64,000 nucleotides of DNA from Nitrospirota bacterium. GTDB taxonomy: Bacteria > Nitrospirota > Thermodesulfovibrionia > Thermodesulfovibrionales > UBA6898. The position numbers were made by a program, and so were the translations under genes. Positions 1-64,000 of this stretch are shown here, piece after piece. The DNA lies in contig JAJXTV010000002.1 in assembly GCA_021783515.1 (NCBI GenBank), positions 62,001 to 126,000 on the forward strand, read 5' to 3'. The notes beneath the pieces were generated by a model. The model had not been told where the DNA came from and searched no databases. It was given only the letters and a program-made list of their open reading frames with translations. Within the stretch, counting starts at the first letter, position 1, and every line of letters starts with the position of its first letter.

Positions 1-219
1 GACGCTGTGCGCCCATTTCTTGTTCTGCGCGTCATGCACGTGGCATGCGTTGCAGGCGTTCGGGTCATGCTCGAAATAATCGTTGATCCTGTAGGCCGTA
101 TATCCCATGCCGACGATCATAAAGAGCGCCACCAGTGCGATAATGACCTTTGCTTTGGTCGAAATGCCTTCGCTGAACCAGGTGTAAATCCGGTTCAGGA
201 GGTTGAACGGATTAAACAT
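1..219 (-). CDS. NapC/NrfH-like membrane-anchored c-type cytochrome, 3' end cut by window edge
   Basis: Reverse translation MFNPFNLLNRIYTWFSEGISTKAKVIIALVALFMIVGMGYTAYRINDYFEHDPNACNACHVHDAQNKKWAHSV: one N-terminal TM segment followed by a CxxCH haem motif (CNACH); reading runs off the window start. Confidence 0.7.
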   Translation of the reverse strand, partial: MFNPFNLLNRIYTWFSEGISTKAKVIIALVALFMIVGMGYTAYRINDYFEHDPNACNACHVHDAQNKKWAHSV

Positions 220-254
220 TGTAAAGCCTCCCCTAAAGTCGTTGATTCGCAGTC

Positions 255-1541
255 TTATATTTTCTTAAATGCCCTGTATGCCGCCGCTGCGGTATGCCCG
301 ATGTCTTTGTCGCTGTGCGCCAGAGACATGAACCCCGCTTCGAACTGGGACGGCGCGAGGTTGACGCCCTGCTGGAGCATCTCGGAAAAGAACGCAGAGA
401 ACTTCCGGGTGTCCGCCGTCTTTGCCGTCGAGTAGTTGCAGACCTCCTTGTCGGTGAAGTAGGTGCAGAACATGGTGCCTGCACGATACAGGCGGGTCTT
501 GACCCCCGCCCGTTTTGCCGCGTCGGCCAGTCCCTCTTCGAGGGCCGCCGCTTTTCTTTCTATCTTTTTGAAGGTCCCTGCCTTCGATAATTCCCTGAGC
601 GTCTCTATGCCTGCGGTCATGGCAAGCGGATTGCCCGAGAGCGTGCCCGCCTGGTAGACCGGACCTTCGGGCGAAACCATCTGCATGATCTCTTTCTTCC
701 CGCCGTAGGCCCCGACCGGCAGTCCTCCGCCGATCACCTTGCCGAGGCAGGTCATGTCAGGCCTGATCCCGTAATGGGCCTGGGCCCCGCCGAAGGAGAC
801 CCTGAAGCCGGTCATCACTTCGTCGAAGATGAGGACGATACCGTGCTTCGCGGTGAGTTCCCTCAGCGTCTCGAGATATCCCGGGGCGGGGAGCACGCAG
901 CCGATATTGCCGACCACCGGCTCGATAATCACGCAGGCGAGGGAGCGCCACTGCGCCCTGATCGTCTGTTTAAGGGCTTTTATGTCGTTAAGGGGGAGGG
1001 TGACGGTGTTCTGTGCATACGACTTCGGCACGCCCGGACTGTCGGGAACACCGAAGGTGGTCGCGCCGGACCCCGCCTTCACGAGAAGGCCGTCCGCATG
1101 TCCGTGGTAGCAGCCTTCGAACTTGATGATCTTGTCCCTTCCGGTAAAGCCCCTCGCGACCCTGATGGCGCTCATCGTCGCTTCGGTGCCGGAGTTCACC
1201 ATTCTCACCTTGTCCATCGACGGGTAGGCCTTCAGCACGAGCTCGGCCAGTTCGATCTCACGCGCGGTGGGAGCGCCGTAGCTTGTGCCCTTGTCGACCG
1301 CCTTCTTCAGGGCCTCGGTGACCCTGGGATGCGCGTGGCCGAGGATCATGGGCCCCCACGAAAGCACATAATCGACGTAGGAATTGCCGTCTGCGTCGTA
1401 GATCCGCGACCCCTTCGCCTTTTCGATGAAAAGGGGATTGCCGCCAACCGCCCGGAAGGCCCGGACAGGGCTGTTTACGCCGCCGGGGATTACGGAGAGC
1501 GCCTTAGTGAAGAGTCTTTTCGACTTCGTGAAATTTCTCAT
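255..1541 (-). CDS. hemL: glutamate-1-semialdehyde 2,1-aminomutase
   Basis: [69 protein letters not shown]: class III PLP aminotransferase/HemL motifs. Confidence 0.96.
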
Positions 1542-1668
1542 ATATACCAACCAAATCTACTTAATTTATCATAATGATTCAGCCCTTGTCAAAAAGCCTG
1601 CAATAACCGATCTTCATGTTATAAAATAAGGTTGGCAACAAAAAATTCGAATCTTTCGGAGGAATTTA

Positions 1669-2607
1669 ATGAAGAGGATTGCGGCAACTTTCTTTTTGAT
1701 TGCGCTGCTGGCTTCCTGCTCACAGAAGACTGCGGAGCAGCAGGCACAGGGGCCTTTCGTGGCGAAGGTCGGCAACGACGTCATCACGCAGGCCGATTTT
1801 GAGCGGGAGTTGGGCTCCCTGCCCGATTATGCGAAACAGATGTTCGAGGGGGAGGCTGGCAAGGAGAAGTTCCTCGATGAGGTCATCAAGAAGGACATCC
1901 TGTACCAGGAGGCGGTGAAGAAGGGGATCGACAAGGAGCCCGATTTTAAGAACAAGATGGAGGAGTTTCGGAAACTGACGCTGGCCTCCATGCTGCTCGA
2001 GTCTGAGATCATGTCGAAGGACAAGGTCTCAGACCAGGAAGTGAAGGACTATTACGACAAGCATAAGGAAGAATTCACCACCACGAGCAAGATCAGGGCG
2101 AGCCATATCCTGGTGAAGACGGAGCCCGAGGCGGAAAAGGTGCTCGCGCGTCTGAAAAAGGGAGAGAAGTTCGAGGAGATCGCGAAGAAGGATTCGCTCG
2201 ACAAGGCTTCGGCCGCCAACGGAGGGGACATCGGGTATTTCTCGAGGGGAGAACTGGTGCCTGAATTCGAGCGGGCGGCGGCGGCCCTGAAGGTCGGGGA
2301 ATTGAGCGCACCCGTAAAGACCCCTTACGGGTACCATATCATCAAAGTGACGGACAAGAAGTCCGGGCCTGTTCTGGAATTCGACAAGGTGAAGGACCTT
2401 ATCGCCCAGAAGCTTTCGGGGGAAAGACAGAAGGCGGCCTTCGACAAGTACCTTACCGAACTGCGCAAAAACTATAAAGTGGAGATCAATAAAGATGTCC
2501 TGGCCCAGGTAGCAGGGGGCGGAGGCAATGCGGCGCTTCAGCCCGCGAAACCTTTGGAGCCCGGGCCCGGGAAAAAGGCCGCGCCGAAAGAGGAAAAAAA
2601 GAAGTAA
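1669..2607 (+). CDS. PpiC-type peptidylprolyl isomerase lipoprotein (SurA/PrsA-like)
   Basis: Lipobox-like LLASCS; rotamase core KIRASHILVKTEPEAEKVL...GGDIGYFSRGELVPEFERAA...YGYHIIKV; RBS ggagg at 1660. Confidence 0.92.
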   Translation: MKRIAATFFLIALLASCSQKTAEQQAQGPFVAKVGNDVITQADFERELGSLPDYAKQMFEGEAGKEKFLDEVIKKDILYQEAVKKGIDKEPDFKNKMEEFRKLTLASMLLESEIMSKDKVSDQEVKDYYDKHKEEFTTTSKIRASHILVKTEPEAEKVLARLKKGEKFEEIAKKDSLDKASAANGGDIGYFSRGELVPEFERAAAALKVGELSAPVKTPYGYHIIKVTDKKSGPVLEFDKVKDLIAQKLSGERQKAAFDKYLTELRKNYKVEINKDVLAQVAGGGGNAALQPAKPLEPGPGKKAAPKEEKKK

Positions 2608-2645
2608 GAGGAAGGCCGGGGGGGGGCGGCTGCCGGCCGCCCCTA
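2608..2645. terminator. GC-rich hairpin between convergent genes
   Basis: ggggcggctgccggccgcccc inverted repeat between the 3' ends of the PPIase (+) and PBP1A (-); no clear U tract. Confidence 0.45.
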
Positions 2646-4460
2646 CTGTCCCGCCTTTTTCATGAAGTCTATCCAGATCGGGAGCGCGGCCTGCGCTCCG
2701 GTCTCCTTCTTCCCGATCGGTTTGTGATTGTCTCTGCCCACCCAGACCCCCACGACCAGTCTGTCGTCAAAGCCGATGAACCAGGCGTCCGTGCAATCGT
2801 TCGTGGTGCCGGTCTTGCCGTAGACCGGCCGGCCGAGGTCCCGTGCCCTCGTTGCCGTGCCTTCTTTTATCACTCCGGCGAGCAGCTCTTTCATCCCGGC
2901 CACGGTGCCCGCATCCAGCACCTCCTGGAACTGCGGATACTGCTCATCGACCACGATGCCGTCCCTGTTTTCGATGCTCTCATAGGGTATCAGGGACGTC
3001 TTTTTGCCAGTGGCCAATACCGTGTATGCGCCGACCATTTCGATTAGCGTCACATCGGATGCGCCAAGAGCCAGGGGAAGGTAGGGCTGAAGGTCGGTCG
3101 TCATGCCGAACTTTCTCGCCGTCTCGATGATCTTCTCGACCCCGAGCCTGCCGGCAAGCCTTACGGTCGCCGCATTCAATGATTTTGCGATGGCGGTCTT
3201 CAGCGTGACTGCGCCATAGTATTTCCCGTCATAGTTTCTCGGGGACCAGATCTGCCCCGGTCTTGCCCCCGGAAATGAGATGGGGGAGTCGTCGATGACG
3301 TAGTCCGGGGTCATGCCGTCCTGCAGCGCGGTGGCGTAAACAAACGGCTTGAAGGCGGAGCCGGGCTGCCTGAGCGCCTGCGTCGCCCTGTTGAACTGGT
3401 TCTGCCAGAAGTCGAAGCCTCCCACCATCGCCTTTATATGTCCCGTGCGCATGTCTACCGCAACGAGCGCCGCCTGGATGCCCCTTTTTTCCCTTTTTTC
3501 GATATTCTCCACCCCTTTTTCAAGGGCCTCTTCGGCCGCCTGCTGCATCGCTGAATCTATCGTAGAATGGATCTTGTACCCTGCAGTGTAGATAGCATTG
3601 CCGTATTTGTGCTCCATCCGCTGCCGCAGGAGTTCGACAAAATATGGCGCCTCATATTTCCGGTAATGCGGGGAGGGCGGCAGGGGCTCCTGCATCGCCC
3701 CGGCATACTGATCGCGCGAGATAAAGCCGTGCTTACGCATCAGGGCCAGCACGACCCCCCGTCTTTCCAGGGCCTTCCCGGGGTTTCTGAACGGAGAATA
3801 CTGGGACGGCGCCTTTGGGAGCGCCGCCAGAAGCGCCGCCTCAGCCACTGTCAGGCCCGAGACCGATTTTCCGAAGTAGGTCTGTGCGGCCGCCTCGATC
3901 CCGAATGCCCTCGTCCCGAAATACATCTGGTTCAGATAAAGCCCGAGGATCTCATCTTTCGTGTAGCGCTTCTCCAGCTGAAGCGAGATCACCGCTTCTT
4001 TAAGCTTTCTTCCGAGCGATTTCTCCGGCTTCAAAAAGAGCATCTTGGCGAGCTGCTGGGTGATCGTGCTGCCGCCCTGAACCATGCCTCCCGCCCTCGC
4101 GTCCCTCACCAGCGCCCTGAATATCCCTATGAAGTCGACCCCGGGGTGGCTGTAGAAGCGGGCGTCTTCGGTCGCCACGAAAGCCTTCTTCACGTGATCC
4201 GGTATCTTGTAGGAAGGCACGAAGGTGCGGCGTTCGTAATAGAACTCCGCGAGGATTTTCCCGTCCGAGGATAAAACCTTCGACGACTCCGCGGGGACGT
4301 AGTCTTCGATCGCGTTTACCTTCGGAAGGTCCGAAAGGGTCCAGTAGACGAACCCGCCGATGATCCCGCAGACCGCGCAGGCGAACACGAACAGGTAGAG
4401 AAACTTTCTTGAGCGGGTCTTTTTCTCCGCCCTCCGGAGGTCCTGCTGCAGAGTAGACAT
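2643..4460 (-). CDS. penicillin-binding protein 1A (transglycosylase/transpeptidase)
   Basis: GT51 motifs EDARFYSHPGVD, GGSTITQQLAKM; transpeptidase RQPGSAFKPFVY, SLNAATVRL, YGKTGTTNDCTDAWFIG. Confidence 0.95.
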   Translation of the reverse strand: MSTLQQDLRRAEKKTRSRKFLYLFVFACAVCGIIGGFVYWTLSDLPKVNAIEDYVPAESSKVLSSDGKILAEFYYERRTFVPSYKIPDHVKKAFVATEDARFYSHPGVDFIGIFRALVRDARAGGMVQGGSTITQQLAKMLFLKPEKSLGRKLKEAVISLQLEKRYTKDEILGLYLNQMYFGTRAFGIEAAAQTYFGKSVSGLTVAEAALLAALPKAPSQYSPFRNPGKALERRGVVLALMRKHGFISRDQYAGAMQEPLPPSPHYRKYEAPYFVELLRQRMEHKYGNAIYTAGYKIHSTIDSAMQQAAEEALEKGVENIEKREKRGIQAALVAVDMRTGHIKAMVGGFDFWQNQFNRATQALRQPGSAFKPFVYATALQDGMTPDYVIDDSPISFPGARPGQIWSPRNYDGKYYGAVTLKTAIAKSLNAATVRLAGRLGVEKIIETARKFGMTTDLQPYLPLALGASDVTLIEMVGAYTVLATGKKTSLIPYESIENRDGIVVDEQYPQFQEVLDAGTVAGMKELLAGVIKEGTATRARDLGRPVYGKTGTTNDCTDAWFIGFDDRLVVGVWVGRDNHKPIGKKETGAQAALPIWIDFMKKAGQ

Positions 4461-4539
4461 TACAGCTACTATTATACAGGGATCATGCGGCCGGCGGGCA
4501 ACCCCTCCGGCAAGACACTATCGGGCGCCGTCGGCCGGA

Positions 4540-4776
4540 CTACTTTTTCCTGATGTAGATCCTTATCTCTTCGCCTTCGGTCTCGATCTTCAGAAGCTCG
4601 TCGCCGCTTCGGTTCAGAAAAGGCGGAAAGGACGATTTTGCGGAGGAGTCCGTCGCGATGACCAGGAGCGTCAGGCCCGGCTGCATCTTTTCGAGCGTCT
4701 GCTTGGCGGTCAGGAGGGGCCTCGGGCATTGCAGTCCCTTTACATCGATCACCAAGTCGGTTTTCAGGCCCCCCAT
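4540..4776 (-). CDS. TusA family sulfurtransferase/sulfur carrier
   Basis: DLVIDVKGLQCPRPLLTAKQTLEKMQPG: CPxP motif of the TusA/SirA fold. Confidence 0.93.
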   Translation of the reverse strand: MGGLKTDLVIDVKGLQCPRPLLTAKQTLEKMQPGLTLLVIATDSSAKSSFPPFLNRSGDELLKIETEGEEIRIYIRKK

Positions 4777-4786
4777 AATGCCTCCC

Positions 4787-6787
4787 TTACTTCTTCAGCA
4801 GTTTCTTCGCCCTGCCGGCGACATTGTCTGCGGTGATCCCGAATTTTTCGAAGAGGACCTTCGCCGGAGCCGAGGCGCCGAAACGGTCGATCCCGATCAC
4901 CTCTCCCTTGATGCCGACGTATTTGTACCAGCCGAGCGTGGCGCCTGCCTCGACGGCAAGCCTCGTCTCGACCGCGGGCGGGAGGACCTTCTTTTTGTAC
5001 GTCTCGGGCTGGGCGTCGAAGAACTCGAAGCAGGCCATGTTGACGACCCTCGCCTTCACGCCCGACTGACGGAGCGCCTCGGCCGCGGCCAGCGCGACAT
5101 GGACCTCCGAGCCCGACGCAAGCAGGATTATGTCGGGGGTGCCCTTTGAATCGGAGAGGACATATCCGCCTTTCAGAAGGTTGTCGGCAGAGGGATATTT
5201 CTTTCTGTCGAGCACCGGAAGGTTCTGGCGCGTGAGGACCAGCGCATACGGCCTGCCGTTGTCGGAGATCGCCGCCTTCCACGCGGCCGCAGTTTCGTTG
5301 GCGTCCGCCGGACGCATGACCGCGAGGTTCGGCATCGCCCGGAGGGCGGTGAGTTGCTCCACAGGCTGGTGCGTGGGCCCGTCCTCGCCGAGTCCGATCG
5401 AATCGTGGGTGAGGACATATACCACGTGCTGCTTCATGAGGGCCGAAAGCCGGATGGCGGGCTTCATGTAGTCGGCGAAGACGAAGAACGTTCCGCCGTA
5501 GGGGATGAGCATCCCGCTGAGCGCCATCCCGTTCAGTGCGGCGCCCATTGCGTGCTCCCTCACCCCGAAATGGATATTCCTGCCGCCCTTTGCGACGCCC
5601 ATGTCCGGGTATTTCTTCAGATAGGTATTGTTGGAAGGCGCGAGGTCGGCCGACCCGCCTATCAGCTGGGGCAGGGTATCGGCGATCGCATTGAGGACCT
5701 TGCCTGAGGCGCTTCTCGTTGCGACGGCGCCGTCCGCCGGATTGAATACCGGCAGCTTCGATTCCCATCCCCCGGGCAGTCTGCCGGCGGAAAGATCGGC
5801 CCATCTCCTGCCGAGCTCCGGGTATTTCCTGCCGTATCTTTTCAGCAGCCCGTTCCAGGCCTGTTCTTCCCGTCTGCCTTTTTGCACCGCTTTTCTCATA
5901 TGCGATGAGACGGACGCAGGGATGCAGAATTTCCTGTTCGGCGGGCAGCAGAGGTTTTTCTTCGTGAGGCAGAGCTCCTCCTCACCGAGCGGAGAGCCGT
6001 GGACATCGGGTGTGTCCTGTTTGTGGGGACTGCCGAAGCCTATGTTCGTCCGGACGATGACGAGCGACGGTTTTGTCTTCTCTTGCTTAGCCTTCTTTAT
6101 CGCTTCTTCTATCTGTGAGACGTCGTTTCCGCCGGCCCTCAGAACCTGCCAGCCGTATGCCTCGAACCTCTTGCCGACGTTTTCCGTGAAGGAGAGGTCG
6201 GTAGACCCTTCGATCGTGATCTTGTTGTCGGAATAGAGGTAGATCAGTTTGCCGAGCTTCAGATGCCCCGCAAGAGATGCCGCCTCGGAGGCGACGCCCT
6301 CCATCAGGTCGCCGTCGGAGACGATGCCGTAGACATGATAATCGACCAGCGGAAACCCGGGCTTATTGAACATCTCGGAGAGGTACTTTTGAGCTATCGC
6401 CATCCCGACCCCTGTTGCGAAGCCCTGCCCGAGCGGTCCGGTTGTCGTCTCGATGCCGTCTTCCGGGCTGTATTCGGGATGCCCCGGGGTCGGGCTCTCC
6501 CACTGCCTGAAATTCTTTATGTCGTCAAGCGAGATCTTATGCCCCGTAAGATGCAGGAGACTATAGAGGAGAGCGGAGCCGTGGCCGGCCGAAAGGACGA
6601 ACCTGTCGCGGTTCTGCCAGAAGGGGTTCTTCGGGTTCTGCCTGAGGAACTTCGACCAAAGCGTATATGCCATCGGGGCGTCGCCCATCGGCATCCCCGG
6701 ATGCCCCGAGTTCGCCTTCTGGACGGCGTCCGCCGCGAGCATCCTTATGGTATTGATCGAAAGTTCGTCGATATTCGTCTTCTTCAC
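4787..6787 (-). CDS. tkt: transketolase
   Basis: [71 protein letters not shown]. Confidence 0.97.
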
Positions 6788-6874
6788 GGTCGCCTCCGGT
6801 TTGGAATAATTATGAAACGTATTTATTGAAGAAATCCGCCTTTCGGGCAGACTATCTTAACACAACGATCGATT

Positions 6875-7048
6875 TCATTTCCCGGACCGGAGAGAGAACT
6901 TCCCCGCCTTCTTTTCGAGAAACCCCTCTCTCATGAGGGCCGCCAGAAGCGCGTCGAAATCGACGGGGGACGCCGCTGTGCCGCGCGAGAGGCCTTCTTC
7001 GCGGTATGCGGCTTCGAAGAGGTGTTCGAGTCTGTCTGTTTTCAGCAT
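6875..7048 (-). CDS. small hypothetical protein (57 aa)
   Basis: Open frame read by hand (below the ORF-track cutoff): MLKTDRLEHLFEAAYREEGLSRGTAASPVDFDALLAALMREGFLEKKAGKFSLRSGK; TATAAT about 11 nt before the ATG. Confidence 0.4.
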   Translation of the reverse strand: MLKTDRLEHLFEAAYREEGLSRGTAASPVDFDALLAALMREGFLEKKAGKFSLRSGK

Positions 7049-7084
7049 CGTCGCACCGTATTATAACGGTACTCGATTACCGGG

Positions 7085-7213
7085 TTGGCGTTGATACCTC
7101 CCGCTCCCTCTGCTGAGCCGGTCCCGGCCCTTTCGGAATGGGGGCTTATCCTTTTCGCGCTGTCTGCGGGTCTCGGTTCGGCGTATTTCCTCCGGAGCCG
7201 GGCAGGGGCATAG
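7085..7213 (+). pseudogene. orphan IPTL-CTERM-like sorting tail (gene remnant or very short ORF)
   Basis: In-frame LALIPPAPSAEPVPALSEWGLILFALSAGLGSAYFLRSRAGA* preceded by a stop at 7064-7066: PALSEWG + hydrophobic segment + basic tail, no ATG. Confidence 0.55.
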
Positions 7214-7327
7214 GTTTCAGCAGCGCGGCGCAGTCAGTTATCTGCCCTTTTTGTGTGATACGCAGTCGGTCTTCAGTCGTCCGCCTTACTCTTTGACAGA
7301 GCCTTCCCCATAATTTTATGCTTAACT

Positions 7328-7564
7328 ATGGCATCGCGGTGGATCGAACTATTCGTAACCTACGACTCCCTTGAGGCGGAGATGATCAAGGACCTTCTTG
7401 AAAGCGGCGGCATCGATGCCGAGATACGGTCGTCGAAGGTGACCCCCTATCCCGTCAACCTCGGGAAGATGGGGGAAGTGAAGATACTCGTCAGGGAATC
7501 CGACAGGGCCGCAGCCGAGGGGCTGATTCGCGGGACGAAGGCTGAGGGCGAAGAGGAAAAGTAA
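7328..7564 (+). CDS. DUF2007 domain protein
   Basis: WIELFVTYDSLEAEMIKDLLESGGIDAEIR...VKILVRESDRAAAEGLI. Confidence 0.8.
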   Translation: MASRWIELFVTYDSLEAEMIKDLLESGGIDAEIRSSKVTPYPVNLGKMGEVKILVRESDRAAAEGLIRGTKAEGEEEK

Positions 7565-7989
7565 TGGTCTCGTCGCTGGATGATCTGAAGCAGAAGATAT
7601 TCTACGACATGCTCGGGCTTGCTGGCAGGGTATTCATCCTGGCGCGGTATTCCGCCGACGTGGTGATCGGCAACAGGGGCTTTCTCCCGGAAGAAAAGGA
7701 GAAGGGCATCGTCCTCGTCTTCAACAAACGGATGAGCTTCGAATGGACGGATTCCGGCATCTCGGCGCAGCTCGTCTTCGGCGCGGAAACGCATCAGTGC
7801 CATATCCCGCACGACTCGATCATCTCGGTCTTCTCCCCCGAGCTCTCCGCCCAGTTTGTGGTCTCCCCGGCGTCTGTGACAGGGGAGAAGGAGGCGGGAA
7901 AGCCGAAGAAGAAGCCGGAAGTCCCGGAGAAGCCGGCGAGGGCGGCGACGGAGAAGGTGGTCAGGGTCGATTTCAACAGGAAGAAGTGA
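7564..7989 (+). CDS. SspB-like protein (ClpXP specificity-enhancing factor family)
   Basis: LVFNKRMSFEWTDSGISAQLVFGAETHQCHIPHDSIISVFSPE, followed by a charged low-complexity tail. Confidence 0.65.
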   Translation: MVSSLDDLKQKIFYDMLGLAGRVFILARYSADVVIGNRGFLPEEKEKGIVLVFNKRMSFEWTDSGISAQLVFGAETHQCHIPHDSIISVFSPELSAQFVVSPASVTGEKEAGKPKKKPEVPEKPARAATEKVVRVDFNRKK

Positions 7990-8073
7990 GCCGCGCTTCC
8001 TCCCCGAATTCTTGCAAACACTAATCTTGCGGTGCTAAACTTCTAAATCCCTGTTTTTTCCGGAGGTATTTTT

Positions 8074-9528
8074 TTGGAGCTTCACAGTCTCGGTATCGCT
8101 GAACTCAGGCGGATGCTCGACAAGGGCGAGATCACGGCAAAGGACGTTGTCTCATCGGTCTGCTCGAGGATCGACGCCGTCGAGGAGAAGATAAAGGCCT
8201 ATGTCACGATCACCAGGGAAGAGGCCTTCGCGATGGCGGAAGAGGCTGACAGGGAGCGCGCCGGCGGGGTGAAGAAGGCGTTGTCCGGGATCCCGCTGGC
8301 GATCAAGGACAACATGTGCACACGAGGCGTCCCGACGACCTGCTCGTCGAAGATACTGAAGAACTTTGTCCCCCCCTATGAAAGCACCGTCACGGCAAAG
8401 CTGAAAGAGCGCGGATACGTGCTGTCCGGAAAGACGAACCTGGACGAGTTTGCGATGGGGTCCTCGACCGAGAATTCCGGTTTTCACACTACGAACAACC
8501 CGTGGGACACGGAGCGGATACCGGGAGGGTCGAGCGGCGGTTCGGCCGCAGCGGTCGCCGCGGACGAATGCATCGCCGCGCTCGGCTCCGACACGGGGGG
8601 ATCGATCAGACAGCCTGCCGCCCTGTGCGGCGTCGTCGGGATGAAGCCGACATACGGCCGCGTCTCGCGATACGGACTGGTCGCCTTTGCGTCCTCGCTG
8701 GACCAGATCGGCCCGATCACAAAGAACGTTACCGACTGCGCGATCCTCCTCAATGCGATAAGCGGGAGGGACCTGCGCGATTGCACCTCGGCGCCGGTCG
8801 AAGTCCCGGACTTCACGGCGGCGATAGGGAAAGAGATAAAAGGGATGAAGATCGGCGTGCCGAAGGAGTATTTCATCGAGGGCCTGGACCCCGCGGTGGA
8901 GCGGGCCGTCAGGGAGGCGATCGGGAAGCTCGAGTCCCTCGGCGCGACGGCCGTCGACGTCTCGCTGCCGCATACCGGATACGCGGTCGCAACCTATTAT
9001 GTGCTCGCGACCTCCGAGGCGAGCTCGAACCTCGCCCGCTATGACGGCGTGAAATACGGCTTCAGGGCGGAGGGCAAGGACCTGGTCGACACCTACATGA
9101 AGACGAGGGCCGCGGGGTTCGGTCCCGAGGTGAAGAGGAGGATCATGCTCGGCACGTATGCGCTTTCCTCCGGGTATTACGACGCGTACTACAAAAAGGC
9201 CCAGCAGGTGAGGACGCTGATCAAGGACGATTTCGAGAAGGCCTTCCGGGAGGTCGATGTCATCGTGACGCCGACGTCGCCGACCGCGGCGTTCCGGAGG
9301 GGCGAAAAGACCGACGATCCCCTCCAGATGTATCTCGCCGACATCTTCACCATATCCGTCAACCTTGCCGGGGTGCCCGGCATCTCGGTCCCCTGCGGTT
9401 TCACGGCTGAGGGCCTTCCGGTCGGCCTTCAGCTGATCGGAAGGCATTTCGACGAGGAGACGCTGCTGACGGCGGCGTTTGCGTACGAGCAGTCGACAGA
9501 CTGGCATGCAAGGAAGCCGGCGCTATGA
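8074..9528 (+). CDS. gatA: Asp-tRNA(Asn)/Glu-tRNA(Gln) amidotransferase subunit A
   Basis: Amidase signature [67 protein letters not shown] start. Confidence 0.97.
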
Positions 9529-10952
9529 AATACGAAGCGGTCATAGGGCTCGAGGTCCACGCGCAGATGCGTACGGAGTCGAAGATATTCTGCGGCTGTT
9601 CGACGAGGTTCGGCTCGGAGCCGAATACCCAGACCTGCGAGATCTGCATCGGCATGCCGGGCGTCCTTCCGGTGCTCAATAAAAAGGCGCTCGAATTCGC
9701 GATAAGGACCGGCCTTGCGATGGGCTGCACGATATCGGCCTACAGCCGCTTTGCGAGGAAGAACTATTTTTATCCCGACCTCCCGAAGGGCTATCAGATC
9801 AGCCAGTTCGAGCATCCGATCTGCGAGCACGGCCATGTCGACGTGGCGGTGGACGGAGAGACGAAGCGGGTGCGCATCACGCGGATCCATATGGAGGAGG
9901 ACGCGGGCAAGAACATCCACGAGGGCGGCGGCAATTACAGCTTCGTCGACCTCAACAGGGCCGGCGTGCCCCTGATGGAGATCGTCTCGGAGCCGGACAT
10001 CAGAAGCCCCAAAGAGGCCTCGGAGTATATGAAGAAACTCCGGACGATCCTCCGCTACCTCGGCGTCTGCGACGGCAACATGGATCAGGGGTCTCTCCGC
10101 TGCGACGCGAACGTGTCGGTACGGCCGGTCGGGCAGAAGGAGTACGGGACGCGCGCGGAGGTGAAGAACATCAACTCCTTCCGGTTTGTCGAAAAGGCGA
10201 TCGACTATGAGATCAGGAGGCAGATCAGGGTCGTCGAAGAGGGCGGAAAGGTGGTGCAGGAGACGAGGCTCTGGGACTCGGCGAAGGGCATTACCGAGTC
10301 GATGCGCTCGAAGGAGGAGGCCCACGACTACCGGTATTTCCCGGAGCCGGACCTCGTTCCGATTGCCGCGGAGAGGCGCTGGATCGACGAGCTGCGGGCG
10401 TCGCTGCCCGAATTGCCGGACGCGAAGAAGGTGCGGTTTGTCTCCGCATACGGCCTGCCCGAATACGACGCCGACCTCCTGACGTCGGAGAAGGCGGTTG
10501 CGGAGTGGTTCGAAGAGGCGGTGAAGGCGGGGGGACAGCCCAAGGCGGTCTCGAACTGGATGATGGGGGACCTGATGAAACTGCTGAACGGGGACAACAG
10601 GGAGATCGGCGACTGCCCGGTGGGGCCTGAGCGGCTTGCCGGCATGCTGAAGCTCATCGACAAGGGCACGATCAGCGGCAAGATCGCCAAGACGGTCTTC
10701 GAGGAGATGTACCGTTCCGGCAAGGACGCAGAGCAGATCGTCAGGGAAAAAGGGCTTCTGCAGATAAGCGACGAATCGGCGATCGAAAAGACGGTCGACG
10801 AGCTGATCGCGAGGCACCCGGCGGAGGTGGAGCGGTTCAGGGGGGGCGAGGAGAAGCTGCTGGGGTTCTTCGTCGGCCAGGCGATGAAGGCGATGAAGGG
10901 CAAGGCGAACCCTCAGGTGCTGAACGAGCTGCTCAAGAAGAAGCTGTCGTAG
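9525..10952 (+). CDS. gatB: Asp-tRNA(Asn)/Glu-tRNA(Gln) amidotransferase subunit B
   Basis: [66 protein letters not shown]-type motif; 4-nt overlap with gatA. Confidence 0.97.
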
Positions 10953-11283
10953 GGAAGTCAAGACATACACTGTTTGCATCGGCGGGTCGACTATTGCGGT
11001 CATGCGCTCCAGAGAACTTTTCCATGCGCAATCAGACTGATGGGAAGCGACACGTTTTTTATGATGATGTGATGGCCTTTGTGGAGTAGTGAAGCGATCG
11101 GCAAAGGTGGCGCGGGAAAAGTTTCTTCCTCGCAAGCCTGCAATAGGAGTGGTGGTGAGTCTGCTGACGGCCGGCAGGCATATGGCTTGATTTCTGAAGC
11201 CAAAGCCGCGGTGCCGTTAGAATGGGATTCTTTTTGGGCAGTAATGAAAATTAGGATAGACGGAATTGTCATATCGACGGGGG

Positions 11284-12168
11284 ATGAACATGGAAAACGT
11301 TATCGTTGAGACGAATTTTACCGACGTGAAGCTCCTGAGGAGGGGAAAGGTGAGGGACGTCTACGAGGTCGGCGAACACCTGCTTATCGTCGCCACCGAC
11401 AGGATCTCGGCCTTCGATGTCGTGCTGCCCAACGGTATCGCCGGAAAGGGGAAGATACTTACCGGCATATCCCTTTACTGGTTCGGCCAGATGAAGGACA
11501 TCATCGATAACCACATCGTGGCGACCGAGGTGGACGAGTATCCCGAGGTCCTCCGGAAATACCGGGACGTCCTTGAGGGAAGGAGCATGCTGGTAAAAAA
11601 GGCCGCTCCGATGCCGGTCGAATGCATCGTCAGGGGATACCTGTCGGGCTCCGGCTGGAAGGAATACCGCAAGAGCGGCACTGTCTGCGGGATCACGCTC
11701 CCGGCCGGGCTTGTCGAATCATCGAAGCTCGCCGCCCCGATATTCACCCCGAGCACGAAGGCCGAGGAGGGCCACGACGTCAATATCAGCTTCGCAGAGA
11801 TGGAAAAGATCGTCGGGGGGGAGACTGCCGGCCGGCTGAGGGACGTGAGCCTCAGGGTCTACACGAAGGCGCGGGACCTGGCCGAAGAGAAGGGGATCAT
11901 CATCGCCGATACCAAGTTCGAGTTCGGCATCTGCGACGGCAGGCTGATTCTCATCGACGAGATCCTGACGCCGGATTCCTCCCGCTTCTGGTCGATCAGG
12001 GCGTATGCGCCCGGTAAGGGACAGGACAGCTACGACAAACAGATCATACGCGACTATCTGCTCACGCTCGACTGGGACCAGACCTATCCCGGTCCCGAAC
12101 TGCCCGGTTCCATCGTCGAGAAGGCGATCGAGAGGTATAAGGAGATATACCGGATCATCACCGGATAG
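11284..12168 (+). CDS. purC: phosphoribosylaminoimidazole-succinocarboxamide synthase
   Basis: [73 protein letters not shown]. Confidence 0.95.
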
Positions 12169-12187
12169 GACTCAGATGGGACGTCGG

Positions 12188-12940
12188 CTACTTGCCGGCC
12201 TTCGAGATCAGGAGGCCGATGTATTTGTTGATGGGGTTGCTGCGTTCGAGAAAGGGTACGGGAGGCCGCTTGCGCTTGCCGAGCTTCGTCAACTCCCAGA
12301 GGAGGTCATGATTTTCGGGGTCGTGTATCAGCCCGTCCTCGAAGGACTTCACCGCATCGGCCTTGTCGTTGCCCTTCAGGTAGGCCCGTCCGAGGTTGAG
12401 GTAGAAGACCGGGTAGAAGAATTCGCTGCCGAACGCGGCGGACGCCTTGAATGAGGCGAGCGCGTCCCTGCATATTTTGATGCCCTCTTTCGGGTTGTTC
12501 TCGGCGACGGCGACGAGGCAGCCGTAGTAGGAGAGGAGAAAAGGATCGGAGGGGAACTTCTCGATCGCCTCCCTCAGCGTCCGCAACGCCTCTTTCCCGC
12601 CCCCCTTCCGGAGCAGCTGTTTGACGTCTTCGAAGTACTCCGACTTGGACTTCTTCGCTCTCGCCTTTTCCTTGAGAAAGAGGTCGATCGTCGTCTTATG
12701 GCAATTTTCCATGAGGGAAGAGAGCTTCTGTTCGAATTTGTCGAGTTTGACGATATGGGAGTAATCGGTCTTTCTCGACATGAGGACTTCTCCCTTCAGA
12801 AACACCTTCGATATGACCTTGCAGGTCTTGCGTCCCATGTCTTCCGTCTGTACGTGGTAGGTGACATTGTCCAGTTTGATGTCGCTGCTGAACTCGGAGG
12901 AGAGCCTCGATACGATGTTAATTTTGGACTTCGAGTCCAT
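12188..12940 (-). CDS. TPR repeat protein with RSNPINKY C-terminal tail
   Basis: TPR-like VFYLNLGRAYLKGNDKADAVKSFEDGLIHDPEN; tail GKRKRPPVPFLERSNPINKYIGLLISKAGK shared with the 21638-22117 ORF. Confidence 0.8.
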   Translation of the reverse strand: MDSKSKINIVSRLSSEFSSDIKLDNVTYHVQTEDMGRKTCKVISKVFLKGEVLMSRKTDYSHIVKLDKFEQKLSSLMENCHKTTIDLFLKEKARAKKSKSEYFEDVKQLLRKGGGKEALRTLREAIEKFPSDPFLLSYYGCLVAVAENNPKEGIKICRDALASFKASAAFGSEFFYPVFYLNLGRAYLKGNDKADAVKSFEDGLIHDPENHDLLWELTKLGKRKRPPVPFLERSNPINKYIGLLISKAGK

Positions 12941-12991
12941 ATTGAATTGTACCAGATAGACGGCGTTTTAGCGAGAAAAAACCGCCTGCCG

Positions 12992-13357
12992 TCATCCCTT
13001 CAGGATGTCTATGATCTTTGCGATCTGCGATTTATGATAATCGATAATGTCCTGGGGCGTGCCCCACGAGGCGGCCTTTTTCGAGAGCGACTCTACCACC
13101 CTCATAAGGCCTGCCTTCGAAGGCTTCGAGATGTCCTCCCCGACAGTCTTAAACGCCAGTTTGATCGACCCTTCTACTGTTGCACGAAGGTCGCCATCGT
13201 TGAACGAGATGCCCAACCCCTGCCTGGTCCTTGCGAAGGTCTCCTTCTGAGCCTCGAAAAAACATTTGATGATCAGGTCCCGCGCCTTTTCCGGCGTAAG
13301 ATCGTCGAGATCGCTTTTTTCCAGGCTCCACCGTCTGAACCGCTCTTCTTCGGGCAT
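12992..13357 (-). CDS. conserved hypothetical protein
   Basis: Uninterrupted 121-aa frame with plausible globular composition; no family recognised. Confidence 0.6.
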   Translation of the reverse strand: MPEEERFRRWSLEKSDLDDLTPEKARDLIIKCFFEAQKETFARTRQGLGISFNDGDLRATVEGSIKLAFKTVGEDISKPSKAGLMRVVESLSKKAASWGTPQDIIDYHKSQIAKIIDILKG

Positions 13358-13455
13358 GCCCTGCCTCCTCCGTCCGGATTGACTTTTTGTTATATTATAC
13401 GATAACTTTTAGCCTTAGGAAAGCGTCCATTTTCAACTCAACGGGGGCAGATGAC

Positions 13456-13644
13456 ATGGAAAGACGCGTAATCTATTTCGAAAAGCCGGGAAAGGAGAAC
13501 AGCGGCGCATGCCTCGACGTAGCGCGGCAGGCTGCTGCCGAAGGCGGATACGGCGCCGACACGGTGATGGTGCTGAAATCGGCGGCCTCGAAGCGCCTTC
13601 TCGACCTGCGGGTGCTCGAAATACTCGCCAAGCCGAGGGCATAG
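13456..13644 (+). CDS. short protein resembling the N-terminus of the pyruvate kinase alpha/beta-like domain (possibly truncated)
   Basis: MERRVIYFEKPGKENSGACLDVARQAAAEGG: YFEKPGxEN start of PK_C-like proteins; frame stops after 62 aa. Confidence 0.5.
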   Translation: MERRVIYFEKPGKENSGACLDVARQAAAEGGYGADTVMVLKSAASKRLLDLRVLEILAKPRA

Positions 13645-13647
13645 AAT

Positions 13648-16470
13648 ATGACGATGGGCGAAGGGAAGGTCCTTCTGATAGGCTGGGACGCCGCCGACTG
13701 GAAGATCATCCACAGGCTTGTCGACGAAGGCAAGATGCCGAATATGGAGAAGTTTATCGCGGAAGGCGTGATCGGAAACCTGGCCACGCTCGTCCCGGAG
13801 CTCTCTCCGATGCTCTGGACTTCGATCGCCACCGGCAAGCGTCCGTACAAGCACGGCATCCTCGGCTTTACCGAACCCGATCCTCAGGGCGAAGGCCTGC
13901 GCCCGATCACGAACCTATCGAGAAAGACGAAGGCGATCTGGAACATATTGGGCCAGTCCGGCAAGAAGTGCAACGTCGTCTCCTGGTGGCCGTCGCATCC
14001 GGTTGAGCCGATCAACGGGGTGATGGTCTCGAACCACTACCAGCGTGCGGTCGCCCCCTACGGCAAGCCGTGGCCGATGAAGCCCGAGACGGTGCATCCC
14101 GGCCGGATCGTGCGTAACCTCGCCGCCCTGAGGGTCCACCCGCAGGAACTGGATGTCGGCCTGGTGATGAACTTCGTGCGCCGTCTGGCCGAGATAGACC
14201 AGGAGAAGGACAGGAGGGTCGAGGTCATCGCCAAGACGATCGCCGACTGCACCACCGTAAGCAGGGCGGCCTCGGCGCTCATGACCCATGAGCCGTGGGA
14301 CCTTACCGCGGTATATTTCGATTCGATCGACCATTTCTGCCACGGCTTCATGAATTTTTATCCGCCGCGGCTCCCGTGGGTGGACGAGAAGGATTTTGAA
14401 CTCTACAAGGACGTAGTGGAGGGCGGATATATCTACCACGATATCCTGCTCGGCACGCTCCTGGGCCTTGTCGACGACAGGACTACCGTCCTGATCATCT
14501 CGGACCACGGTTTCCACTCGGACCATCTCCGCCCCCGCCAGATACCGATTGAGCCGGCCGGCCCGGCGGTACAGCACCGCCACTATGGCATTCTCGCGAT
14601 AAAGGGTCCGGGCATTGTGAAAGACGAGATAGTCTACGGGGCGAGCCTGCTCGACATAACCCCGACGGTCCTGACGCTTTTCGGGCTTCCCGTCGGCGAA
14701 GACATGGACGGCAAGCCCCTCGTCAATATATTCCGGACGCCCCCGGCGATGCGGACGGTCCCTTCGTGGGACGAGGTCCCCGGGGCCGACGGGAGCCATC
14801 CGCCCGGCAAAAAGATCGACCCCGTCGAGGCGAAGGAGGCGATCAACCAGCTGATAGAGCTCGGGTATATCGAAAAGCCGGACGAGAACAGGGCGAAGGC
14901 CGCCGAGGAGAGCGTCCGGGAACTCCGGTACAACGAGGCACGTTCCCTTATGGATGGAGGCCTGTACCTGAAGGCGGCGCCTATCCTGAGAGACCTCCTC
15001 GGGACGTGGCCCGACGAGTATCGTTTTGGCATTCAGCTCGTCGACTGTTATCAGTCCCTCGGAAGGATCGCGGAGGCCCGCTCGCTGCTCGAAACGCTTT
15101 TTGCGAGGAAGAAGGAGAACGCCCGGAAGGCTGCGGGGGAGTTGAAGAAATTCCGGGAAGAGCACAAGGACGTGAAACCGGAGGACATGGAGCCGCGGCT
15201 GCAGAGAAAGGCGCGGAGACTGCGGGCCGAGTCCTCCCGGAGCCCTTACGCCATGGAATATCTGATGGGGTCCCTTCTTTTTGCGGAGGGAAAGGAAGAA
15301 GAGGCCCTCGGCCATCTCGAGAAGGCGGAGAAGGCCGACCGCAACAGGCCGGCCCCGTATCTCAAGATAGGAGAGGTCTATCTTAAGATGAAGCGCTATC
15401 TGAGCGCCGAGAAGAATTTCCGGAAGGCGCTGTCGATCGACCCGGAGAATGCCGATGCGCAGATAGGTCTCGGGAAATCCTTTCTCGGCAGGGGAAAGAA
15501 CGCCGATGCGGCCGAGGCCGCCCTCGAGGCGGTCGGACTCCGGTATCACAATCCGGCGGGCCACTATCTTCTCGGCGTCGCGCTCCATCGCCTCGGCCGC
15601 CTGGATCAGGCCCTCCAGGCGCTGCACGTTGCGATCAGCCAGAACCCCTGCTATCCCGAGGCGCACCGTCGGCTCGCGCAGATCTACCGGCGCAGGCTGA
15701 AAGACGACGCGCTGGCGGAAAGACATGCCGGCATGGCGCGGGAATCGGCCGTGCGGATAAAAGGACTGAAGAAGGGAGAGGCCGAAGCGGTCATGGAGAA
15801 GGAAGAGGCCGCGAAAACCTCCCTGCTGTCGACGCATGAGGAAGGCCGCTCGCCGGGTTTTTCATCTCCGGAGGGGCCTGTGGATCTCGACAGGACGGTT
15901 GTGGTCGTCTCCGGCCTGCCGCGTACCGGGACGTCGATGATGATGCAGATGCTGAAGGCAGGGGGGATACCTCCCCTTACCGACGGGGTCAGGATGGACG
16001 ATGAGGACAACCCGAGGGGTTATTATGAGTATGAGAAGGCCAAACAGCTCAGGAAAGACGCCTCGTGGCTCGGCGGGGCAAAAGGAAAGGCGGTGAAGGT
16101 GGTCGCCCAGCTCCTCGCCGATCTTCCGAGGCTGGACGGGGCCGGATACCTCGTGGTGTTTATGGAACGGGAGATCGAGGAGGTGCTGAAATCCCAGAGG
16201 GCGATGCTCTCGCGCCATGGAAAATCCGGGGCGAAGATACCCGAGGCCCGGCTCCGGGCCATCTTTTTGCAGCAGATGCGCCAGGCGAAGATACTCCTTT
16301 CGGCAAGAAAGATACCGACGGTATTTATCGATTACAACGAGACGGTGAGAAACCCGTCCGAAGCCGCCGGCAAATTAAAGAAAGTCTTCGGCGCCGGGAT
16401 AGACGAGCAAAAGATGACTGCCGCCGTCGACCCCTCGCTGAAGCGCCAAGCAGCGGACCCAAAAGGGTAG
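13648..16470 (+). CDS. alkaline phosphatase superfamily (phosphodiesterase-like) / TPR / P-loop sulfotransferase-like fusion
   Basis: N-term VLLIGWDAADWKIIHRLVDEGKMPNMEKF...LSPMLWTSIATGKRPYKHGI...IISDHGF; central TPRs (YLKIGEVYLKMKRYLSAEKNFRKALSIDPEN); C-term VVVVSGLPRTGTSMMMQMLKAGGIPPLTDGVRMDDEDNPRGYYEYE. Confidence 0.88.
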   Translation: MTMGEGKVLLIGWDAADWKIIHRLVDEGKMPNMEKFIAEGVIGNLATLVPELSPMLWTSIATGKRPYKHGILGFTEPDPQGEGLRPITNLSRKTKAIWNILGQSGKKCNVVSWWPSHPVEPINGVMVSNHYQRAVAPYGKPWPMKPETVHPGRIVRNLAALRVHPQELDVGLVMNFVRRLAEIDQEKDRRVEVIAKTIADCTTVSRAASALMTHEPWDLTAVYFDSIDHFCHGFMNFYPPRLPWVDEKDFELYKDVVEGGYIYHDILLGTLLGLVDDRTTVLIISDHGFHSDHLRPRQIPIEPAGPAVQHRHYGILAIKGPGIVKDEIVYGASLLDITPTVLTLFGLPVGEDMDGKPLVNIFRTPPAMRTVPSWDEVPGADGSHPPGKKIDPVEAKEAINQLIELGYIEKPDENRAKAAEESVRELRYNEARSLMDGGLYLKAAPILRDLLGTWPDEYRFGIQLVDCYQSLGRIAEARSLLETLFARKKENARKAAGELKKFREEHKDVKPEDMEPRLQRKARRLRAESSRSPYAMEYLMGSLLFAEGKEEEALGHLEKAEKADRNRPAPYLKIGEVYLKMKRYLSAEKNFRKALSIDPENADAQIGLGKSFLGRGKNADAAEAALEAVGLRYHNPAGHYLLGVALHRLGRLDQALQALHVAISQNPCYPEAHRRLAQIYRRRLKDDALAERHAGMARESAVRIKGLKKGEAEAVMEKEEAAKTSLLSTHEEGRSPGFSSPEGPVDLDRTVVVVSGLPRTGTSMMMQMLKAGGIPPLTDGVRMDDEDNPRGYYEYEKAKQLRKDASWLGGAKGKAVKVVAQLLADLPRLDGAGYLVVFMEREIEEVLKSQRAMLSRHGKSGAKIPEARLRAIFLQQMRQAKILLSARKIPTVFIDYNETVRNPSEAAGKLKKVFGAGIDEQKMTAAVDPSLKRQAADPKG

Positions 16471-16611
16471 GGGAAAGGTTCTGTCCGTTCAGCTGTTCAG
16501 CTTTTTGACAGGGCATGCGTTTTTTGTTGCTTTTCGAAATCTCTTTTGTTAAGATTTTTTCATCTTGCCTGGGGGCGTATTGAAGGCGAAAAATTCATCT
16601 AGGAGGATGGG

Positions 16612-17304
16612 ATGAGGGATAAGAAGAAGGATAAGCTCGATAAGAGACTGATGGCGTACGCGGCTGCGGCCGCCGGGGTGCTCGCGATTGCACCTGCTGC
16701 AGAGGCGGCGATCCAGTGCAGCGGACCTCAGAACCTGCCCGTTAATTCGGGGACGACGCCTGTAGGTGTGGACCTCAACGGAGACGGGGTGACTGACTTC
16801 CTCTTCACCTATTACACGGGTGCGGGTGTCAGCAGCTGGCTTGGCATCAATACGTCAACCGCGGGCGGTCTCGGCGGGACGGCCTTCATCGGCAATACCG
16901 GGGGCAACTTCGATGCCGCGAATCTGCCTGCTGGGTATGTTGTCCGCAACGCGATAGCGGCGCCTTACAGTTGGTATGCCGGAAGCGAGCCTCTTGCCGG
17001 CAGCTATACGACGGCAGGCAGCTTCAATTACAGCGGGGCACAGGGATATATCGGCGTCCGCTTTCAGACCGCGGCCGGCCAGCGGTTCGGATGGATCCAG
17101 TGGCGGACCGACACAAGGGCCACACAGGGAACGATCATAGACTGGTGCTATGAAGACACGGGGGCCCAGATCGCCGCGGGGGCCGGCGCGCAGCAGCAGG
17201 CTGCAGCCGTGCCGACCATGAACGAGTGGGGTCTGATGGCGCTGATCGCGCTTCTTGGCGGAGCATCGGTGAAGGCGCTCAAGCCGAGAAAAGAAGAGAG
17301 CTAA
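16612..17304 (+). CDS. secreted protein with IPTL-CTERM-like sorting tail
   Basis: Signal peptide (LMAYAAAAAGVLAIAPAAEA), DLNGDGVTDF, C-terminal AVPTMNEWGLMALIALLGGASVKALKPRKEES; RBS aggagg. Confidence 0.85.
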   Translation: MRDKKKDKLDKRLMAYAAAAAGVLAIAPAAEAAIQCSGPQNLPVNSGTTPVGVDLNGDGVTDFLFTYYTGAGVSSWLGINTSTAGGLGGTAFIGNTGGNFDAANLPAGYVVRNAIAAPYSWYAGSEPLAGSYTTAGSFNYSGAQGYIGVRFQTAAGQRFGWIQWRTDTRATQGTIIDWCYEDTGAQIAAGAGAQQQAAAVPTMNEWGLMALIALLGGASVKALKPRKEES

Positions 17305-17349
17305 AAACCCGGCCGTTTAGGCGCGGCCCTATTGAGTAATTTTTCGAGG

Positions 17350-17383
17350 GGAGCACTCCGCAGTGTGTTGCGGGTGCTCCCTT
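17350..17383 (+). terminator. hairpin downstream of the IPTL-CTERM-like gene
   Basis: gggagcactccgca-gtgtgt-tgcgggtgctccc long imperfect stem; weak U tract. Confidence 0.45.
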
Positions 17384-17426
17384 CGGGCGTTAATGGGCAG
17401 ATGGCGCCTGGGTTTACCCTAACGGT

Positions 17427-17506
17427 GCATACCGGCGGGGAGAGCGCTCCTCACATCCTTTCTGATGCGATAGGATTTGGCAGAGCATGGAATAAAGGAC
17501 TTCACG
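17427..17506 (+). repeat. intergenic conserved element copy A
   Basis: gcataccggcggggagagcgctcctcacatcctttctgatgcgataggatttggcagagcatgg...ggacttcac; closely similar to copy B, core shared with copy C. Confidence 0.75.
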
Positions 17507-17542
17507 AAAAGGTAAGTCGGCGATATTTATGCAGCTGGGGGT

Positions 17543-18499
17543 TTATTTATTCAGTCTCTGCCGGGCATATTCCGCGGCGCCCCATAGTCCGCTGTTTTCG
17601 TCTTTGATGAGATAAACGGGAATCTTTTCGATCAGCGCCGCCAGAGTGTCGGAGGCACGGAACTCCGCAGCGAAAGCCTTGTGAAAAACCAGCTCGGGGC
17701 TTTTCGCCGCCACTCCGCCGGCGATATGAAGGCCGCCGCGCGCAAGGACCTGCAGGGCATAATTTCGGCACGCCCTCCCATAAAATCTCGCCGCCCATTC
17801 GAGCGTCTCGGGACACCGGTAGAATTTCTCCGCCACCTCCGGAGGGGTGAGCTCTTCCCCGGTAAGGAACTGATGGAGATGACTGAGCCCTCCTCCCGAG
17901 ACGACGGTATTTCCGGTGATATAGTGCTCTCCGCGCTCTTTCATGAGAAATTCCTGATATTCGCATTCCCGCTTCGAGACGAAGGCAAAGTTGGAATGGC
18001 CCGCCTCCGAGGGCAGTGCGGTAAATCCCCCTTTCCCGTCGGGCATGAGGGCGCAGTGTCCGAGCCCCGTGCCCGCTCCGATTACCGCCCGCGCCGCTTC
18101 CGCCACGGCCTCTCCGGGAAGGACCTTGTCGGCCGATTTCCCCGCCTCGGATATGCAGGCGAAGGCCTGCGCGACGAAATCGTTGATCAGAGCGGCGTTC
18201 CTGAAGCCGAAATCACTCTCCGCCCGCGAAAGATCGATATCCCAGGATATGAGCGGCGGGGAGCTTTTCAGCCCGTGCTCGACCGGACCGGCGATGGCGA
18301 TCGCCACGATGTCGGCGTCTTCCGGCCTGAGCGACATCTTCTCCTCCCGAAGATTGTCTACCAGTTGTCCGAACGACGCGGCCTCAGCCGTCTTCAGCCA
18401 CTTGATCCCGCAGAGGGAAAGCCCTCCCTTTTCGTCCTCGACGAAATGCGCGAACCTGCTGTGCGTCCCTCCGATGTCGGCTGCGAGGATATTCTTCAT
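17543..18499 (-). CDS. glk: glucokinase
   Basis: LAADIGGTHSRFA, GAGTGLGHCAL, LPSEAGHSNFAF, GGVAAKSPEL. Confidence 0.93.
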   Translation of the reverse strand: MKNILAADIGGTHSRFAHFVEDEKGGLSLCGIKWLKTAEAASFGQLVDNLREEKMSLRPEDADIVAIAIAGPVEHGLKSSPPLISWDIDLSRAESDFGFRNAALINDFVAQAFACISEAGKSADKVLPGEAVAEAARAVIGAGTGLGHCALMPDGKGGFTALPSEAGHSNFAFVSKRECEYQEFLMKERGEHYITGNTVVSGGGLSHLHQFLTGEELTPPEVAEKFYRCPETLEWAARFYGRACRNYALQVLARGGLHIAGGVAAKSPELVFHKAFAAEFRASDTLAALIEKIPVYLIKDENSGLWGAAEYARQRLNK

Positions 18500-18615
18500 G
18501 CTTAATCATACCTCGGAAAAGCGGTCGTGCGAAACCTACTCCCGGGCCGATAACGTTATGCTACCTCAACGCATCGGAAGCTACGTCGGCACTCCCGAGG
18601 GGGACACGACACTCA

Positions 18616-18703
18616 GTGAAGCCCTCTCATCCTGACGCCATGCTGCGTCAAATCTTATCGCATCAGGAAGGATGTGAGGGGGGACTCTCCCCGCCGGCAT
18701 GCA
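18616..18703 (-). repeat. intergenic conserved element copy B
   Basis: Reverse strand tgcatgccggcggggagagtcccccctcacatccttcctgatgcgataagatttgacgcagcatgg...gggcttcac; begins a few nt after the ribD stop. Confidence 0.75.
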
Positions 18704-18708
18704 ACGAT

Positions 18709-19812
18709 CTAGTTCCGGATATATCCCTCGATCAGCAGGTCTTCTCCGATCCGCTTCACCGACAGGTCTTCAACCCGGTAAGCCTCCCCGAGCCTTCTGA
18801 AGGAGCTGCCGCCGACCGCCGGAAACGAGTTGCGGCCGCCTATGATTTTCGGCGCGATGAAGATCATCACCTTGTCGACGATGCTGCTTTCGAGGCAATA
18901 GGAGTTGAGGGAAGACCCCCCCTCGACGAGCAAAGAGGTGATCCCAGCGCGGCCGAGCTCCTTCAGCAGCCATTTCATCTCGACCTTCTGCCCCTCGTAT
19001 TCGATGATGCGGGCGCCTCTTCTCTGGAGCATCCCTTTTTGCGCCGTCCGGGAGGCGCTGTCGCCGCCTTCTCCCATGCGGCGCGTCACGATGACAGTCT
19101 CCGGAGGGATGCAGAGCACATTGGAGTCGGACCTGACTTCAAGGGCCGGGTCGATGATGACGCGGACCGGGTCGCGGTCTTCCCCCGTCCTGCAGGTGAG
19201 GCGGGGGTTGTCCGCCTTTACGGTGCCGATCGCCGTAAGGATCGCATCGACCGACCCCCTCAAAAGATGGACGGCGGTCCTGGCCTTTTCGCCGGTGATC
19301 CATTTCGATTCGCCTTCAGGCGTCGCAATCTTTCCGTCAAGGGTCATCGCGACTTTCAGGACCACAAACGGCGTTCCGGTCGTGATATGTTTTGTGTAGT
19401 ATTCGTTCAGTCTCGCCGCCTTCTCCTCCAGCACGCCCGAGACCACCTTGATCCCCGCCGCTTCCAGTTCGGCGATGCCCCTGCCCGACACCTTCGGGTT
19501 GGGGTCTTTCATCGCGACCACTACCTTTTTTATCCCTGCCGCGATGATCTTGCCGGTGCAGGGCGGCGTCCTCTTGTCTTTATGGCAGCACGGCTCGAGG
19601 TTCACGTAAAGGGTCGAGCCTTTCGCCTTCTCTCCCGCGTTGTCTATCGCGATCACTTCCGCGTGGGGAGTGCCCGCCTTCTTGTGGTAGCCTTCGGCGA
19701 GGACCTTCCCTTTCTTGACGAGCACCGCTCCGACCATCGGGTTGGGACTCGTCTCTCCGCGGGCGCGCGCCGCGAGGGCGAGCGTGCGGGCCATATAGAA
19801 ATCGTCTTTCAT
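18709..19812 (-). CDS. ribD: bifunctional diaminohydroxyphosphoribosylaminopyrimidine deaminase / 5-amino-6-(5-phosphoribosylamino)uracil reductase
   Basis: SPNPMVGAVLVKKGKVLAEGYHKKAGTPHAEVIAI, LEPCCHKDKRTPPCTGKII, VLKVAMTLDGKIATPEGESKWITG. Confidence 0.95.
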   Translation of the reverse strand: MKDDFYMARTLALAARARGETSPNPMVGAVLVKKGKVLAEGYHKKAGTPHAEVIAIDNAGEKAKGSTLYVNLEPCCHKDKRTPPCTGKIIAAGIKKVVVAMKDPNPKVSGRGIAELEAAGIKVVSGVLEEKAARLNEYYTKHITTGTPFVVLKVAMTLDGKIATPEGESKWITGEKARTAVHLLRGSVDAILTAIGTVKADNPRLTCRTGEDRDPVRVIIDPALEVRSDSNVLCIPPETVIVTRRMGEGGDSASRTAQKGMLQRRGARIIEYEGQKVEMKWLLKELGRAGITSLLVEGGSSLNSYCLESSIVDKVMIFIAPKIIGGRNSFPAVGGSSFRRLGEAYRVEDLSVKRIGEDLLIEGYIRN

Positions 19813-19929
19813 CGCGATACAGAATACCATAAAATGCTTTACTTGGAGTAGATTTATCACTAAAATCTACTATCAGCCCTTGTTTTGGAGCCTGGATAAT
19901 CTGTGATATAATCTTCACAAGGAGGCGGG

Positions 19930-20313
19930 ATGAATACTGTCCTTTTGGTCGTAATAGCGGTAATCCTGGTCGTGATCGCGGGGTTTCTCGTCCCCCTGCT
20001 GATCGAGCTGCGCAAGACGGTGGTTTCCCTGCGGAAGACCACGGAAGAGGAGATAGCGCCCGCCCTGGAGGAGCTCAACCTCACGCTCAAGAGCCTGAGA
20101 ACGATCACCGACAACGTGGGCGAGGTGACCGAGGACGTGAAGGGACTGTCTCACTCCGTCGGCGAAATCGGCAAGACGATCGGCGCAGTCAACATGATCG
20201 TCGGAAATATCGGCTCGTCGACTGCGGTGAGGGCGGCAAGCCTGAAGGCCGGGGTCACGGCCGCGCTCGGATACATAATCGCACACTTGCTGAAGAAAGG
20301 AGAAAAGAAATGA
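19930..20313 (+). CDS. DUF948 domain membrane protein
   Basis: N-terminal TM helix followed by coiled coil LIELRKTVVSLRKTTEEEIAPALEELNLTLKSLRTITDNVGEVTEDVKGL. Confidence 0.8.
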   Translation: MNTVLLVVIAVILVVIAGFLVPLLIELRKTVVSLRKTTEEEIAPALEELNLTLKSLRTITDNVGEVTEDVKGLSHSVGEIGKTIGAVNMIVGNIGSSTAVRAASLKAGVTAALGYIIAHLLKKGEKK

Positions 20314-20627
20314 GAGACGAGGGGTATAGTTCGGGTTCGGTGCTGTTGTCGTTTCTTTTGGGCGGGATGGTCGGAGCGGGGCTTGCGCTCCTGCTTGCGC
20401 CCCAGTCGGGGGAGGAGACGAGAAAGAGGATCAGGGAATTTGCCGAGGATACGAAGGAAAAGGCCGCCGGCTACGTCGACAAGACGAAGGATAAGATCAC
20501 GTCATACGTCGACGACGGGAAGGAGTTTTACGAACAGAAGAAATCGCTGGTAAAGTCCGCGATCGATGCCGGCAAAGAGGCGTACGAAAAAGAGAAGGAG
20601 AGGCTTTCCCGGGAAGAGAATGCATGA
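20310..20627 (+). CDS. YtxH domain protein
   Basis: SVLLSFLLGGMVGAGLALLLAPQSGEETRKRIREFAEDTKEKAAGYVDKTKDK. Confidence 0.85.
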   Translation: MRDEGYSSGSVLLSFLLGGMVGAGLALLLAPQSGEETRKRIREFAEDTKEKAAGYVDKTKDKITSYVDDGKEFYEQKKSLVKSAIDAGKEAYEKEKERLSREENA

Positions 20628-20967
20628 GGTTTCGATAGCCGCGAACCTTATCGAGATAGTCTCGGAGCAGTGCAGAAAGGGCGGTTACCTCAGGATAGAA
20701 TCGATCAATCTGAAGCTCGGCAGGGCGTCCGGCATTATGCCGGACGCCCTCCTTTTTGCCTTCGACGCGATGAAGACGGACTCCCCCGCAAGGGACGCCG
20801 TCCTGATGGTAGAGGAGGTGCCGGTCTCGGGCAGATGCGGCGGCTGCGGCGGGACTTTTACCGTGCAGGAGGAATACGTCCTTCACTGTCCGCTCTGCGG
20901 CGGCGGATCGTTTCAGATCGTCGGAGGACGGGAACTGGATATTGTCGATATGGAGGTCTCGGAATGA
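20620..20967 (+). CDS. hypA: hydrogenase nickel incorporation protein HypA
   Basis: MHEVSIAANLIEIVSEQ...CGGCGGTF...CPLCGG zinc-binding cysteines. Confidence 0.95.
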   Translation: MHEVSIAANLIEIVSEQCRKGGYLRIESINLKLGRASGIMPDALLFAFDAMKTDSPARDAVLMVEEVPVSGRCGGCGGTFTVQEEYVLHCPLCGGGSFQIVGGRELDIVDMEVSE

Positions 20968-21611
20968 AGGTGAAGGTGGCAACGAAGATCCTCGAGGCGA
21001 ACGACAGGATCGCGGCGGAAAACAGGAAGATATTCGACGGGGCGGGCGTGTTCGTGGTCAACCTCATGAGCGGGCCGGGGGCCGGCAAGACCTCGCTGCT
21101 CGAACGGACGCTGGCGGCGAAGGGCGGACTGAGGGTCGGCGTCGTCGAGGGGGACATCGCGGGCAGCGATGATGCCGAGAGGATAGAGAAATACGGCGCG
21201 CCGGTCGTGCAGATCAATACCGGCGGCGCCTGCCATCTCGACGCCAATATGATCTCGGACGTATTGGGGGACCTTCCGCTCGACGAGCTCGATGTCCTCT
21301 TTATCGAGAACGTGGGGAACCTCGTCTGTCCTGCGGAGTTCAAGGTCGGCGAGGACATGAAGGTGATGCTTCTGAGCGTGGCGGAAGGGCATGACAAGCC
21401 GCTTAAATACCCTTTGATGTTCCAGGAATCAGCCGCGCTCATCCTGAACAAGATCGACCTGCTCCCCTATACGGACGTCGACGTGGGCAAGATCAGGAAG
21501 GACGCGCAGTCGCTCAATCCGGGGCTCAGGATCTTCGAGGTGTCGTGCAGGACGGGGGCAGGCATAGACGAATGGGTGGCCTGGCTCGGCAGGGAGGCAG
21601 AGAAGAGTTAG
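20964..21611 (+). CDS. hypB: hydrogenase nickel incorporation GTPase HypB
   Basis: VNLMSGPGAGKTSLLERTL Walker A, VVEGDIAGSDDAERI, NTGGACHLDANM, IENVGNLVCPAEF; ATGA overlap with hypA. Confidence 0.96.
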   Translation: MKVKVATKILEANDRIAAENRKIFDGAGVFVVNLMSGPGAGKTSLLERTLAAKGGLRVGVVEGDIAGSDDAERIEKYGAPVVQINTGGACHLDANMISDVLGDLPLDELDVLFIENVGNLVCPAEFKVGEDMKVMLLSVAEGHDKPLKYPLMFQESAALILNKIDLLPYTDVDVGKIRKDAQSLNPGLRIFEVSCRTGAGIDEWVAWLGREAEKS

Positions 21612-21637
21612 GGAGTAAATCGCGATCGCTTTCCCTG

Positions 21638-22117
21638 CTACTGAAACCCGAGCTTCTTCAGGACGATTCCGAAATATTTGTTGATCGGGTTCGATCTTCC
21701 GAAAAAAGACAAAAGCGGCTCCTTTCTGTTGCCGAGAGCGGCCAGTTCGGCACGGATGTCGCTGTTTTCCTCGTGGCCGAGACCGTCGTGGAGGACCTTT
21801 ACCGCGTCTTCCTTGTTGCCTGACAATAGATAGACCCTTCCGAGGTTCAGATAATGGACCGGGTTATGCGGGTCCCGCCGCAAGGCCTCCTTGCAGAGCG
21901 AGAGCGCCTTTTCGATGTCTCCTCCTGCCCTGGCAGTGCAGTATCCGAGGAAGGAACCGGCAATGGGGCTTTCGGACATCGTATGGGCGCGCTCGAAAAG
22001 AGTGAGCGCCGCCCCCTCGTCGCCGTCGCGGAGGGCCGTCATCCCGCTGTTTATCAGGGAAAGATTGAGTTCCTCCCTGAGGTCTTTGCCTGTTTCCGTG
22101 CCGTCCGTTGCGTTCAT
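21638..22117 (-). CDS. TPR repeat protein with RSNPINKY C-terminal tail
   Basis: VHYLNLGRVYLLSGNKEDAVKVLHDGL; tail GNRKEPLLSFFGRSNPINKYFGIVLKKLGFQ. Confidence 0.8.
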   Translation of the reverse strand: MNATDGTETGKDLREELNLSLINSGMTALRDGDEGAALTLFERAHTMSESPIAGSFLGYCTARAGGDIEKALSLCKEALRRDPHNPVHYLNLGRVYLLSGNKEDAVKVLHDGLGHEENSDIRAELAALGNRKEPLLSFFGRSNPINKYFGIVLKKLGFQ

Positions 22118-22192
22118 GGATCACCTGCCTGCTTTTTATTCCGATTATATCAGACGCCGCGAAAATGTAAAGGCATCGATGGGATCAAGGAT

Positions 22193-22732
22193 TCAGACCT
22201 CGAGAAGAAAACTGTCCCTCCGGTGGAAGTCCGGCTTCGGGCCCGGGTGCGCCAGCGCCCAGTAGGTGAGGCTGCCGTCGGCCAGCCTGACGACCGCCGC
22301 GACACCCGCCTGCAGCTTCTCGCCCCTCCCGATGAGCGCGGAAAGATCGGCCTCGAGGGAGACGACCAGTGAATCCCGGCGGACGTCGGCAGCGAACGGC
22401 AGCGCAGTCAGGGCCTGCTCCTCCCGCATGCCGCGCCGGTACGACTCGAAACAATAGACGTTCCAGAGGCCCGAGGGCGAGAGGTTGAACTCCCAGTAGC
22501 GGTCGGAATGTTCCGGGCCGAGAAACAGCTCGAAACAGGTCTCCTCCCACAGGCGGTCCCTGCGCGCGGGCATCTCCGCGGCTGCCGTAAATATGAACTG
22601 CGGCCGCTGCCCCCGGAGCTCGTAGCGCACCGAGAGTGTGTCGGCGCTTCGCTCCGCGCTGCCCGTGATCCCGACCGCCGGCGGAAGATCCGCCGCCGCA
22701 AACGGCCTCAGAACGAACCCGGTCCGTCTCAC
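22193..22732 (-). CDS. DOMON/CBM9-like domain protein
   Basis: RRDRLWEETCFELFLGPEHSDRYWEFNLSPSGLWNVYCFESYRRGM. Confidence 0.65.
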   Translation of the reverse strand: MRRTGFVLRPFAAADLPPAVGITGSAERSADTLSVRYELRGQRPQFIFTAAAEMPARRDRLWEETCFELFLGPEHSDRYWEFNLSPSGLWNVYCFESYRRGMREEQALTALPFAADVRRDSLVVSLEADLSALIGRGEKLQAGVAAVVRLADGSLTYWALAHPGPKPDFHRRDSFLLEV

Positions 22733-23826
22733 AACAGGTCCCCGACGATCGCCCTGATCGTCGCCTCTTGCGACTCGATGCTCGCGGCGAGCCTGAACTG
22801 CACCAGCGCCCTCGCAAGATTGTGCCCCGGTCGCCTGACCTTGAAATACGCGTCATCCTCCAGATGGTCGGTGAAGAACCTCAGGCCGAGTTCGAAGGCG
22901 ATAAGCCGGACCGCATCGGGGATACAGGCGATGTCGCTGCGGCTGAGGAACCGCTTCGCCTCGGAGAAATATCCGCGGAGCACGGCGCGGCAGATGTCGG
23001 GATCGAAGCGGACCCTTTCCCATTCTTCGGTCTCCTCTCCCAGTGGGTTGCAGGCCGAACGAAGGCAATCGCCGATGTCGTAGTGGACAAGCCCCGGCTT
23101 GACCGTATCGAGGTCGATCACGCCGACGGCGCGGCCGGTAATATTGTCCATCATGATGTTGTCTGTCTTGGGGTCTCCATGAACGGGACGGAGGAGAAGA
23201 AGCCCCTTTTCTTTTGCATCTTCGAGGACCCGTGCGAACGATGTCCGGTCTTTTATGAACGCCTCGCAATGCCGCTCTTCGGCCGATCCCGGGGGGGTGC
23301 GCGCCGCCAGGACTTCGGAATAACGGCGCAGGTAGCGGGGCGTGATGTGGAAGCCCGGGAGCGTATCAGCCAGCCTCCCCGGGGGCAGGTCGCTCAGGAG
23401 GGCATGGAACATCCCGAGACCGTATCCGACCTCTCTTGCATGCGCGTCGTCGGTGAGACTGCCGAAAGACCTGCACCCCTCGAGAAACGTGATACCTCGC
23501 CAGAACGATCCGTCCGCTCCGGTCAGATAGTCCCGCCCGTCCCGTGTCCGGATCAGCCGAGGGATCTCCCATCTTGCGCCGTCGCCTGCCGCCCTTTCCT
23601 TCAGGCGGCGGTCCATGTGGTCGGTTGCGGTGCGGATATTCTGCATGACAAGCCGGGGATCGGCGAAGACGCGGGGATTGATCCGCTGCAGCACGAAATG
23701 CGGCTCCGCCGGGGCGTCCGTCGTCACGAGGAAGGTGTCGTTGATATTGCCGCTGCCCAACTCGCAGATATCTGCGATTCCGGCCTGCCGGCTGAAGTGC
23801 TCCGCTATAGGATAGAGATCTTCCAT
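22729..23826 (-). CDS. aminoglycoside phosphotransferase-like sugar/amine kinase
   Basis: HFVLQRINPRVFADP..., VHGDPKTDNIMMDNITGRAVGVIDLDTVKPGLVHYDIGD (APH catalytic and metal motifs). Confidence 0.85.
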   Translation of the reverse strand: MEDLYPIAEHFSRQAGIADICELGSGNINDTFLVTTDAPAEPHFVLQRINPRVFADPRLVMQNIRTATDHMDRRLKERAAGDGARWEIPRLIRTRDGRDYLTGADGSFWRGITFLEGCRSFGSLTDDAHAREVGYGLGMFHALLSDLPPGRLADTLPGFHITPRYLRRYSEVLAARTPPGSAEERHCEAFIKDRTSFARVLEDAKEKGLLLLRPVHGDPKTDNIMMDNITGRAVGVIDLDTVKPGLVHYDIGDCLRSACNPLGEETEEWERVRFDPDICRAVLRGYFSEAKRFLSRSDIACIPDAVRLIAFELGLRFFTDHLEDDAYFKVRRPGHNLARALVQFRLAASIESQEATIRAIVGDLL

Positions 23827-24000
23827 ATGGTTTCTTTGCGCCCCTCTGTGAACGGCCGCCGTTTCCGCGATGATGAAAATATATTAATCAGACCTTAATG
23901 GTTTTTTAATGATCGGGCCGTATACTGAAACTAACAAAAGCTCCCTCCTTTTAGCCCTGGCCCCCCCGGGGCTTCTTTTTGTCTTCTCCCCGGCTGCGGG

Positions 24001-25116
24001 TCAGAGCGTCCGCTTGAACGTCAGGATCGAAAGGGTCATCATGACGGCGGTGAAGCCGGCGAGAAAGGCGAGGTCGCCGGAAATGGCGGCGAACCCCGCG
24101 TTCTTGAAGAGGACCGATTTCAGCGCGTCGACGGCATAGGCCTCAGGGTTGAACTTTGCAAACGACTTGAGCCAGCCGGGGAAACTCGCCACGGGGTAGA
24201 CCGCTCCGCTCGGGAAGAAGAGAATGACGTTGAGAAAGCCGCTCAGTATCCCGACGATCCTCGGATGTCCCACCCTTCCCAGGATGAGAAACATCAGGCT
24301 CAGCAGGCAGAGCGTCGTCAGGACGATGATGACGAAGAGGGAGACGCATTGATGGAGGCCCCTCGAAACGGGTATCCCCGTGATCAGTATGCTCACCACG
24401 AAGATCAGGGAGGCGATCAGGGTCGTGATCGACAGCCCGCTTATGATCAGCCCCGAGACGATATGGCTCTTCGACAGCGGTGTCAGGAGATAGCTCTCGT
24501 CGATGCCCATGAAGCGGTCCATCACGAGGTTGAAGGCGCCGGTCGTGAGGGTCCCCAGGAATATCGCCATGATCACGACCCCCGGCACGAGCGACTGATA
24601 ATAGTCTACCTTTGGGTACAGATTGATGTCCCTGAGCAGGACCTCGCCCGTCTTCTCCCGGATCGGCACATATTCCCCGTGGATCGCCCCGAGGGAGGCG
24701 TTGATGAGGTTCCTGATCATCTCGGAAGAGATGCCGTCGGTGTTGTCGAGGAAGAGTCCGACATCGGGCCTGCCGCTCATCGTCATTCTCCGGTCCAAAT
24801 CTTCCGGTATGATGAGCGCGGCCTTGTATCTGCCCTCCCTCACCCCCCGGACGGCGTCGCCGTCGTCTTTCAGGAAGAAGAGGCGGAAGGTCTGCGGCCC
24901 TGCCGCGATCGCCGTCAGGTTTTCGACGATGCGCTTGGCAAAGGGGCCTGTGTCGTGGCTGACGACGGCGACCGGGAGGGCCGTGAGCTTCCCCTGAAAG
25001 GAGTTGCCGAGTATCAGGAGATAGATGATCGGCATCAGGATGCTCATCGCGAGCACCACCGGGTTCCGCCTGAATTTCTTCAGGTCCCTCTCTATAACGG
25101 CAAGCAGTCGTATCAT
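24001..25116 (-). CDS. ABC-2 type transporter permease
   Basis: VIERDLKKFRRNPVVLAMSILMPIIYLLILG, six hydrophobic segments, LMFLILGRVGHPRIVGILSGFLNVILFFPSGAVYP. Confidence 0.9.
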   Translation of the reverse strand: MIRLLAVIERDLKKFRRNPVVLAMSILMPIIYLLILGNSFQGKLTALPVAVVSHDTGPFAKRIVENLTAIAAGPQTFRLFFLKDDGDAVRGVREGRYKAALIIPEDLDRRMTMSGRPDVGLFLDNTDGISSEMIRNLINASLGAIHGEYVPIREKTGEVLLRDINLYPKVDYYQSLVPGVVIMAIFLGTLTTGAFNLVMDRFMGIDESYLLTPLSKSHIVSGLIISGLSITTLIASLIFVVSILITGIPVSRGLHQCVSLFVIIVLTTLCLLSLMFLILGRVGHPRIVGILSGFLNVILFFPSGAVYPVASFPGWLKSFAKFNPEAYAVDALKSVLFKNAGFAAISGDLAFLAGFTAVMMTLSILTFKRTL

Positions 25117-25135
25117 TGCGTTGTCACTCTTCTTC

Positions 25136-26161
25136 TCATCGTCCGAATTTCTGCGGGATGCCCGCCCCGACGAAGAAGCTCACCTTCTTCGCCTCTTCCT
25201 CCCGTATCGACTTTCCCGTATAGTGGATGAAGACGTCCTCGAGCGACTGCTCGTGGACCGTGGCGGAGAGGATCTTTCCGCCGGCCTTTCTCACCTCGTC
25301 GATCAGGACCGGAAGGTTTTTCGCACCGCTGTCGACAGAGACCCTCAGCGAACCGTCCTCCGCCTTGACCTTGTGCACGAACGGCGATCCTTCGATCTTC
25401 TCCGCAATCTCACCCGCCGGTCCGTCCAGCGAAAGCGATATGACGTCGTTGCCCGGTATCTGCGCCTTCAGTTCGGCCGGGCTTCCCATGGCGATGATCT
25501 TTCCGGTATCGATGATCGCCACCCTGCCGCAGAGAGCCTCGGCCTCTTCCATATAATGCGTCGTGAGAAATATCGTCATCGAGTCGCCGCCGATGAGTTT
25601 CTCGAGGAAGCTCCATACGACCCGCCTCGACTGCGGGTCGAGGCCTATCGTCGGCTCGTCGAGAAAGAGCAGTTCCGGCCTGTGGACGAGGACGCGCGCG
25701 ATCTCGAGCCTCCTGCGCATTCCGCCGGAGTAGGTGGCGACGAGGTCCTTCGCCCGGGCGGTAAGCCCCACCATTTCGAGAAGGTACGCGATCCGCTCTT
25801 TTCTTTCCCTGGAACGTATTCCGTAGAACCTGCCGTAGAGATCCATGTTTTCGTACGCCGTCAGGTCGAGGTCGCTCGTCATCGCCTGAGGGACAACGCC
25901 GATATGTTCCCGCACTTCGGCGGGGTCCTTTGTCACGTCGCAGCAGGAAACGACGGCGTGTCCGGACGTCGGCTTCAGAAGGGTGGTGAGCATCCTGATG
26001 AGCGTCGTCTTCCCCGCGCCGTTGGGCCCCAGGAAACCGAAGAAATCGCCCTTTTCCACCTCGAAGCTCACGTGGTCGACTGCGGTCAACTCGCCGAATG
26101 TCTTCGTGATGTCCGAGACGGTGATTGCCTTGCTGTCGGACAATATGGGCTTACCCTCCAT
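25136..26161 (-). CDS. ABC transporter ATP-binding protein (DrrA-like)
   Basis: GFLGPNGAGKTTLIRML Walker A, TYSGGMRRRLEIARVLVHRPELLFLDEPTIGLDPQSR; start placed at MEGKPIL rather than the far upstream frame start. Confidence 0.92.
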   Translation of the reverse strand: MEGKPILSDSKAITVSDITKTFGELTAVDHVSFEVEKGDFFGFLGPNGAGKTTLIRMLTTLLKPTSGHAVVSCCDVTKDPAEVREHIGVVPQAMTSDLDLTAYENMDLYGRFYGIRSRERKERIAYLLEMVGLTARAKDLVATYSGGMRRRLEIARVLVHRPELLFLDEPTIGLDPQSRRVVWSFLEKLIGGDSMTIFLTTHYMEEAEALCGRVAIIDTGKIIAMGSPAELKAQIPGNDVISLSLDGPAGEIAEKIEGSPFVHKVKAEDGSLRVSVDSGAKNLPVLIDEVRKAGGKILSATVHEQSLEDVFIHYTGKSIREEEAKKVSFFVGAGIPQKFGR

Positions 26162-26406
26162 ACTCACAGGCCAAAAATTAGCCGCCGGCTTCAGCCCCGG
26201 CGGTGTCGTTAAATTCTCTGCTGGGTGTTTCGCTTTGATTATTATATATAGTTGCGGAGCTCCCTGACAATGCAGGGACGGGTTTTCGCGATCATGCAGC
26301 GGTCCCGCGGCTTCGGATGCCTTAAGGAATCGCCCCAAAAAGGCCTTTCGGACCGACCTGCCCGCCTTCGGGGTGATATTGATGAAGCCGGAGGTAAATT
26401 CTCCGG

Positions 26407-26436
26407 TTGACAGGGCCTCCCCCCCGGTGATATAAA
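26407..26436 (+). promoter_or_regulatory. sigma70-like promoter upstream of the dCache gene
   Basis: TTGACA - 18 nt - TATAAA. Confidence 0.5.
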
Positions 26437-26686
26437 GACTTAACCCTATCATTGCGTGCCGGAGGAAGAGCGACCTTTAAATCCTTTGATCTCCTCTGCG
26501 GTACGCCTGCAGGGAAACTCAGGCAGGGAATGAATAGTGTCAGCCGCTCTCCGGAGAGCTCGCTGTTCATTTAAGGAAGCGCGGCAAACGTTTTTCGGGC
26601 TGGTGTTCCCGCCTCTGCGGCGATATCTATGCCGCTGGAGCGCAGGGAGAGAAGAGCAGTTCGGCCGCAATAACAAGGAGCGCGAC

Positions 26687-28645
26687 ATGAAACGCAACAG
26701 GACGTTAGCAAAGATCATCGGCATCTCGCTTCTCAGTCTTTCATTGGCCTTCGGGCCCGGCAGTGCGTCGGTCCCGGCGGCGGAGTCGCCGACTGCGACT
26801 GTCGGAGTCCGGGATTTGCGCCTTTTCCTGAACTCCTTTGTTTCGCTCGGAGAGGGACATATCGGGAGCGCCCTGCGCGGTCTGAGGGTCATTTCTCTTA
26901 CGGAAGAGGCGAAGAGTGGAGAGTGGCAACGAATGCGGGGACTGCTTGCCGAATTCGGCAAGAGCGGCATAAAGGCTGCCACCGTATGGTTTGTGCGGCC
27001 TGACGGCTCCTATTATACCGCCGAAAAAGGCGCGACAGACCAGAACCTCCGGGAACGCCCCTATTTCCCGAAGCTCATGGCGGGAGAGGACGTCATGGGC
27101 GAACTCGTCGTCAGCAAGTCCACCGGAAGGCGGACCGCGGTTGTGGCGGTCCCGGTAAAGAAGGAAGGAAAGGTGGTCGGCGCGGTCGGGGCATCCCTCT
27201 CGGTGGTCGAAATAAGCCGGATGCTCGATCAGGAAATGGGGCTGCCGCAGAACATCTTCTTCTACGCCCTCGACAAACAGGGACAGACCGCTCTTCACAG
27301 GATATCGACGCTGCTCTTCGCCTATCCCTCCGACATGGGGAGCAAGAGCCTTGCGAAGACCGTCGATGTCATGCTCTCCACCCCGGAGGGGGAGGTCACC
27401 TATGATTTCTACGGCGAGCGGTCGGTGGTCTTCAGGAAATCCCCGCTGACCGGATGGGTATTCGCGGTCGGCATCGTCACCGGAAGGCCGGGCCGGCCGG
27501 GGGCGGACCCTCCTCCGGCGCTGCTTCATTTGCAGAACGGCATCGCGGCGGAGCTCGACAAATTGGACCGGGACCTTGCCGGGGTAGCAGCCGCAATGTC
27601 GGGAAAGGATATCGCGGCCGCCGGGAGGAGGAAGATGTTCGAAGAGCTCTGCGGGTCCTATCCCTATGCCGTGGACTGTGCGCTGGTCGACCGAAACGGC
27701 AAGATCGCGATCGTCGAGCCGGCCGGCTACCGGGAGTACGAGGGTAGGGACATAAGCGGGCAGGAACAGGTTGTCCGGCTCCGGAAGACAGGCAAGCCGG
27801 TCCTGAGCAATGTCTTCAGGTCGGTCGAAGGCTTCGATGCGGTCGACCTCGAGCATCCCGTCTTTTCCGGCGGCGAATTCGAAGGTTCGGTGAGCGTGCT
27901 CATCAGGCCGGAATCTCTCTTTGCGTATGTCCTCGAACCCCTTCTTCGGGGCGGACCGGTCGAGGCGTTCGCGATGCAGACGAATGGGAGGATCCTCTAC
28001 GACCAGGACAGGGCAGAGGTGGGAAGGATGCTCTTCGAGGACCCGATGTACAAACCTTTTCCCCAGCTTGTTGCGGTCGGGACGATGATCTGCAGGGAGA
28101 AGACCGGCTCAGGCAGCTATGAATTCAGGCAGGCAGGTTCCGGCAGGATGGTAACGAAGGACGCGTACTGGACCACGATCGGGCTTCACGGGACCGACTG
28201 GCGTCTTGTCGTGATGCACGTCAGGCCGCAGGAGGAAGCCGTGTGGGGCGAAGGGATATCCGAAACGGACCCGGCTGCGGCGCTCAAGGCGCTGGCGAAC
28301 GATGACGGACTGAAGAAGGCCTGCGGCCGCGGCGACGATGCGGCGGTCGGCGCACTATTGCGGAGGTTCTATGCGGAGCACCCGGGGCCCTACTCCGTGC
28401 AGTGGCTCGACGCAGACGGCGTCAACCGCTACGGCTACCCCGAGGAAAACAGCCTGATCAATTACGACATGAAGGGCTCGAAGGTGGACTCGGCGGGGCC
28501 GATGCTCAGGGCACTTTCCGGGGAAAAAGAGAGCGCCTTCGTTAGTCCTCTTGTCGAGGGAAAGACAGGCGCTTTCCTTATGGAGCCGGTGTATAACGGT
28601 CGGGAATACCTCGGAATGGTGTACACGATCGTGTTAAAGAAATAA
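26687..28645 (+). CDS. secreted/periplasmic dCache-type sensory domain protein without a recognisable output domain
   Basis: Signal peptide, then repeated PDC/Cache-like segments (AATVWFVRPDGSYYTAEKGATDQNLRERPYF; GRILYDQDRAEVGRMLFEDPMY; MVTKDAYWTTIGLHGTDWRLVVMHV). Confidence 0.75.
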   Translation: MKRNRTLAKIIGISLLSLSLAFGPGSASVPAAESPTATVGVRDLRLFLNSFVSLGEGHIGSALRGLRVISLTEEAKSGEWQRMRGLLAEFGKSGIKAATVWFVRPDGSYYTAEKGATDQNLRERPYFPKLMAGEDVMGELVVSKSTGRRTAVVAVPVKKEGKVVGAVGASLSVVEISRMLDQEMGLPQNIFFYALDKQGQTALHRISTLLFAYPSDMGSKSLAKTVDVMLSTPEGEVTYDFYGERSVVFRKSPLTGWVFAVGIVTGRPGRPGADPPPALLHLQNGIAAELDKLDRDLAGVAAAMSGKDIAAAGRRKMFEELCGSYPYAVDCALVDRNGKIAIVEPAGYREYEGRDISGQEQVVRLRKTGKPVLSNVFRSVEGFDAVDLEHPVFSGGEFEGSVSVLIRPESLFAYVLEPLLRGGPVEAFAMQTNGRILYDQDRAEVGRMLFEDPMYKPFPQLVAVGTMICREKTGSGSYEFRQAGSGRMVTKDAYWTTIGLHGTDWRLVVMHVRPQEEAVWGEGISETDPAAALKALANDDGLKKACGRGDDAAVGALLRRFYAEHPGPYSVQWLDADGVNRYGYPEENSLINYDMKGSKVDSAGPMLRALSGEKESAFVSPLVEGKTGAFLMEPVYNGREYLGMVYTIVLKK

Positions 28646-28854
28646 TTACATTGGCGCAAGCCCTGCAGCGCGACGAGCGGATATCGTCGACGCTGGACTC
28701 CCGCTCCGCCATGCGGCTGCTCATTGTCCCGTCCTTTTTTCCGGTAGATTTTCGCACGCGGCGGCGATATACTTTCAACGGGGCAGGCGCAGCTCCTCAG
28801 CGGGCAGGAGAGAGGGAAAGTCAATCCGGCTGACGGACATTCGGGAGAAATGAG

Positions 28855-31413
28855 ATGAAGAAGAAAACGGCGGAGAATAAGGACCCGGACGAATTCGGGC
28901 CGGACGAAAACGTCAGGAGCGGGCTGGGCATCAAGGCCCTCTGGCAGGCATATGTCGAAAATCTCATCTGCGTTCAGGGCAGGGGCATGCCGCAGACAGC
29001 CACGCCCAACGACCGGTATATGGCGTTTGCCTATACCGTCCGCGACCGCATGATGTTCAGGGCGGCGCATGCGCTCCATACCTACCGCAAGAAGGATCTC
29101 AGGGTCGTCTGCTTTCTATCGGCCGAATTTTTGTTGGGTCCGCATCTCGGCAATAACCTCATCAACCTCGGCATCTACGACGAGGTGCGCGAGGCGCTCG
29201 CCGCCGCCGGATACGACATGGAGGAGATCCTCCAACAGGAGGAGGAGCCCGGGCTCGGCAACGGGGGGCTCGGCAGGCTTGCGGCCTGCTACCTGGAGTC
29301 GATGGCCACGCTCGAAATCCCGTCGATAGGGTACGGCATCCGGTATGAGTTCGGCATCTTCGACCAGGAACTGCGCGACGGATGGCAGGTCGAAAAGACC
29401 GATAAGTGGCTGCGGTACGGCAATCCCTGGGAGATCGCAAGGCCGGATATCGTCTTCGACGTGAAATTCGGGGGCGTCACCACGCCCTATTCGGACGAGC
29501 AGGGCCGCTATCGGGTGAGATGGGAGCCCCACCATGTGGTAAGGGGGGTGGCCTATGATACACCGGTGCTCGGCTACAAGGTCGGCACCTGCAATATACT
29601 CCGGCTCTGGAAGGCGGAGGCGACCGAGTCCTTCGATCTGCAGGCCTTCAACCATGGAGATTACTACCGCGCGGTCGAGGACAAGGTGGTATCGGAAAAC
29701 GTGACGAAGGTGCTGTATCCCAACGACGAGCAGATGCAGGGCAAACAGCTGCGGCTGGAACAGCAGTATTTCTTCGTCTCCTGCTCCCTGCAGGACATGG
29801 TCCGCATTCATCTGCTGTCGGGGAAGCCCCTCGATACATTCTCAGGGACCTACGCCGTGCAGCTCAACGACACCCATCCTTCCATCGCGGTCGCCGAACT
29901 GATGCGTCTCTTGGTGGACGAGCATGGGATGGATTGGGAAAAGGCCTGGCAGATTACCGTGAGCACCTTCGCCTACACGAACCACACCCTTCTTCCGGAG
30001 GCCCTCGAAAAATGGCCCCTTCAGCTCTTCTCCGAGCTTCTGCCCCGGCATACCGAGATCATCTTCGAGATTAACAGGAGGTTTCTCGACGCGGTGCGGA
30101 TGAGATATCCCGGCGACGAGGGGCGCGTTGCCCGGCTCTCGCTGATCGACGAGACCGGAGGCCGCTCGGTCCGCATGGCCCACCTGGCATGCGTCGGGAG
30201 CCACGCGATAAACGGGGTTGCCGCTCTCCATACCGAGCTTCTCAAGGAGACGGTGCTCCGCGATTTCTACGAGCTGAGTCCCGAAAAATTCAGCAACAAG
30301 ACGAACGGCGTCACCCCGCGCCGCTGGCTGGCCCTGAGCAACCCCGGGCTGTCGAGACTCATCAGCAGTAAGATCGGGACCGACTGGATCAGGGACCTCG
30401 CACAGATTCGCGGGATCGAGCAGTATGCGGAGGACGGAGATTTCCGGGAGCAATGGCGTCAGGTGAAGCGGGAAAACAAGAAGCGTCTCGCCTCGCTGAT
30501 CAAGAAGGTCTCCGGCGTCGTCGTGGACCCCGACACCCTCTTCGACGTGCAGGTGAAGCGGATCCACGAATACAAGCGCCAGCATCTCAATGTCTTGCAT
30601 ATCGTTGCGCATTATCTTCGCGTCAAGCGCGATCCGGGGGGCGAAATCACGCCGAGGACCTTCATCTTCGGGGGCAAGTCCGCGCCGGGCTATTTCATGG
30701 CGAAGCTGATGATCAGGCTTATCACCGCTGTCGCCGGGGTCATCGACGCGGACCCGGACGTCCGGGGCAGGCTGCGGGTCGTCTTTTTCCCGGACTTCAA
30801 CGTGACGAACGGCCAGAAGATCTATCCCGCCGCGGACCTCTCCGAGCAGATCTCGACCGCCGGAAAGGAGGCGTCGGGCACCGGAAACATGAAGTTCGCC
30901 ATGAACGGCGCCCTTACGATCGGCACGCTCGACGGCGCGAACGTCGAGATACGGGAAGAGGTCGGCCAGGAAAATTTCTTCCTCTTCGGGCTGACGGCGG
31001 AGCAGGTGCGGGAGAAGAAATCCCGGGGGTACCGCTCTTCGGAGGTGTACGCCTCGAACCCGCTTCTGAGGGAAGTGATCGAGCTGATCCGGGGGGGCCA
31101 TTTTTCGCCGCGGGAGCCGGACCTCTTCAGGCCCCTTCTGGATACGCTCATGGACCGCGACGAGTATATGCTCTTTGCGGATTTCCAGTCGTACCTGGAC
31201 TGCCAGGACGAAGTCGGAAGGGCCTACCGCGACAGGGAGCGCTGGACGCGGATGTCGATCCTGAATACCGCCCGGATGGGAAAATTCTCGTCAGACCGGG
31301 CGATACAGGAATACTGCGGGGACATCTGGAAGGCCGTGCCGGTGAAGGTGGACCTGAGCGGCATAGTCGAGTGGGCCCTTACGCGAAGGGCCCCTGGTCC
31401 GTCGAAGACCTGA
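28855..31413 (+). CDS. glgP: glycogen/starch/alpha-glucan phosphorylase
   Basis: CFLSAEFLLGPHLGNNLINLG, EEEPGLGNGGLGRLAACYLESMATL, EASGTGNMKFAMNGALTIGTLDGANVEI. Confidence 0.97.
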   Translation: MKKKTAENKDPDEFGPDENVRSGLGIKALWQAYVENLICVQGRGMPQTATPNDRYMAFAYTVRDRMMFRAAHALHTYRKKDLRVVCFLSAEFLLGPHLGNNLINLGIYDEVREALAAAGYDMEEILQQEEEPGLGNGGLGRLAACYLESMATLEIPSIGYGIRYEFGIFDQELRDGWQVEKTDKWLRYGNPWEIARPDIVFDVKFGGVTTPYSDEQGRYRVRWEPHHVVRGVAYDTPVLGYKVGTCNILRLWKAEATESFDLQAFNHGDYYRAVEDKVVSENVTKVLYPNDEQMQGKQLRLEQQYFFVSCSLQDMVRIHLLSGKPLDTFSGTYAVQLNDTHPSIAVAELMRLLVDEHGMDWEKAWQITVSTFAYTNHTLLPEALEKWPLQLFSELLPRHTEIIFEINRRFLDAVRMRYPGDEGRVARLSLIDETGGRSVRMAHLACVGSHAINGVAALHTELLKETVLRDFYELSPEKFSNKTNGVTPRRWLALSNPGLSRLISSKIGTDWIRDLAQIRGIEQYAEDGDFREQWRQVKRENKKRLASLIKKVSGVVVDPDTLFDVQVKRIHEYKRQHLNVLHIVAHYLRVKRDPGGEITPRTFIFGGKSAPGYFMAKLMIRLITAVAGVIDADPDVRGRLRVVFFPDFNVTNGQKIYPAADLSEQISTAGKEASGTGNMKFAMNGALTIGTLDGANVEIREEVGQENFFLFGLTAEQVREKKSRGYRSSEVYASNPLLREVIELIRGGHFSPREPDLFRPLLDTLMDRDEYMLFADFQSYLDCQDEVGRAYRDRERWTRMSILNTARMGKFSSDRAIQEYCGDIWKAVPVKVDLSGIVEWALTRRAPGPSKT

Positions 31414-31426
31414 GCCGGGACACGAT

Positions 31427-33505
31427 ATGAAACAATACAAAGTCAGTTCGGGACGGCGTTTTCCCTTCGGGGCGACCGTCGATGAGAAGGGCGCGAATTT
31501 CTCGGTATGGGGTCTGCGGTCGACGGCGGCGGAACTCCTCCTTTTCGAAACCGCGCAGAGCAGGGAGCCGTTTCAGGTGGTGAGGCTCGACCCCGCCGAA
31601 AACCGGACGTACTATTCCTGGCATGTATATGTCGAAGGGCTTCCGGCGGGGACCCACTATGCCTGGCGGCTCGACGGTCCCGGGGATACGCGGAGGTCGG
31701 GTTTCCGCTTCGACAGGCAGAAGGGGCTGATTGACCCGCATGCCCGCGCGGTCAGCGACCTTCTCTGGGACCGGAGACTGGCGAGCCTGCCCGGAGATAA
31801 CGTCGCCTCCTCGATGCGTGGCATCGTCGTTGCCGGCGACGGATACGATTGGGAAGGCGACCGTCCGCTCGACCGTCCTCTGGAAGAGTCGATCATCTAC
31901 GAAATGCATGTCGGAGGTTTTACGCGCCATCCTTCCTCGGGAGTAAAATACCCCGGCACCTTCTCCGGCGTGATCGAAAAGATCCCGTACCTCAGGTCGC
32001 TCGGAGTCACAGACGTGGAGCTGATGCCGGTTATGGCGTTCGATGAGCAGGACGTCCCGGATGCCGCAAAGGCCAGGGGGCTCAGGAACTGCTGGGGCTA
32101 CAGCACTCACAGCTTCTTCTCACCCCATCCCGGCTACTGCATATCCCCAGAGAAGGGCACCCACCTGGGCGAGTTTCGCGACATGGTGAAGGCGTTTCAC
32201 CGGGCCGGCATCGGGGTGATCATGGACGTCGTCCTGAACCATACGGCCGAGGGGGGCGCCGGCGGGCCGACGATCAACTTCAAGGGGCTCGGCAACAGGG
32301 GCTTCTATCATCTCGACCCGAACGACCGCTCGATCTACCTCGACTATACCGGCTGCGGCAACACCGTCAACTGCAACTTCCCGATCGTCACGGCGTTCCT
32401 TATCGAGTGCCTGGAGTACTGGGTGAGCGAGATGCATGTCGACGGCTTCCGCTTCGACCTTGCGAGCGTGCTCGTGAGAGGACATGAGGGAAGGCCGCTC
32501 CATTATGCGCCGATGCCGTGGTATATCGAGCTCTCCGACGTCCTCGGCAACACGAGGCTGATCGCCGAGGCGTGGGACGCGGGCGGGCTCTATCAGGTGG
32601 GGGATTTCCCCGGGTTCCGCTGGGCGGAGTGGAACGGCAGATACCGCGACGTGATGAGGCGGTTTGTCCGGGGCGACCCCGGCCTTATCGGCGAAGCCGC
32701 GACGCGGCTTGCGGGAAGCAGCGACCTCTACGAACCCGAGGGCAGGCTTCCGGCCAACAGCGTCAACTTTATCGCCTGCCACGACGGCTTCACGCTCCAC
32801 GACCTCGTCAGCTATAATCAAAAGCATAACGAGGCCAACGGCGAGGCCAACCGCGACGGCAGCGACGACAACGCAAGCGGCAACTGCGGGGTCGAGGGCG
32901 AGACCCGCGATCCCGGGGTGCTGGCTCTGAGAAAGAGGCAGGCGAAGAACTTCATGGCCGTTCTCCTTCTGAGCCAGGGCGTGCCGATGATACTTTCCGG
33001 GGACGAGGTGCTCAGGACGCAGCGCGGCAATAACAACTGCTACTGCCAGGACAACGAGATGGGCTGGTTCGATTGGGGGCTCGTGGAGGACAACGGGGAG
33101 ATGCTCCGCTTCACGACCGGGATGATCTCCTTCCGGAAGCGGCATCCCTCCCTCATGAGAAGACAGTTTCTGACGGGGCGGAAGGGAAGAGGGGGACTGC
33201 CGGATGTCGCATGGCACGGCCCGGGGCTGAACGAGCCACGCTGGGACGATCCCGGGGCGCGGGTCCTTGCCTGCACCCTCGCGGCAACGGACAAGACGGA
33301 AGAGCACCTCCATATCATGCTCAACATGTCCGATGCCGACGTGCAGATGGAACTGCCCGAAGTCCCGGGCCGCGGCTGGTATCGCGCCGTCGACACGTCG
33401 CAGCCCCCGCCGGCCGACGTCACTGATCCGGCGGCCCAGCCGGGGGTGAAGGGATACACGCACCGGGTGGCGGCCTGGAGCATCGTGGTGCTCGAAGCCA
33501 GATGA
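31427..33505 (+). CDS. glgX: glycogen debranching enzyme (GlgX/isoamylase type)
   Basis: GATVDEKGANFSVWG, VMDVVLNHTAEGG, VDGFRFDLASVL, LIAEAWDAGGLYQVG, FIACHDGFTLHDLVSYNQKHNEANGE. Confidence 0.96.
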   Translation: MKQYKVSSGRRFPFGATVDEKGANFSVWGLRSTAAELLLFETAQSREPFQVVRLDPAENRTYYSWHVYVEGLPAGTHYAWRLDGPGDTRRSGFRFDRQKGLIDPHARAVSDLLWDRRLASLPGDNVASSMRGIVVAGDGYDWEGDRPLDRPLEESIIYEMHVGGFTRHPSSGVKYPGTFSGVIEKIPYLRSLGVTDVELMPVMAFDEQDVPDAAKARGLRNCWGYSTHSFFSPHPGYCISPEKGTHLGEFRDMVKAFHRAGIGVIMDVVLNHTAEGGAGGPTINFKGLGNRGFYHLDPNDRSIYLDYTGCGNTVNCNFPIVTAFLIECLEYWVSEMHVDGFRFDLASVLVRGHEGRPLHYAPMPWYIELSDVLGNTRLIAEAWDAGGLYQVGDFPGFRWAEWNGRYRDVMRRFVRGDPGLIGEAATRLAGSSDLYEPEGRLPANSVNFIACHDGFTLHDLVSYNQKHNEANGEANRDGSDDNASGNCGVEGETRDPGVLALRKRQAKNFMAVLLLSQGVPMILSGDEVLRTQRGNNNCYCQDNEMGWFDWGLVEDNGEMLRFTTGMISFRKRHPSLMRRQFLTGRKGRGGLPDVAWHGPGLNEPRWDDPGARVLACTLAATDKTEEHLHIMLNMSDADVQMELPEVPGRGWYRAVDTSQPPPADVTDPAAQPGVKGYTHRVAAWSIVVLEAR

Positions 33506-33536
33506 ACGGTAAGGAAAGAGGGAAAGGCGGGACCGG

Positions 33537-35639
33537 GTGGCACAGGGCATATACCTGATAAGCGAAGAGCCGATGGCGGGGAAATCGGCGGTTGCGCTGG
33601 GGCTGATGGAGCTCCTGTCGCGGAGCGGCCTCGCTGTCGGCTTTTTCAGGCCGCTTGTCCGGTCGAAAGAGGCGCACGACCCCGCCATCGAGCTCATTGC
33701 CCGCCGATACAGTCTGGGGTTTTCGTACGACTCAATGTACGGATGTACCTTCGAAGAGGCCCGCAGTCTCCTCTCCGGCAGCGGAGACGATGAGCTGGTC
33801 TCGCTCGTCCTCGACAAGTACAAGGCCCTCGAGCGGGTCTGTGATTTTGTGCTCTGCAACGGGACGGACTTCAGCGGCGGCGCCGCCCTTCCTCTTGAGT
33901 TCGACTTTAACACGGACATCGCCAACAACCTCGGCTGTCTGACGATTCCCGTGGTAAAGGGCTGCGGACGGACCGTCGATGAGGTTGCCGGGACGGTCGG
34001 GGCCTTCGTCGAGTCGCTCGAAAAGCGGCGCTGCGACATTCTCTCGGTCATCGTCAACCGTGTTGCTCCGGACAGCGCCGCCGGCGTGAGGGAGCGGATC
34101 GGGTCGGTGATTCCGCGGAACATCCCCTTTTTTGTCGTCCCCGAGATCGATGCCCTCGGCAGGCCGACGGTCGGTGAGGTTGCGGCCGAGCTCGGCGCTT
34201 CGCTTCTCGCCGGCGATGCCGACAATCTCCTCCGGAATGTCGACCACTATATTGTCGCCGCGATGGAGCTTCCCCATTTCCTCGACTACCTGAAGGACGG
34301 ATGCCTCGTCATAACCCCCGGGGACCGCTCCGACATCATTCTCGGAACGCTCCTTGCGGACGCCTCGGGAGAATATCCGCATGTTGCAGGGCTCCTGCTG
34401 ACCGGCAACCTGAACCCGGCCCCTCAGGTAAAGAGGCTTATGGAGGGGGTGAACAGGTCGCTTGTGCCGGTGCTGGGCGTCGGGACGGACACCTTTTCGA
34501 CCGCGATGGCAGCCAACGCGGTCCAAAGCAGGATCAGGCCCGGCAATTCGCGCAAGATCGCGGCGGCCCTCGGGGTGATGGAGGCGCATATCGACTTTGC
34601 GGCACTCGGCGCACGACTCTCCGTCACCCGTTCCGGCCGCGTGACGCCGCTGATGTTCGAGCACAACCTCCTCGAGCGGGCGAGGTCCGACCGGCGGCAT
34701 ATCGTGCTGCCGGAGGGGACCGAGGAGCGGATCCTTCGGGCGGCTGAAATCCTTTTGCTGCGCGGCGTCGCCGGCATCACCTTTCTCGGAAACCAGGACG
34801 AGATCCGGCGTAAGATCGCCGGCCTCGGGCTGTCGCTTCAGACGGCCGATATTATCGACCCGGCAGTTTCGCCGATAAGGGAGATGTTTGCGGATACGTA
34901 CTACGAGCTGCGCAAACACAAGGGCATCTCTCAGGGCATGGCTTACGACGCGATGTCCGACGTCAGCTATTTCGGGACGATGATGGTGTATCACGGCGAC
35001 GCCGACGGCATGGTCTCGGGATCGGTGCATACCACGCAGCATACCATCCGGCCGGCCCTCGAGATCATCAAGGCAAAACAGGGATGTTCGATCGTATCAA
35101 GCGTATTTTTTATCTGCCTGGAGGACCATGTGGCGGTCTTCGGGGACTGCGCGGTCAACCCGCATCCCACCGCGGAGCAGCTTGCCGATATCGCGATCAG
35201 CTCGGCCGAGACCGCCCGCGCCTTCGGGATCACGCCGCTTGTGGCGATGCTCTCGTACTCCACGGGGGAATCCGGCAAAGGGGAGGACGTGGACAAGGTG
35301 AGGGAGGCGACCCGGATTGCGCGGGGTCTCCGTCCGGACCTGAAGATCGAAGGCCCGATCCAGTATGATGCGGCGGTGGATGAGCAGGTCGCCTGCGCGA
35401 AGCTGCCGGGCAGCGAGGTGGCCGGCCACGCCACGGTCTTTGTCTTCCCTGACCTCAACACCGGCAACAATACCTACAAGGCCGTCCAGCGGTCGGCAAA
35501 CGCGGTGGCGATAGGTCCGGTCCTGCAGGGGCTGAAGAAGCCGGTGAACGACCTGAGCCGGGGGGCGACCGTCACCGACATCGTCAATACCGTCGCGATC
35601 ACCGCCATCCAGGCCCAGACGGACATGCAGAAAAAATGA
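33537..35639 (+). CDS. pta: phosphate acetyltransferase with N-terminal BioD-like and DRTGG domains
   Basis: N-term GIYLISEEPMAGKSAVALGL; C-term PTA domain DRRHIVLPEGTEERILRAAEILL, GMVSGSVHTTQHTIRPALEIIK, VFPDLNTGNNTYKAVQRSA; GTG start. Confidence 0.95.
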   Translation: MAQGIYLISEEPMAGKSAVALGLMELLSRSGLAVGFFRPLVRSKEAHDPAIELIARRYSLGFSYDSMYGCTFEEARSLLSGSGDDELVSLVLDKYKALERVCDFVLCNGTDFSGGAALPLEFDFNTDIANNLGCLTIPVVKGCGRTVDEVAGTVGAFVESLEKRRCDILSVIVNRVAPDSAAGVRERIGSVIPRNIPFFVVPEIDALGRPTVGEVAAELGASLLAGDADNLLRNVDHYIVAAMELPHFLDYLKDGCLVITPGDRSDIILGTLLADASGEYPHVAGLLLTGNLNPAPQVKRLMEGVNRSLVPVLGVGTDTFSTAMAANAVQSRIRPGNSRKIAAALGVMEAHIDFAALGARLSVTRSGRVTPLMFEHNLLERARSDRRHIVLPEGTEERILRAAEILLLRGVAGITFLGNQDEIRRKIAGLGLSLQTADIIDPAVSPIREMFADTYYELRKHKGISQGMAYDAMSDVSYFGTMMVYHGDADGMVSGSVHTTQHTIRPALEIIKAKQGCSIVSSVFFICLEDHVAVFGDCAVNPHPTAEQLADIAISSAETARAFGITPLVAMLSYSTGESGKGEDVDKVREATRIARGLRPDLKIEGPIQYDAAVDEQVACAKLPGSEVAGHATVFVFPDLNTGNNTYKAVQRSANAVAIGPVLQGLKKPVNDLSRGATVTDIVNTVAITAIQAQTDMQKK

Positions 35640-35727
35640 GGGCCGTCGCGCACGGCGTCGCCGCCTGCGCAGGGGAGTGGGCTCTAGAAAAAGGAGGAAA
35701 GGAAGTTTCCCCGGCCGGACGCGCGCG

Positions 35728-36777
35728 TTATCTCTTTAGAGGGATCGCCGCTTCCACGGTCATCCCCGGCTTCAGAAGCCCTTCGGGGTCTTCCACGCTC
35801 ACCTTCACCCGGAAGGTCTTGATGTCTTCCCTCCCGCGGACCACGTCTCTCTGCGTGGCGAATTCGGCGTAGCGGCCTATCTCCGAAATCCTGCCTTTGA
35901 AGGTCTTGCCTCCCAGACCCTCTACGGTGAGGGTGGCGGGACTGTTCAGTGCCACCCCGCCGATCTTCGTCTCGTCGATGTCGACCCTGGCATAGAGGCC
36001 CTTGAGATCGACGACGGTCATGATCGTGACGCCGGGGCTGACGGTTTCCCCTGCCTCCATCGATTTGAAGATGACGACGCCGGAGACCGGCGTCTTGATG
36101 ACAGTATCGGCGAGTTTCGCCCTGCTGAAGGCGAGGGCGGCTTCCGCCCCTTTCAGCATAGCCTGTGAGGACCCCAACTGGCTTTCGGCCGCCGCGAGCT
36201 GACCGGCCGCCGCGTCCTTCCGGGACCGCGCCGAATTGAGCTTCTCCTTTGCCGAGGTGAAGGCAGCGGTATTGACGTCGTAGGCCGAGACGGTCTGGTC
36301 TCGGGACTCTCTGGAGATGAAATCCCTGGCAAACAGCTCCTTCGCCCGCTGCGCCTCTCTCCGGGATTCCTCCATCTGGGCGCGGGCCCTTTCCACGTCC
36401 GCGGCGGCGGCCTGCATGTCCGCCCCGGCGCTGATCATATTCGATCGCGCGCTGGCGGCCGACGCCTCCGCTGTCCGGATGTCCGCCTTCGCCCGTTCGA
36501 CGCCCGCGCCGGCCTGCTCCGCCGACGCCTTAAGGTCCTGACTGTCGAGCGTGGCGGCGGTCTGGCCCGCCTCCACCGTGTCGCTTTCCCTGCAGCAGAT
36601 CCATGAGATCCTGCCGGCCACCTTCGGGGAGAGGTTCACCTCTACGCCGTCGATGATGCCGGTCGCCCGGAGAGTCGACCTGGGCTTGTTCGCCAGGTAG
36701 TTGTAAAAGAAGATCGCCCCGAAAATCGCAAACAGGACCAGCAGCGGAACACCGGTCCTGAGGAGCGCCTTTTTCAT
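35728..36777 (-). CDS. HlyD/YbhG-type periplasmic adaptor
   Basis: N-terminal TM helix, long alanine-rich coiled coil, IKTPVSGVVIFKSMEAGETVSPGVTIMTVVDL. Confidence 0.88.
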   Translation of the reverse strand: MKKALLRTGVPLLVLFAIFGAIFFYNYLANKPRSTLRATGIIDGVEVNLSPKVAGRISWICCRESDTVEAGQTAATLDSQDLKASAEQAGAGVERAKADIRTAEASAASARSNMISAGADMQAAAADVERARAQMEESRREAQRAKELFARDFISRESRDQTVSAYDVNTAAFTSAKEKLNSARSRKDAAAGQLAAAESQLGSSQAMLKGAEAALAFSRAKLADTVIKTPVSGVVIFKSMEAGETVSPGVTIMTVVDLKGLYARVDIDETKIGGVALNSPATLTVEGLGGKTFKGRISEIGRYAEFATQRDVVRGREDIKTFRVKVSVEDPEGLLKPGMTVEAAIPLKR

Positions 36778-36794
36778 AATCCGCCGCGGCCTTT

Positions 36795-38120
36795 CTACCT
36801 GAGCCCCATCGCTCTTTCGAGGCTCGCTCGCGCTACCTTATAGTCGTAGAGCGCCTGGTTATAGGCGGTCCTGGCAACGGCGAGCGATACCTCGGCGTCG
36901 GAAACCTCGATCGGGTTGCCGACGCCGGCGGCGTACCTGCCGTTGGCGATGTCCAGGTTTTCGGTGGCCTGTTTCATCGTCAGCTCGGTATTGGAGATAC
37001 TCTCTTCGGCCACTGTCAGGTTCAGGTAGGCCTGCTGCACATCGAGCAGGATCGACTGTCTGAGCGCCTCCTCGTTCGCCTTCGCGGCGCCGAGGTTCGC
37101 TTTCGCCTCCTCCACCTGGTTCCTGGTGAGAAACCCGCTGAAGATCGGCAACGTCAGACCGACTCCCACGCTCCATCCCTCACCTTTGGGAAAGAAGATG
37201 GTGTCGGAGCGGTCATACGCGGCATTACCGGTCAGGAAGGGATAGTATCCGGACTTCGCGTAGTCGATCGATCTTTCGACGGATGTCGTTGTCGCGACAG
37301 CCGACATCAGGTCGGGCCTGTTCTTGTATGCCGTTTCGACGGCCTGCGGGAGCGTGATCTCATATTTCGCGAATGCGAGGTTGTCCTCCAGCAGATAATC
37401 CGGCGCATCAGGCATTCCCATCGCGTTGTTGAGTGTCACCTTCGAAACCTTCAGCGTGTTGTCGGCCCTGATGAGGGCCAGTTTCGCATTGCTCAGGTCG
37501 ACCTCCGCCTTGGTGACGTCATATTTCGGGGCCGTTCCCACCTCGTAGAACCCTTTGGCCTGGTCCAGATGGAGCTGGAACTGCTTTACGGTGTCGGTTG
37601 CGACGACCCTGTTCCTCTGGGCCTGCAGTACGCCGTAATACGACTGCTTCACGTTGAAGAGCACCTGGTCGACCGTCGTCTCGAGGTTCGATTTCGATGC
37701 GTCGAGGTTGAACCTCTGGATGTCGACCTGGGAGCGCGTCCTGCCGAAATCGTAGATGTTCTGGGAGAGCGAGAGGCTGCCGGTGAACTGATCGAAGCTG
37801 CTCGTCGCATTTTCGGCCGTCGTCCCGGAGATCCCCGTGGAAACCGCGCGCTGCGCGCCGGTGACCGGCTTGATCCTGCTGTAAGCGCCCGAAAGGTCTA
37901 TCTGGGGAAAATAATTCGACTGCGCCTGCCCGACCCGGCTCCGGCTGGCGCTCACGTTGTTTTGCGCAGCGACGATTGTCGGATGCCTCATGAGCGCTAT
38001 CTCGACGCACCGCTGAAGCGTGAGGAGCTCGTCTTTCTTTATCACGTCTTCCGCACCCGCGCCTGCCGGTACGGCCAATACGATGAACAGCACCAGCGAA
38101 ATAAGGTTCTTCATATACAT
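36795..38120 (-). CDS. TolC family outer membrane protein
   Basis: LLTLQRCVEIALMRHPTIVAAQNNVSASRSRVGQAQSNYFPQIDLSGAYSR, two-fold repeated OEP domain. Confidence 0.92.
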   Translation of the reverse strand: MYMKNLISLVLFIVLAVPAGAGAEDVIKKDELLTLQRCVEIALMRHPTIVAAQNNVSASRSRVGQAQSNYFPQIDLSGAYSRIKPVTGAQRAVSTGISGTTAENATSSFDQFTGSLSLSQNIYDFGRTRSQVDIQRFNLDASKSNLETTVDQVLFNVKQSYYGVLQAQRNRVVATDTVKQFQLHLDQAKGFYEVGTAPKYDVTKAEVDLSNAKLALIRADNTLKVSKVTLNNAMGMPDAPDYLLEDNLAFAKYEITLPQAVETAYKNRPDLMSAVATTTSVERSIDYAKSGYYPFLTGNAAYDRSDTIFFPKGEGWSVGVGLTLPIFSGFLTRNQVEEAKANLGAAKANEEALRQSILLDVQQAYLNLTVAEESISNTELTMKQATENLDIANGRYAAGVGNPIEVSDAEVSLAVARTAYNQALYDYKVARASLERAMGLR

Positions 38121-38248
38121 GAATATGTCCTCCTGCAACTTTTGTCTTCAGGATATAGTAAAAATCTCATCATTCATCCGTCATGCCGTCACCCCGCCCG
38201 TTCGGCCGCACTCGCGACATGGCCTGTCGTAGGGCGTCCCTCAGCCGG

Positions 38249-41200
38249 TTACGGCGTTTGCGCTCCTTTTGCCTCCGCTGCCGCTCCCCTGCCGATTCCC
38301 CACAGCGCCTTCACCCCGGCCTGGAGCCTGTCCATATAGTAATAGACAACGGGCGTAATGTACAGGGTAAGGAGCTGAGAGAAGATGAGGCCGCCCACTA
38401 CCGCAAGCCCCAGCGGCCTGCGGGCAGACGCGCCGGCGCCGAACCCCATCGCGATCGGCAGCGTTCCCATGAGCGCCGCCATCGTCGTCATCATGATCGG
38501 CCGGAACCGGACGAGCGCCCCCTGATAAATGGCGTCAAGAGGCGCCAGGCCTTCCTTCCGCTCGGCGTCGAGGGCGAAGTCGATCATCATGATCGCGTTT
38601 TTCTTGACGATCCCTATCAGCATGATCACCCCGACGAAGCCGTAGACGTTGAGCTCGTATCCGAAGAGCATCAGCGTGATGAGCGCGCCGAAGCCGGCCG
38701 ACGGAAGGCCCGAGAGGATGGTGAGCGGGTGTATGTAACTTTCGTAAAGGATGCCGAGCACGATATAGATCACCAGGATCGCCATGACGAGAAGGACCCA
38801 GAGCCCCTGCATCGAAGACTGAAACGCCTGGGCCGATCCCTGAAAACTCGTGGTGACGCTCGGGGGGAGTGTCTCCCGTGCCGCTTTCTGGACGATCCCG
38901 ACGGCGTCGCTCAGCGCGATGCCCGGCCTGAGGTTGAAGGAGATCGTCACCGCCGGAAGCTGTCCGAGGTGGTTGACCGTCAACGGCCCCACGCCCCGGG
39001 TGAGTCTCGCCACGGTATTGAGCGGGACGAGGCTTCCCGCGTTCGAGCGTACATAGAGAAGAGAAAGGGCCGCGGGGTCCGTCTGGTATTTCGGGTCGAG
39101 CTCGAGGATCACCTGATACTGGTTGTTCGGCGCGTAGATGGTCGAAACCTGGCGTGACCCGTAGGACGAGTACAGGGCGTCTTCGATCTGCTGGGCCGAA
39201 AGCCCGAGGGCGGCCGCCTTGTCGCGGTCGATCTCGACGTTCACCTGGGGCGATTTGATCTGCAGGTCGCTCGTGACTTCCTGCAGCTGGGGGATCGTCT
39301 TGAGCCTCATCTCGAGCTTTACCGCAGACCGGTACAACTCGTCGGTGTCCGGACTCTGCAGCGTATACTGGTACTGGCTCTTCGTGAGCGTTCCGCCGAT
39401 CCTGATCGAGGGAAGGTTCTGCATAAACATCATGATGCCGGGGACCGTCGAGACCTTCGGCCTGAGCTCCTGGATTACCTGGTCCGCCGAGAGTTTCCTC
39501 TCGCTGCGCGGCTTCAGCCGCATGAAGATGCGGCCGGCATTGCTGGCGGAGCTGCTGCCGCTCGCGCCGACGGCGGACATGAAGGCCTCGACGTTGGGGT
39601 CTTTCGCCACGATTGACGCAATCTTGCGCTGGTGCTCCACCATGTCGGCGAAGGAGATGCCCTGGGCCGCCTCGGTAAAGGCGAAGACCTGGCCGGTGTC
39701 TTCGGTCGGGAGAAAACCCTTCGGGATTTTATAGAAGAGATACCCCGTGGCGACCGTAAGCACGAATATGAGCACCATCGTGGAGAAGCGGTGGCGGATG
39801 ATCACATTGAGGGACCGCTCATAATAATGGAGCATTCCGTCGAAGACTTTTTCCATGGCGAGATAGAGGCGGCCGTGCCTCTCTGCCCCGGGCGGCAGGA
39901 GGAAGCGGCTGCAGAGCATGGGCGTCAGGGTGAGCGAAACGAAGCCTGAGATGAGAATGGCAAACGCGATGGTCACCGCGAACTCATGGAGAATGCGGCC
40001 GAGAATCCCTCCCATGAAAAGGACGGGGATGAAGACCGCCACGAGGGAGAGCGTCATCGAGAGGATCGTAAAGCCGATCTCCCGCGATCCCTTGAGCGCC
40101 GCCTCCAACACCCCCTCCCCGTGCTCCATGTGACGGACGATATTTTCGAGCATGACGATGGCGTCGTCGACGACGAAGCCGACGGAAAGGGTGAGGGCAA
40201 GGAGAGAGATATTGTTTACCGAGAAGCCCATCAGATGCATCGCCGCGAAGGTGCCGATGAGCGAAAAGGGGAGCGCGAGGCTCGGGATGACCGTGGCCGA
40301 GAGATTGCGGAGGAAAAGAAAGATCACCATGACCACAAGGCAGAGGGCCAGCAGTAGCGTAAACTTCACATCCGTCACCGACTCGCGGATGGAGGTGGAA
40401 CGGTCGTAGAGCACATTCAGGTCTACCGAAGCCGGGATCTGCGCCCTGAAGACCGGCAGGAGCTTCTTGATATTGTCCACCACCTCGATGGTGTTCGTGC
40501 CGGGCTGCCGCTGGATCGCGAGCACGACGGCGCGCGTCTCCTTGAACCAGCTGGCCACTTTGTCGTTTTCGACGCTGTCGATCACACGGCCGATCTGGTC
40601 GAGGCGCACCGGAGAGCCGCTGCGGTAGGCGACGATGAGCGGCCGGTAGTCGGCCGCTTTGAAGAGCTGGCCGGTAGCCTGGACCGTGAAGGCCTGGCTC
40701 TTCCCTTCGAGGACCCCCGTCGGGAGGTTCACGTTTCCCCTGGCGAGCGCGCTTCCGACCTCGTCGATGCCTATTTGGCGCGTCGCCAGTGCCCGGGGAT
40801 CGACCTGGGCGCGGACCGCGTATTTTTGGGACCCGTAGACCGAAACCTGCGCCACCCCGGTGATCATCGATATCCTTTGGGCCATGAAGGTCTCCGCATA
40901 CTCGTCGACGCTGTAGAGGGGGAGTGTCGGTGAGCTCAGGGCCAGGTAGAGGATCGGCGAGTCGGCCGGGTTCACCTTTCTGAACGATGGCGGAGACGGC
41001 ATGTCGGGCAGCTGACGGGAGGCGCTCGATATCGCTGCCTGCACGTCCTGTGCGGCGGCGTCAATATTGCGCGAAAGATTAAACTGAAGGGTGATCCTGG
41101 TCGAGCCGGTGCCGCTGGTCGAGGTCATCGAGTCCAGGCCCGCGATGGTGGAGAACTGGCGTTCCAGCGGCGTTGCCACCGCAGAGGCCATGGTGTCCGG

Positions 41201-41365
41201 GTTTGCCCCGGGCAGGCTCGCGCTCACCTGTATCGTAGGAAAGTCGACGTTCGGCAGGTCGTTTACCGGCAGCAGCACGTACGCGCCCAGACCGAAGAGG
41301 AAGATCGCGAGCATGACCAGGGAGGTCATGATCGGCCGGCGTATGAATAATTCCGGGACATTCAT
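38249..41365 (-). CDS. RND multidrug efflux permease (HAE1 family)
   Basis: MNVPELFIRRPIMTSLVMLAIFLFGLGAYVLLPVNDLPNVDFPTIQVSASLPGANPDTMASAVATPLERQF; GFVVDDAIVMLENI. Confidence 0.96.
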   Translation of the reverse strand: MNVPELFIRRPIMTSLVMLAIFLFGLGAYVLLPVNDLPNVDFPTIQVSASLPGANPDTMASAVATPLERQFSTIAGLDSMTSTSGTGSTRITLQFNLSRNIDAAAQDVQAAISSASRQLPDMPSPPSFRKVNPADSPILYLALSSPTLPLYSVDEYAETFMAQRISMITGVAQVSVYGSQKYAVRAQVDPRALATRQIGIDEVGSALARGNVNLPTGVLEGKSQAFTVQATGQLFKAADYRPLIVAYRSGSPVRLDQIGRVIDSVENDKVASWFKETRAVVLAIQRQPGTNTIEVVDNIKKLLPVFRAQIPASVDLNVLYDRSTSIRESVTDVKFTLLLALCLVVMVIFLFLRNLSATVIPSLALPFSLIGTFAAMHLMGFSVNNISLLALTLSVGFVVDDAIVMLENIVRHMEHGEGVLEAALKGSREIGFTILSMTLSLVAVFIPVLFMGGILGRILHEFAVTIAFAILISGFVSLTLTPMLCSRFLLPPGAERHGRLYLAMEKVFDGMLHYYERSLNVIIRHRFSTMVLIFVLTVATGYLFYKIPKGFLPTEDTGQVFAFTEAAQGISFADMVEHQRKIASIVAKDPNVEAFMSAVGASGSSSASNAGRIFMRLKPRSERKLSADQVIQELRPKVSTVPGIMMFMQNLPSIRIGGTLTKSQYQYTLQSPDTDELYRSAVKLEMRLKTIPQLQEVTSDLQIKSPQVNVEIDRDKAAALGLSAQQIEDALYSSYGSRQVSTIYAPNNQYQVILELDPKYQTDPAALSLLYVRSNAGSLVPLNTVARLTRGVGPLTVNHLGQLPAVTISFNLRPGIALSDAVGIVQKAARETLPPSVTTSFQGSAQAFQSSMQGLWVLLVMAILVIYIVLGILYESYIHPLTILSGLPSAGFGALITLMLFGYELNVYGFVGVIMLIGIVKKNAIMMIDFALDAERKEGLAPLDAIYQGALVRFRPIMMTTMAALMGTLPIAMGFGAGASARRPLGLAVVGGLIFSQLLTLYITPVVYYYMDRLQAGVKALWGIGRGAAAEAKGAQTP

Positions 41366-42540
41366 CGGCTGGCGCCGGCAGCAGTAGGGGCGGGTTTAAA
41401 ACCCGCCATTGCGTTAGCATTCTTTATTTCGACCGTCGCGCCCGGGACGAGTTGCAGCTGGCCGTCGGTCACGACCGTTTCCCCGGGATTAAGACCCTTC
41501 CCGATGACCGTCTCATTGCCTACTGTCATCCCGGCGCTTACCGGACGCGAATCGACGGTGTTGTCATTCCTGACGACGAAGACGTACTGACCTTCCTGCC
41601 CCGTCTGGATTGCCGCTGTCGGCACGAGGAGGGCGCCGGGCAACTCGGTAAGTGTCAGGACCGCGGTCACGAACTGTCCGGGCCAGAGTTTCTTGCGCGC
41701 GTTGGAAAAGGTCCCCTTCAGCTTGATGGTGCCCGTGGAAAGGTCGACCGCATTGTCGACGAAGCTGAACAGGCCTTCTTCGGGGGCGTCGTCTTCCTTC
41801 GAGAAGTATGCCTGCACTTTCAGCCGGCCCGCAGCGGCATATTTTTTTATTTCAGAGAGAGAGTGCTCCGGCACCGAGAAGGTCACGTAGATAGGCTGTA
41901 TCTGGTTGATGACGACCATTGCGGTGTCGGCGTTGGCCTTGATAAGATTGCCCTCGTTGGCGAGGAGACTTCCGGTCCGGCCGGAGATCGGCGAATAGAT
42001 GGAGCAGTATTTCAGCTGGAGCCGCGCGTTATCGAGGAGCGCCTGGTCCGCAGCCACAGTCGCTGCGAGCGCCGTTGCATTCGTGAGGTATTGCTCATAC
42101 TGTTCCCGGGCGACGTACCCTTTCTGAACGAGCTCTTCGTAGCGGTTCGCGTCTTTCCGCGCATTGTCCATCTGGGCACTGTCTCTTGCGAGGTTGGCCT
42201 CGGCCTGCTTCACCTGGGCCTCATAGGGCCGAGGGTCGATTGTGAACAGGAGCGCACCTTTCGCGACGTCCTGGCCTTCCGTGAAGTGGGCCTTCTGGAG
42301 CACGCCGCCGATCTGGGACTTGACCTGGATCGTCGAGACCGCCTCAACATTTCCTATCGCGGTCAGCTGGACGGGGACCGTTTTTTGGGTAACCGTGCCT
42401 ACGGTTACGGCCGCCGGCGGTCTTTTCGGCGGCGCCGCCGGACCTCCCTTCGTGCACGAAGCGAGCAGAACGGTGGACAGCGCGAGGGCGGCGACTGCCG
42501 CCGGAAGGCCTGATTTTCGGCATACCGGACGTTGCATCAT
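41362..42540 (-). CDS. RND efflux periplasmic adaptor subunit
   Basis: Lipobox-like LLASCT, IGNVEAVSTIQVKSQIGGVLQKAHFTEGQDVAKGALLFTIDPRPYEAQVKQAEANLARD; ATGA overlap with the RND gene. Confidence 0.95.
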   Translation of the reverse strand: MMQRPVCRKSGLPAAVAALALSTVLLASCTKGGPAAPPKRPPAAVTVGTVTQKTVPVQLTAIGNVEAVSTIQVKSQIGGVLQKAHFTEGQDVAKGALLFTIDPRPYEAQVKQAEANLARDSAQMDNARKDANRYEELVQKGYVAREQYEQYLTNATALAATVAADQALLDNARLQLKYCSIYSPISGRTGSLLANEGNLIKANADTAMVVINQIQPIYVTFSVPEHSLSEIKKYAAAGRLKVQAYFSKEDDAPEEGLFSFVDNAVDLSTGTIKLKGTFSNARKKLWPGQFVTAVLTLTELPGALLVPTAAIQTGQEGQYVFVVRNDNTVDSRPVSAGMTVGNETVIGKGLNPGETVVTDGQLQLVPGATVEIKNANAMAGFKPAPTAAGASR

Positions 42541-42678
42541 ACGATTCTTCTCCTTCGCAAAGCATGCGCGGCGCTCATGGTGCGGCGGGAACTCGGGTCA
42601 ACATGTTAGCGCCCACTTACATTTTACTTTATGACAACGTCCGAAAAATTGTCAACAGAGAATTCCTCCTGCGGCCTT

Positions 42679-43584
42679 TCAGTGGCGGTGCGCCGGCGGC
42701 GAGGTCCTGACCGTGCAGTAGGTGGCATTGGCTTCGCATTCCGCGCACTCCATCTGGATCACGGAATGGCGTATCCCGAGATGTGAGAGCGTATGTTCTA
42801 TCTCCTTGCGGATGCCGTCGGCCTCGCTTATCCTTTGGTCCGTCACCTGGACGTGGCCGGAAAAGGCGGGGACGCCGTGGCCGATAGACCAGACGTGCAC
42901 GTCGTGCACACAGACCACGCCGGGGATATCGGCGATTAGCGCGGAGATCTCCTCTGCGTGGAACCCGGCCGGACTTAGTTCGAGGAATATCCAGAGAGAC
43001 TCCTTGATGACCCGTCCGCCGCCCACAATGATCATCACCCCCACTAGACAGCTTGCGAGGGGGTCGGCAAGCGCCCAGCCGGTGAACTGGATAATGACGC
43101 CGGCCGCGATGACCCCGACCGACGAGACGGTGTCGCCGAGCACGTGGAGCCATGCGCTCTGGAGGTTCAGGTCCTTGTGCCCCCTGCTGAGGATAAACGC
43201 CATCACGACGTTCCCGATGAGGCCGGCAGTGGCCACGATCAGCATCAGCGAGGAGTTGACGCGGGGCGGAGAGGCGAGCCGCGAGTATGCCTCCATGAAG
43301 ATGAATATCGCCATGACGACGAGCGAGACGCCGTTGATCAGCGCCGCGAGAAGGCCTATCCGCTGGTAGCCGTAGGTGGCCCGGTAGTCCGACGGCCGCT
43401 TCATGATCAGCGCCGCGACGAGACTCAACCCCAGCGCAAAGGCATCGGTGAGCACATGGCCGGCGTCGCTCAGGAGCGCGAGACTGTTGCTGAGCAGCCC
43501 GCCGGCGACTTCGCCCGCGAGTATGATCAGCGTCACTGCGAGGCTCCAGATGAGCCTTTTTTCTGAAGAGTGAGTTTCCGTCAT
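42679..43584 (-). CDS. cation diffusion facilitator family transporter
   Basis: SNSLALLSDAGHVLTDAFALGLSLVA, SAWLHVLGDTVSSVGVIAAGVII, VHDVHVWSIGHG. Confidence 0.95.
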   Translation of the reverse strand: MTETHSSEKRLIWSLAVTLIILAGEVAGGLLSNSLALLSDAGHVLTDAFALGLSLVAALIMKRPSDYRATYGYQRIGLLAALINGVSLVVMAIFIFMEAYSRLASPPRVNSSLMLIVATAGLIGNVVMAFILSRGHKDLNLQSAWLHVLGDTVSSVGVIAAGVIIQFTGWALADPLASCLVGVMIIVGGGRVIKESLWIFLELSPAGFHAEEISALIADIPGVVCVHDVHVWSIGHGVPAFSGHVQVTDQRISEADGIRKEIEHTLSHLGIRHSVIQMECAECEANATYCTVRTSPPAHRH

Positions 43585-43645
43585 GTGTTTCTATTATAGC
43601 CCGGCAGCGGAAATGAATCACCGGAATGTCGCCCTGATCGGTCGC

Positions 43646-43723
43646 GTTTCGACAAGCTCAGCGTGACATGTGTGCGCACAGCCTGTGGAGGGAATGTCAT
43701 CCTGAGCCTGTCGAAGGATTCAG
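43646..43723. repeat. dispersed-type palindromic intergenic repeat pair
   Basis: tttcgacaagctcagcgtgaca ... tgtcatcctgagcctgtcgaaggattca: inverted halves with about 19-22 matching bases; gives the typical spurious translation SFDRLRMT...HVTLSLSKR. Confidence 0.8.
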
Positions 43724-44571
43724 TCGACGAAGATATAGTCCGCGTCGGCGGATGTGATCGAAGACCGCTTTGTTTCATCGGGCACCTGCGGCAGCACCAC
43801 CCTGAAGGTGAAGGACGAACTTTGTCTGACCTGCTCGGGGATCCCCCGCTTCCACGCATGTCCGATCCCCGCAAGAACGACCATCTTTTCCTTCGGGTGT
43901 TTCTTCATATACCGCACGAGGTGCCAGGCCATAGACTTGTCCCATACCATCTGCGCCTCGCAGAAGTGGACGAAGGAGTCCTTTTTTGCCCCGTGGGATT
44001 CGTAGACCCTCTTGATGAAGTCCATGTATTGCCGGTCTACGCTGCAACTGATGCCCGGAGGCAACTGCGCCAACTCGGCGGGCGTGAGGGCCCGGAAGCC
44101 TTTCGTCGCCACCGTCTTCGAAACGGCATCGGGCACATTAAGGCCGACAAGCGGGATCGCATGCTCTTGCGCGTAAAGAAGGATGTCTCCGTAGTACGGC
44201 CACGGCATGCGCCAGTTGTCGTAGTAGACCCTGATGAAACGTTCCTTGTCGAGTGTTCCGCTCGTCCAGCCGTCAAGGTTTTTCTGACTGTCGGACCTGA
44301 ACATCTCGAGCCCTATGCCGAAGGGGACCTCGCGCTCGTGGAGCGCGCTGATGATGTCGAACTCGGCGGCGTGGTCCCTCATTTTATCGTGGACTTCGCC
44401 GACGAAGACGACGTCGGCGCTCGTGAGGTCTTCGACCATCTCCCTGAAGGGGACGATCTTCCCGTCGCTCAGCCTCAGGGCGTCGCGGCGCGGGGCCGCG
44501 TCCCGGGAAACGCAGGACGCAAGGAACAGAACAAGAAGAAGAGTCATCCCACGAACAGCGGATCTTGCCAT
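43720..44571 (-). CDS. ChaN-like haem-binding/uptake family lipoprotein (DUF399)
   Basis: LFLASCVS lipobox; DVVFVGEVHDKMRDHAAEFDIISAL; KEKMVVLAGIGHAWKRGIPEQV. Confidence 0.8.
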   Translation of the reverse strand: MARSAVRGMTLLLVLFLASCVSRDAAPRRDALRLSDGKIVPFREMVEDLTSADVVFVGEVHDKMRDHAAEFDIISALHEREVPFGIGLEMFRSDSQKNLDGWTSGTLDKERFIRVYYDNWRMPWPYYGDILLYAQEHAIPLVGLNVPDAVSKTVATKGFRALTPAELAQLPPGISCSVDRQYMDFIKRVYESHGAKKDSFVHFCEAQMVWDKSMAWHLVRYMKKHPKEKMVVLAGIGHAWKRGIPEQVRQSSSFTFRVVLPQVPDETKRSSITSADADYIFVD

Positions 44572-44661
44572 GACTACATCCTATCGCACGCAGGGCGGCG
44601 TTTCAAGCGGCCCTCAACGGCGGGGTTTACAATTGCGTTGCCCTTGTCATAGAATTCCAGC

Positions 44662-45729
44662 ATGACGAGTTCATCCCCTTTTTGCGTGGTAGGTATCTGC
44701 GGCTATTCCGGCTCGGGAAAGACGACCCTTATAGAAGAAATAGTGTCCGAACTGAGGGCGGGCGGGTTCAGGGTAGGGGTCCTGAAGCATACGCCCCATT
44801 CCCTCTCTCTCGACGCCGAGGGCAAGGACACGGAGCGGTTTTATCGCGCCGGCGCGGATTACGTCTTCGCCCATGATGCCCATCAGGCGTTTGCGCGCTA
44901 TCCTGACAGCGCAGGCCGGCTGCAGGATTTCCTCTCCCGATTTCCCAGCTCCCTGGATCTCGTGCTGGTCGAGGGGCATAAAAAGGCCGGGCTTCCCGGG
45001 ATATGGATCACGGCGGGGACCGGCGAAGACCGGAAGCGCCCGGAACAGTCTCAGAAGAAGGTTGTTTCACGGGACGACCCCCGGTATTTCGGGGCGGTGA
45101 TGGAGCATATCCATCAGGAGCTTGCGAAATGCCATTCCGGGCGGCGGGTCATGGCCGGACTGCTGATCGGCGGAAAGAGCATGAGGATGGGTACGGACAA
45201 GGCCCTGCTCAGGATCGGTGGAGAGCTCTTTGCCGAACGGTCCTACCGGACGCTCGGAGAGGTGGCGGCGAAGACGGTCTTGCTCGGCTCGGCCGAGCTG
45301 CCCGGTCCGCTCGGCAGGGCCGACCGTCTCCCGGACGTCTCCGGGGTGCGGGGCCCGATGGCCGGTATTCTCGGCGCCTTCAGGTGGGGGCCCGAGAGCG
45401 CCTGGATAATGTCGGCGGTGGACATGCCGTTTATGGACAAGGAGGCGTGGGAATGGGTTCTCGGCCACAGGAGACCAGGGGTTTGGGCAGTGCTTCCTCT
45501 TTTGAAGAGAGGCGCGAAGGCCGAGACGATGGCCGCCTGCTATGAACCCAACATCTTCGGAGCTGTGGAATCGCTTGCGAAGGCGGGGATCAGCACGCTC
45601 CAGGAACTGACGCACCACCCTAAAGTGATCACGCCGCTTGTTCCGAAATCGCTTGCCCGCGCCTGGAAGAACGTCAATACGATCGCCGAGTGGAAGCGGG
45701 CCAACCGCCTGCTCGATAAAAGACCGTAA
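44662..45729 (+). CDS. MobB-MobA fusion (molybdopterin-guanine dinucleotide biosynthesis)
   Basis: MobB: VVGICGYSGSGKTTLIEEIVSELRAGGFRVGVLKHTPH; MobA: GLLIGGKSMRMGTDKALLRIGGELFAERSYRTL. Confidence 0.92.
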   Translation: MTSSSPFCVVGICGYSGSGKTTLIEEIVSELRAGGFRVGVLKHTPHSLSLDAEGKDTERFYRAGADYVFAHDAHQAFARYPDSAGRLQDFLSRFPSSLDLVLVEGHKKAGLPGIWITAGTGEDRKRPEQSQKKVVSRDDPRYFGAVMEHIHQELAKCHSGRRVMAGLLIGGKSMRMGTDKALLRIGGELFAERSYRTLGEVAAKTVLLGSAELPGPLGRADRLPDVSGVRGPMAGILGAFRWGPESAWIMSAVDMPFMDKEAWEWVLGHRRPGVWAVLPLLKRGAKAETMAACYEPNIFGAVESLAKAGISTLQELTHHPKVITPLVPKSLARAWKNVNTIAEWKRANRLLDKRP

Positions 45730-45733
45730 CACG

Positions 45734-45782
45734 TCACACCGGCGGGGAGAGCCTCCCTCAATCCCTTTTGATGCGATAGAAT
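45734..45782 (+). repeat. intergenic conserved element copy C (core only)
   Basis: cacaccggcggggagagcctccctcaatcccttttgatgcgatagaatg; begins 5 nt after the mobBA stop. Confidence 0.65.
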
Positions 45783-45900
45783 GCGGCGAAGGCCTGGCGT
45801 TCGCGAAGAGCGGAATCGGCCGGCTTTTCATCCGGGGCGTTGTATGGTAGATTGTGAGATATGATCATCCCGTCCGGGAGGAAAAACAGGGGAGGCTTTT

Positions 45901-47004
45901 ATGTGCGATTCACAGAATGAGGGGCGGTCGGCAGAAAGAAGGATGATCCCGGTGGCCGAGGCGGTCGGTACTGTCCTCGCCCATGACATTACCGAGATCA
46001 GGAAGGACGAGTTCAAGGGACGCGCCTTCAAGAAGGGGCATGTGGTAAAGGAGGAAGACGTCTGCCGTCTCCAGAGGCTCGGGAAAGAGCACCTCTTCGT
46101 GCTGAGCATCGGCCCGGACGAGATGCATGAGGACGATGCCGCCCGCTCGCTCGCTGCGGCGCTCATGGGGGATGGGGTCGCCGTAAAGGGAGGGCCTAAA
46201 GAGGGGAAGATCACCCTTGTGGCGGACCGCGACGGGCTGCTCAGGATCAACCGCGAGTCGCTCCTGAATTTCAATATGACCGGAGAGGTGATGTGCGCCA
46301 CGCTCCATGACAACACGCTCGTCAAGAAAGGGCAGGTCGTCGCCGGGACGCGCGCGATCCCGCTCGTCGTGAAGAAGAGCGCGGTCGGCGCGGCGGTGGA
46401 TGCGGCCGCCCGGGGCGAGAAGACCATTCGTGTAAGGGAGCTCAGGCGGCCGAGGGCCGGGATCGTGATCACCGGCAACGAGGTTTATTATGGAAAGATA
46501 AAGGACGCCTTCGCCCCGGTCATCACCGGGAAGATCAAGGCGTTCGGGGGAGATGTCGTGGGGCTGTACTACGCCCCGGACGAAGAATCTTTTATCGGAA
46601 GCAGGCTGCGGGAACTGATCGGGGCGGGCGCCGATCTCCTCATCACGACGGGTGGGATGTCGGTCGACCCCGACGACGTGACGAGGTTTGCGATACGGAA
46701 ACTGGGTGCGGAAGAGGTGACCTACGGCTCGGCGGTGCTTCCGGGAGCGATGTTCCTGGTTGCCTATATAAGAGCGGCAGAGCGGAAGGCGGAAAGCGCA
46801 GAAGGGGAAACCTCCGGAGAGATCCCCATCCTCGGCATTCCCGCCTGCGGAATGTATGCGAATGCGACGGTCTTCGACCTCGTCCTGCCGCGGATACTTG
46901 CCGGCGAGAAGATAGGCAGATACGAGCTTGCGGAACTCGGCCACGGAGGGCTCTGCATGAAATGCGGGACCTGCCGGTATCCGGTCTGCCCGTTCGGGAA
47001 GTAG
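45901..47004 (+). CDS. MoeA-like molybdopterin-binding protein with C-terminal Cys cluster
   Basis: VAEAVGTVLAHDITEI; RAGIVITGNEVYYGKIKDAFAPVI; ADLLITTGGMSVDPDDVT; C-term GGLCMKCGTCRYPVCPFGK. Confidence 0.88.
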   Translation: MCDSQNEGRSAERRMIPVAEAVGTVLAHDITEIRKDEFKGRAFKKGHVVKEEDVCRLQRLGKEHLFVLSIGPDEMHEDDAARSLAAALMGDGVAVKGGPKEGKITLVADRDGLLRINRESLLNFNMTGEVMCATLHDNTLVKKGQVVAGTRAIPLVVKKSAVGAAVDAAARGEKTIRVRELRRPRAGIVITGNEVYYGKIKDAFAPVITGKIKAFGGDVVGLYYAPDEESFIGSRLRELIGAGADLLITTGGMSVDPDDVTRFAIRKLGAEEVTYGSAVLPGAMFLVAYIRAAERKAESAEGETSGEIPILGIPACGMYANATVFDLVLPRILAGEKIGRYELAELGHGGLCMKCGTCRYPVCPFGK

Positions 47005-47012
47005 AACGGCGC

Positions 47013-47038
47013 AAAAAAAAAGGCGGGATATTCCCGCC
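47013..47038 (-). terminator. rho-independent terminator
   Basis: Minus strand GGCGGGA-ata-TCCCGCC followed by a long U tract (plus strand aaaaaaaaa at 47013-47021), downstream of the 47065-47976 gene. Confidence 0.8.
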
Positions 47039-47064
47039 CTTCGTGAGGTTCCTTCCTTAGTGAT

Positions 47065-47976
47065 TCAGGCCGCTCTTTTCCTTCTCCTGAGATAATAAAA
47101 CGCAACGAGTCCGGCGAGCGCCGTAAAGAGCGCCATTCCCCATTCGTTTATCGCCGGCACCGCAGCAGCGCCGTTTTCGTCGGCTGCGAGTCCCCAGTTC
47201 GGGACGACCGGGAGGGTATGGATGACCGCGCCGGTATCGGGGTTCACCTCAAAGATAGTGCCGAGGCCTCCGACATCTCCGAGGAACAACGTCTTCCTCC
47301 CAAAAGAATAGCCGACGCCGTATACATCGGGGACCGGCGGGGTGAAGGAGTGAATCACCGCGCCGGTCGTCGGATTCAGCTCATACACCGTGTTGGAATT
47401 GACGTCAGTCGCAAAGAGCGTGTTTCTCCCTCCTGCGTAGCTCAGGCCGCCGACGACGGGGACGCTGAGCGTTAGGGTCCTGATGGTAGCGCCGGTGTCG
47501 GGGTTCAATACATGCACCGCGCTGCTGACCGGCAGCGGCTGCACGACGTTCGGGGATATGCCGTCCGCGACAGGACGGGCATAAGGAGCCGCACTGCCCG
47601 ATTTTGCCGCATCAGCAACGCCGACGGCATATTCCTGCAGATAAAGCTCTGTTCCGGAAAAGCCGAGACCGTCGATGTTGAGAGAGGGGCTGGGGAAGGA
47701 GTTGACCACCGCACCCGTGGATGGGTTCAGTTCATAGATGCCAGACCCGCAATTCTGGAAGAAGAGCCTGTTGTTTGCGAAGGCGAGGGCGCTGCAGCCG
47801 TCTCCTATCGGTATGGGCGCGGGGAAACTGTTGACGACCGCTCCCGTGTCCGGGTTCAGTTCTTCGATCGTGCCGTTGGGTTCGTTCGTGTGAAACAGCC
47901 TGCCGGCTGCCGAGGCCTGCGCGACAAATGCCAAAGAGACCAATAAGACGAAACATAAAGACCACAGCTTCTTCAT
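47065..47976 (-). CDS. secreted beta-propeller-like repeat protein with IPTL-CTERM-like tail
   Basis: Signal peptide MKKLWSLCFVLLVSLAFVAQASA; repeated [E/V]LNPxTGAVxxxF motif; C-term AAVPAINEWGMALFTALAGLVAFYYLRRRKRAA; RBS ggggagg. Confidence 0.87.
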   Translation of the reverse strand: MKKLWSLCFVLLVSLAFVAQASAAGRLFHTNEPNGTIEELNPDTGAVVNSFPAPIPIGDGCSALAFANNRLFFQNCGSGIYELNPSTGAVVNSFPSPSLNIDGLGFSGTELYLQEYAVGVADAAKSGSAAPYARPVADGISPNVVQPLPVSSAVHVLNPDTGATIRTLTLSVPVVGGLSYAGGRNTLFATDVNSNTVYELNPTTGAVIHSFTPPVPDVYGVGYSFGRKTLFLGDVGGLGTIFEVNPDTGAVIHTLPVVPNWGLAADENGAAAVPAINEWGMALFTALAGLVAFYYLRRRKRAA

Positions 47977-48068
47977 TTTGTTCCTCCCCAGGAAAGATTG
48001 ATATGGCGGAAAGTATAGCCGCTTCCGCAAAACAAGTAAATAGGCCTTTTGAAGAAACAGGCGAGGGG

Positions 48069-48566
48069 TCACCGGTAGTTGATGAACTCGATATGGATCC
48101 CCAGGTCCTTCCCTTTCAGGAGGGTGATCGTCGCCTGGAGGTCGTCGATCTTCTTCGCCCTGACCCTCACCTGGTCCTTCTGTATCTCGGCCTGGACCTT
48201 CATCTTGGCGTCCTTGATGATTTTGACGATCTCCTTCCCCTTTTCGGTCGGGATGCCCTGCTGGAGCGTGACGAGCTGCCTGACGGTATTTCCGGCCGCC
48301 TGTTCGACCTTCCCGTAGCTGAGCGCCTTTAACGATACACCTCTCTTGACGAGCTTTGTCTGGAGGATGTCGATGACGGTTTTCAGCCTACTCTCATCGT
48401 CGGAAACGAACGTGATCTCGTGCTTGTCCTTGTTGAGTTCGATCGAGCTCTTGCTGCCCTTGAAGTCGAACCGCTGGGAGATCTCCTTGGTCGCCTGCTG
48501 GACCGCGTTGAGGACCTCCTGAAGGTCGACCTTGCTCACCACATCAAAGGAATGTTCGTCCGCCAT
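48069..48566 (-). CDS. yajQ: YajQ family nucleotide-binding protein
   Basis: [70 protein letters not shown]. Confidence 0.96.
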
Positions 48567-48668
48567 GATAACCTCCCCAATTATGTTAAAGGTGAAAAGT
48601 CTGCAGCTACCGGGAAAGCGGGGCCTGCGCCGAAGGATAAAAGCGGCCAGATCCTGTGACCTTTGCCT

Positions 48669-48830
48669 TTACCCCCTCGCCGTCGCCGGCTCCGGCTTGC
48701 AGACGGGGCAGAACGGTTCGCCGCGGTCCAAGGGACAGACATGCCCGCACCCCTCGCAGCATACGCATTCATCGAGCCGTAGTCCGCACTGCGCGCATTG
48801 CTCCACCGATGCATTATACCCCTTCGGCAT
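48669..48830 (-). CDS. small zinc-ribbon-like protein (53 aa)
   Basis: MPKGYNASVEQCAQCGLRLDECVCCEGCGHVCPLDRGEPFCPVCKPEPATARG: CxxC pairs; start within the longer track ORF is inferred. Confidence 0.5.
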   Translation of the reverse strand: MPKGYNASVEQCAQCGLRLDECVCCEGCGHVCPLDRGEPFCPVCKPEPATARG

Positions 48831-48877
48831 CCCTTCTTCAAGCCGCGGGATTCCCGCCCCTGCCGCCCCGCCGGCAA

Positions 48878-49639
48878 TCAATGCGACATCTCGATGTTCT
48901 TCACGAGCCCTTCGACGAGGAAGATGAGGGATTCGACGTCGAGGAACCGGTCGGCCGTCGCGTCGAAGAGCATCTTCACCTTTGCCGGAAATTCTTCGTC
49001 CGGCGGCCAGTAGAGGATGACGAGAGGCACCTTCGGAAGGAGGAAAAGCTCCCATGCGTGGGCGGTCGGGAACTCTTTCTCCCGCCTCTTTCCCATTTTC
49101 CCGATGACCTGGGCCGTCTTTTCGTAGTCTCTTTCGAACATCTCCCGGAGCGGCTCCTCGCATTCCCGCTCGAAGGAGGAGGCCTTCACCATTCCTCCCC
49201 TGAGCTCGCTGAAAGAGACGTGTCTGCCGGCAAGCGGTCCCGTTCCCGCCGTCCTGAGATAGTGGAGGATCAGGATCTTTATCCAGGGGGTCATGCGGCC
49301 CCGCGTGGTGATCTCCCCTTCCGGGGAGATCCTGAATTCCCTGCCGAAGCAGTCCAGCACGAGCGAGTCCCCGTCCGTCCTCGCGCCGAGCCCTTCCGCG
49401 ATCTTATCGAAACGGATGCCTTCTATCTCCTCCCGCAGCTTGAGGATCAGCTCCTCGCGCCAGTCGGTCAGCACGAGAGATCCCCTTAGCTCCTCGCGCC
49501 CGGACTCCGTGAGAAGCGGGCACTCGGCAAGGTCGGCGTCTCCCTTGACGACCGCGAGCGAAAAGGCCATGCAGGTCTTCATGCTGCATGCCCCGCAGTT
49601 CTTTTTCGGGAGCTTCTTATAAAGTTCGAGGGGGTTCAT
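48878..49639 (-). CDS. Fe-S domain + DUF3786-like protein
   Basis: NCGACSMKTCMAFSLAVVKGDADLAECPLL (4Fe-4S motif) followed by RTDGDSLVLDCFGREFRISPEGEI...WIKILILHYL. Confidence 0.8.
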   Translation of the reverse strand: MNPLELYKKLPKKNCGACSMKTCMAFSLAVVKGDADLAECPLLTESGREELRGSLVLTDWREELILKLREEIEGIRFDKIAEGLGARTDGDSLVLDCFGREFRISPEGEITTRGRMTPWIKILILHYLRTAGTGPLAGRHVSFSELRGGMVKASSFERECEEPLREMFERDYEKTAQVIGKMGKRREKEFPTAHAWELFLLPKVPLVILYWPPDEEFPAKVKMLFDATADRFLDVESLIFLVEGLVKNIEMSH

Positions 49640-49788
49640 CGAATGCGCGCCTTTGCTCAAGTATACCAGCAGCAAAGGCATCCGCGCAAAAACGGGCGGC
49701 GGCGCCGCGCCGGTACCGTCCGCAGCGCATGAAATTTGTACCCGCTTAATATATAATTAACTATTCTGTCACGAGGGATCGCGAAGAA

Positions 49789-50556
49789 ATGCCGGAACTG
49801 CTGAGACATAACAGATGGATTCTCGATTTTCTGGACATCGCCCTGATGTCTCTGATCATCTATCGTCTCCTGCTCATCCTCAAGGGGACGAAGGCGGTGC
49901 AGATGCTGATCGGGCTCGGCATCCTGCTGCTCGCCTCGCTCTTTTCCCGCTACCTTGAGCTCTACACGATCGACTGGCTCGTCCAGAGCTTCCTGGCGCA
50001 GATCGTGATCGCGATCATTGTGCTGTTTCAACCGGAGATACGCCGGGCGCTTGCGCATATCGGCGAGGCTCAGTTTCTCACCTTCACGAAGGCCGAGGAA
50101 CTGAAGTCCCTCGAGGAGATCGTGAGGGCCTCGATATCCCTGGCCAACAGGAAGATCGGCGCTCTTATGGTGATCGAGAGAGAGACGAGCCTCAAGGACT
50201 TCATCGAGGTGGGCACTCCGCTTGACGCGAAGGTATCGAGGGAGCTGCTGGCGAGCATATTCCATCCGACCTCGCCTATACACGACGGGGCGGTGATCAT
50301 CAAGGGCAACAGAATCGCCGCGGCCGGCTGCTTCCTGCCGATTACGCTCAGCTCGGAGCTGAGCAAGGCGCTCGGCACGCGCCACAGGGCCGGAGTCGGC
50401 CTCACCGAGGAGACCGACGCGATCGCGATCATCGTCTCCGAGGAGACCGGCTTCATCTCGATGGCGATGAACGGGAAGCTCGAAACGAAGCTGGACATGG
50501 GAACGATGAGGGACGTCCTCACCGACATTTTTACCGCTCCGAAGAGGAAGAAATGA
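49789..50556 (+). CDS. cdaA: diadenylate cyclase
   Basis: Three N-terminal TM helices, DAC domain IHDGAVIIKGNRIAAAGCFLPITLSSELSKALGTRHRAGVGLTEETDAIAIIVSEETG. Confidence 0.95.
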   Translation: MPELLRHNRWILDFLDIALMSLIIYRLLLILKGTKAVQMLIGLGILLLASLFSRYLELYTIDWLVQSFLAQIVIAIIVLFQPEIRRALAHIGEAQFLTFTKAEELKSLEEIVRASISLANRKIGALMVIERETSLKDFIEVGTPLDAKVSRELLASIFHPTSPIHDGAVIIKGNRIAAAGCFLPITLSSELSKALGTRHRAGVGLTEETDAIAIIVSEETGFISMAMNGKLETKLDMGTMRDVLTDIFTAPKRKK

Positions 50557-51200
50557 GAAAGCTGCTGCTGGAAAACGCCGGCCTGAAGGTGTCGGCGATA
50601 CTGATATCCGTGCTGCTATGGTTTTTCGTGACCTCGCGCGGACAGTCGGAGATGTCCTTCGATATCCCGGTTGAATTCAAGAATATTCCCTCGGGGCTCG
50701 GCATCGCCAGTACGAGCGCGACGTCAGTAAACGTGACGGTCAAGGGCCAGGAGCGGCTTATAAAGAGCCTGAAGCCTCCGGACATACGCGTTTCGATCGA
50801 CCTCGGCAGGGCGAAGATGGGCGAGGGGAGCTATCATATCAATAACGACGACGTGAGGCCGCCGTACGCGATGTCGGTCACGCGCATCGATCCCTCCACG
50901 ATCAGGGTGAGGCTTGATGAGGCGGCGGCGAAGATGGTGAAGGTGAAGCCGGCGATCTCCGGGATGCCGGCCCCCGGGTATTATGTGAGAGCGGTCGAGG
51001 TGGTCCCGAAAAACATACTGATACGCGGGCTCAAGAGCGAGCTGAGACGAATTACCGAGGTGAAGACCGATACGATGGATATCTCCGGCCTGAGCGAGAC
51101 GACGATGCAGGAGCTGAACATCGACACTTCCGGCGCGAATGTGAAGCCGGAAACGGCCGCGGTCAAGGTTACCGTCGTCATGGGAGGCAAAGGGAAATGA
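50553..51200 (+). CDS. cdaR: YbbR-domain protein (CdaA regulator type)
   Basis: LKVSAILISVLLWFFVTSRGQSEMSFDIPVEFKNIPSGL; ATGA overlap with cdaA. Confidence 0.88.
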   Translation: MRKLLLENAGLKVSAILISVLLWFFVTSRGQSEMSFDIPVEFKNIPSGLGIASTSATSVNVTVKGQERLIKSLKPPDIRVSIDLGRAKMGEGSYHINNDDVRPPYAMSVTRIDPSTIRVRLDEAAAKMVKVKPAISGMPAPGYYVRAVEVVPKNILIRGLKSELRRITEVKTDTMDISGLSETTMQELNIDTSGANVKPETAAVKVTVVMGGKGK

Positions 51201-52552
51201 GATTGTTCGGCACGGACGGCATACGGGGAAGGATCAACAGGCATCCGATGAAGCCGGAGAACGTTCTGAGGATCGGTATGGCGGCGGCGATCGTTCTCCG
51301 CAAGGAGCAGCACGGACGGAACATGGTACTGATCGGCAAGGACACGAGGCTTTCGGGGTATATGATCGAAAGCGCGCTCACCTCGGGGATCTGTTCCATG
51401 GGGATGAACGTCACGCTTGTCGGCCCCCTTCCGACGCCGGGCATCGCTTTTCTTGCGAGGACGCTGAGGATCGACGCCGGCATCGTGATCTCCGCGTCCC
51501 ATAACCCGTTTCAGGACAACGGCATCAAATTTTTCTCGCACGAGGGGTTCAAGCTTCCCGACCCGGTCGAAAAAAGGATCGAAGAGCTTGTCGCCGACGA
51601 GTCTCTCGAACGGTACAGGCCGCCCGGGGAAGAGGTGGGGAAGGCCTTCAGGCTCGACGACGCGACCGGCCGCTATATCGAGTATATCAAGTCCACCCTC
51701 AGGAAGGGCATGACCTTCGAGGGGATGAAGGTCGTCGTCGACTGCGCCAACGGGGCCGCCTACAAGACGACGCCGTGGCTCCTGAGGGAACTCGGCGCAG
51801 AGGTGGTCTCTATCCACGACAGGCCCAACGGCATGAATATCAACCTCGCCTGCGGCTCTGTCGACATGAGCGGGATGCAGCGGGCGGTGATCGAACACAA
51901 AGCGGACGCCGGCATCGCCCATGACGGAGACGGCGACCGCACGCTGTTCTGCGACGAAAAAGGCCGGTTTGTCGACGGAGACCAGGTCATGGGGATGTGC
52001 GCGGCGGACATGCAGGCGGCGGGGAGACTCAGGGGAGGGACGGTCGTCGCCACGGTGATGAGCAACCTCGGGCTCGAAAAATTTCTGGAACGCCGGGGCA
52101 TCGGGCTTGTAAGGACGAAGGTGGGAGACCGGTATGTCGTCGAAAGAATGCTCGACGGCGGGTTCAACTTGGGGGGCGAACAGTCCGGGCATATCGTCTT
52201 CCTCGACTTCAATACCACCGGGGACGGCCCCATCACCGCGGTGCAGGTCCTCAGCCTGATGAAGGACAGTAACGCTTCGCTTTCCAGGCTTGCATCGAAG
52301 GTCAGGCTCTTTCCCCAGGTGCTCATGAACGTCGAGGTGGAGAAGAGGCAGGACATCCGGGCCATTCCGGAGATCGAGGAGGCGGTGAAGAAGGCGGAGG
52401 GGCGTCTCGACGGGAGGGGGAGGGTGCTGGTCCGGGCCTCCGGCACGGAGCCGAAGATACGGGTAATGCTCGAGGGCGAGGACCAAAAACTGATCACGAG
52501 GCTCGGAAGGGACATCGCGAAGGTGATCAGGGAGAAGATGCAGCAGGGCTGA
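51197..52552 (+). CDS. glmM: phosphoglucosamine mutase
   Basis: RLFGTDGIRGRINRHPM, VISASHNPFQDNGIKFF, GIAHDGDGDRTLFCDEKG, GGEQSGHIVF; ATGA overlap with cdaR. Confidence 0.97.
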   Translation: MRLFGTDGIRGRINRHPMKPENVLRIGMAAAIVLRKEQHGRNMVLIGKDTRLSGYMIESALTSGICSMGMNVTLVGPLPTPGIAFLARTLRIDAGIVISASHNPFQDNGIKFFSHEGFKLPDPVEKRIEELVADESLERYRPPGEEVGKAFRLDDATGRYIEYIKSTLRKGMTFEGMKVVVDCANGAAYKTTPWLLRELGAEVVSIHDRPNGMNINLACGSVDMSGMQRAVIEHKADAGIAHDGDGDRTLFCDEKGRFVDGDQVMGMCAADMQAAGRLRGGTVVATVMSNLGLEKFLERRGIGLVRTKVGDRYVVERMLDGGFNLGGEQSGHIVFLDFNTTGDGPITAVQVLSLMKDSNASLSRLASKVRLFPQVLMNVEVEKRQDIRAIPEIEEAVKKAEGRLDGRGRVLVRASGTEPKIRVMLEGEDQKLITRLGRDIAKVIREKMQQG

Positions 52553-52649
52553 CCTTTTCACGTTTCGCTTTTTGACTTTCGCGGCAGGAAAAGGGGGATC
52601 GGAGCATGGGGGATTGGAGTAAATCGGCATTGCGGCATCCGGCGGTCCG

Positions 52650-54971
52650 ATGCTGAGCTTCGTTTCTTTTATCTCGGGCGTGGTCCTTTTCCATCTCTTT
52701 CGCTATGTCCCCCTGACGGCTGCGCTCCTCGGCCTCTCGGCGGCGCTCTTCTTTCTTGCAAAGAAAAGGCATCTTCTCATTCTCCTGCTCGTTCTGGGGG
52801 CGGCCTACGCCTTTGCGAGATACGCGCCCCAGGCCAGGACATCCGACATCCGGAACAAGGAACTGAGACTTACCGGCAGCTTCGTGCCCCGGCCGGAAAC
52901 AGGGTCTGAAGGCCGGCCGCAGGTTTTCCGGGTGGACGACGCTGTCGATGAGGAGACGGGCGAGGATATCGCGGCATTGCATGAAAAAGAGGTGAGTATT
53001 TTTTCGGAGGTCGATGCCGAGGCAGGGGAGGAATACGAGCTGCTCTTAAAGAGCGGCGGGGACGGGGCGAGGCTGAACCCGGGGGCGGTGTCGCGCGGGA
53101 GGCCCTACGGGACGGTCGTCGCCGCGGAAGGCCTGGGGCCGTCTCCGTTTACGGTAAGGAGATTCTTTGAGGAAAAAAGGGCCGCCATTAACGAGTCTCT
53201 TCTGCGGAAAATCGGAGGGGAGCGGGCGGCGCTCGTCGCTGCCGTGACGACGGGAGAGACCTCCTTCGTAGGGGCCGGCCTCAGGGACGACTTCAACGCG
53301 ACGGGGCTCACCCATCTTCTTAGCATCTCCGGAACCCATTTCGGCCTTTTTTCGGTCGCGATGTTCGGCGCCTTTGCCTTTCTCCTCGGCCGGCTGCCCC
53401 ACAGTCTTCTGCTGCGGCTGACGATGTATCTCACGCCGCGCCAGGCCGCGGCCCTCCTTTGTCTGCCCTTCATGGCCTTCTACCTCGGGCTTTCGGGCGC
53501 GAGCCCGCCGGCCGTGAGGTCCTTCGTTATGATTGCGACTTTTCTCGGGGGGCTTCTCCTCGGAAGGAAAGGCGCATGGCTGAACAGCCTTCTTTTCGCC
53601 GCCTTTCTCCTGACGCTCCTGGACCCCGAAGTGCTCTTCAGCCTTTCGTTTCAGCTGTCCTTTGCCGCGGTCCTCTTTATCGGGTTCGCTGCGGGAGGAA
53701 AAGACGACGAAGACGAGGAGGAGGGCCGTCTGCGCCGTTATGCCAGGAAGAGCCTGGTCATCACCGCCGCGGCGTCCTTCGGCACCGCGCCTCTGGTCGC
53801 GTATCACTTCCATTATTTTTCTCTCGTTTCTCCCCTTTCGAATCTCATCGCCTCTCCTCTTATCGGTTCTGCCCTCGTTCTCCTTTCTCTCGTATCCTCC
53901 TTCGTTTTCCTCCTTACCGGATGGTTTGCCTTTGCCCCGCTCGTCTCCCTGGCGGCCGGACTTTCCGCGGCGGTCGTGCGGGCATTGGCCGGGATCCCTT
54001 TTGCCTCAGTGAGGCTGCCGGCCTTTCCCCCCGTCTTTTGCATATTGTTTTATGCGGGGTTCCTTCCCTATCTCTGCTTCGGCAGGAAAAAGGCCCTGCT
54101 GGTCCTGCCGTTTCTACCCCTCGCAGCGTACGCCGCGGCGCATATGCTCGAAAAAAAAGAGCTGTCAGTCACCTTCCTCGATGTCGGCCAGGGAGATTCC
54201 GCGGTCATCGAATTTCCCGACGGCAGGGTAGTGGTGGTCGACACCGGACGGACCGGAAGGGAGGCCGAGGCGTTTCTCTCCTATGAAGGGGTGGGAGCTA
54301 TCGACGCCGTTGCGGTGACTCACGTTCACCCCGATCATTCGGGCGGACTAAGCCGCCTAATGGAGCGGTTTCACGTCAGGGAGGTATGGGACAGCGGAAG
54401 GATCGTATACCCGGAGGAGATGAGTGGACGCTTTCGGCGAAGGTCGCTTTCTAGGGGGGATATCATCGAAACCGCAGGGGCCGCGATCGCCGTGCTCCAT
54501 CCCTACCCGGAATTCTACGCGTCGGAAGGCAGCGAATACGGCGGGGAGAACGAGTCCTCCCTCGTCCTGAGACTCTCAGGAATAAGGAGTTCGTTTCTCT
54601 TTGCCGGCGATGTCGAAGAAGAGGCTGAAGACGAGATCTCGCAGCTCGGAAAATGGTGCAGGGCGGATGTCCTGAAGGTACCCCATCACGGCAGCGCCAC
54701 ATCTGCGCACGAAGGATTCCTCTCTGCGGTATCGCCTGAGGCGGCGGTGATATCTGTGGGCAGGGACAATTCCTTCGGCCACCCGTCAGCCGACGCGCTG
54801 GGAAGACTCTCGGGCATAAAGGTCTACAGGACCGATCTCGACGGCGCGGTGAAGATGACCGAAACCCAGTCGGGCCTGTCAGTGAAGACCTGCAGGGAAT
54901 TCGTTTTCGAAGAGGCGCGCGGCCCGGCGGCGGAGTGGAGGAATATCCGGCGGCTTTTTTCGAGGTGGTGA
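52650..54971 (+). CDS. comEC: ComEC/Rec2 family competence protein with metallo-beta-lactamase-like domain
   Basis: THLLSISGTHFGLFSVAMFG; multiple TM; VTFLDVGQGDSAVIEFPDGRVVVVDTG, THVHPDHSGGL, KVPHHGSATS. Confidence 0.93.
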   Translation: MLSFVSFISGVVLFHLFRYVPLTAALLGLSAALFFLAKKRHLLILLLVLGAAYAFARYAPQARTSDIRNKELRLTGSFVPRPETGSEGRPQVFRVDDAVDEETGEDIAALHEKEVSIFSEVDAEAGEEYELLLKSGGDGARLNPGAVSRGRPYGTVVAAEGLGPSPFTVRRFFEEKRAAINESLLRKIGGERAALVAAVTTGETSFVGAGLRDDFNATGLTHLLSISGTHFGLFSVAMFGAFAFLLGRLPHSLLLRLTMYLTPRQAAALLCLPFMAFYLGLSGASPPAVRSFVMIATFLGGLLLGRKGAWLNSLLFAAFLLTLLDPEVLFSLSFQLSFAAVLFIGFAAGGKDDEDEEEGRLRRYARKSLVITAAASFGTAPLVAYHFHYFSLVSPLSNLIASPLIGSALVLLSLVSSFVFLLTGWFAFAPLVSLAAGLSAAVVRALAGIPFASVRLPAFPPVFCILFYAGFLPYLCFGRKKALLVLPFLPLAAYAAAHMLEKKELSVTFLDVGQGDSAVIEFPDGRVVVVDTGRTGREAEAFLSYEGVGAIDAVAVTHVHPDHSGGLSRLMERFHVREVWDSGRIVYPEEMSGRFRRRSLSRGDIIETAGAAIAVLHPYPEFYASEGSEYGGENESSLVLRLSGIRSSFLFAGDVEEEAEDEISQLGKWCRADVLKVPHHGSATSAHEGFLSAVSPEAAVISVGRDNSFGHPSADALGRLSGIKVYRTDLDGAVKMTETQSGLSVKTCREFVFEEARGPAAEWRNIRRLFSRW

Positions 54972-55081
54972 ATTTACCCGGGGGGCAGAACCTCCCGCAT
55001 TTCTTCAAATGGCATAGCGAAAACCCCGGGGTGTCCGGCACCGCCCATGGGCAGCGGAGATTGGCGAATTGCCCGGGCGAA

Positions 55082-56053
55082 CTACCTGTTGAGTACCTTC
55101 GCGGCTTCTTTAGCGAAGTAGGTGAGGATCAGATCGGCCCCCGCCCTCTTGATAGACGTGAGCATCTCCATCATCGCCCGCTCTTCATCGATCCATCCGA
55201 GCTTCGCCGCCGCCTTTATCACGGAGTATTCTCCGCTGACGTTATACGCGGCAACAGGGAGATCGAAGCTCTCCCGCACGTCCGAGATGATGTCGAGATA
55301 GGTCATCGCCGGCTTCACCATCACGATGTCGGCGCCCTCCTCGATGTCGAGCGCCACCTCCCTGAGCGCCTCGCGCCTGTTCGCCGGGTCCATTTGATAA
55401 GAGCGCCTGTCTCCGAACTCGGGCGTGGATTCGGCCGCTTCACGGAAGGGGCCGTAGAAGGCGGATGCGTACTTGGCCGCATAGCTCATGACCGGCGTCC
55501 CCGCGAAGCCCTCCTGGTCCAGTGCGCTGCGGATCGCGCCGACCCTTCCGTCCATCATGTCCGAGGGCGCCACCATGTCGGCGCCGGCCTTCGCATGCGA
55601 CACTGCCTCACGCGCAAGGAGCTCGAGCGTCGCATCGTTCGTGACGTCTCCGTCTTCGATGATCCCGCAATGGCCGTGGCTGGTATATTCGCACATGCAC
55701 ACATCGGTGATGACGTAAAGCTCCGGGACCTTGTTCTTGATCTCCCCGATCGCCTTCTGGACGACGCCGTGGGGGTCGTAAGCCCCCGACCCTATCTCGT
55801 CCTTATGCTCCGGGATGCCGAAGAGGATGACGGAGGGGATGCCGAGCGACCGGACCTCTTTTGCGTGGCGGACGATCATGTCGACCGACTCCTGGAAGCA
55901 GCCGGGCATCGACGTGATCTCCTTGCGGACCTTTTTGCCGTAGGTTACGAAGAGGGGGTAGATGAAATCGTCAGGGGAAAGGGAGGTCTCCCTCACCATT
56001 CTCCTGACGATCTCGTTTTTTCTGAGTCTTCTCGGCCTGTGAGAAGGGAACAT
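55082..56053 (-). CDS. hemB: porphobilinogen synthase
   Basis: [92 protein letters not shown]. Confidence 0.97.
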
Positions 56054-56070
56054 TGAGGAATGGGCGCGGT

Positions 56071-56427
56071 TTACCCGCAGGAGCTGCAGCCGGAGGAACC
56101 GGACCCGCAGCTGGAGCCGGAACCGCAGGAAGGCGCCTCGCCCCCGTTGATCACGAAGCCCTCGCCCTGGGGGGTCTTCACGTAGTCGATCTCCCTGTTG
56201 CTGAGGCTCGCAAAGGCCTCCTGGTCGACGAAGACTTTCAGCCCGTTCTTTTCGACGGTCTTGTCGCCTTCCTTCGGGTTTTCGTCTATGTCCATGCCGT
56301 AGCTCGGCCCGCAGCAGCCGGCGCCGTGGATGAATACCCTGAGGCCCCAGCCCTCCTTGCCCTCAGCCTTCAAAATCTCTTTTGCCTTTTCGGCGGCGTT
56401 ATCAGATACAGTCAACACGGTAAAACC
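56071..56427 (-). CDS. HesB/IscA-family Fe-S protein with Cys/Gly/Ser-rich tail (start approximate)
   Basis: [45 protein letters not shown]...; tail [23 protein letters not shown]. Confidence 0.85.
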
Positions 56428-56523
56428 TCCATTTGATGTGATGTTTTTAGGATAAGAGATACCCGTCCGAAAAAGCAAGCCGACCCCGCTGGAAGGGGGG
56501 TCCGGCTATGACACCGGGGCCGA

Positions 56524-56556
56524 TTGACAACGGCCGAAAAGAAGTTTTAATATAAT
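56524..56556 (+). promoter_or_regulatory. promoter upstream of the glutamate synthase operon
   Basis: TTGACA (56524) followed by ttttaatataat; TAATAT at 18 nt spacing or TATAAT at 21 nt. Confidence 0.5.
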
Positions 56557-56590
56557 GTCTGCCGAGTGACGCAGATGTAAATACGCCCTG

Positions 56591-56629
56591 AACGCCTTGC
56601 ACAACCGGCGGGTTGGAAGGCGTTTTTTT
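56591..56629 (+). promoter_or_regulatory. terminator-like hairpin in the leader (candidate attenuator)
   Basis: AACGCCTT-gca-CAACC-ggcg-GGTTG-g-AAGGCGTT followed by TTTTT, lying between the promoter and the ATG at 56673. Confidence 0.65.
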
Positions 56630-56672
56630 AACGCTGAAATCACCGGCGAAACCGACAAAGAGTGAGGATGGA

Positions 56673-57782
56673 ATGTGTCGATTAGCAGCAATAACATCTT
56701 CTGAATATATCTCTCCCATGGAGCCGATCCTTGCCCTCGAGACGATGAAAGAGGGTCATGACGGTTCCGGCCTGGGGCTGACGCTGAAGGACCTGGGCGG
56801 CGAATTCGCGAAACTCAAGAAATATCCGGTCCTCTCCGGCATCTGCTCCAGGGACGGGAAGAAACTGCTCGATGACTACATGAAACGCGCCGGCTTTCGC
56901 CTGAAGCACGAGTGGACGCCGAAGATCGCGCCGAAAAAGGGCGTCGTGGCGAGGGACCATTATTTCGCCCGCGCATACGACTATCCCGCCTCCTGCGCGA
57001 ATTTGCCGATGAAGGCGAAGGAAGACCTTCTCATGAATACGAGGCTCGCCCTCCGCTGTCTGGGCGAGAAGGACGAATCGATTTTCGCCTTCTCTTTTTA
57101 CCCCGACGTGATCACGCTGAAGGAGGTGGGAGACCCTCTCGAGGTGGCTGAGTTCTTCGGCCTCGACAGGGACAGGATCAGCGCGAAGATCGTGCTCGCC
57201 CAGGGAAGGCAGAACACGAACTACGCGATCTATCTTTACGCCTGCCATCCGTTTTTCATCCAGGGCTTTTGCTCGATGACCAACGGCGAGAACACCGCCT
57301 TCGTGCCGATCAGGGAATATCTGTCGGGCAGGGGTTTCCCCGGCTACATGGGCTACAACAGCGACAGCGAGGTATTCACGCATATATTGCATTACACGGT
57401 CCGTCAGCTCGGCTATCCGCTCCATTATTATAAGGACGTGATCACGCCGCTGAAGGCTGCCGAGATCGACCGCCGCCCCGACGCGGGCGCGGTGAGGCTG
57501 ATGAAGCAGTCTCTCCGTTCGCTCTGCATCGACGGGCCGAACATGGTGATCGGATTTACGCCCGACGGCACCTGTTTCATGGTGCAGGACTCCAAGAAGC
57601 TGCGGCCCGGCGTCGTCGGAGGTGCGAAGGGCAAGTATGCCCTCATGTCCGAGGAATGCGGCGTCGACAGGGCGATCCCGGAGAGGGAGAGGGCAAAAGA
57701 CATATTCCCGATGAAATACGATATGGTCATCGTTTCGCCGGACGCGCAGGAGGTACGGGTATGGAACCAGCAGCAGGGGTAA
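56673..57782 (+). CDS. glutamate synthase class II glutamine amidotransferase subunit
   Basis: MCRLAAITSSEYISPMEPILALETMKEGHDGSGLG: Cys2 nucleophile context; start moved to the MC so that Cys2 is N-terminal after Met removal. Confidence 0.88.
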   Translation: MCRLAAITSSEYISPMEPILALETMKEGHDGSGLGLTLKDLGGEFAKLKKYPVLSGICSRDGKKLLDDYMKRAGFRLKHEWTPKIAPKKGVVARDHYFARAYDYPASCANLPMKAKEDLLMNTRLALRCLGEKDESIFAFSFYPDVITLKEVGDPLEVAEFFGLDRDRISAKIVLAQGRQNTNYAIYLYACHPFFIQGFCSMTNGENTAFVPIREYLSGRGFPGYMGYNSDSEVFTHILHYTVRQLGYPLHYYKDVITPLKAAEIDRRPDAGAVRLMKQSLRSLCIDGPNMVIGFTPDGTCFMVQDSKKLRPGVVGGAKGKYALMSEECGVDRAIPERERAKDIFPMKYDMVIVSPDAQEVRVWNQQQG

Positions 57783-59428
57783 GGCTCGACAACAACCATA
57801 AGCTCTCGCTGAGGGAATTCCCTTATATCGTCCGCTGGCGGGACGACCGCTGCAAGCGCTGCGGCAGATGCACGGCGGTATGTCCGGTGAAGGCGATCGA
57901 GGCGACGGTCAAGGTGCAACGCACCGTGACGTCCTCCGGGGCCGTGCCGACGCCTACCGCGGTGAGGACCGTCACCCAGGTCGTCGAGCAGGTGACCGAT
58001 ATGGAGCGCTACTGCGTCGGCTGCGGCAGCTGCACGCTCGTCTGTCCGAACGAGGCGATCGAGCCGGAGTTCAACCCCCAGAACAAGCTCCTCCACTATA
58101 AGAACAAGGGCGGCGATGCCTATAAGCGCGGCGGAAGGAGAAACGACCCTGCGCTATCGACCCTCGACAGGCTGAAATTCACGAGGATCTCGATGCTGAC
58201 CGACCCTGCGCTAGATGCCGGCAGGCACGAGTTCAGGGTGCGCTCGCTCCTTGGCAGGGTCCTGCCGCCGGAGGAACTCCCCCTCGTGATGGAAAACGGA
58301 AGACTGGCCGTCGACAAGTCCTCCGGGAAGTTCATCCCGCCGGTGAGGGAGATCTTCCCGATCATGATCGGCAGCATGTCGATCGGCGCTCTCTCCCCGC
58401 CGATGTGGGAAGGCCTCGCGATGGGCGTGGCGTACCTCAACGAAGTGGAAAACATCCCGGTGGTGATGTGCTCGGGCGAGGGCGGAATGTCGCCCAGGCT
58501 CCTGAGGTCGAAGTACCTGAAGTACTTCATCATCCAGATCGCCTCGGGCTATTTCGGATGGGACGAGATCGTGCGGGCGATCCCGCATATGGTCGAGGAC
58601 CCGGCGGCGATCGAGATCAAATACGGCCAGGGCGCGAAGCCCGGAGACGGCGGCCTGCTGATGGCCCAGAAGGTGCTTAAGCTGATCGCCAAGATCAGGG
58701 GCGTGCCCCAGTTCGTGGACCTCGCCTCCCCGCCGACGCACCAGACGAAGTACTCGATCGAGGAGGCGGTGGCGAAGATGATCCAGTCGATGTCGATGGC
58801 CTGGGGCTTCCGCGTGCCGGTCTATCCGAAGATCTCCGGGACGAAGACCGCCAAGGCGGTGCTGAACAACCTGGCGAGAAACCCTTACGCCGCCGGCCTC
58901 TGCATCGACGGCGAAGACGGCGGCACCGGGGCGGCCTACAACGTCTCGATGGACAAGATGGGACATCCGATCGCATCGAACCTTCGGGAGTGCTATCTCG
59001 ACCTCGTCAAACAGGGCAAGCAGAACGAGCTCCCGCTCATCGCGGCGGGCGGCATAGGCAAGAAGGGCAACCTCGCGGCGAACGCGGCGGCGCTGATCAT
59101 GCTCGGCGCGTCGGCGGTCGCGATCGGCAAGTATATCATGCAGACTGCGGCCGACTGTTTCGGCGACGAATACAACCGGTGCAACCTCTGCAATACCGGC
59201 AAGTGCCCGCGCGGCATCACGACGCAGGACCCGAAGCTCTACCGGAGGCTCGACTCCGACAAGGTCGCGGAGCGGGTCGTCGAGGTCTTTAAGTCCGCCG
59301 ACGTCGAGCTGAGGAAGATATTCGCCCCGATGGGGAGGTCGACCGAGATCCCGATCGGCATGTCCGACGGGCTGAGCATCGACGACAAGGCGATCGCAGA
59401 GAGACTGGGTATCAGCTATGCCTGCTAA
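57761..59428 (+). CDS. glutamate synthase FMN subunit with N-terminal 2x[4Fe-4S] ferredoxin domain
   Basis: CKRCGRCTAVCPVKAIEA, CVGCGSCTLVCPNEAIEP, synthase core IKYGQGAKPGDGGLLMAQKV, DGEDGGTGAAYNVS, AAGGIGKKGNLAANAAALIMLGASAVAIG. Confidence 0.95.
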   Translation: MEPAAGVRLDNNHKLSLREFPYIVRWRDDRCKRCGRCTAVCPVKAIEATVKVQRTVTSSGAVPTPTAVRTVTQVVEQVTDMERYCVGCGSCTLVCPNEAIEPEFNPQNKLLHYKNKGGDAYKRGGRRNDPALSTLDRLKFTRISMLTDPALDAGRHEFRVRSLLGRVLPPEELPLVMENGRLAVDKSSGKFIPPVREIFPIMIGSMSIGALSPPMWEGLAMGVAYLNEVENIPVVMCSGEGGMSPRLLRSKYLKYFIIQIASGYFGWDEIVRAIPHMVEDPAAIEIKYGQGAKPGDGGLLMAQKVLKLIAKIRGVPQFVDLASPPTHQTKYSIEEAVAKMIQSMSMAWGFRVPVYPKISGTKTAKAVLNNLARNPYAAGLCIDGEDGGTGAAYNVSMDKMGHPIASNLRECYLDLVKQGKQNELPLIAAGGIGKKGNLAANAAALIMLGASAVAIGKYIMQTAADCFGDEYNRCNLCNTGKCPRGITTQDPKLYRRLDSDKVAERVVEVFKSADVELRKIFAPMGRSTEIPIGMSDGLSIDDKAIAERLGISYAC

Positions 59429-61871
59429 AAAGAAAATAGGCAGGGGCGGGGTGACCCCGCCCGCACGTAAAAAGACGGAAGGGAAAAAAGCGGTGCAGGC
59501 GAAGGCGGGCCGGAAGACAGCGGACGAGAAAATTCTGGAGCTGAAGGGGCAGAAAGCCCTTCTGCGAGGCAGCGTCGGCGGCGGCCGGGTGCCCTCGCGG
59601 ATACTGGAAGAGCATATTCAGCAGGCGGTGCAGGACGGCGCCCGCGAGATGCATGTGATCGCCGACGGCCAGCACGGCATCGGCGGCAGGATCTGGCCGC
59701 GCGGCGAGACGGTGAAGATCGCCGTCGAAGGCCCGGTCGGCCAGCGTCTCGGCAGCATGGGCATGGACGGCACCGAGATCGTCGTGAAAAACAGCGTCTC
59801 GGACGACGCCGGCTGGGTCAACTGCGGCGCGAAGATCACCGTTTTAGGCGACGTGACGAACGGCGCATGGAACGCGGCTGCCCAGGGCACGCTCTATGTG
59901 CAGGGAAGCGGCGGCGCGCGCTGCGATACGATGACGAAGCATAACCCGCGGTTCGATCCCCCGCAGTCATGGTACTTCAGGAACGTCGGGGACTCCTTCG
60001 CCGAGTTCAAGGCGGGCGGCATCGCCGTCGTCTGCGGCGTGGATTCCAGGAACCCCGAAAACATCCTCGGCTACCGGCCCTGCGTCGGCATGGTCGGCGG
60101 CACGATCTATTTCCGCGGCCCGATCCAGGGCTATAGCGAGAAGGACGTGCAGCTCCTCGACCTCACGGACCAGGACTGGGAATGGCTGAAGACGAACATG
60201 AAGCCGTATCTCGAGGCGATCGACCGGATGTCGTACTACAGGGAACTGACGAAGTCTGCGGCTGACTGGAAGAAGCTGAGCTCCTATACGCCGCAGGAGA
60301 AGCGGAAGCGGAAATGGTTCAAGATGTCGACGACCGAATTCCGGAATAAGCACTGGGAGGAGTCGGTCGGCAAGGGAGGCATCTTCGGCGAATATCTCGA
60401 CCACGACCTCACGCTCCTTCCCTACATCACCACAGGGGCGGACAGGAGGAACAAGCCGGTCTGGTCGAACGAGAAATATTCTCCGCCCTGCGCGTACGCG
60501 TGCCCGACGCACATCCCCTCTCATAAAAGGGCGATGCTGATAAGGCAGGGGAGGCTGCAGGATTCGCTCGAGCTCGTCCTCAGGTACAGCCCGCTTCCGG
60601 CGACGGTCTGCGGGCAGATCTGCCCGAACCTCTGCATGCAGAGCTGCACCCGGGGCATGATCGATGCCCCTCTTGCGATCGACAAACTCGGCGGGCTCGC
60701 GCTGGACCTTCCGGCGCCGAAGAAGGAGAAGGCGACCGGCCATACGATCGCGGTGATCGGCGGCGGTCCTGCGGGCATGTCCGCGGCATGGCAGCTTGCG
60801 CTCAAGGGCCATACGGTCGATATCTTCGAGGCCGGTGACCGGCTCGGAGGCAAGATCGAATACTGCATCCCGAGGGAGCGGCTGCCGCACCAGATCCTCG
60901 AAAAAGAGGTGTCGCGCTTTAAGGAGCTCGGCGTCGGCGTCCACCTCAACACGAAGGTGACGAAGGAGAAGTTCGAGGAGCTCTACAAGAAATACGAGGT
61001 CGTGATCGTTGCGATCGGCGCGCACGAACCGAGGAAGATCGCCTTCCCCGGCTCTGAAGACATGATCGCGGCGTACGATTTTCTCAGGGACATCAACGCC
61101 GGCAAACGCCACGACCTTAAGGGCAGGAAGGTCGTCGTGATCGGGGCCGGAAACGTCGGCATGGACGTCGCGTCCGAGGCTTACAACATGGGCGCGGAGT
61201 CGGTCATCGCCGTCGACATCCAGAAGCCGGCCGCCTTCGGCCCGGAGATGGAGATCGCCAGGGCTAAGGGCACCAGTATCCTCTGGCCGAGGCTGACGGA
61301 ACGGTACGACAAGAGACAGAGGAAGCTCTTTTTCAAGGACGGCTCGTCTCTCGACGCCGACGTGGTCGTCATGTCGGTAGGCGACGTGCCCCAGCTCGGG
61401 TTCCTTCCGGCGTCGATCCATAACGAGCGGGGCTGGATCAAAGTGAATGACTCTTACCAGACCTCCGACGTGAAGGTCTTTGCGATCGGTGACGTCACCG
61501 GCCTCGGCCTCGTGACTCACGCGATCGGCCATGGCAGGCTTGCCGCGGAGTATATCCATCAGCAGGTGGCGCATGCGCCGCGGTGGCCCGAGGTCAAGCA
61601 GCCGATCGCCTACGAGAAGATCAAGAAGGAATACTACGACGCCTGCGCCGGGGACTTCACTCCGGAAGGTGAGGCGAACAAGTGCATGTCCTGCGCCACC
61701 TGCCGCGACTGCCATATGTGCGAGGCGACCTGCTACTGGGGGGCGATCTCCCGGCTCGAGCACCCCGGCGGCGCCTACGAATACGTGGTGGACGAGGCGA
61801 AATGCATCGGCTGCGGCTTCTGCGCCGGCGTCTGCCCCTGCGGCGTCTGGGAGATGATCGAAAACGTATAA
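59418..61871 (+). CDS. glutamate synthase GXGXG domain fused to NAD(P)/FAD oxidoreductase (GltD-like) with C-terminal ferredoxin
   Basis: GXGXG region VGQRLGSMGMDGTEIVVKNSVSDDAG; IAVIGGGPAGMSAAWQLALKG; VVVIGAGNVGMDVASEA; FAIGDVTGLGLVTHAIGHGRLAAEYI; CIGCGFCAGVCPCG. Confidence 0.94.
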   Translation: MPAKKKIGRGGVTPPARKKTEGKKAVQAKAGRKTADEKILELKGQKALLRGSVGGGRVPSRILEEHIQQAVQDGAREMHVIADGQHGIGGRIWPRGETVKIAVEGPVGQRLGSMGMDGTEIVVKNSVSDDAGWVNCGAKITVLGDVTNGAWNAAAQGTLYVQGSGGARCDTMTKHNPRFDPPQSWYFRNVGDSFAEFKAGGIAVVCGVDSRNPENILGYRPCVGMVGGTIYFRGPIQGYSEKDVQLLDLTDQDWEWLKTNMKPYLEAIDRMSYYRELTKSAADWKKLSSYTPQEKRKRKWFKMSTTEFRNKHWEESVGKGGIFGEYLDHDLTLLPYITTGADRRNKPVWSNEKYSPPCAYACPTHIPSHKRAMLIRQGRLQDSLELVLRYSPLPATVCGQICPNLCMQSCTRGMIDAPLAIDKLGGLALDLPAPKKEKATGHTIAVIGGGPAGMSAAWQLALKGHTVDIFEAGDRLGGKIEYCIPRERLPHQILEKEVSRFKELGVGVHLNTKVTKEKFEELYKKYEVVIVAIGAHEPRKIAFPGSEDMIAAYDFLRDINAGKRHDLKGRKVVVIGAGNVGMDVASEAYNMGAESVIAVDIQKPAAFGPEMEIARAKGTSILWPRLTERYDKRQRKLFFKDGSSLDADVVVMSVGDVPQLGFLPASIHNERGWIKVNDSYQTSDVKVFAIGDVTGLGLVTHAIGHGRLAAEYIHQQVAHAPRWPEVKQPIAYEKIKKEYYDACAGDFTPEGEANKCMSCATCRDCHMCEATCYWGAISRLEHPGGAYEYVVDEAKCIGCGFCAGVCPCGVWEMIENV

Positions 61872-61892
61872 GCGAAAATCAGCGCTCACGAA

Positions 61893-61918
61893 GGGGCGGC
61901 TGATCGGCCGCCTTTTCT
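61893..61918 (+). terminator. rho-independent terminator of the glutamate synthase operon
   Basis: GGCGGC-tgatcg-GCCGCC-TTTTCT. Confidence 0.75.
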
Positions 61919-61939
61919 ATTCCTGCCCGGAACGGTCTC

Positions 61940-62479
61940 CTAGTTTTTCTTCCCCAGTATATCGCATATCGCCTTTCCGAATTCCCTGTCGATCATGAAC
62001 GCGCCGTCGAGGTGCAGTTCGAGGATCGCGTCTATCTTTTCGATAAGGCCTATCATATACTTCATGCAGCCGACGATCTGGATGATCCTGATGTTCGGCA
62101 TGTCGAGCAGTCTGCTGATCTGCTCCCGTTCGGCTTCGCTCCTTCCGTATATCTCGTCGACGATGAGAATGAGTTCGTCACGGACAGGGAAGAGGGCGTC
62201 CATGCTGCGGACTATCCTGATGTCGCTTTTCAGGGAGAGGATGTAGGAGAGATATTTTTCGTAGCTGCCGGGTCGCGACTTTCCCTCGTAATCGACAGGA
62301 TTGCCTACGTAGCAGACGTTGGTCTTGTCCCGGACCGCCTGGACGGTATTGGTGATCTTGCCGACGCCTTTCACCCCGCAGACCAAAACGTTTTTGTAAC
62401 AGCCGACGACATTACGTATGTTGCCGGCACTGTCCCCGGTGAGAGGGATATGCGCACAGTCGACCTCTTTATTCTCCAT
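61940..62479 (-). CDS. small P-loop NTPase-like protein of unknown function
   Basis: NVLVCGVKGVGKITNTV (Walker A-like, GxxGxGK), ELILIVDEIYGRSEAEREQISRLLDMPNIRIIQIVGC (Walker B-like). Confidence 0.65.
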   Translation of the reverse strand: MENKEVDCAHIPLTGDSAGNIRNVVGCYKNVLVCGVKGVGKITNTVQAVRDKTNVCYVGNPVDYEGKSRPGSYEKYLSYILSLKSDIRIVRSMDALFPVRDELILIVDEIYGRSEAEREQISRLLDMPNIRIIQIVGCMKYMIGLIEKIDAILELHLDGAFMIDREFGKAICDILGKKN

Positions 62480-62552
62480 AGCTTCGATCCTTCATGACGT
62501 CCTGCTATCAGTATATACGCAACGGAACATATTCTTCAAAGGGCTCAGCGGT

Positions 62553-64000
62553 TCATGGCCCGGCTGGCAGAAGCGACATTTCCTTTGCCTCGGGGACGGT
62601 AATCGCGACGACCTTCGGTTCCATCCAGAGAGGGTAGTAGTCGAAGTTCACGTCGTAGTCGCCGGCGATGACAGAATAGCGGCCGCGTCTGTTGCCGATA
62701 AGCTTCAGGTGGAAAGGCTCGTTCGACAGGAAGACGAACTCCTGCGCCTTGCCCGGATCTGACGAGACGTTCAGCACCGCGCCGGCCGACCCGGGCAGGA
62801 GATTGCGGACGCCGTCCGACAGAAGAAAGGTAGCCCCCGGGTGCCCCTTGAGGTAGTCGTAGGTGCTCCGGCGGTAGTCGATGGATGTCCTTGTCCTGAT
62901 TGTATCGGCTGCGTGAACCAGCCAGGCCGCATTCAGCACGAGCAGCCCGAACACGGCGGTCAGGAAGGCCGTCCGGACGGCCGATTTTTTCAGAATGCGG
63001 CCGCAGAACCCGATCCCTTCGGCCGAAAGGACCGCCATAAAGGGCGCGATCAGAAGCAGGTTCCTTACGGCCATGACATTCTGGCCGGAGAGATACAAAA
63101 GCCAGATCACCGGCGCCGAGAGGAATATCGCCACCCTCGGTATGCCGTCTTTTCCAAGCGAGACGGCTCCCGGCAGGACCATGAGGGAAAAAAAGAGCGC
63201 TATCGGCCAGTAATGCGAGAAGAGCACGAGCGAGAGATACTTGACGTTGAGGATGAAGTGTTCGGGCCCTCCGTGCACCGTAGAACTCCACCATCCTGCC
63301 CGGTAGATCGCCATCTGTTTCTTTACCTCATAGACGAAATAGACCGGCTGGAGAAGCGCGCCCGGCGTCGAGATGAAAAAAGAGAGGCAGAAGAGGCCGA
63401 CAAGCACCGGATATTCCGTCCAGGTCCGCGGGGCTGCGGCGGCAACCGCCCTTTTCCGCAGATAGGCATAGGTCAGGAGCGCCGGCAGCAGCATGACGCC
63501 TCCCGGGTACTTCGTGCCGCAGGCGACGCCGGCGGCGCATGCCGCGCATCTCAGCCAGAACCGGGAACGCGTCGGACTCTCCATCGAGGCGATCAGAAAC
63601 AGCACCGTCAGGACCCCGAATTGCATGAGTATTCCGTCGGGAGCGATCCACCTCGCGTGATAGGACACTTCCCAGGATGAGCCGAGCAGCGCCGCCGCGA
63701 TGAACGCCTGCAGCCGGCTTTTTCTCCAGAGCAGTGCCAGCAGGTAGGTCCAGATGACCGAGAGCAGCGTTACGACGATGAAGATCGACCTTACCTGAAG
63801 GAGGAAGTCGTTTTCTGTCATCGTACCGGTCCCGGGGGTGAGAATTTCCTTCCTGACCGGCGTCCCGTACCCGATGTCCGAGGAGAGGACGTCACGGACT
63901 GTCGCCCAGATGTCAGGCAGGAGCCTGCTCAGCGTGAGATAGTAGGTGACGGAGGGGTAGTTGTACATCTGGGGAAGCAGAGTGCCGGTCCTGAATGACT
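62553..64000 (-). CDS. GT39/ArnT-like membrane glycosyltransferase, 5' end cut by window edge
   Basis: Open frame continues to the window end (SFRTGTLLPQMYNYPSVTYYL); multiple TM helices, VACGTKYPGGVMLLPALLTYAYL. Confidence 0.75.
   Translation of the reverse strand, partial: SFRTGTLLPQMYNYPSVTYYLTLSRLLPDIWATVRDVLSSDIGYGTPVRKEILTPGTGTMTENDFLLQVRSIFIVVTLLSVIWTYLLALLWRKSRLQAFIAAALLGSSWEVSYHARWIAPDGILMQFGVLTVLFLIASMESPTRSRFWLRCAACAAGVACGTKYPGGVMLLPALLTYAYLRKRAVAAAAPRTWTEYPVLVGLFCLSFFISTPGALLQPVYFVYEVKKQMAIYRAGWWSSTVHGGPEHFILNVKYLSLVLFSHYWPIALFFSLMVLPGAVSLGKDGIPRVAIFLSAPVIWLLYLSGQNVMAVRNLLLIAPFMAVLSAEGIGFCGRILKKSAVRTAFLTAVFGLLVLNAAWLVHAADTIRTRTSIDYRRSTYDYLKGHPGATFLLSDGVRNLLPGSAGAVLNVSSDPGKAQEFVFLSNEPFHLKLIGNRRGRYSVIAGDYDVNFDYYPLWMEPKVVAITVPEAKEMSLLPAGP

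Follow-up and report, generated by a model that had tools for sequence, protein, structure and literature searches.

Between the mobBA fusion gene and a moeA-like molybdopterin gene lies a short sequence that recurs elsewhere in the same stretch of DNA, and the question raised by this locus is what that sequence is, whether it folds, and why it sits at the end of a gene. The original prediction described an element of 49 nt at positions 45734-45782 of the window (by which is meant the entire 64-kb stretch that was analyzed), occurring in three copies, A, B, and C. The quoted sequence is present, and its core is common to copy A at 17.4 kb and copy B at 18.7 kb on the minus strand. Alignment of the flanks revealed, however, that the 49 nt belong to a ~215-nt interspersed unit, of which they make up the left part only, and that copy C is a decayed version of that left part. 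All three copies are real, but a search with a covariance model, referred to as R1, demonstrated that the window holds four, copy D having been missed. The unit is described below as a miniature inverted-repeat transposable element (MITE) with long-range helices P1-P4 in its interior. The relevant features are as follows.

17413..17416, + strand: target duplication TTTA, left of copy A
17417..17541, + strand: copy A, an internally deleted MITE with both ends (R1 E=3.5e-4)
17542..17545, + strand: target duplication TTTA, right of copy A
18535..18708, - strand: copy B, a MITE with the left part complete and the right part decayed (R1 match 18687-18535, 57.2 bits, E=6e-13)
26444..~26643, + strand: copy D, the fourth copy (R1 match 26458-26618, E=0.0054)
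44662..45729, + strand: mobBA fusion gene, upstream of copy C (open reading frame; orthologues 76-78% identical in congeners)
45727..45729, + strand: TAA stop of mobBA, inside the left end repeat of copy C (from the open reading frame; C-terminus unlike those of congeners)
~45724..45840, + strand: copy C, a decayed IS1380-type MITE (alignment with genome copies; R1 match 45738-45838, 14.6 bits, E=0.023)
~45724-45737, + strand: left end repeat of copy C
~45738-45777, + strand: left arms of P1-P3 of copy C
to ~45840, + strand: degenerate right part of copy C
45769..45778, + strand: TGATGCGATA, with the left arm of helix P3 (GCGAT, 45773-45777)
45901..47004, + strand: moeA-like molybdopterin gene, downstream of copy C (named from reading the sequence)

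Copy B lies directly 3' of the stop codon of a ribD-like gene. Copy D is immediately preceded by TTAA (26440-26443), and both of its ends are recognizable, reading TTAA followed by CCCTATCATTGCG on one side and ATATCTATGCCGCTGGAGCG on the other; a cache/sensor-like gene starts downstream of it at ~26687. With no more than two mismatches allowed, TGATGCGATAGAATG occurs twice in the window versus 0.08 expected occurrences.

Copy C had been placed 5 nt after the mobBA stop. Its homology to the end repeat instead begins at ~45724, upstream of that stop, with 8 of 14 positions matching, and the TAA thus falls inside the element. The empty-site comparison, which covered copy C and three congeners, showed that in G001, G002, and G004 mobBA and the beginning of the moeA-like gene are retained without the element. 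The MobBA proteins of these congeners terminate in ...EEKSGAPSD or close variants, and that of the source genome in ...DKRP. On the basis of the empty site and the altered C-terminus, the insertion of copy C seems to have changed the last residues of MobBA and to have supplied its present stop codon.

Repeat family, transposon ends, and proposed parent type

Searches of the source genome with the ~215-nt consensus and with a 79-nt piece of the repeat each returned at least 40 strong matches, and R1 yielded 49 matches with E≤4e-10. The congeners G001 and G002, by comparison, contain 2 or 0 copies. The element is short and multicopy, with no open reading frame of note and no transposase gene. 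Many copies in the source genome have worn ends and no clear duplications. Three loci (L254, L262, and L264) measure only ~45-50 nt, their two end repeats almost abutting, and look like internal deletions in which the whole hairpin between the GGCG repeats is gone. The right flank of L184 carries a second element-like sequence directly after its R1 copy, and tandem element pairs are found in G001 as well (C135, 432 nt apart).

The best copies begin with CCCTATCGTTGCAT and end with ATGCAACTGGAGAG, which form a terminal inverted repeat, and the ends CCCTAACGTTGCAT...ATGCAACTGNAAGG match those of a complete IS1380-family insertion sequence in a relative. That element, L302 of genome G096, is 1,887 bp long, is bordered by TTAA at either side, and has between these ends an open reading frame of 441 amino acids, a 400-residue part of which scores 313 bits against NF033539 (cut-off 180, E=2e-93) and matches PF13701 with E=5e-58. 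Judged from these sequence features, L302 is a complete IS1380-family insertion sequence, and it is proposed as the parent type of the MITEs. The tetranucleotides just outside the ends are identical in 5 of 32 pairs (from 30 copies of the source genome and 2 of G001) versus 0.84 in shuffles (p=0.0005); examples of such 4-bp target duplications are TTGA, TTTA, TTAA, and ATAA. In G042 and G076, the R1 module lies between these same ends, and five of nine elements have exact duplications (TAAA, TTAA, TAGA, or TTCA). The right-end motif is present in 32 of 121 genomes of the order.

Because the ends and the TTAA-like duplications match a complete IS1380 element, the repeats are read as IS1380-type MITEs. 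From the repeat family, its ends and duplications, the matching insertion sequence, and the empty site, we have little doubt that the ~215-nt unit is a MITE and copy C a decayed member of the family. IS1380 has served as the prokaryotic outgroup for piggyBac, whose hallmarks are TTAA duplication and CCCT-type ends (PMC10813416). The present element resembles members of the IS1380 family, prokaryotic relatives of piggyBac, in its CC...GG ends and TTAA-type 4-bp duplications, and differs from them in lacking a transposase and in carrying an unrelated structured interior. Integron attC sites and HUH-type elements of the IS200/IS605 kind were also considered and set aside, since terminal inverted repeats and 4-bp duplications do not fit those systems.

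An IS1380-family transposase would recognize the CCCTAACGTTGCAT.../...ATGCAACTGNAAGG ends and mobilize the non-autonomous element in trans, inserting it at TTAA-like tetranucleotides and duplicating the target. How bacterial MITEs are mobilized is still termed hypothetical in a review of the field (PMC2229807). A comparable assignment of a non-autonomous element to an autonomous parent is that of MITEAba12, whose parent is reported to be ISAba12 and whose hosts belong to another family (PMC6382973). An IS1380 transposase gene was sought in the source genome and was not found; its copies are thus likely relics, and present mobility is unlikely.

The same ends also surround other interiors. Elements of G002, mostly 232-239 nt in length, have a different interior and mostly exact duplications (TTAA, TAAA, TTCA, and others). 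Such interiors of ~220-240 nt within IS1380-type ends were observed at L245, L250, L253, L255, and further loci of G001 and at L316-L340 of G002, and by sequence they appear to represent a second MITE family in the congeners. In the source genome, the IS1380-type ends of L252 surround a further, distinct interior that has inverted arms of its own.

The fold of the interior

The interior is a ~175-nt module whose left and right arms pair across the element in four long-range helices. The closing stem, P1, is variable in sequence and is followed by CUCAAA.../...UUUUCGG and by P2 (CCUUUC/GAAAGG); inside these lie P3 (GCGAU/AUCGC), P4 (GCAU/AUGC), and a variable apical part. In an alignment of 28 sequences from the source genome and its relatives, both sides change at 22 of 35 pairs (0 of 500 shuffles), and the proportion of cells paired (82%), the number of double changes (68), and the covariation score each exceed those of all 500 shuffles. 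When the partners are slid as a control, the same 28 sequences pair in just 37-50%. The source genome by itself, represented by 44 copies aligned without reference to structure, gives 50 double-change cells versus 20 (0 of 500). Note that P3 and P4 vary little, and hence the support is chiefly for P1 and P2. The sequence of P1 varies from copy to copy within one genome with its pairing maintained. RNAalifold predicted almost no structure from the raw alignment of the genome's own copies, probably because of divergent flanks and a misaligned P1, and the structure appeared once relatives and anchored columns were included. No Rfam family, including the HEARO-type omega-RNA, matched at gathering scores, and one full copy gave no match at E≤10.

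Distribution of the module and its second kind of ends

R1 detects the module in 44 of 150 genomes of the Thermodesulfovibrionales, belonging to 28 of 74 genera, and several of these genomes have at least 18 matches each. An exact-pattern scan of ~85,000 named genomes identified 36 loci, 35 of which were confirmed by R1; 34 of the 35 are titled Nitrospirae or Thermodesulfovibrionales, and one is titled uncultured bacterium. The contig of an 'Accumulibacter' bin (L238) has no R1 match and was discarded as a chance occurrence of the pattern. Viral contigs gave no match to the element, and a phage origin was rejected on that ground. In the literature searched, no paper dealt with both MITEs and Nitrospirae, or with both interspersed repeats and Thermodesulfovibrio.

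Genomes of family f13 also contain this interior between a second pair of ends, CATAATCCGTAA...TTACGGATTATG, which are unrelated to the IS1380-type ends. These are flanked by direct repeats of ~8 bp (GAACAGGT, AAAAATTG, GGAATGT, GTAATAC) in excess over shuffled pairs (p=0.0015). Both kinds of ends are present in G076 and in G085. Ends of the CATAATCCGTAA type are abundant in f13, with 51 matches in G145, 17 in G114, and 15 in G038, and many of them have no recognized module or partner end. In G071, CATTCTCGCTCCGCTCCGAAGACATAATTGATACCGCA and sequence related to it are common to the flanks of copies L168, L172, L175, and L177 and may represent a third type of end.

The two kinds of ends, together with the absence of the R1 module from the IS1380 elements tested, suggest that module and transposon ends can be separated. 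It is possible, though on balance we think it unlikely, that the conserved fold represents an RNA module in its own right, functional or selfish, which came to be framed by the MITE ends of different transposon families and is kept for an RNA function of its own rather than as passive MITE filling. The shared interior within both sets of ends in G076 and G085, the ~8-bp repeats outside the second set, the tested IS1380 elements without the module, and a P1 that differs among copies yet stays paired all point this way. So does a copy that two species of genus g6 (L129 in G015 and L131 in G024) appear to share at one site, with flanks that are nearly identical, and that looks like a vertically kept one. 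Against it, no transposase or autonomous partner was found for the CATAATCCGTAA ends, the neighboring open reading frames that were read being ordinary-looking host genes, and the tree of interiors by end type, in which some labels derive from a loose pattern, is too poorly resolved to count swaps.

The fold could alternatively exist at the level of DNA only, as subterminal inverted repeats bound by the transposase, whose coevolving ends would imitate RNA covariation. The two arms are indeed nearly inverted repeats of one another, and R1 also gives weak scores on the opposite strand. A fixed protein site would not be expected, however, to vary from copy to copy while remaining paired within each, as P1 does; strand-specific conserved unpaired bases interrupt the helices, and the tested autonomous IS1380 elements are devoid of the arms. 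We regard this explanation as rather improbable.

The original prediction combined structure with a fixed binding motif, namely a protein-binding DNA site centered on TGATGCGATA beside a small local hairpin at GGGGAG, and in this form it is very improbable. The RNA-like structure is real, and TGATGCGATA is identical in copies A, B, and C, but it holds one arm of the long-range helix P3 and is not invariant in relatives, where it changes together with its partner (GCGAT/ATCGC to GCAAT/ATTGC). The local hairpin, said to covary, was rejected: no double change was observed in 44 copies, and the bases in question form P1 with the opposite end of the element. A riboswitch-like or terminator RNA acting in cis on molybdenum-cofactor genes, suggested only by the location of copy C between mobBA and the moeA-like gene, is refuted by the same gene pair without the element in congeners and by dozens of copies beside unrelated genes, and it finds no match in Rfam.

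Position behind genes and possible effect on mRNA

The sense position behind stop codons that had been noted for the copies in the window holds in the source genome, where a same-strand gene, as called by a simple codon-usage finder rather than a trained annotator, lies immediately upstream of 40 of 53 copies (p=0.0003). In tandem contexts of that genome, 27 copies are sense and 5 antisense (p=0.0001). Eleven of the 40 sense copies begin within 3 nt of a stop codon, and in four cases the end repeat contains the stop. The covariance model, genome search, and table of positions that had been suggested thus uphold both the structure and the sense/stop-codon bias. The sense bias is weaker elsewhere, with 9 of 21 in f13 genomes. 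In G002, 7 of 15 elements that have the IS1380-type ends but lack the module are sense, and their contrast with module-bearing ones is borderline (p=0.055), this control consisting of module-less elements only, as sorted by R1, with the module-bearing elements of G042 and G076 excluded.

The module-less elements likewise sit at stop codons. Proximity to stop codons arises in part because TTAA-like duplications (TAAA, ATAA, TTGA) often overlap them; indeed, in a GC-rich genome most TTAA-like sites should fall at stop codons or between genes, which would bring copies to gene ends. The remainder of the bias may reflect selection on the sense RNA. Transcription running on from the upstream gene would append the element to the 3' end of the mRNA, where it would fold into a strong hairpin. 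In line with proposals for ERIC and NEMIS, this hairpin could protect the mRNA 3' end or be a place at which the transcript is processed or terminated; sense copies would thereby be tolerated or kept more often. That the element RNA stabilizes, processes, or terminates mRNAs is conceivable, and we lean slightly against it.

Among known systems, the ERIC/IRU and NEMIS/Correia elements are bacterial MITEs that are likewise small and intergenic, with end repeats and long-hairpin transcripts (PMC2229807), and action on neighboring mRNAs has been proposed for ERIC and NEMIS (PMC2229807, PMC1590033). They differ in their TA-type termini, in their enterobacterial and neisserial hosts, and probably in sequence. 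The distribution of the present element, in this one order, and its different ends speak against membership in these families; the likeness is one of anatomy, and a shared effect on mRNA would follow only by analogy. The CIR elements of Caulobacter and Brucella are likewise short repeats found between genes, and their RNA folds show phylogenetic conservation (PMC2229807). They comprise two separate stem-loops with GANTC motifs and no assigned transposon ends, whereas the element described here has one closing stem with P2-P4 nested within it. Taken in full, the reading that this is an undescribed structured RNA module of the Thermodesulfovibrionales, carried as MITE cargo between the ends of at least two transposon families, its fold kept by compensatory change and its RNA acting on mRNAs at the 3' ends where it lands, is a tentative one that we would not expect to hold in every part.

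The analysis defines a MITE family for one order of the Nitrospirota and names the transposon family of its proposed parent. A covarying internal fold that is kept while the surrounding transposon ends differ is hard to square with the view that MITE hairpins arise solely because the ends are inverted. If the RNA does act on mRNA 3' ends, a transposon would have placed one and the same regulatory structure after dozens of genes within a single lineage.
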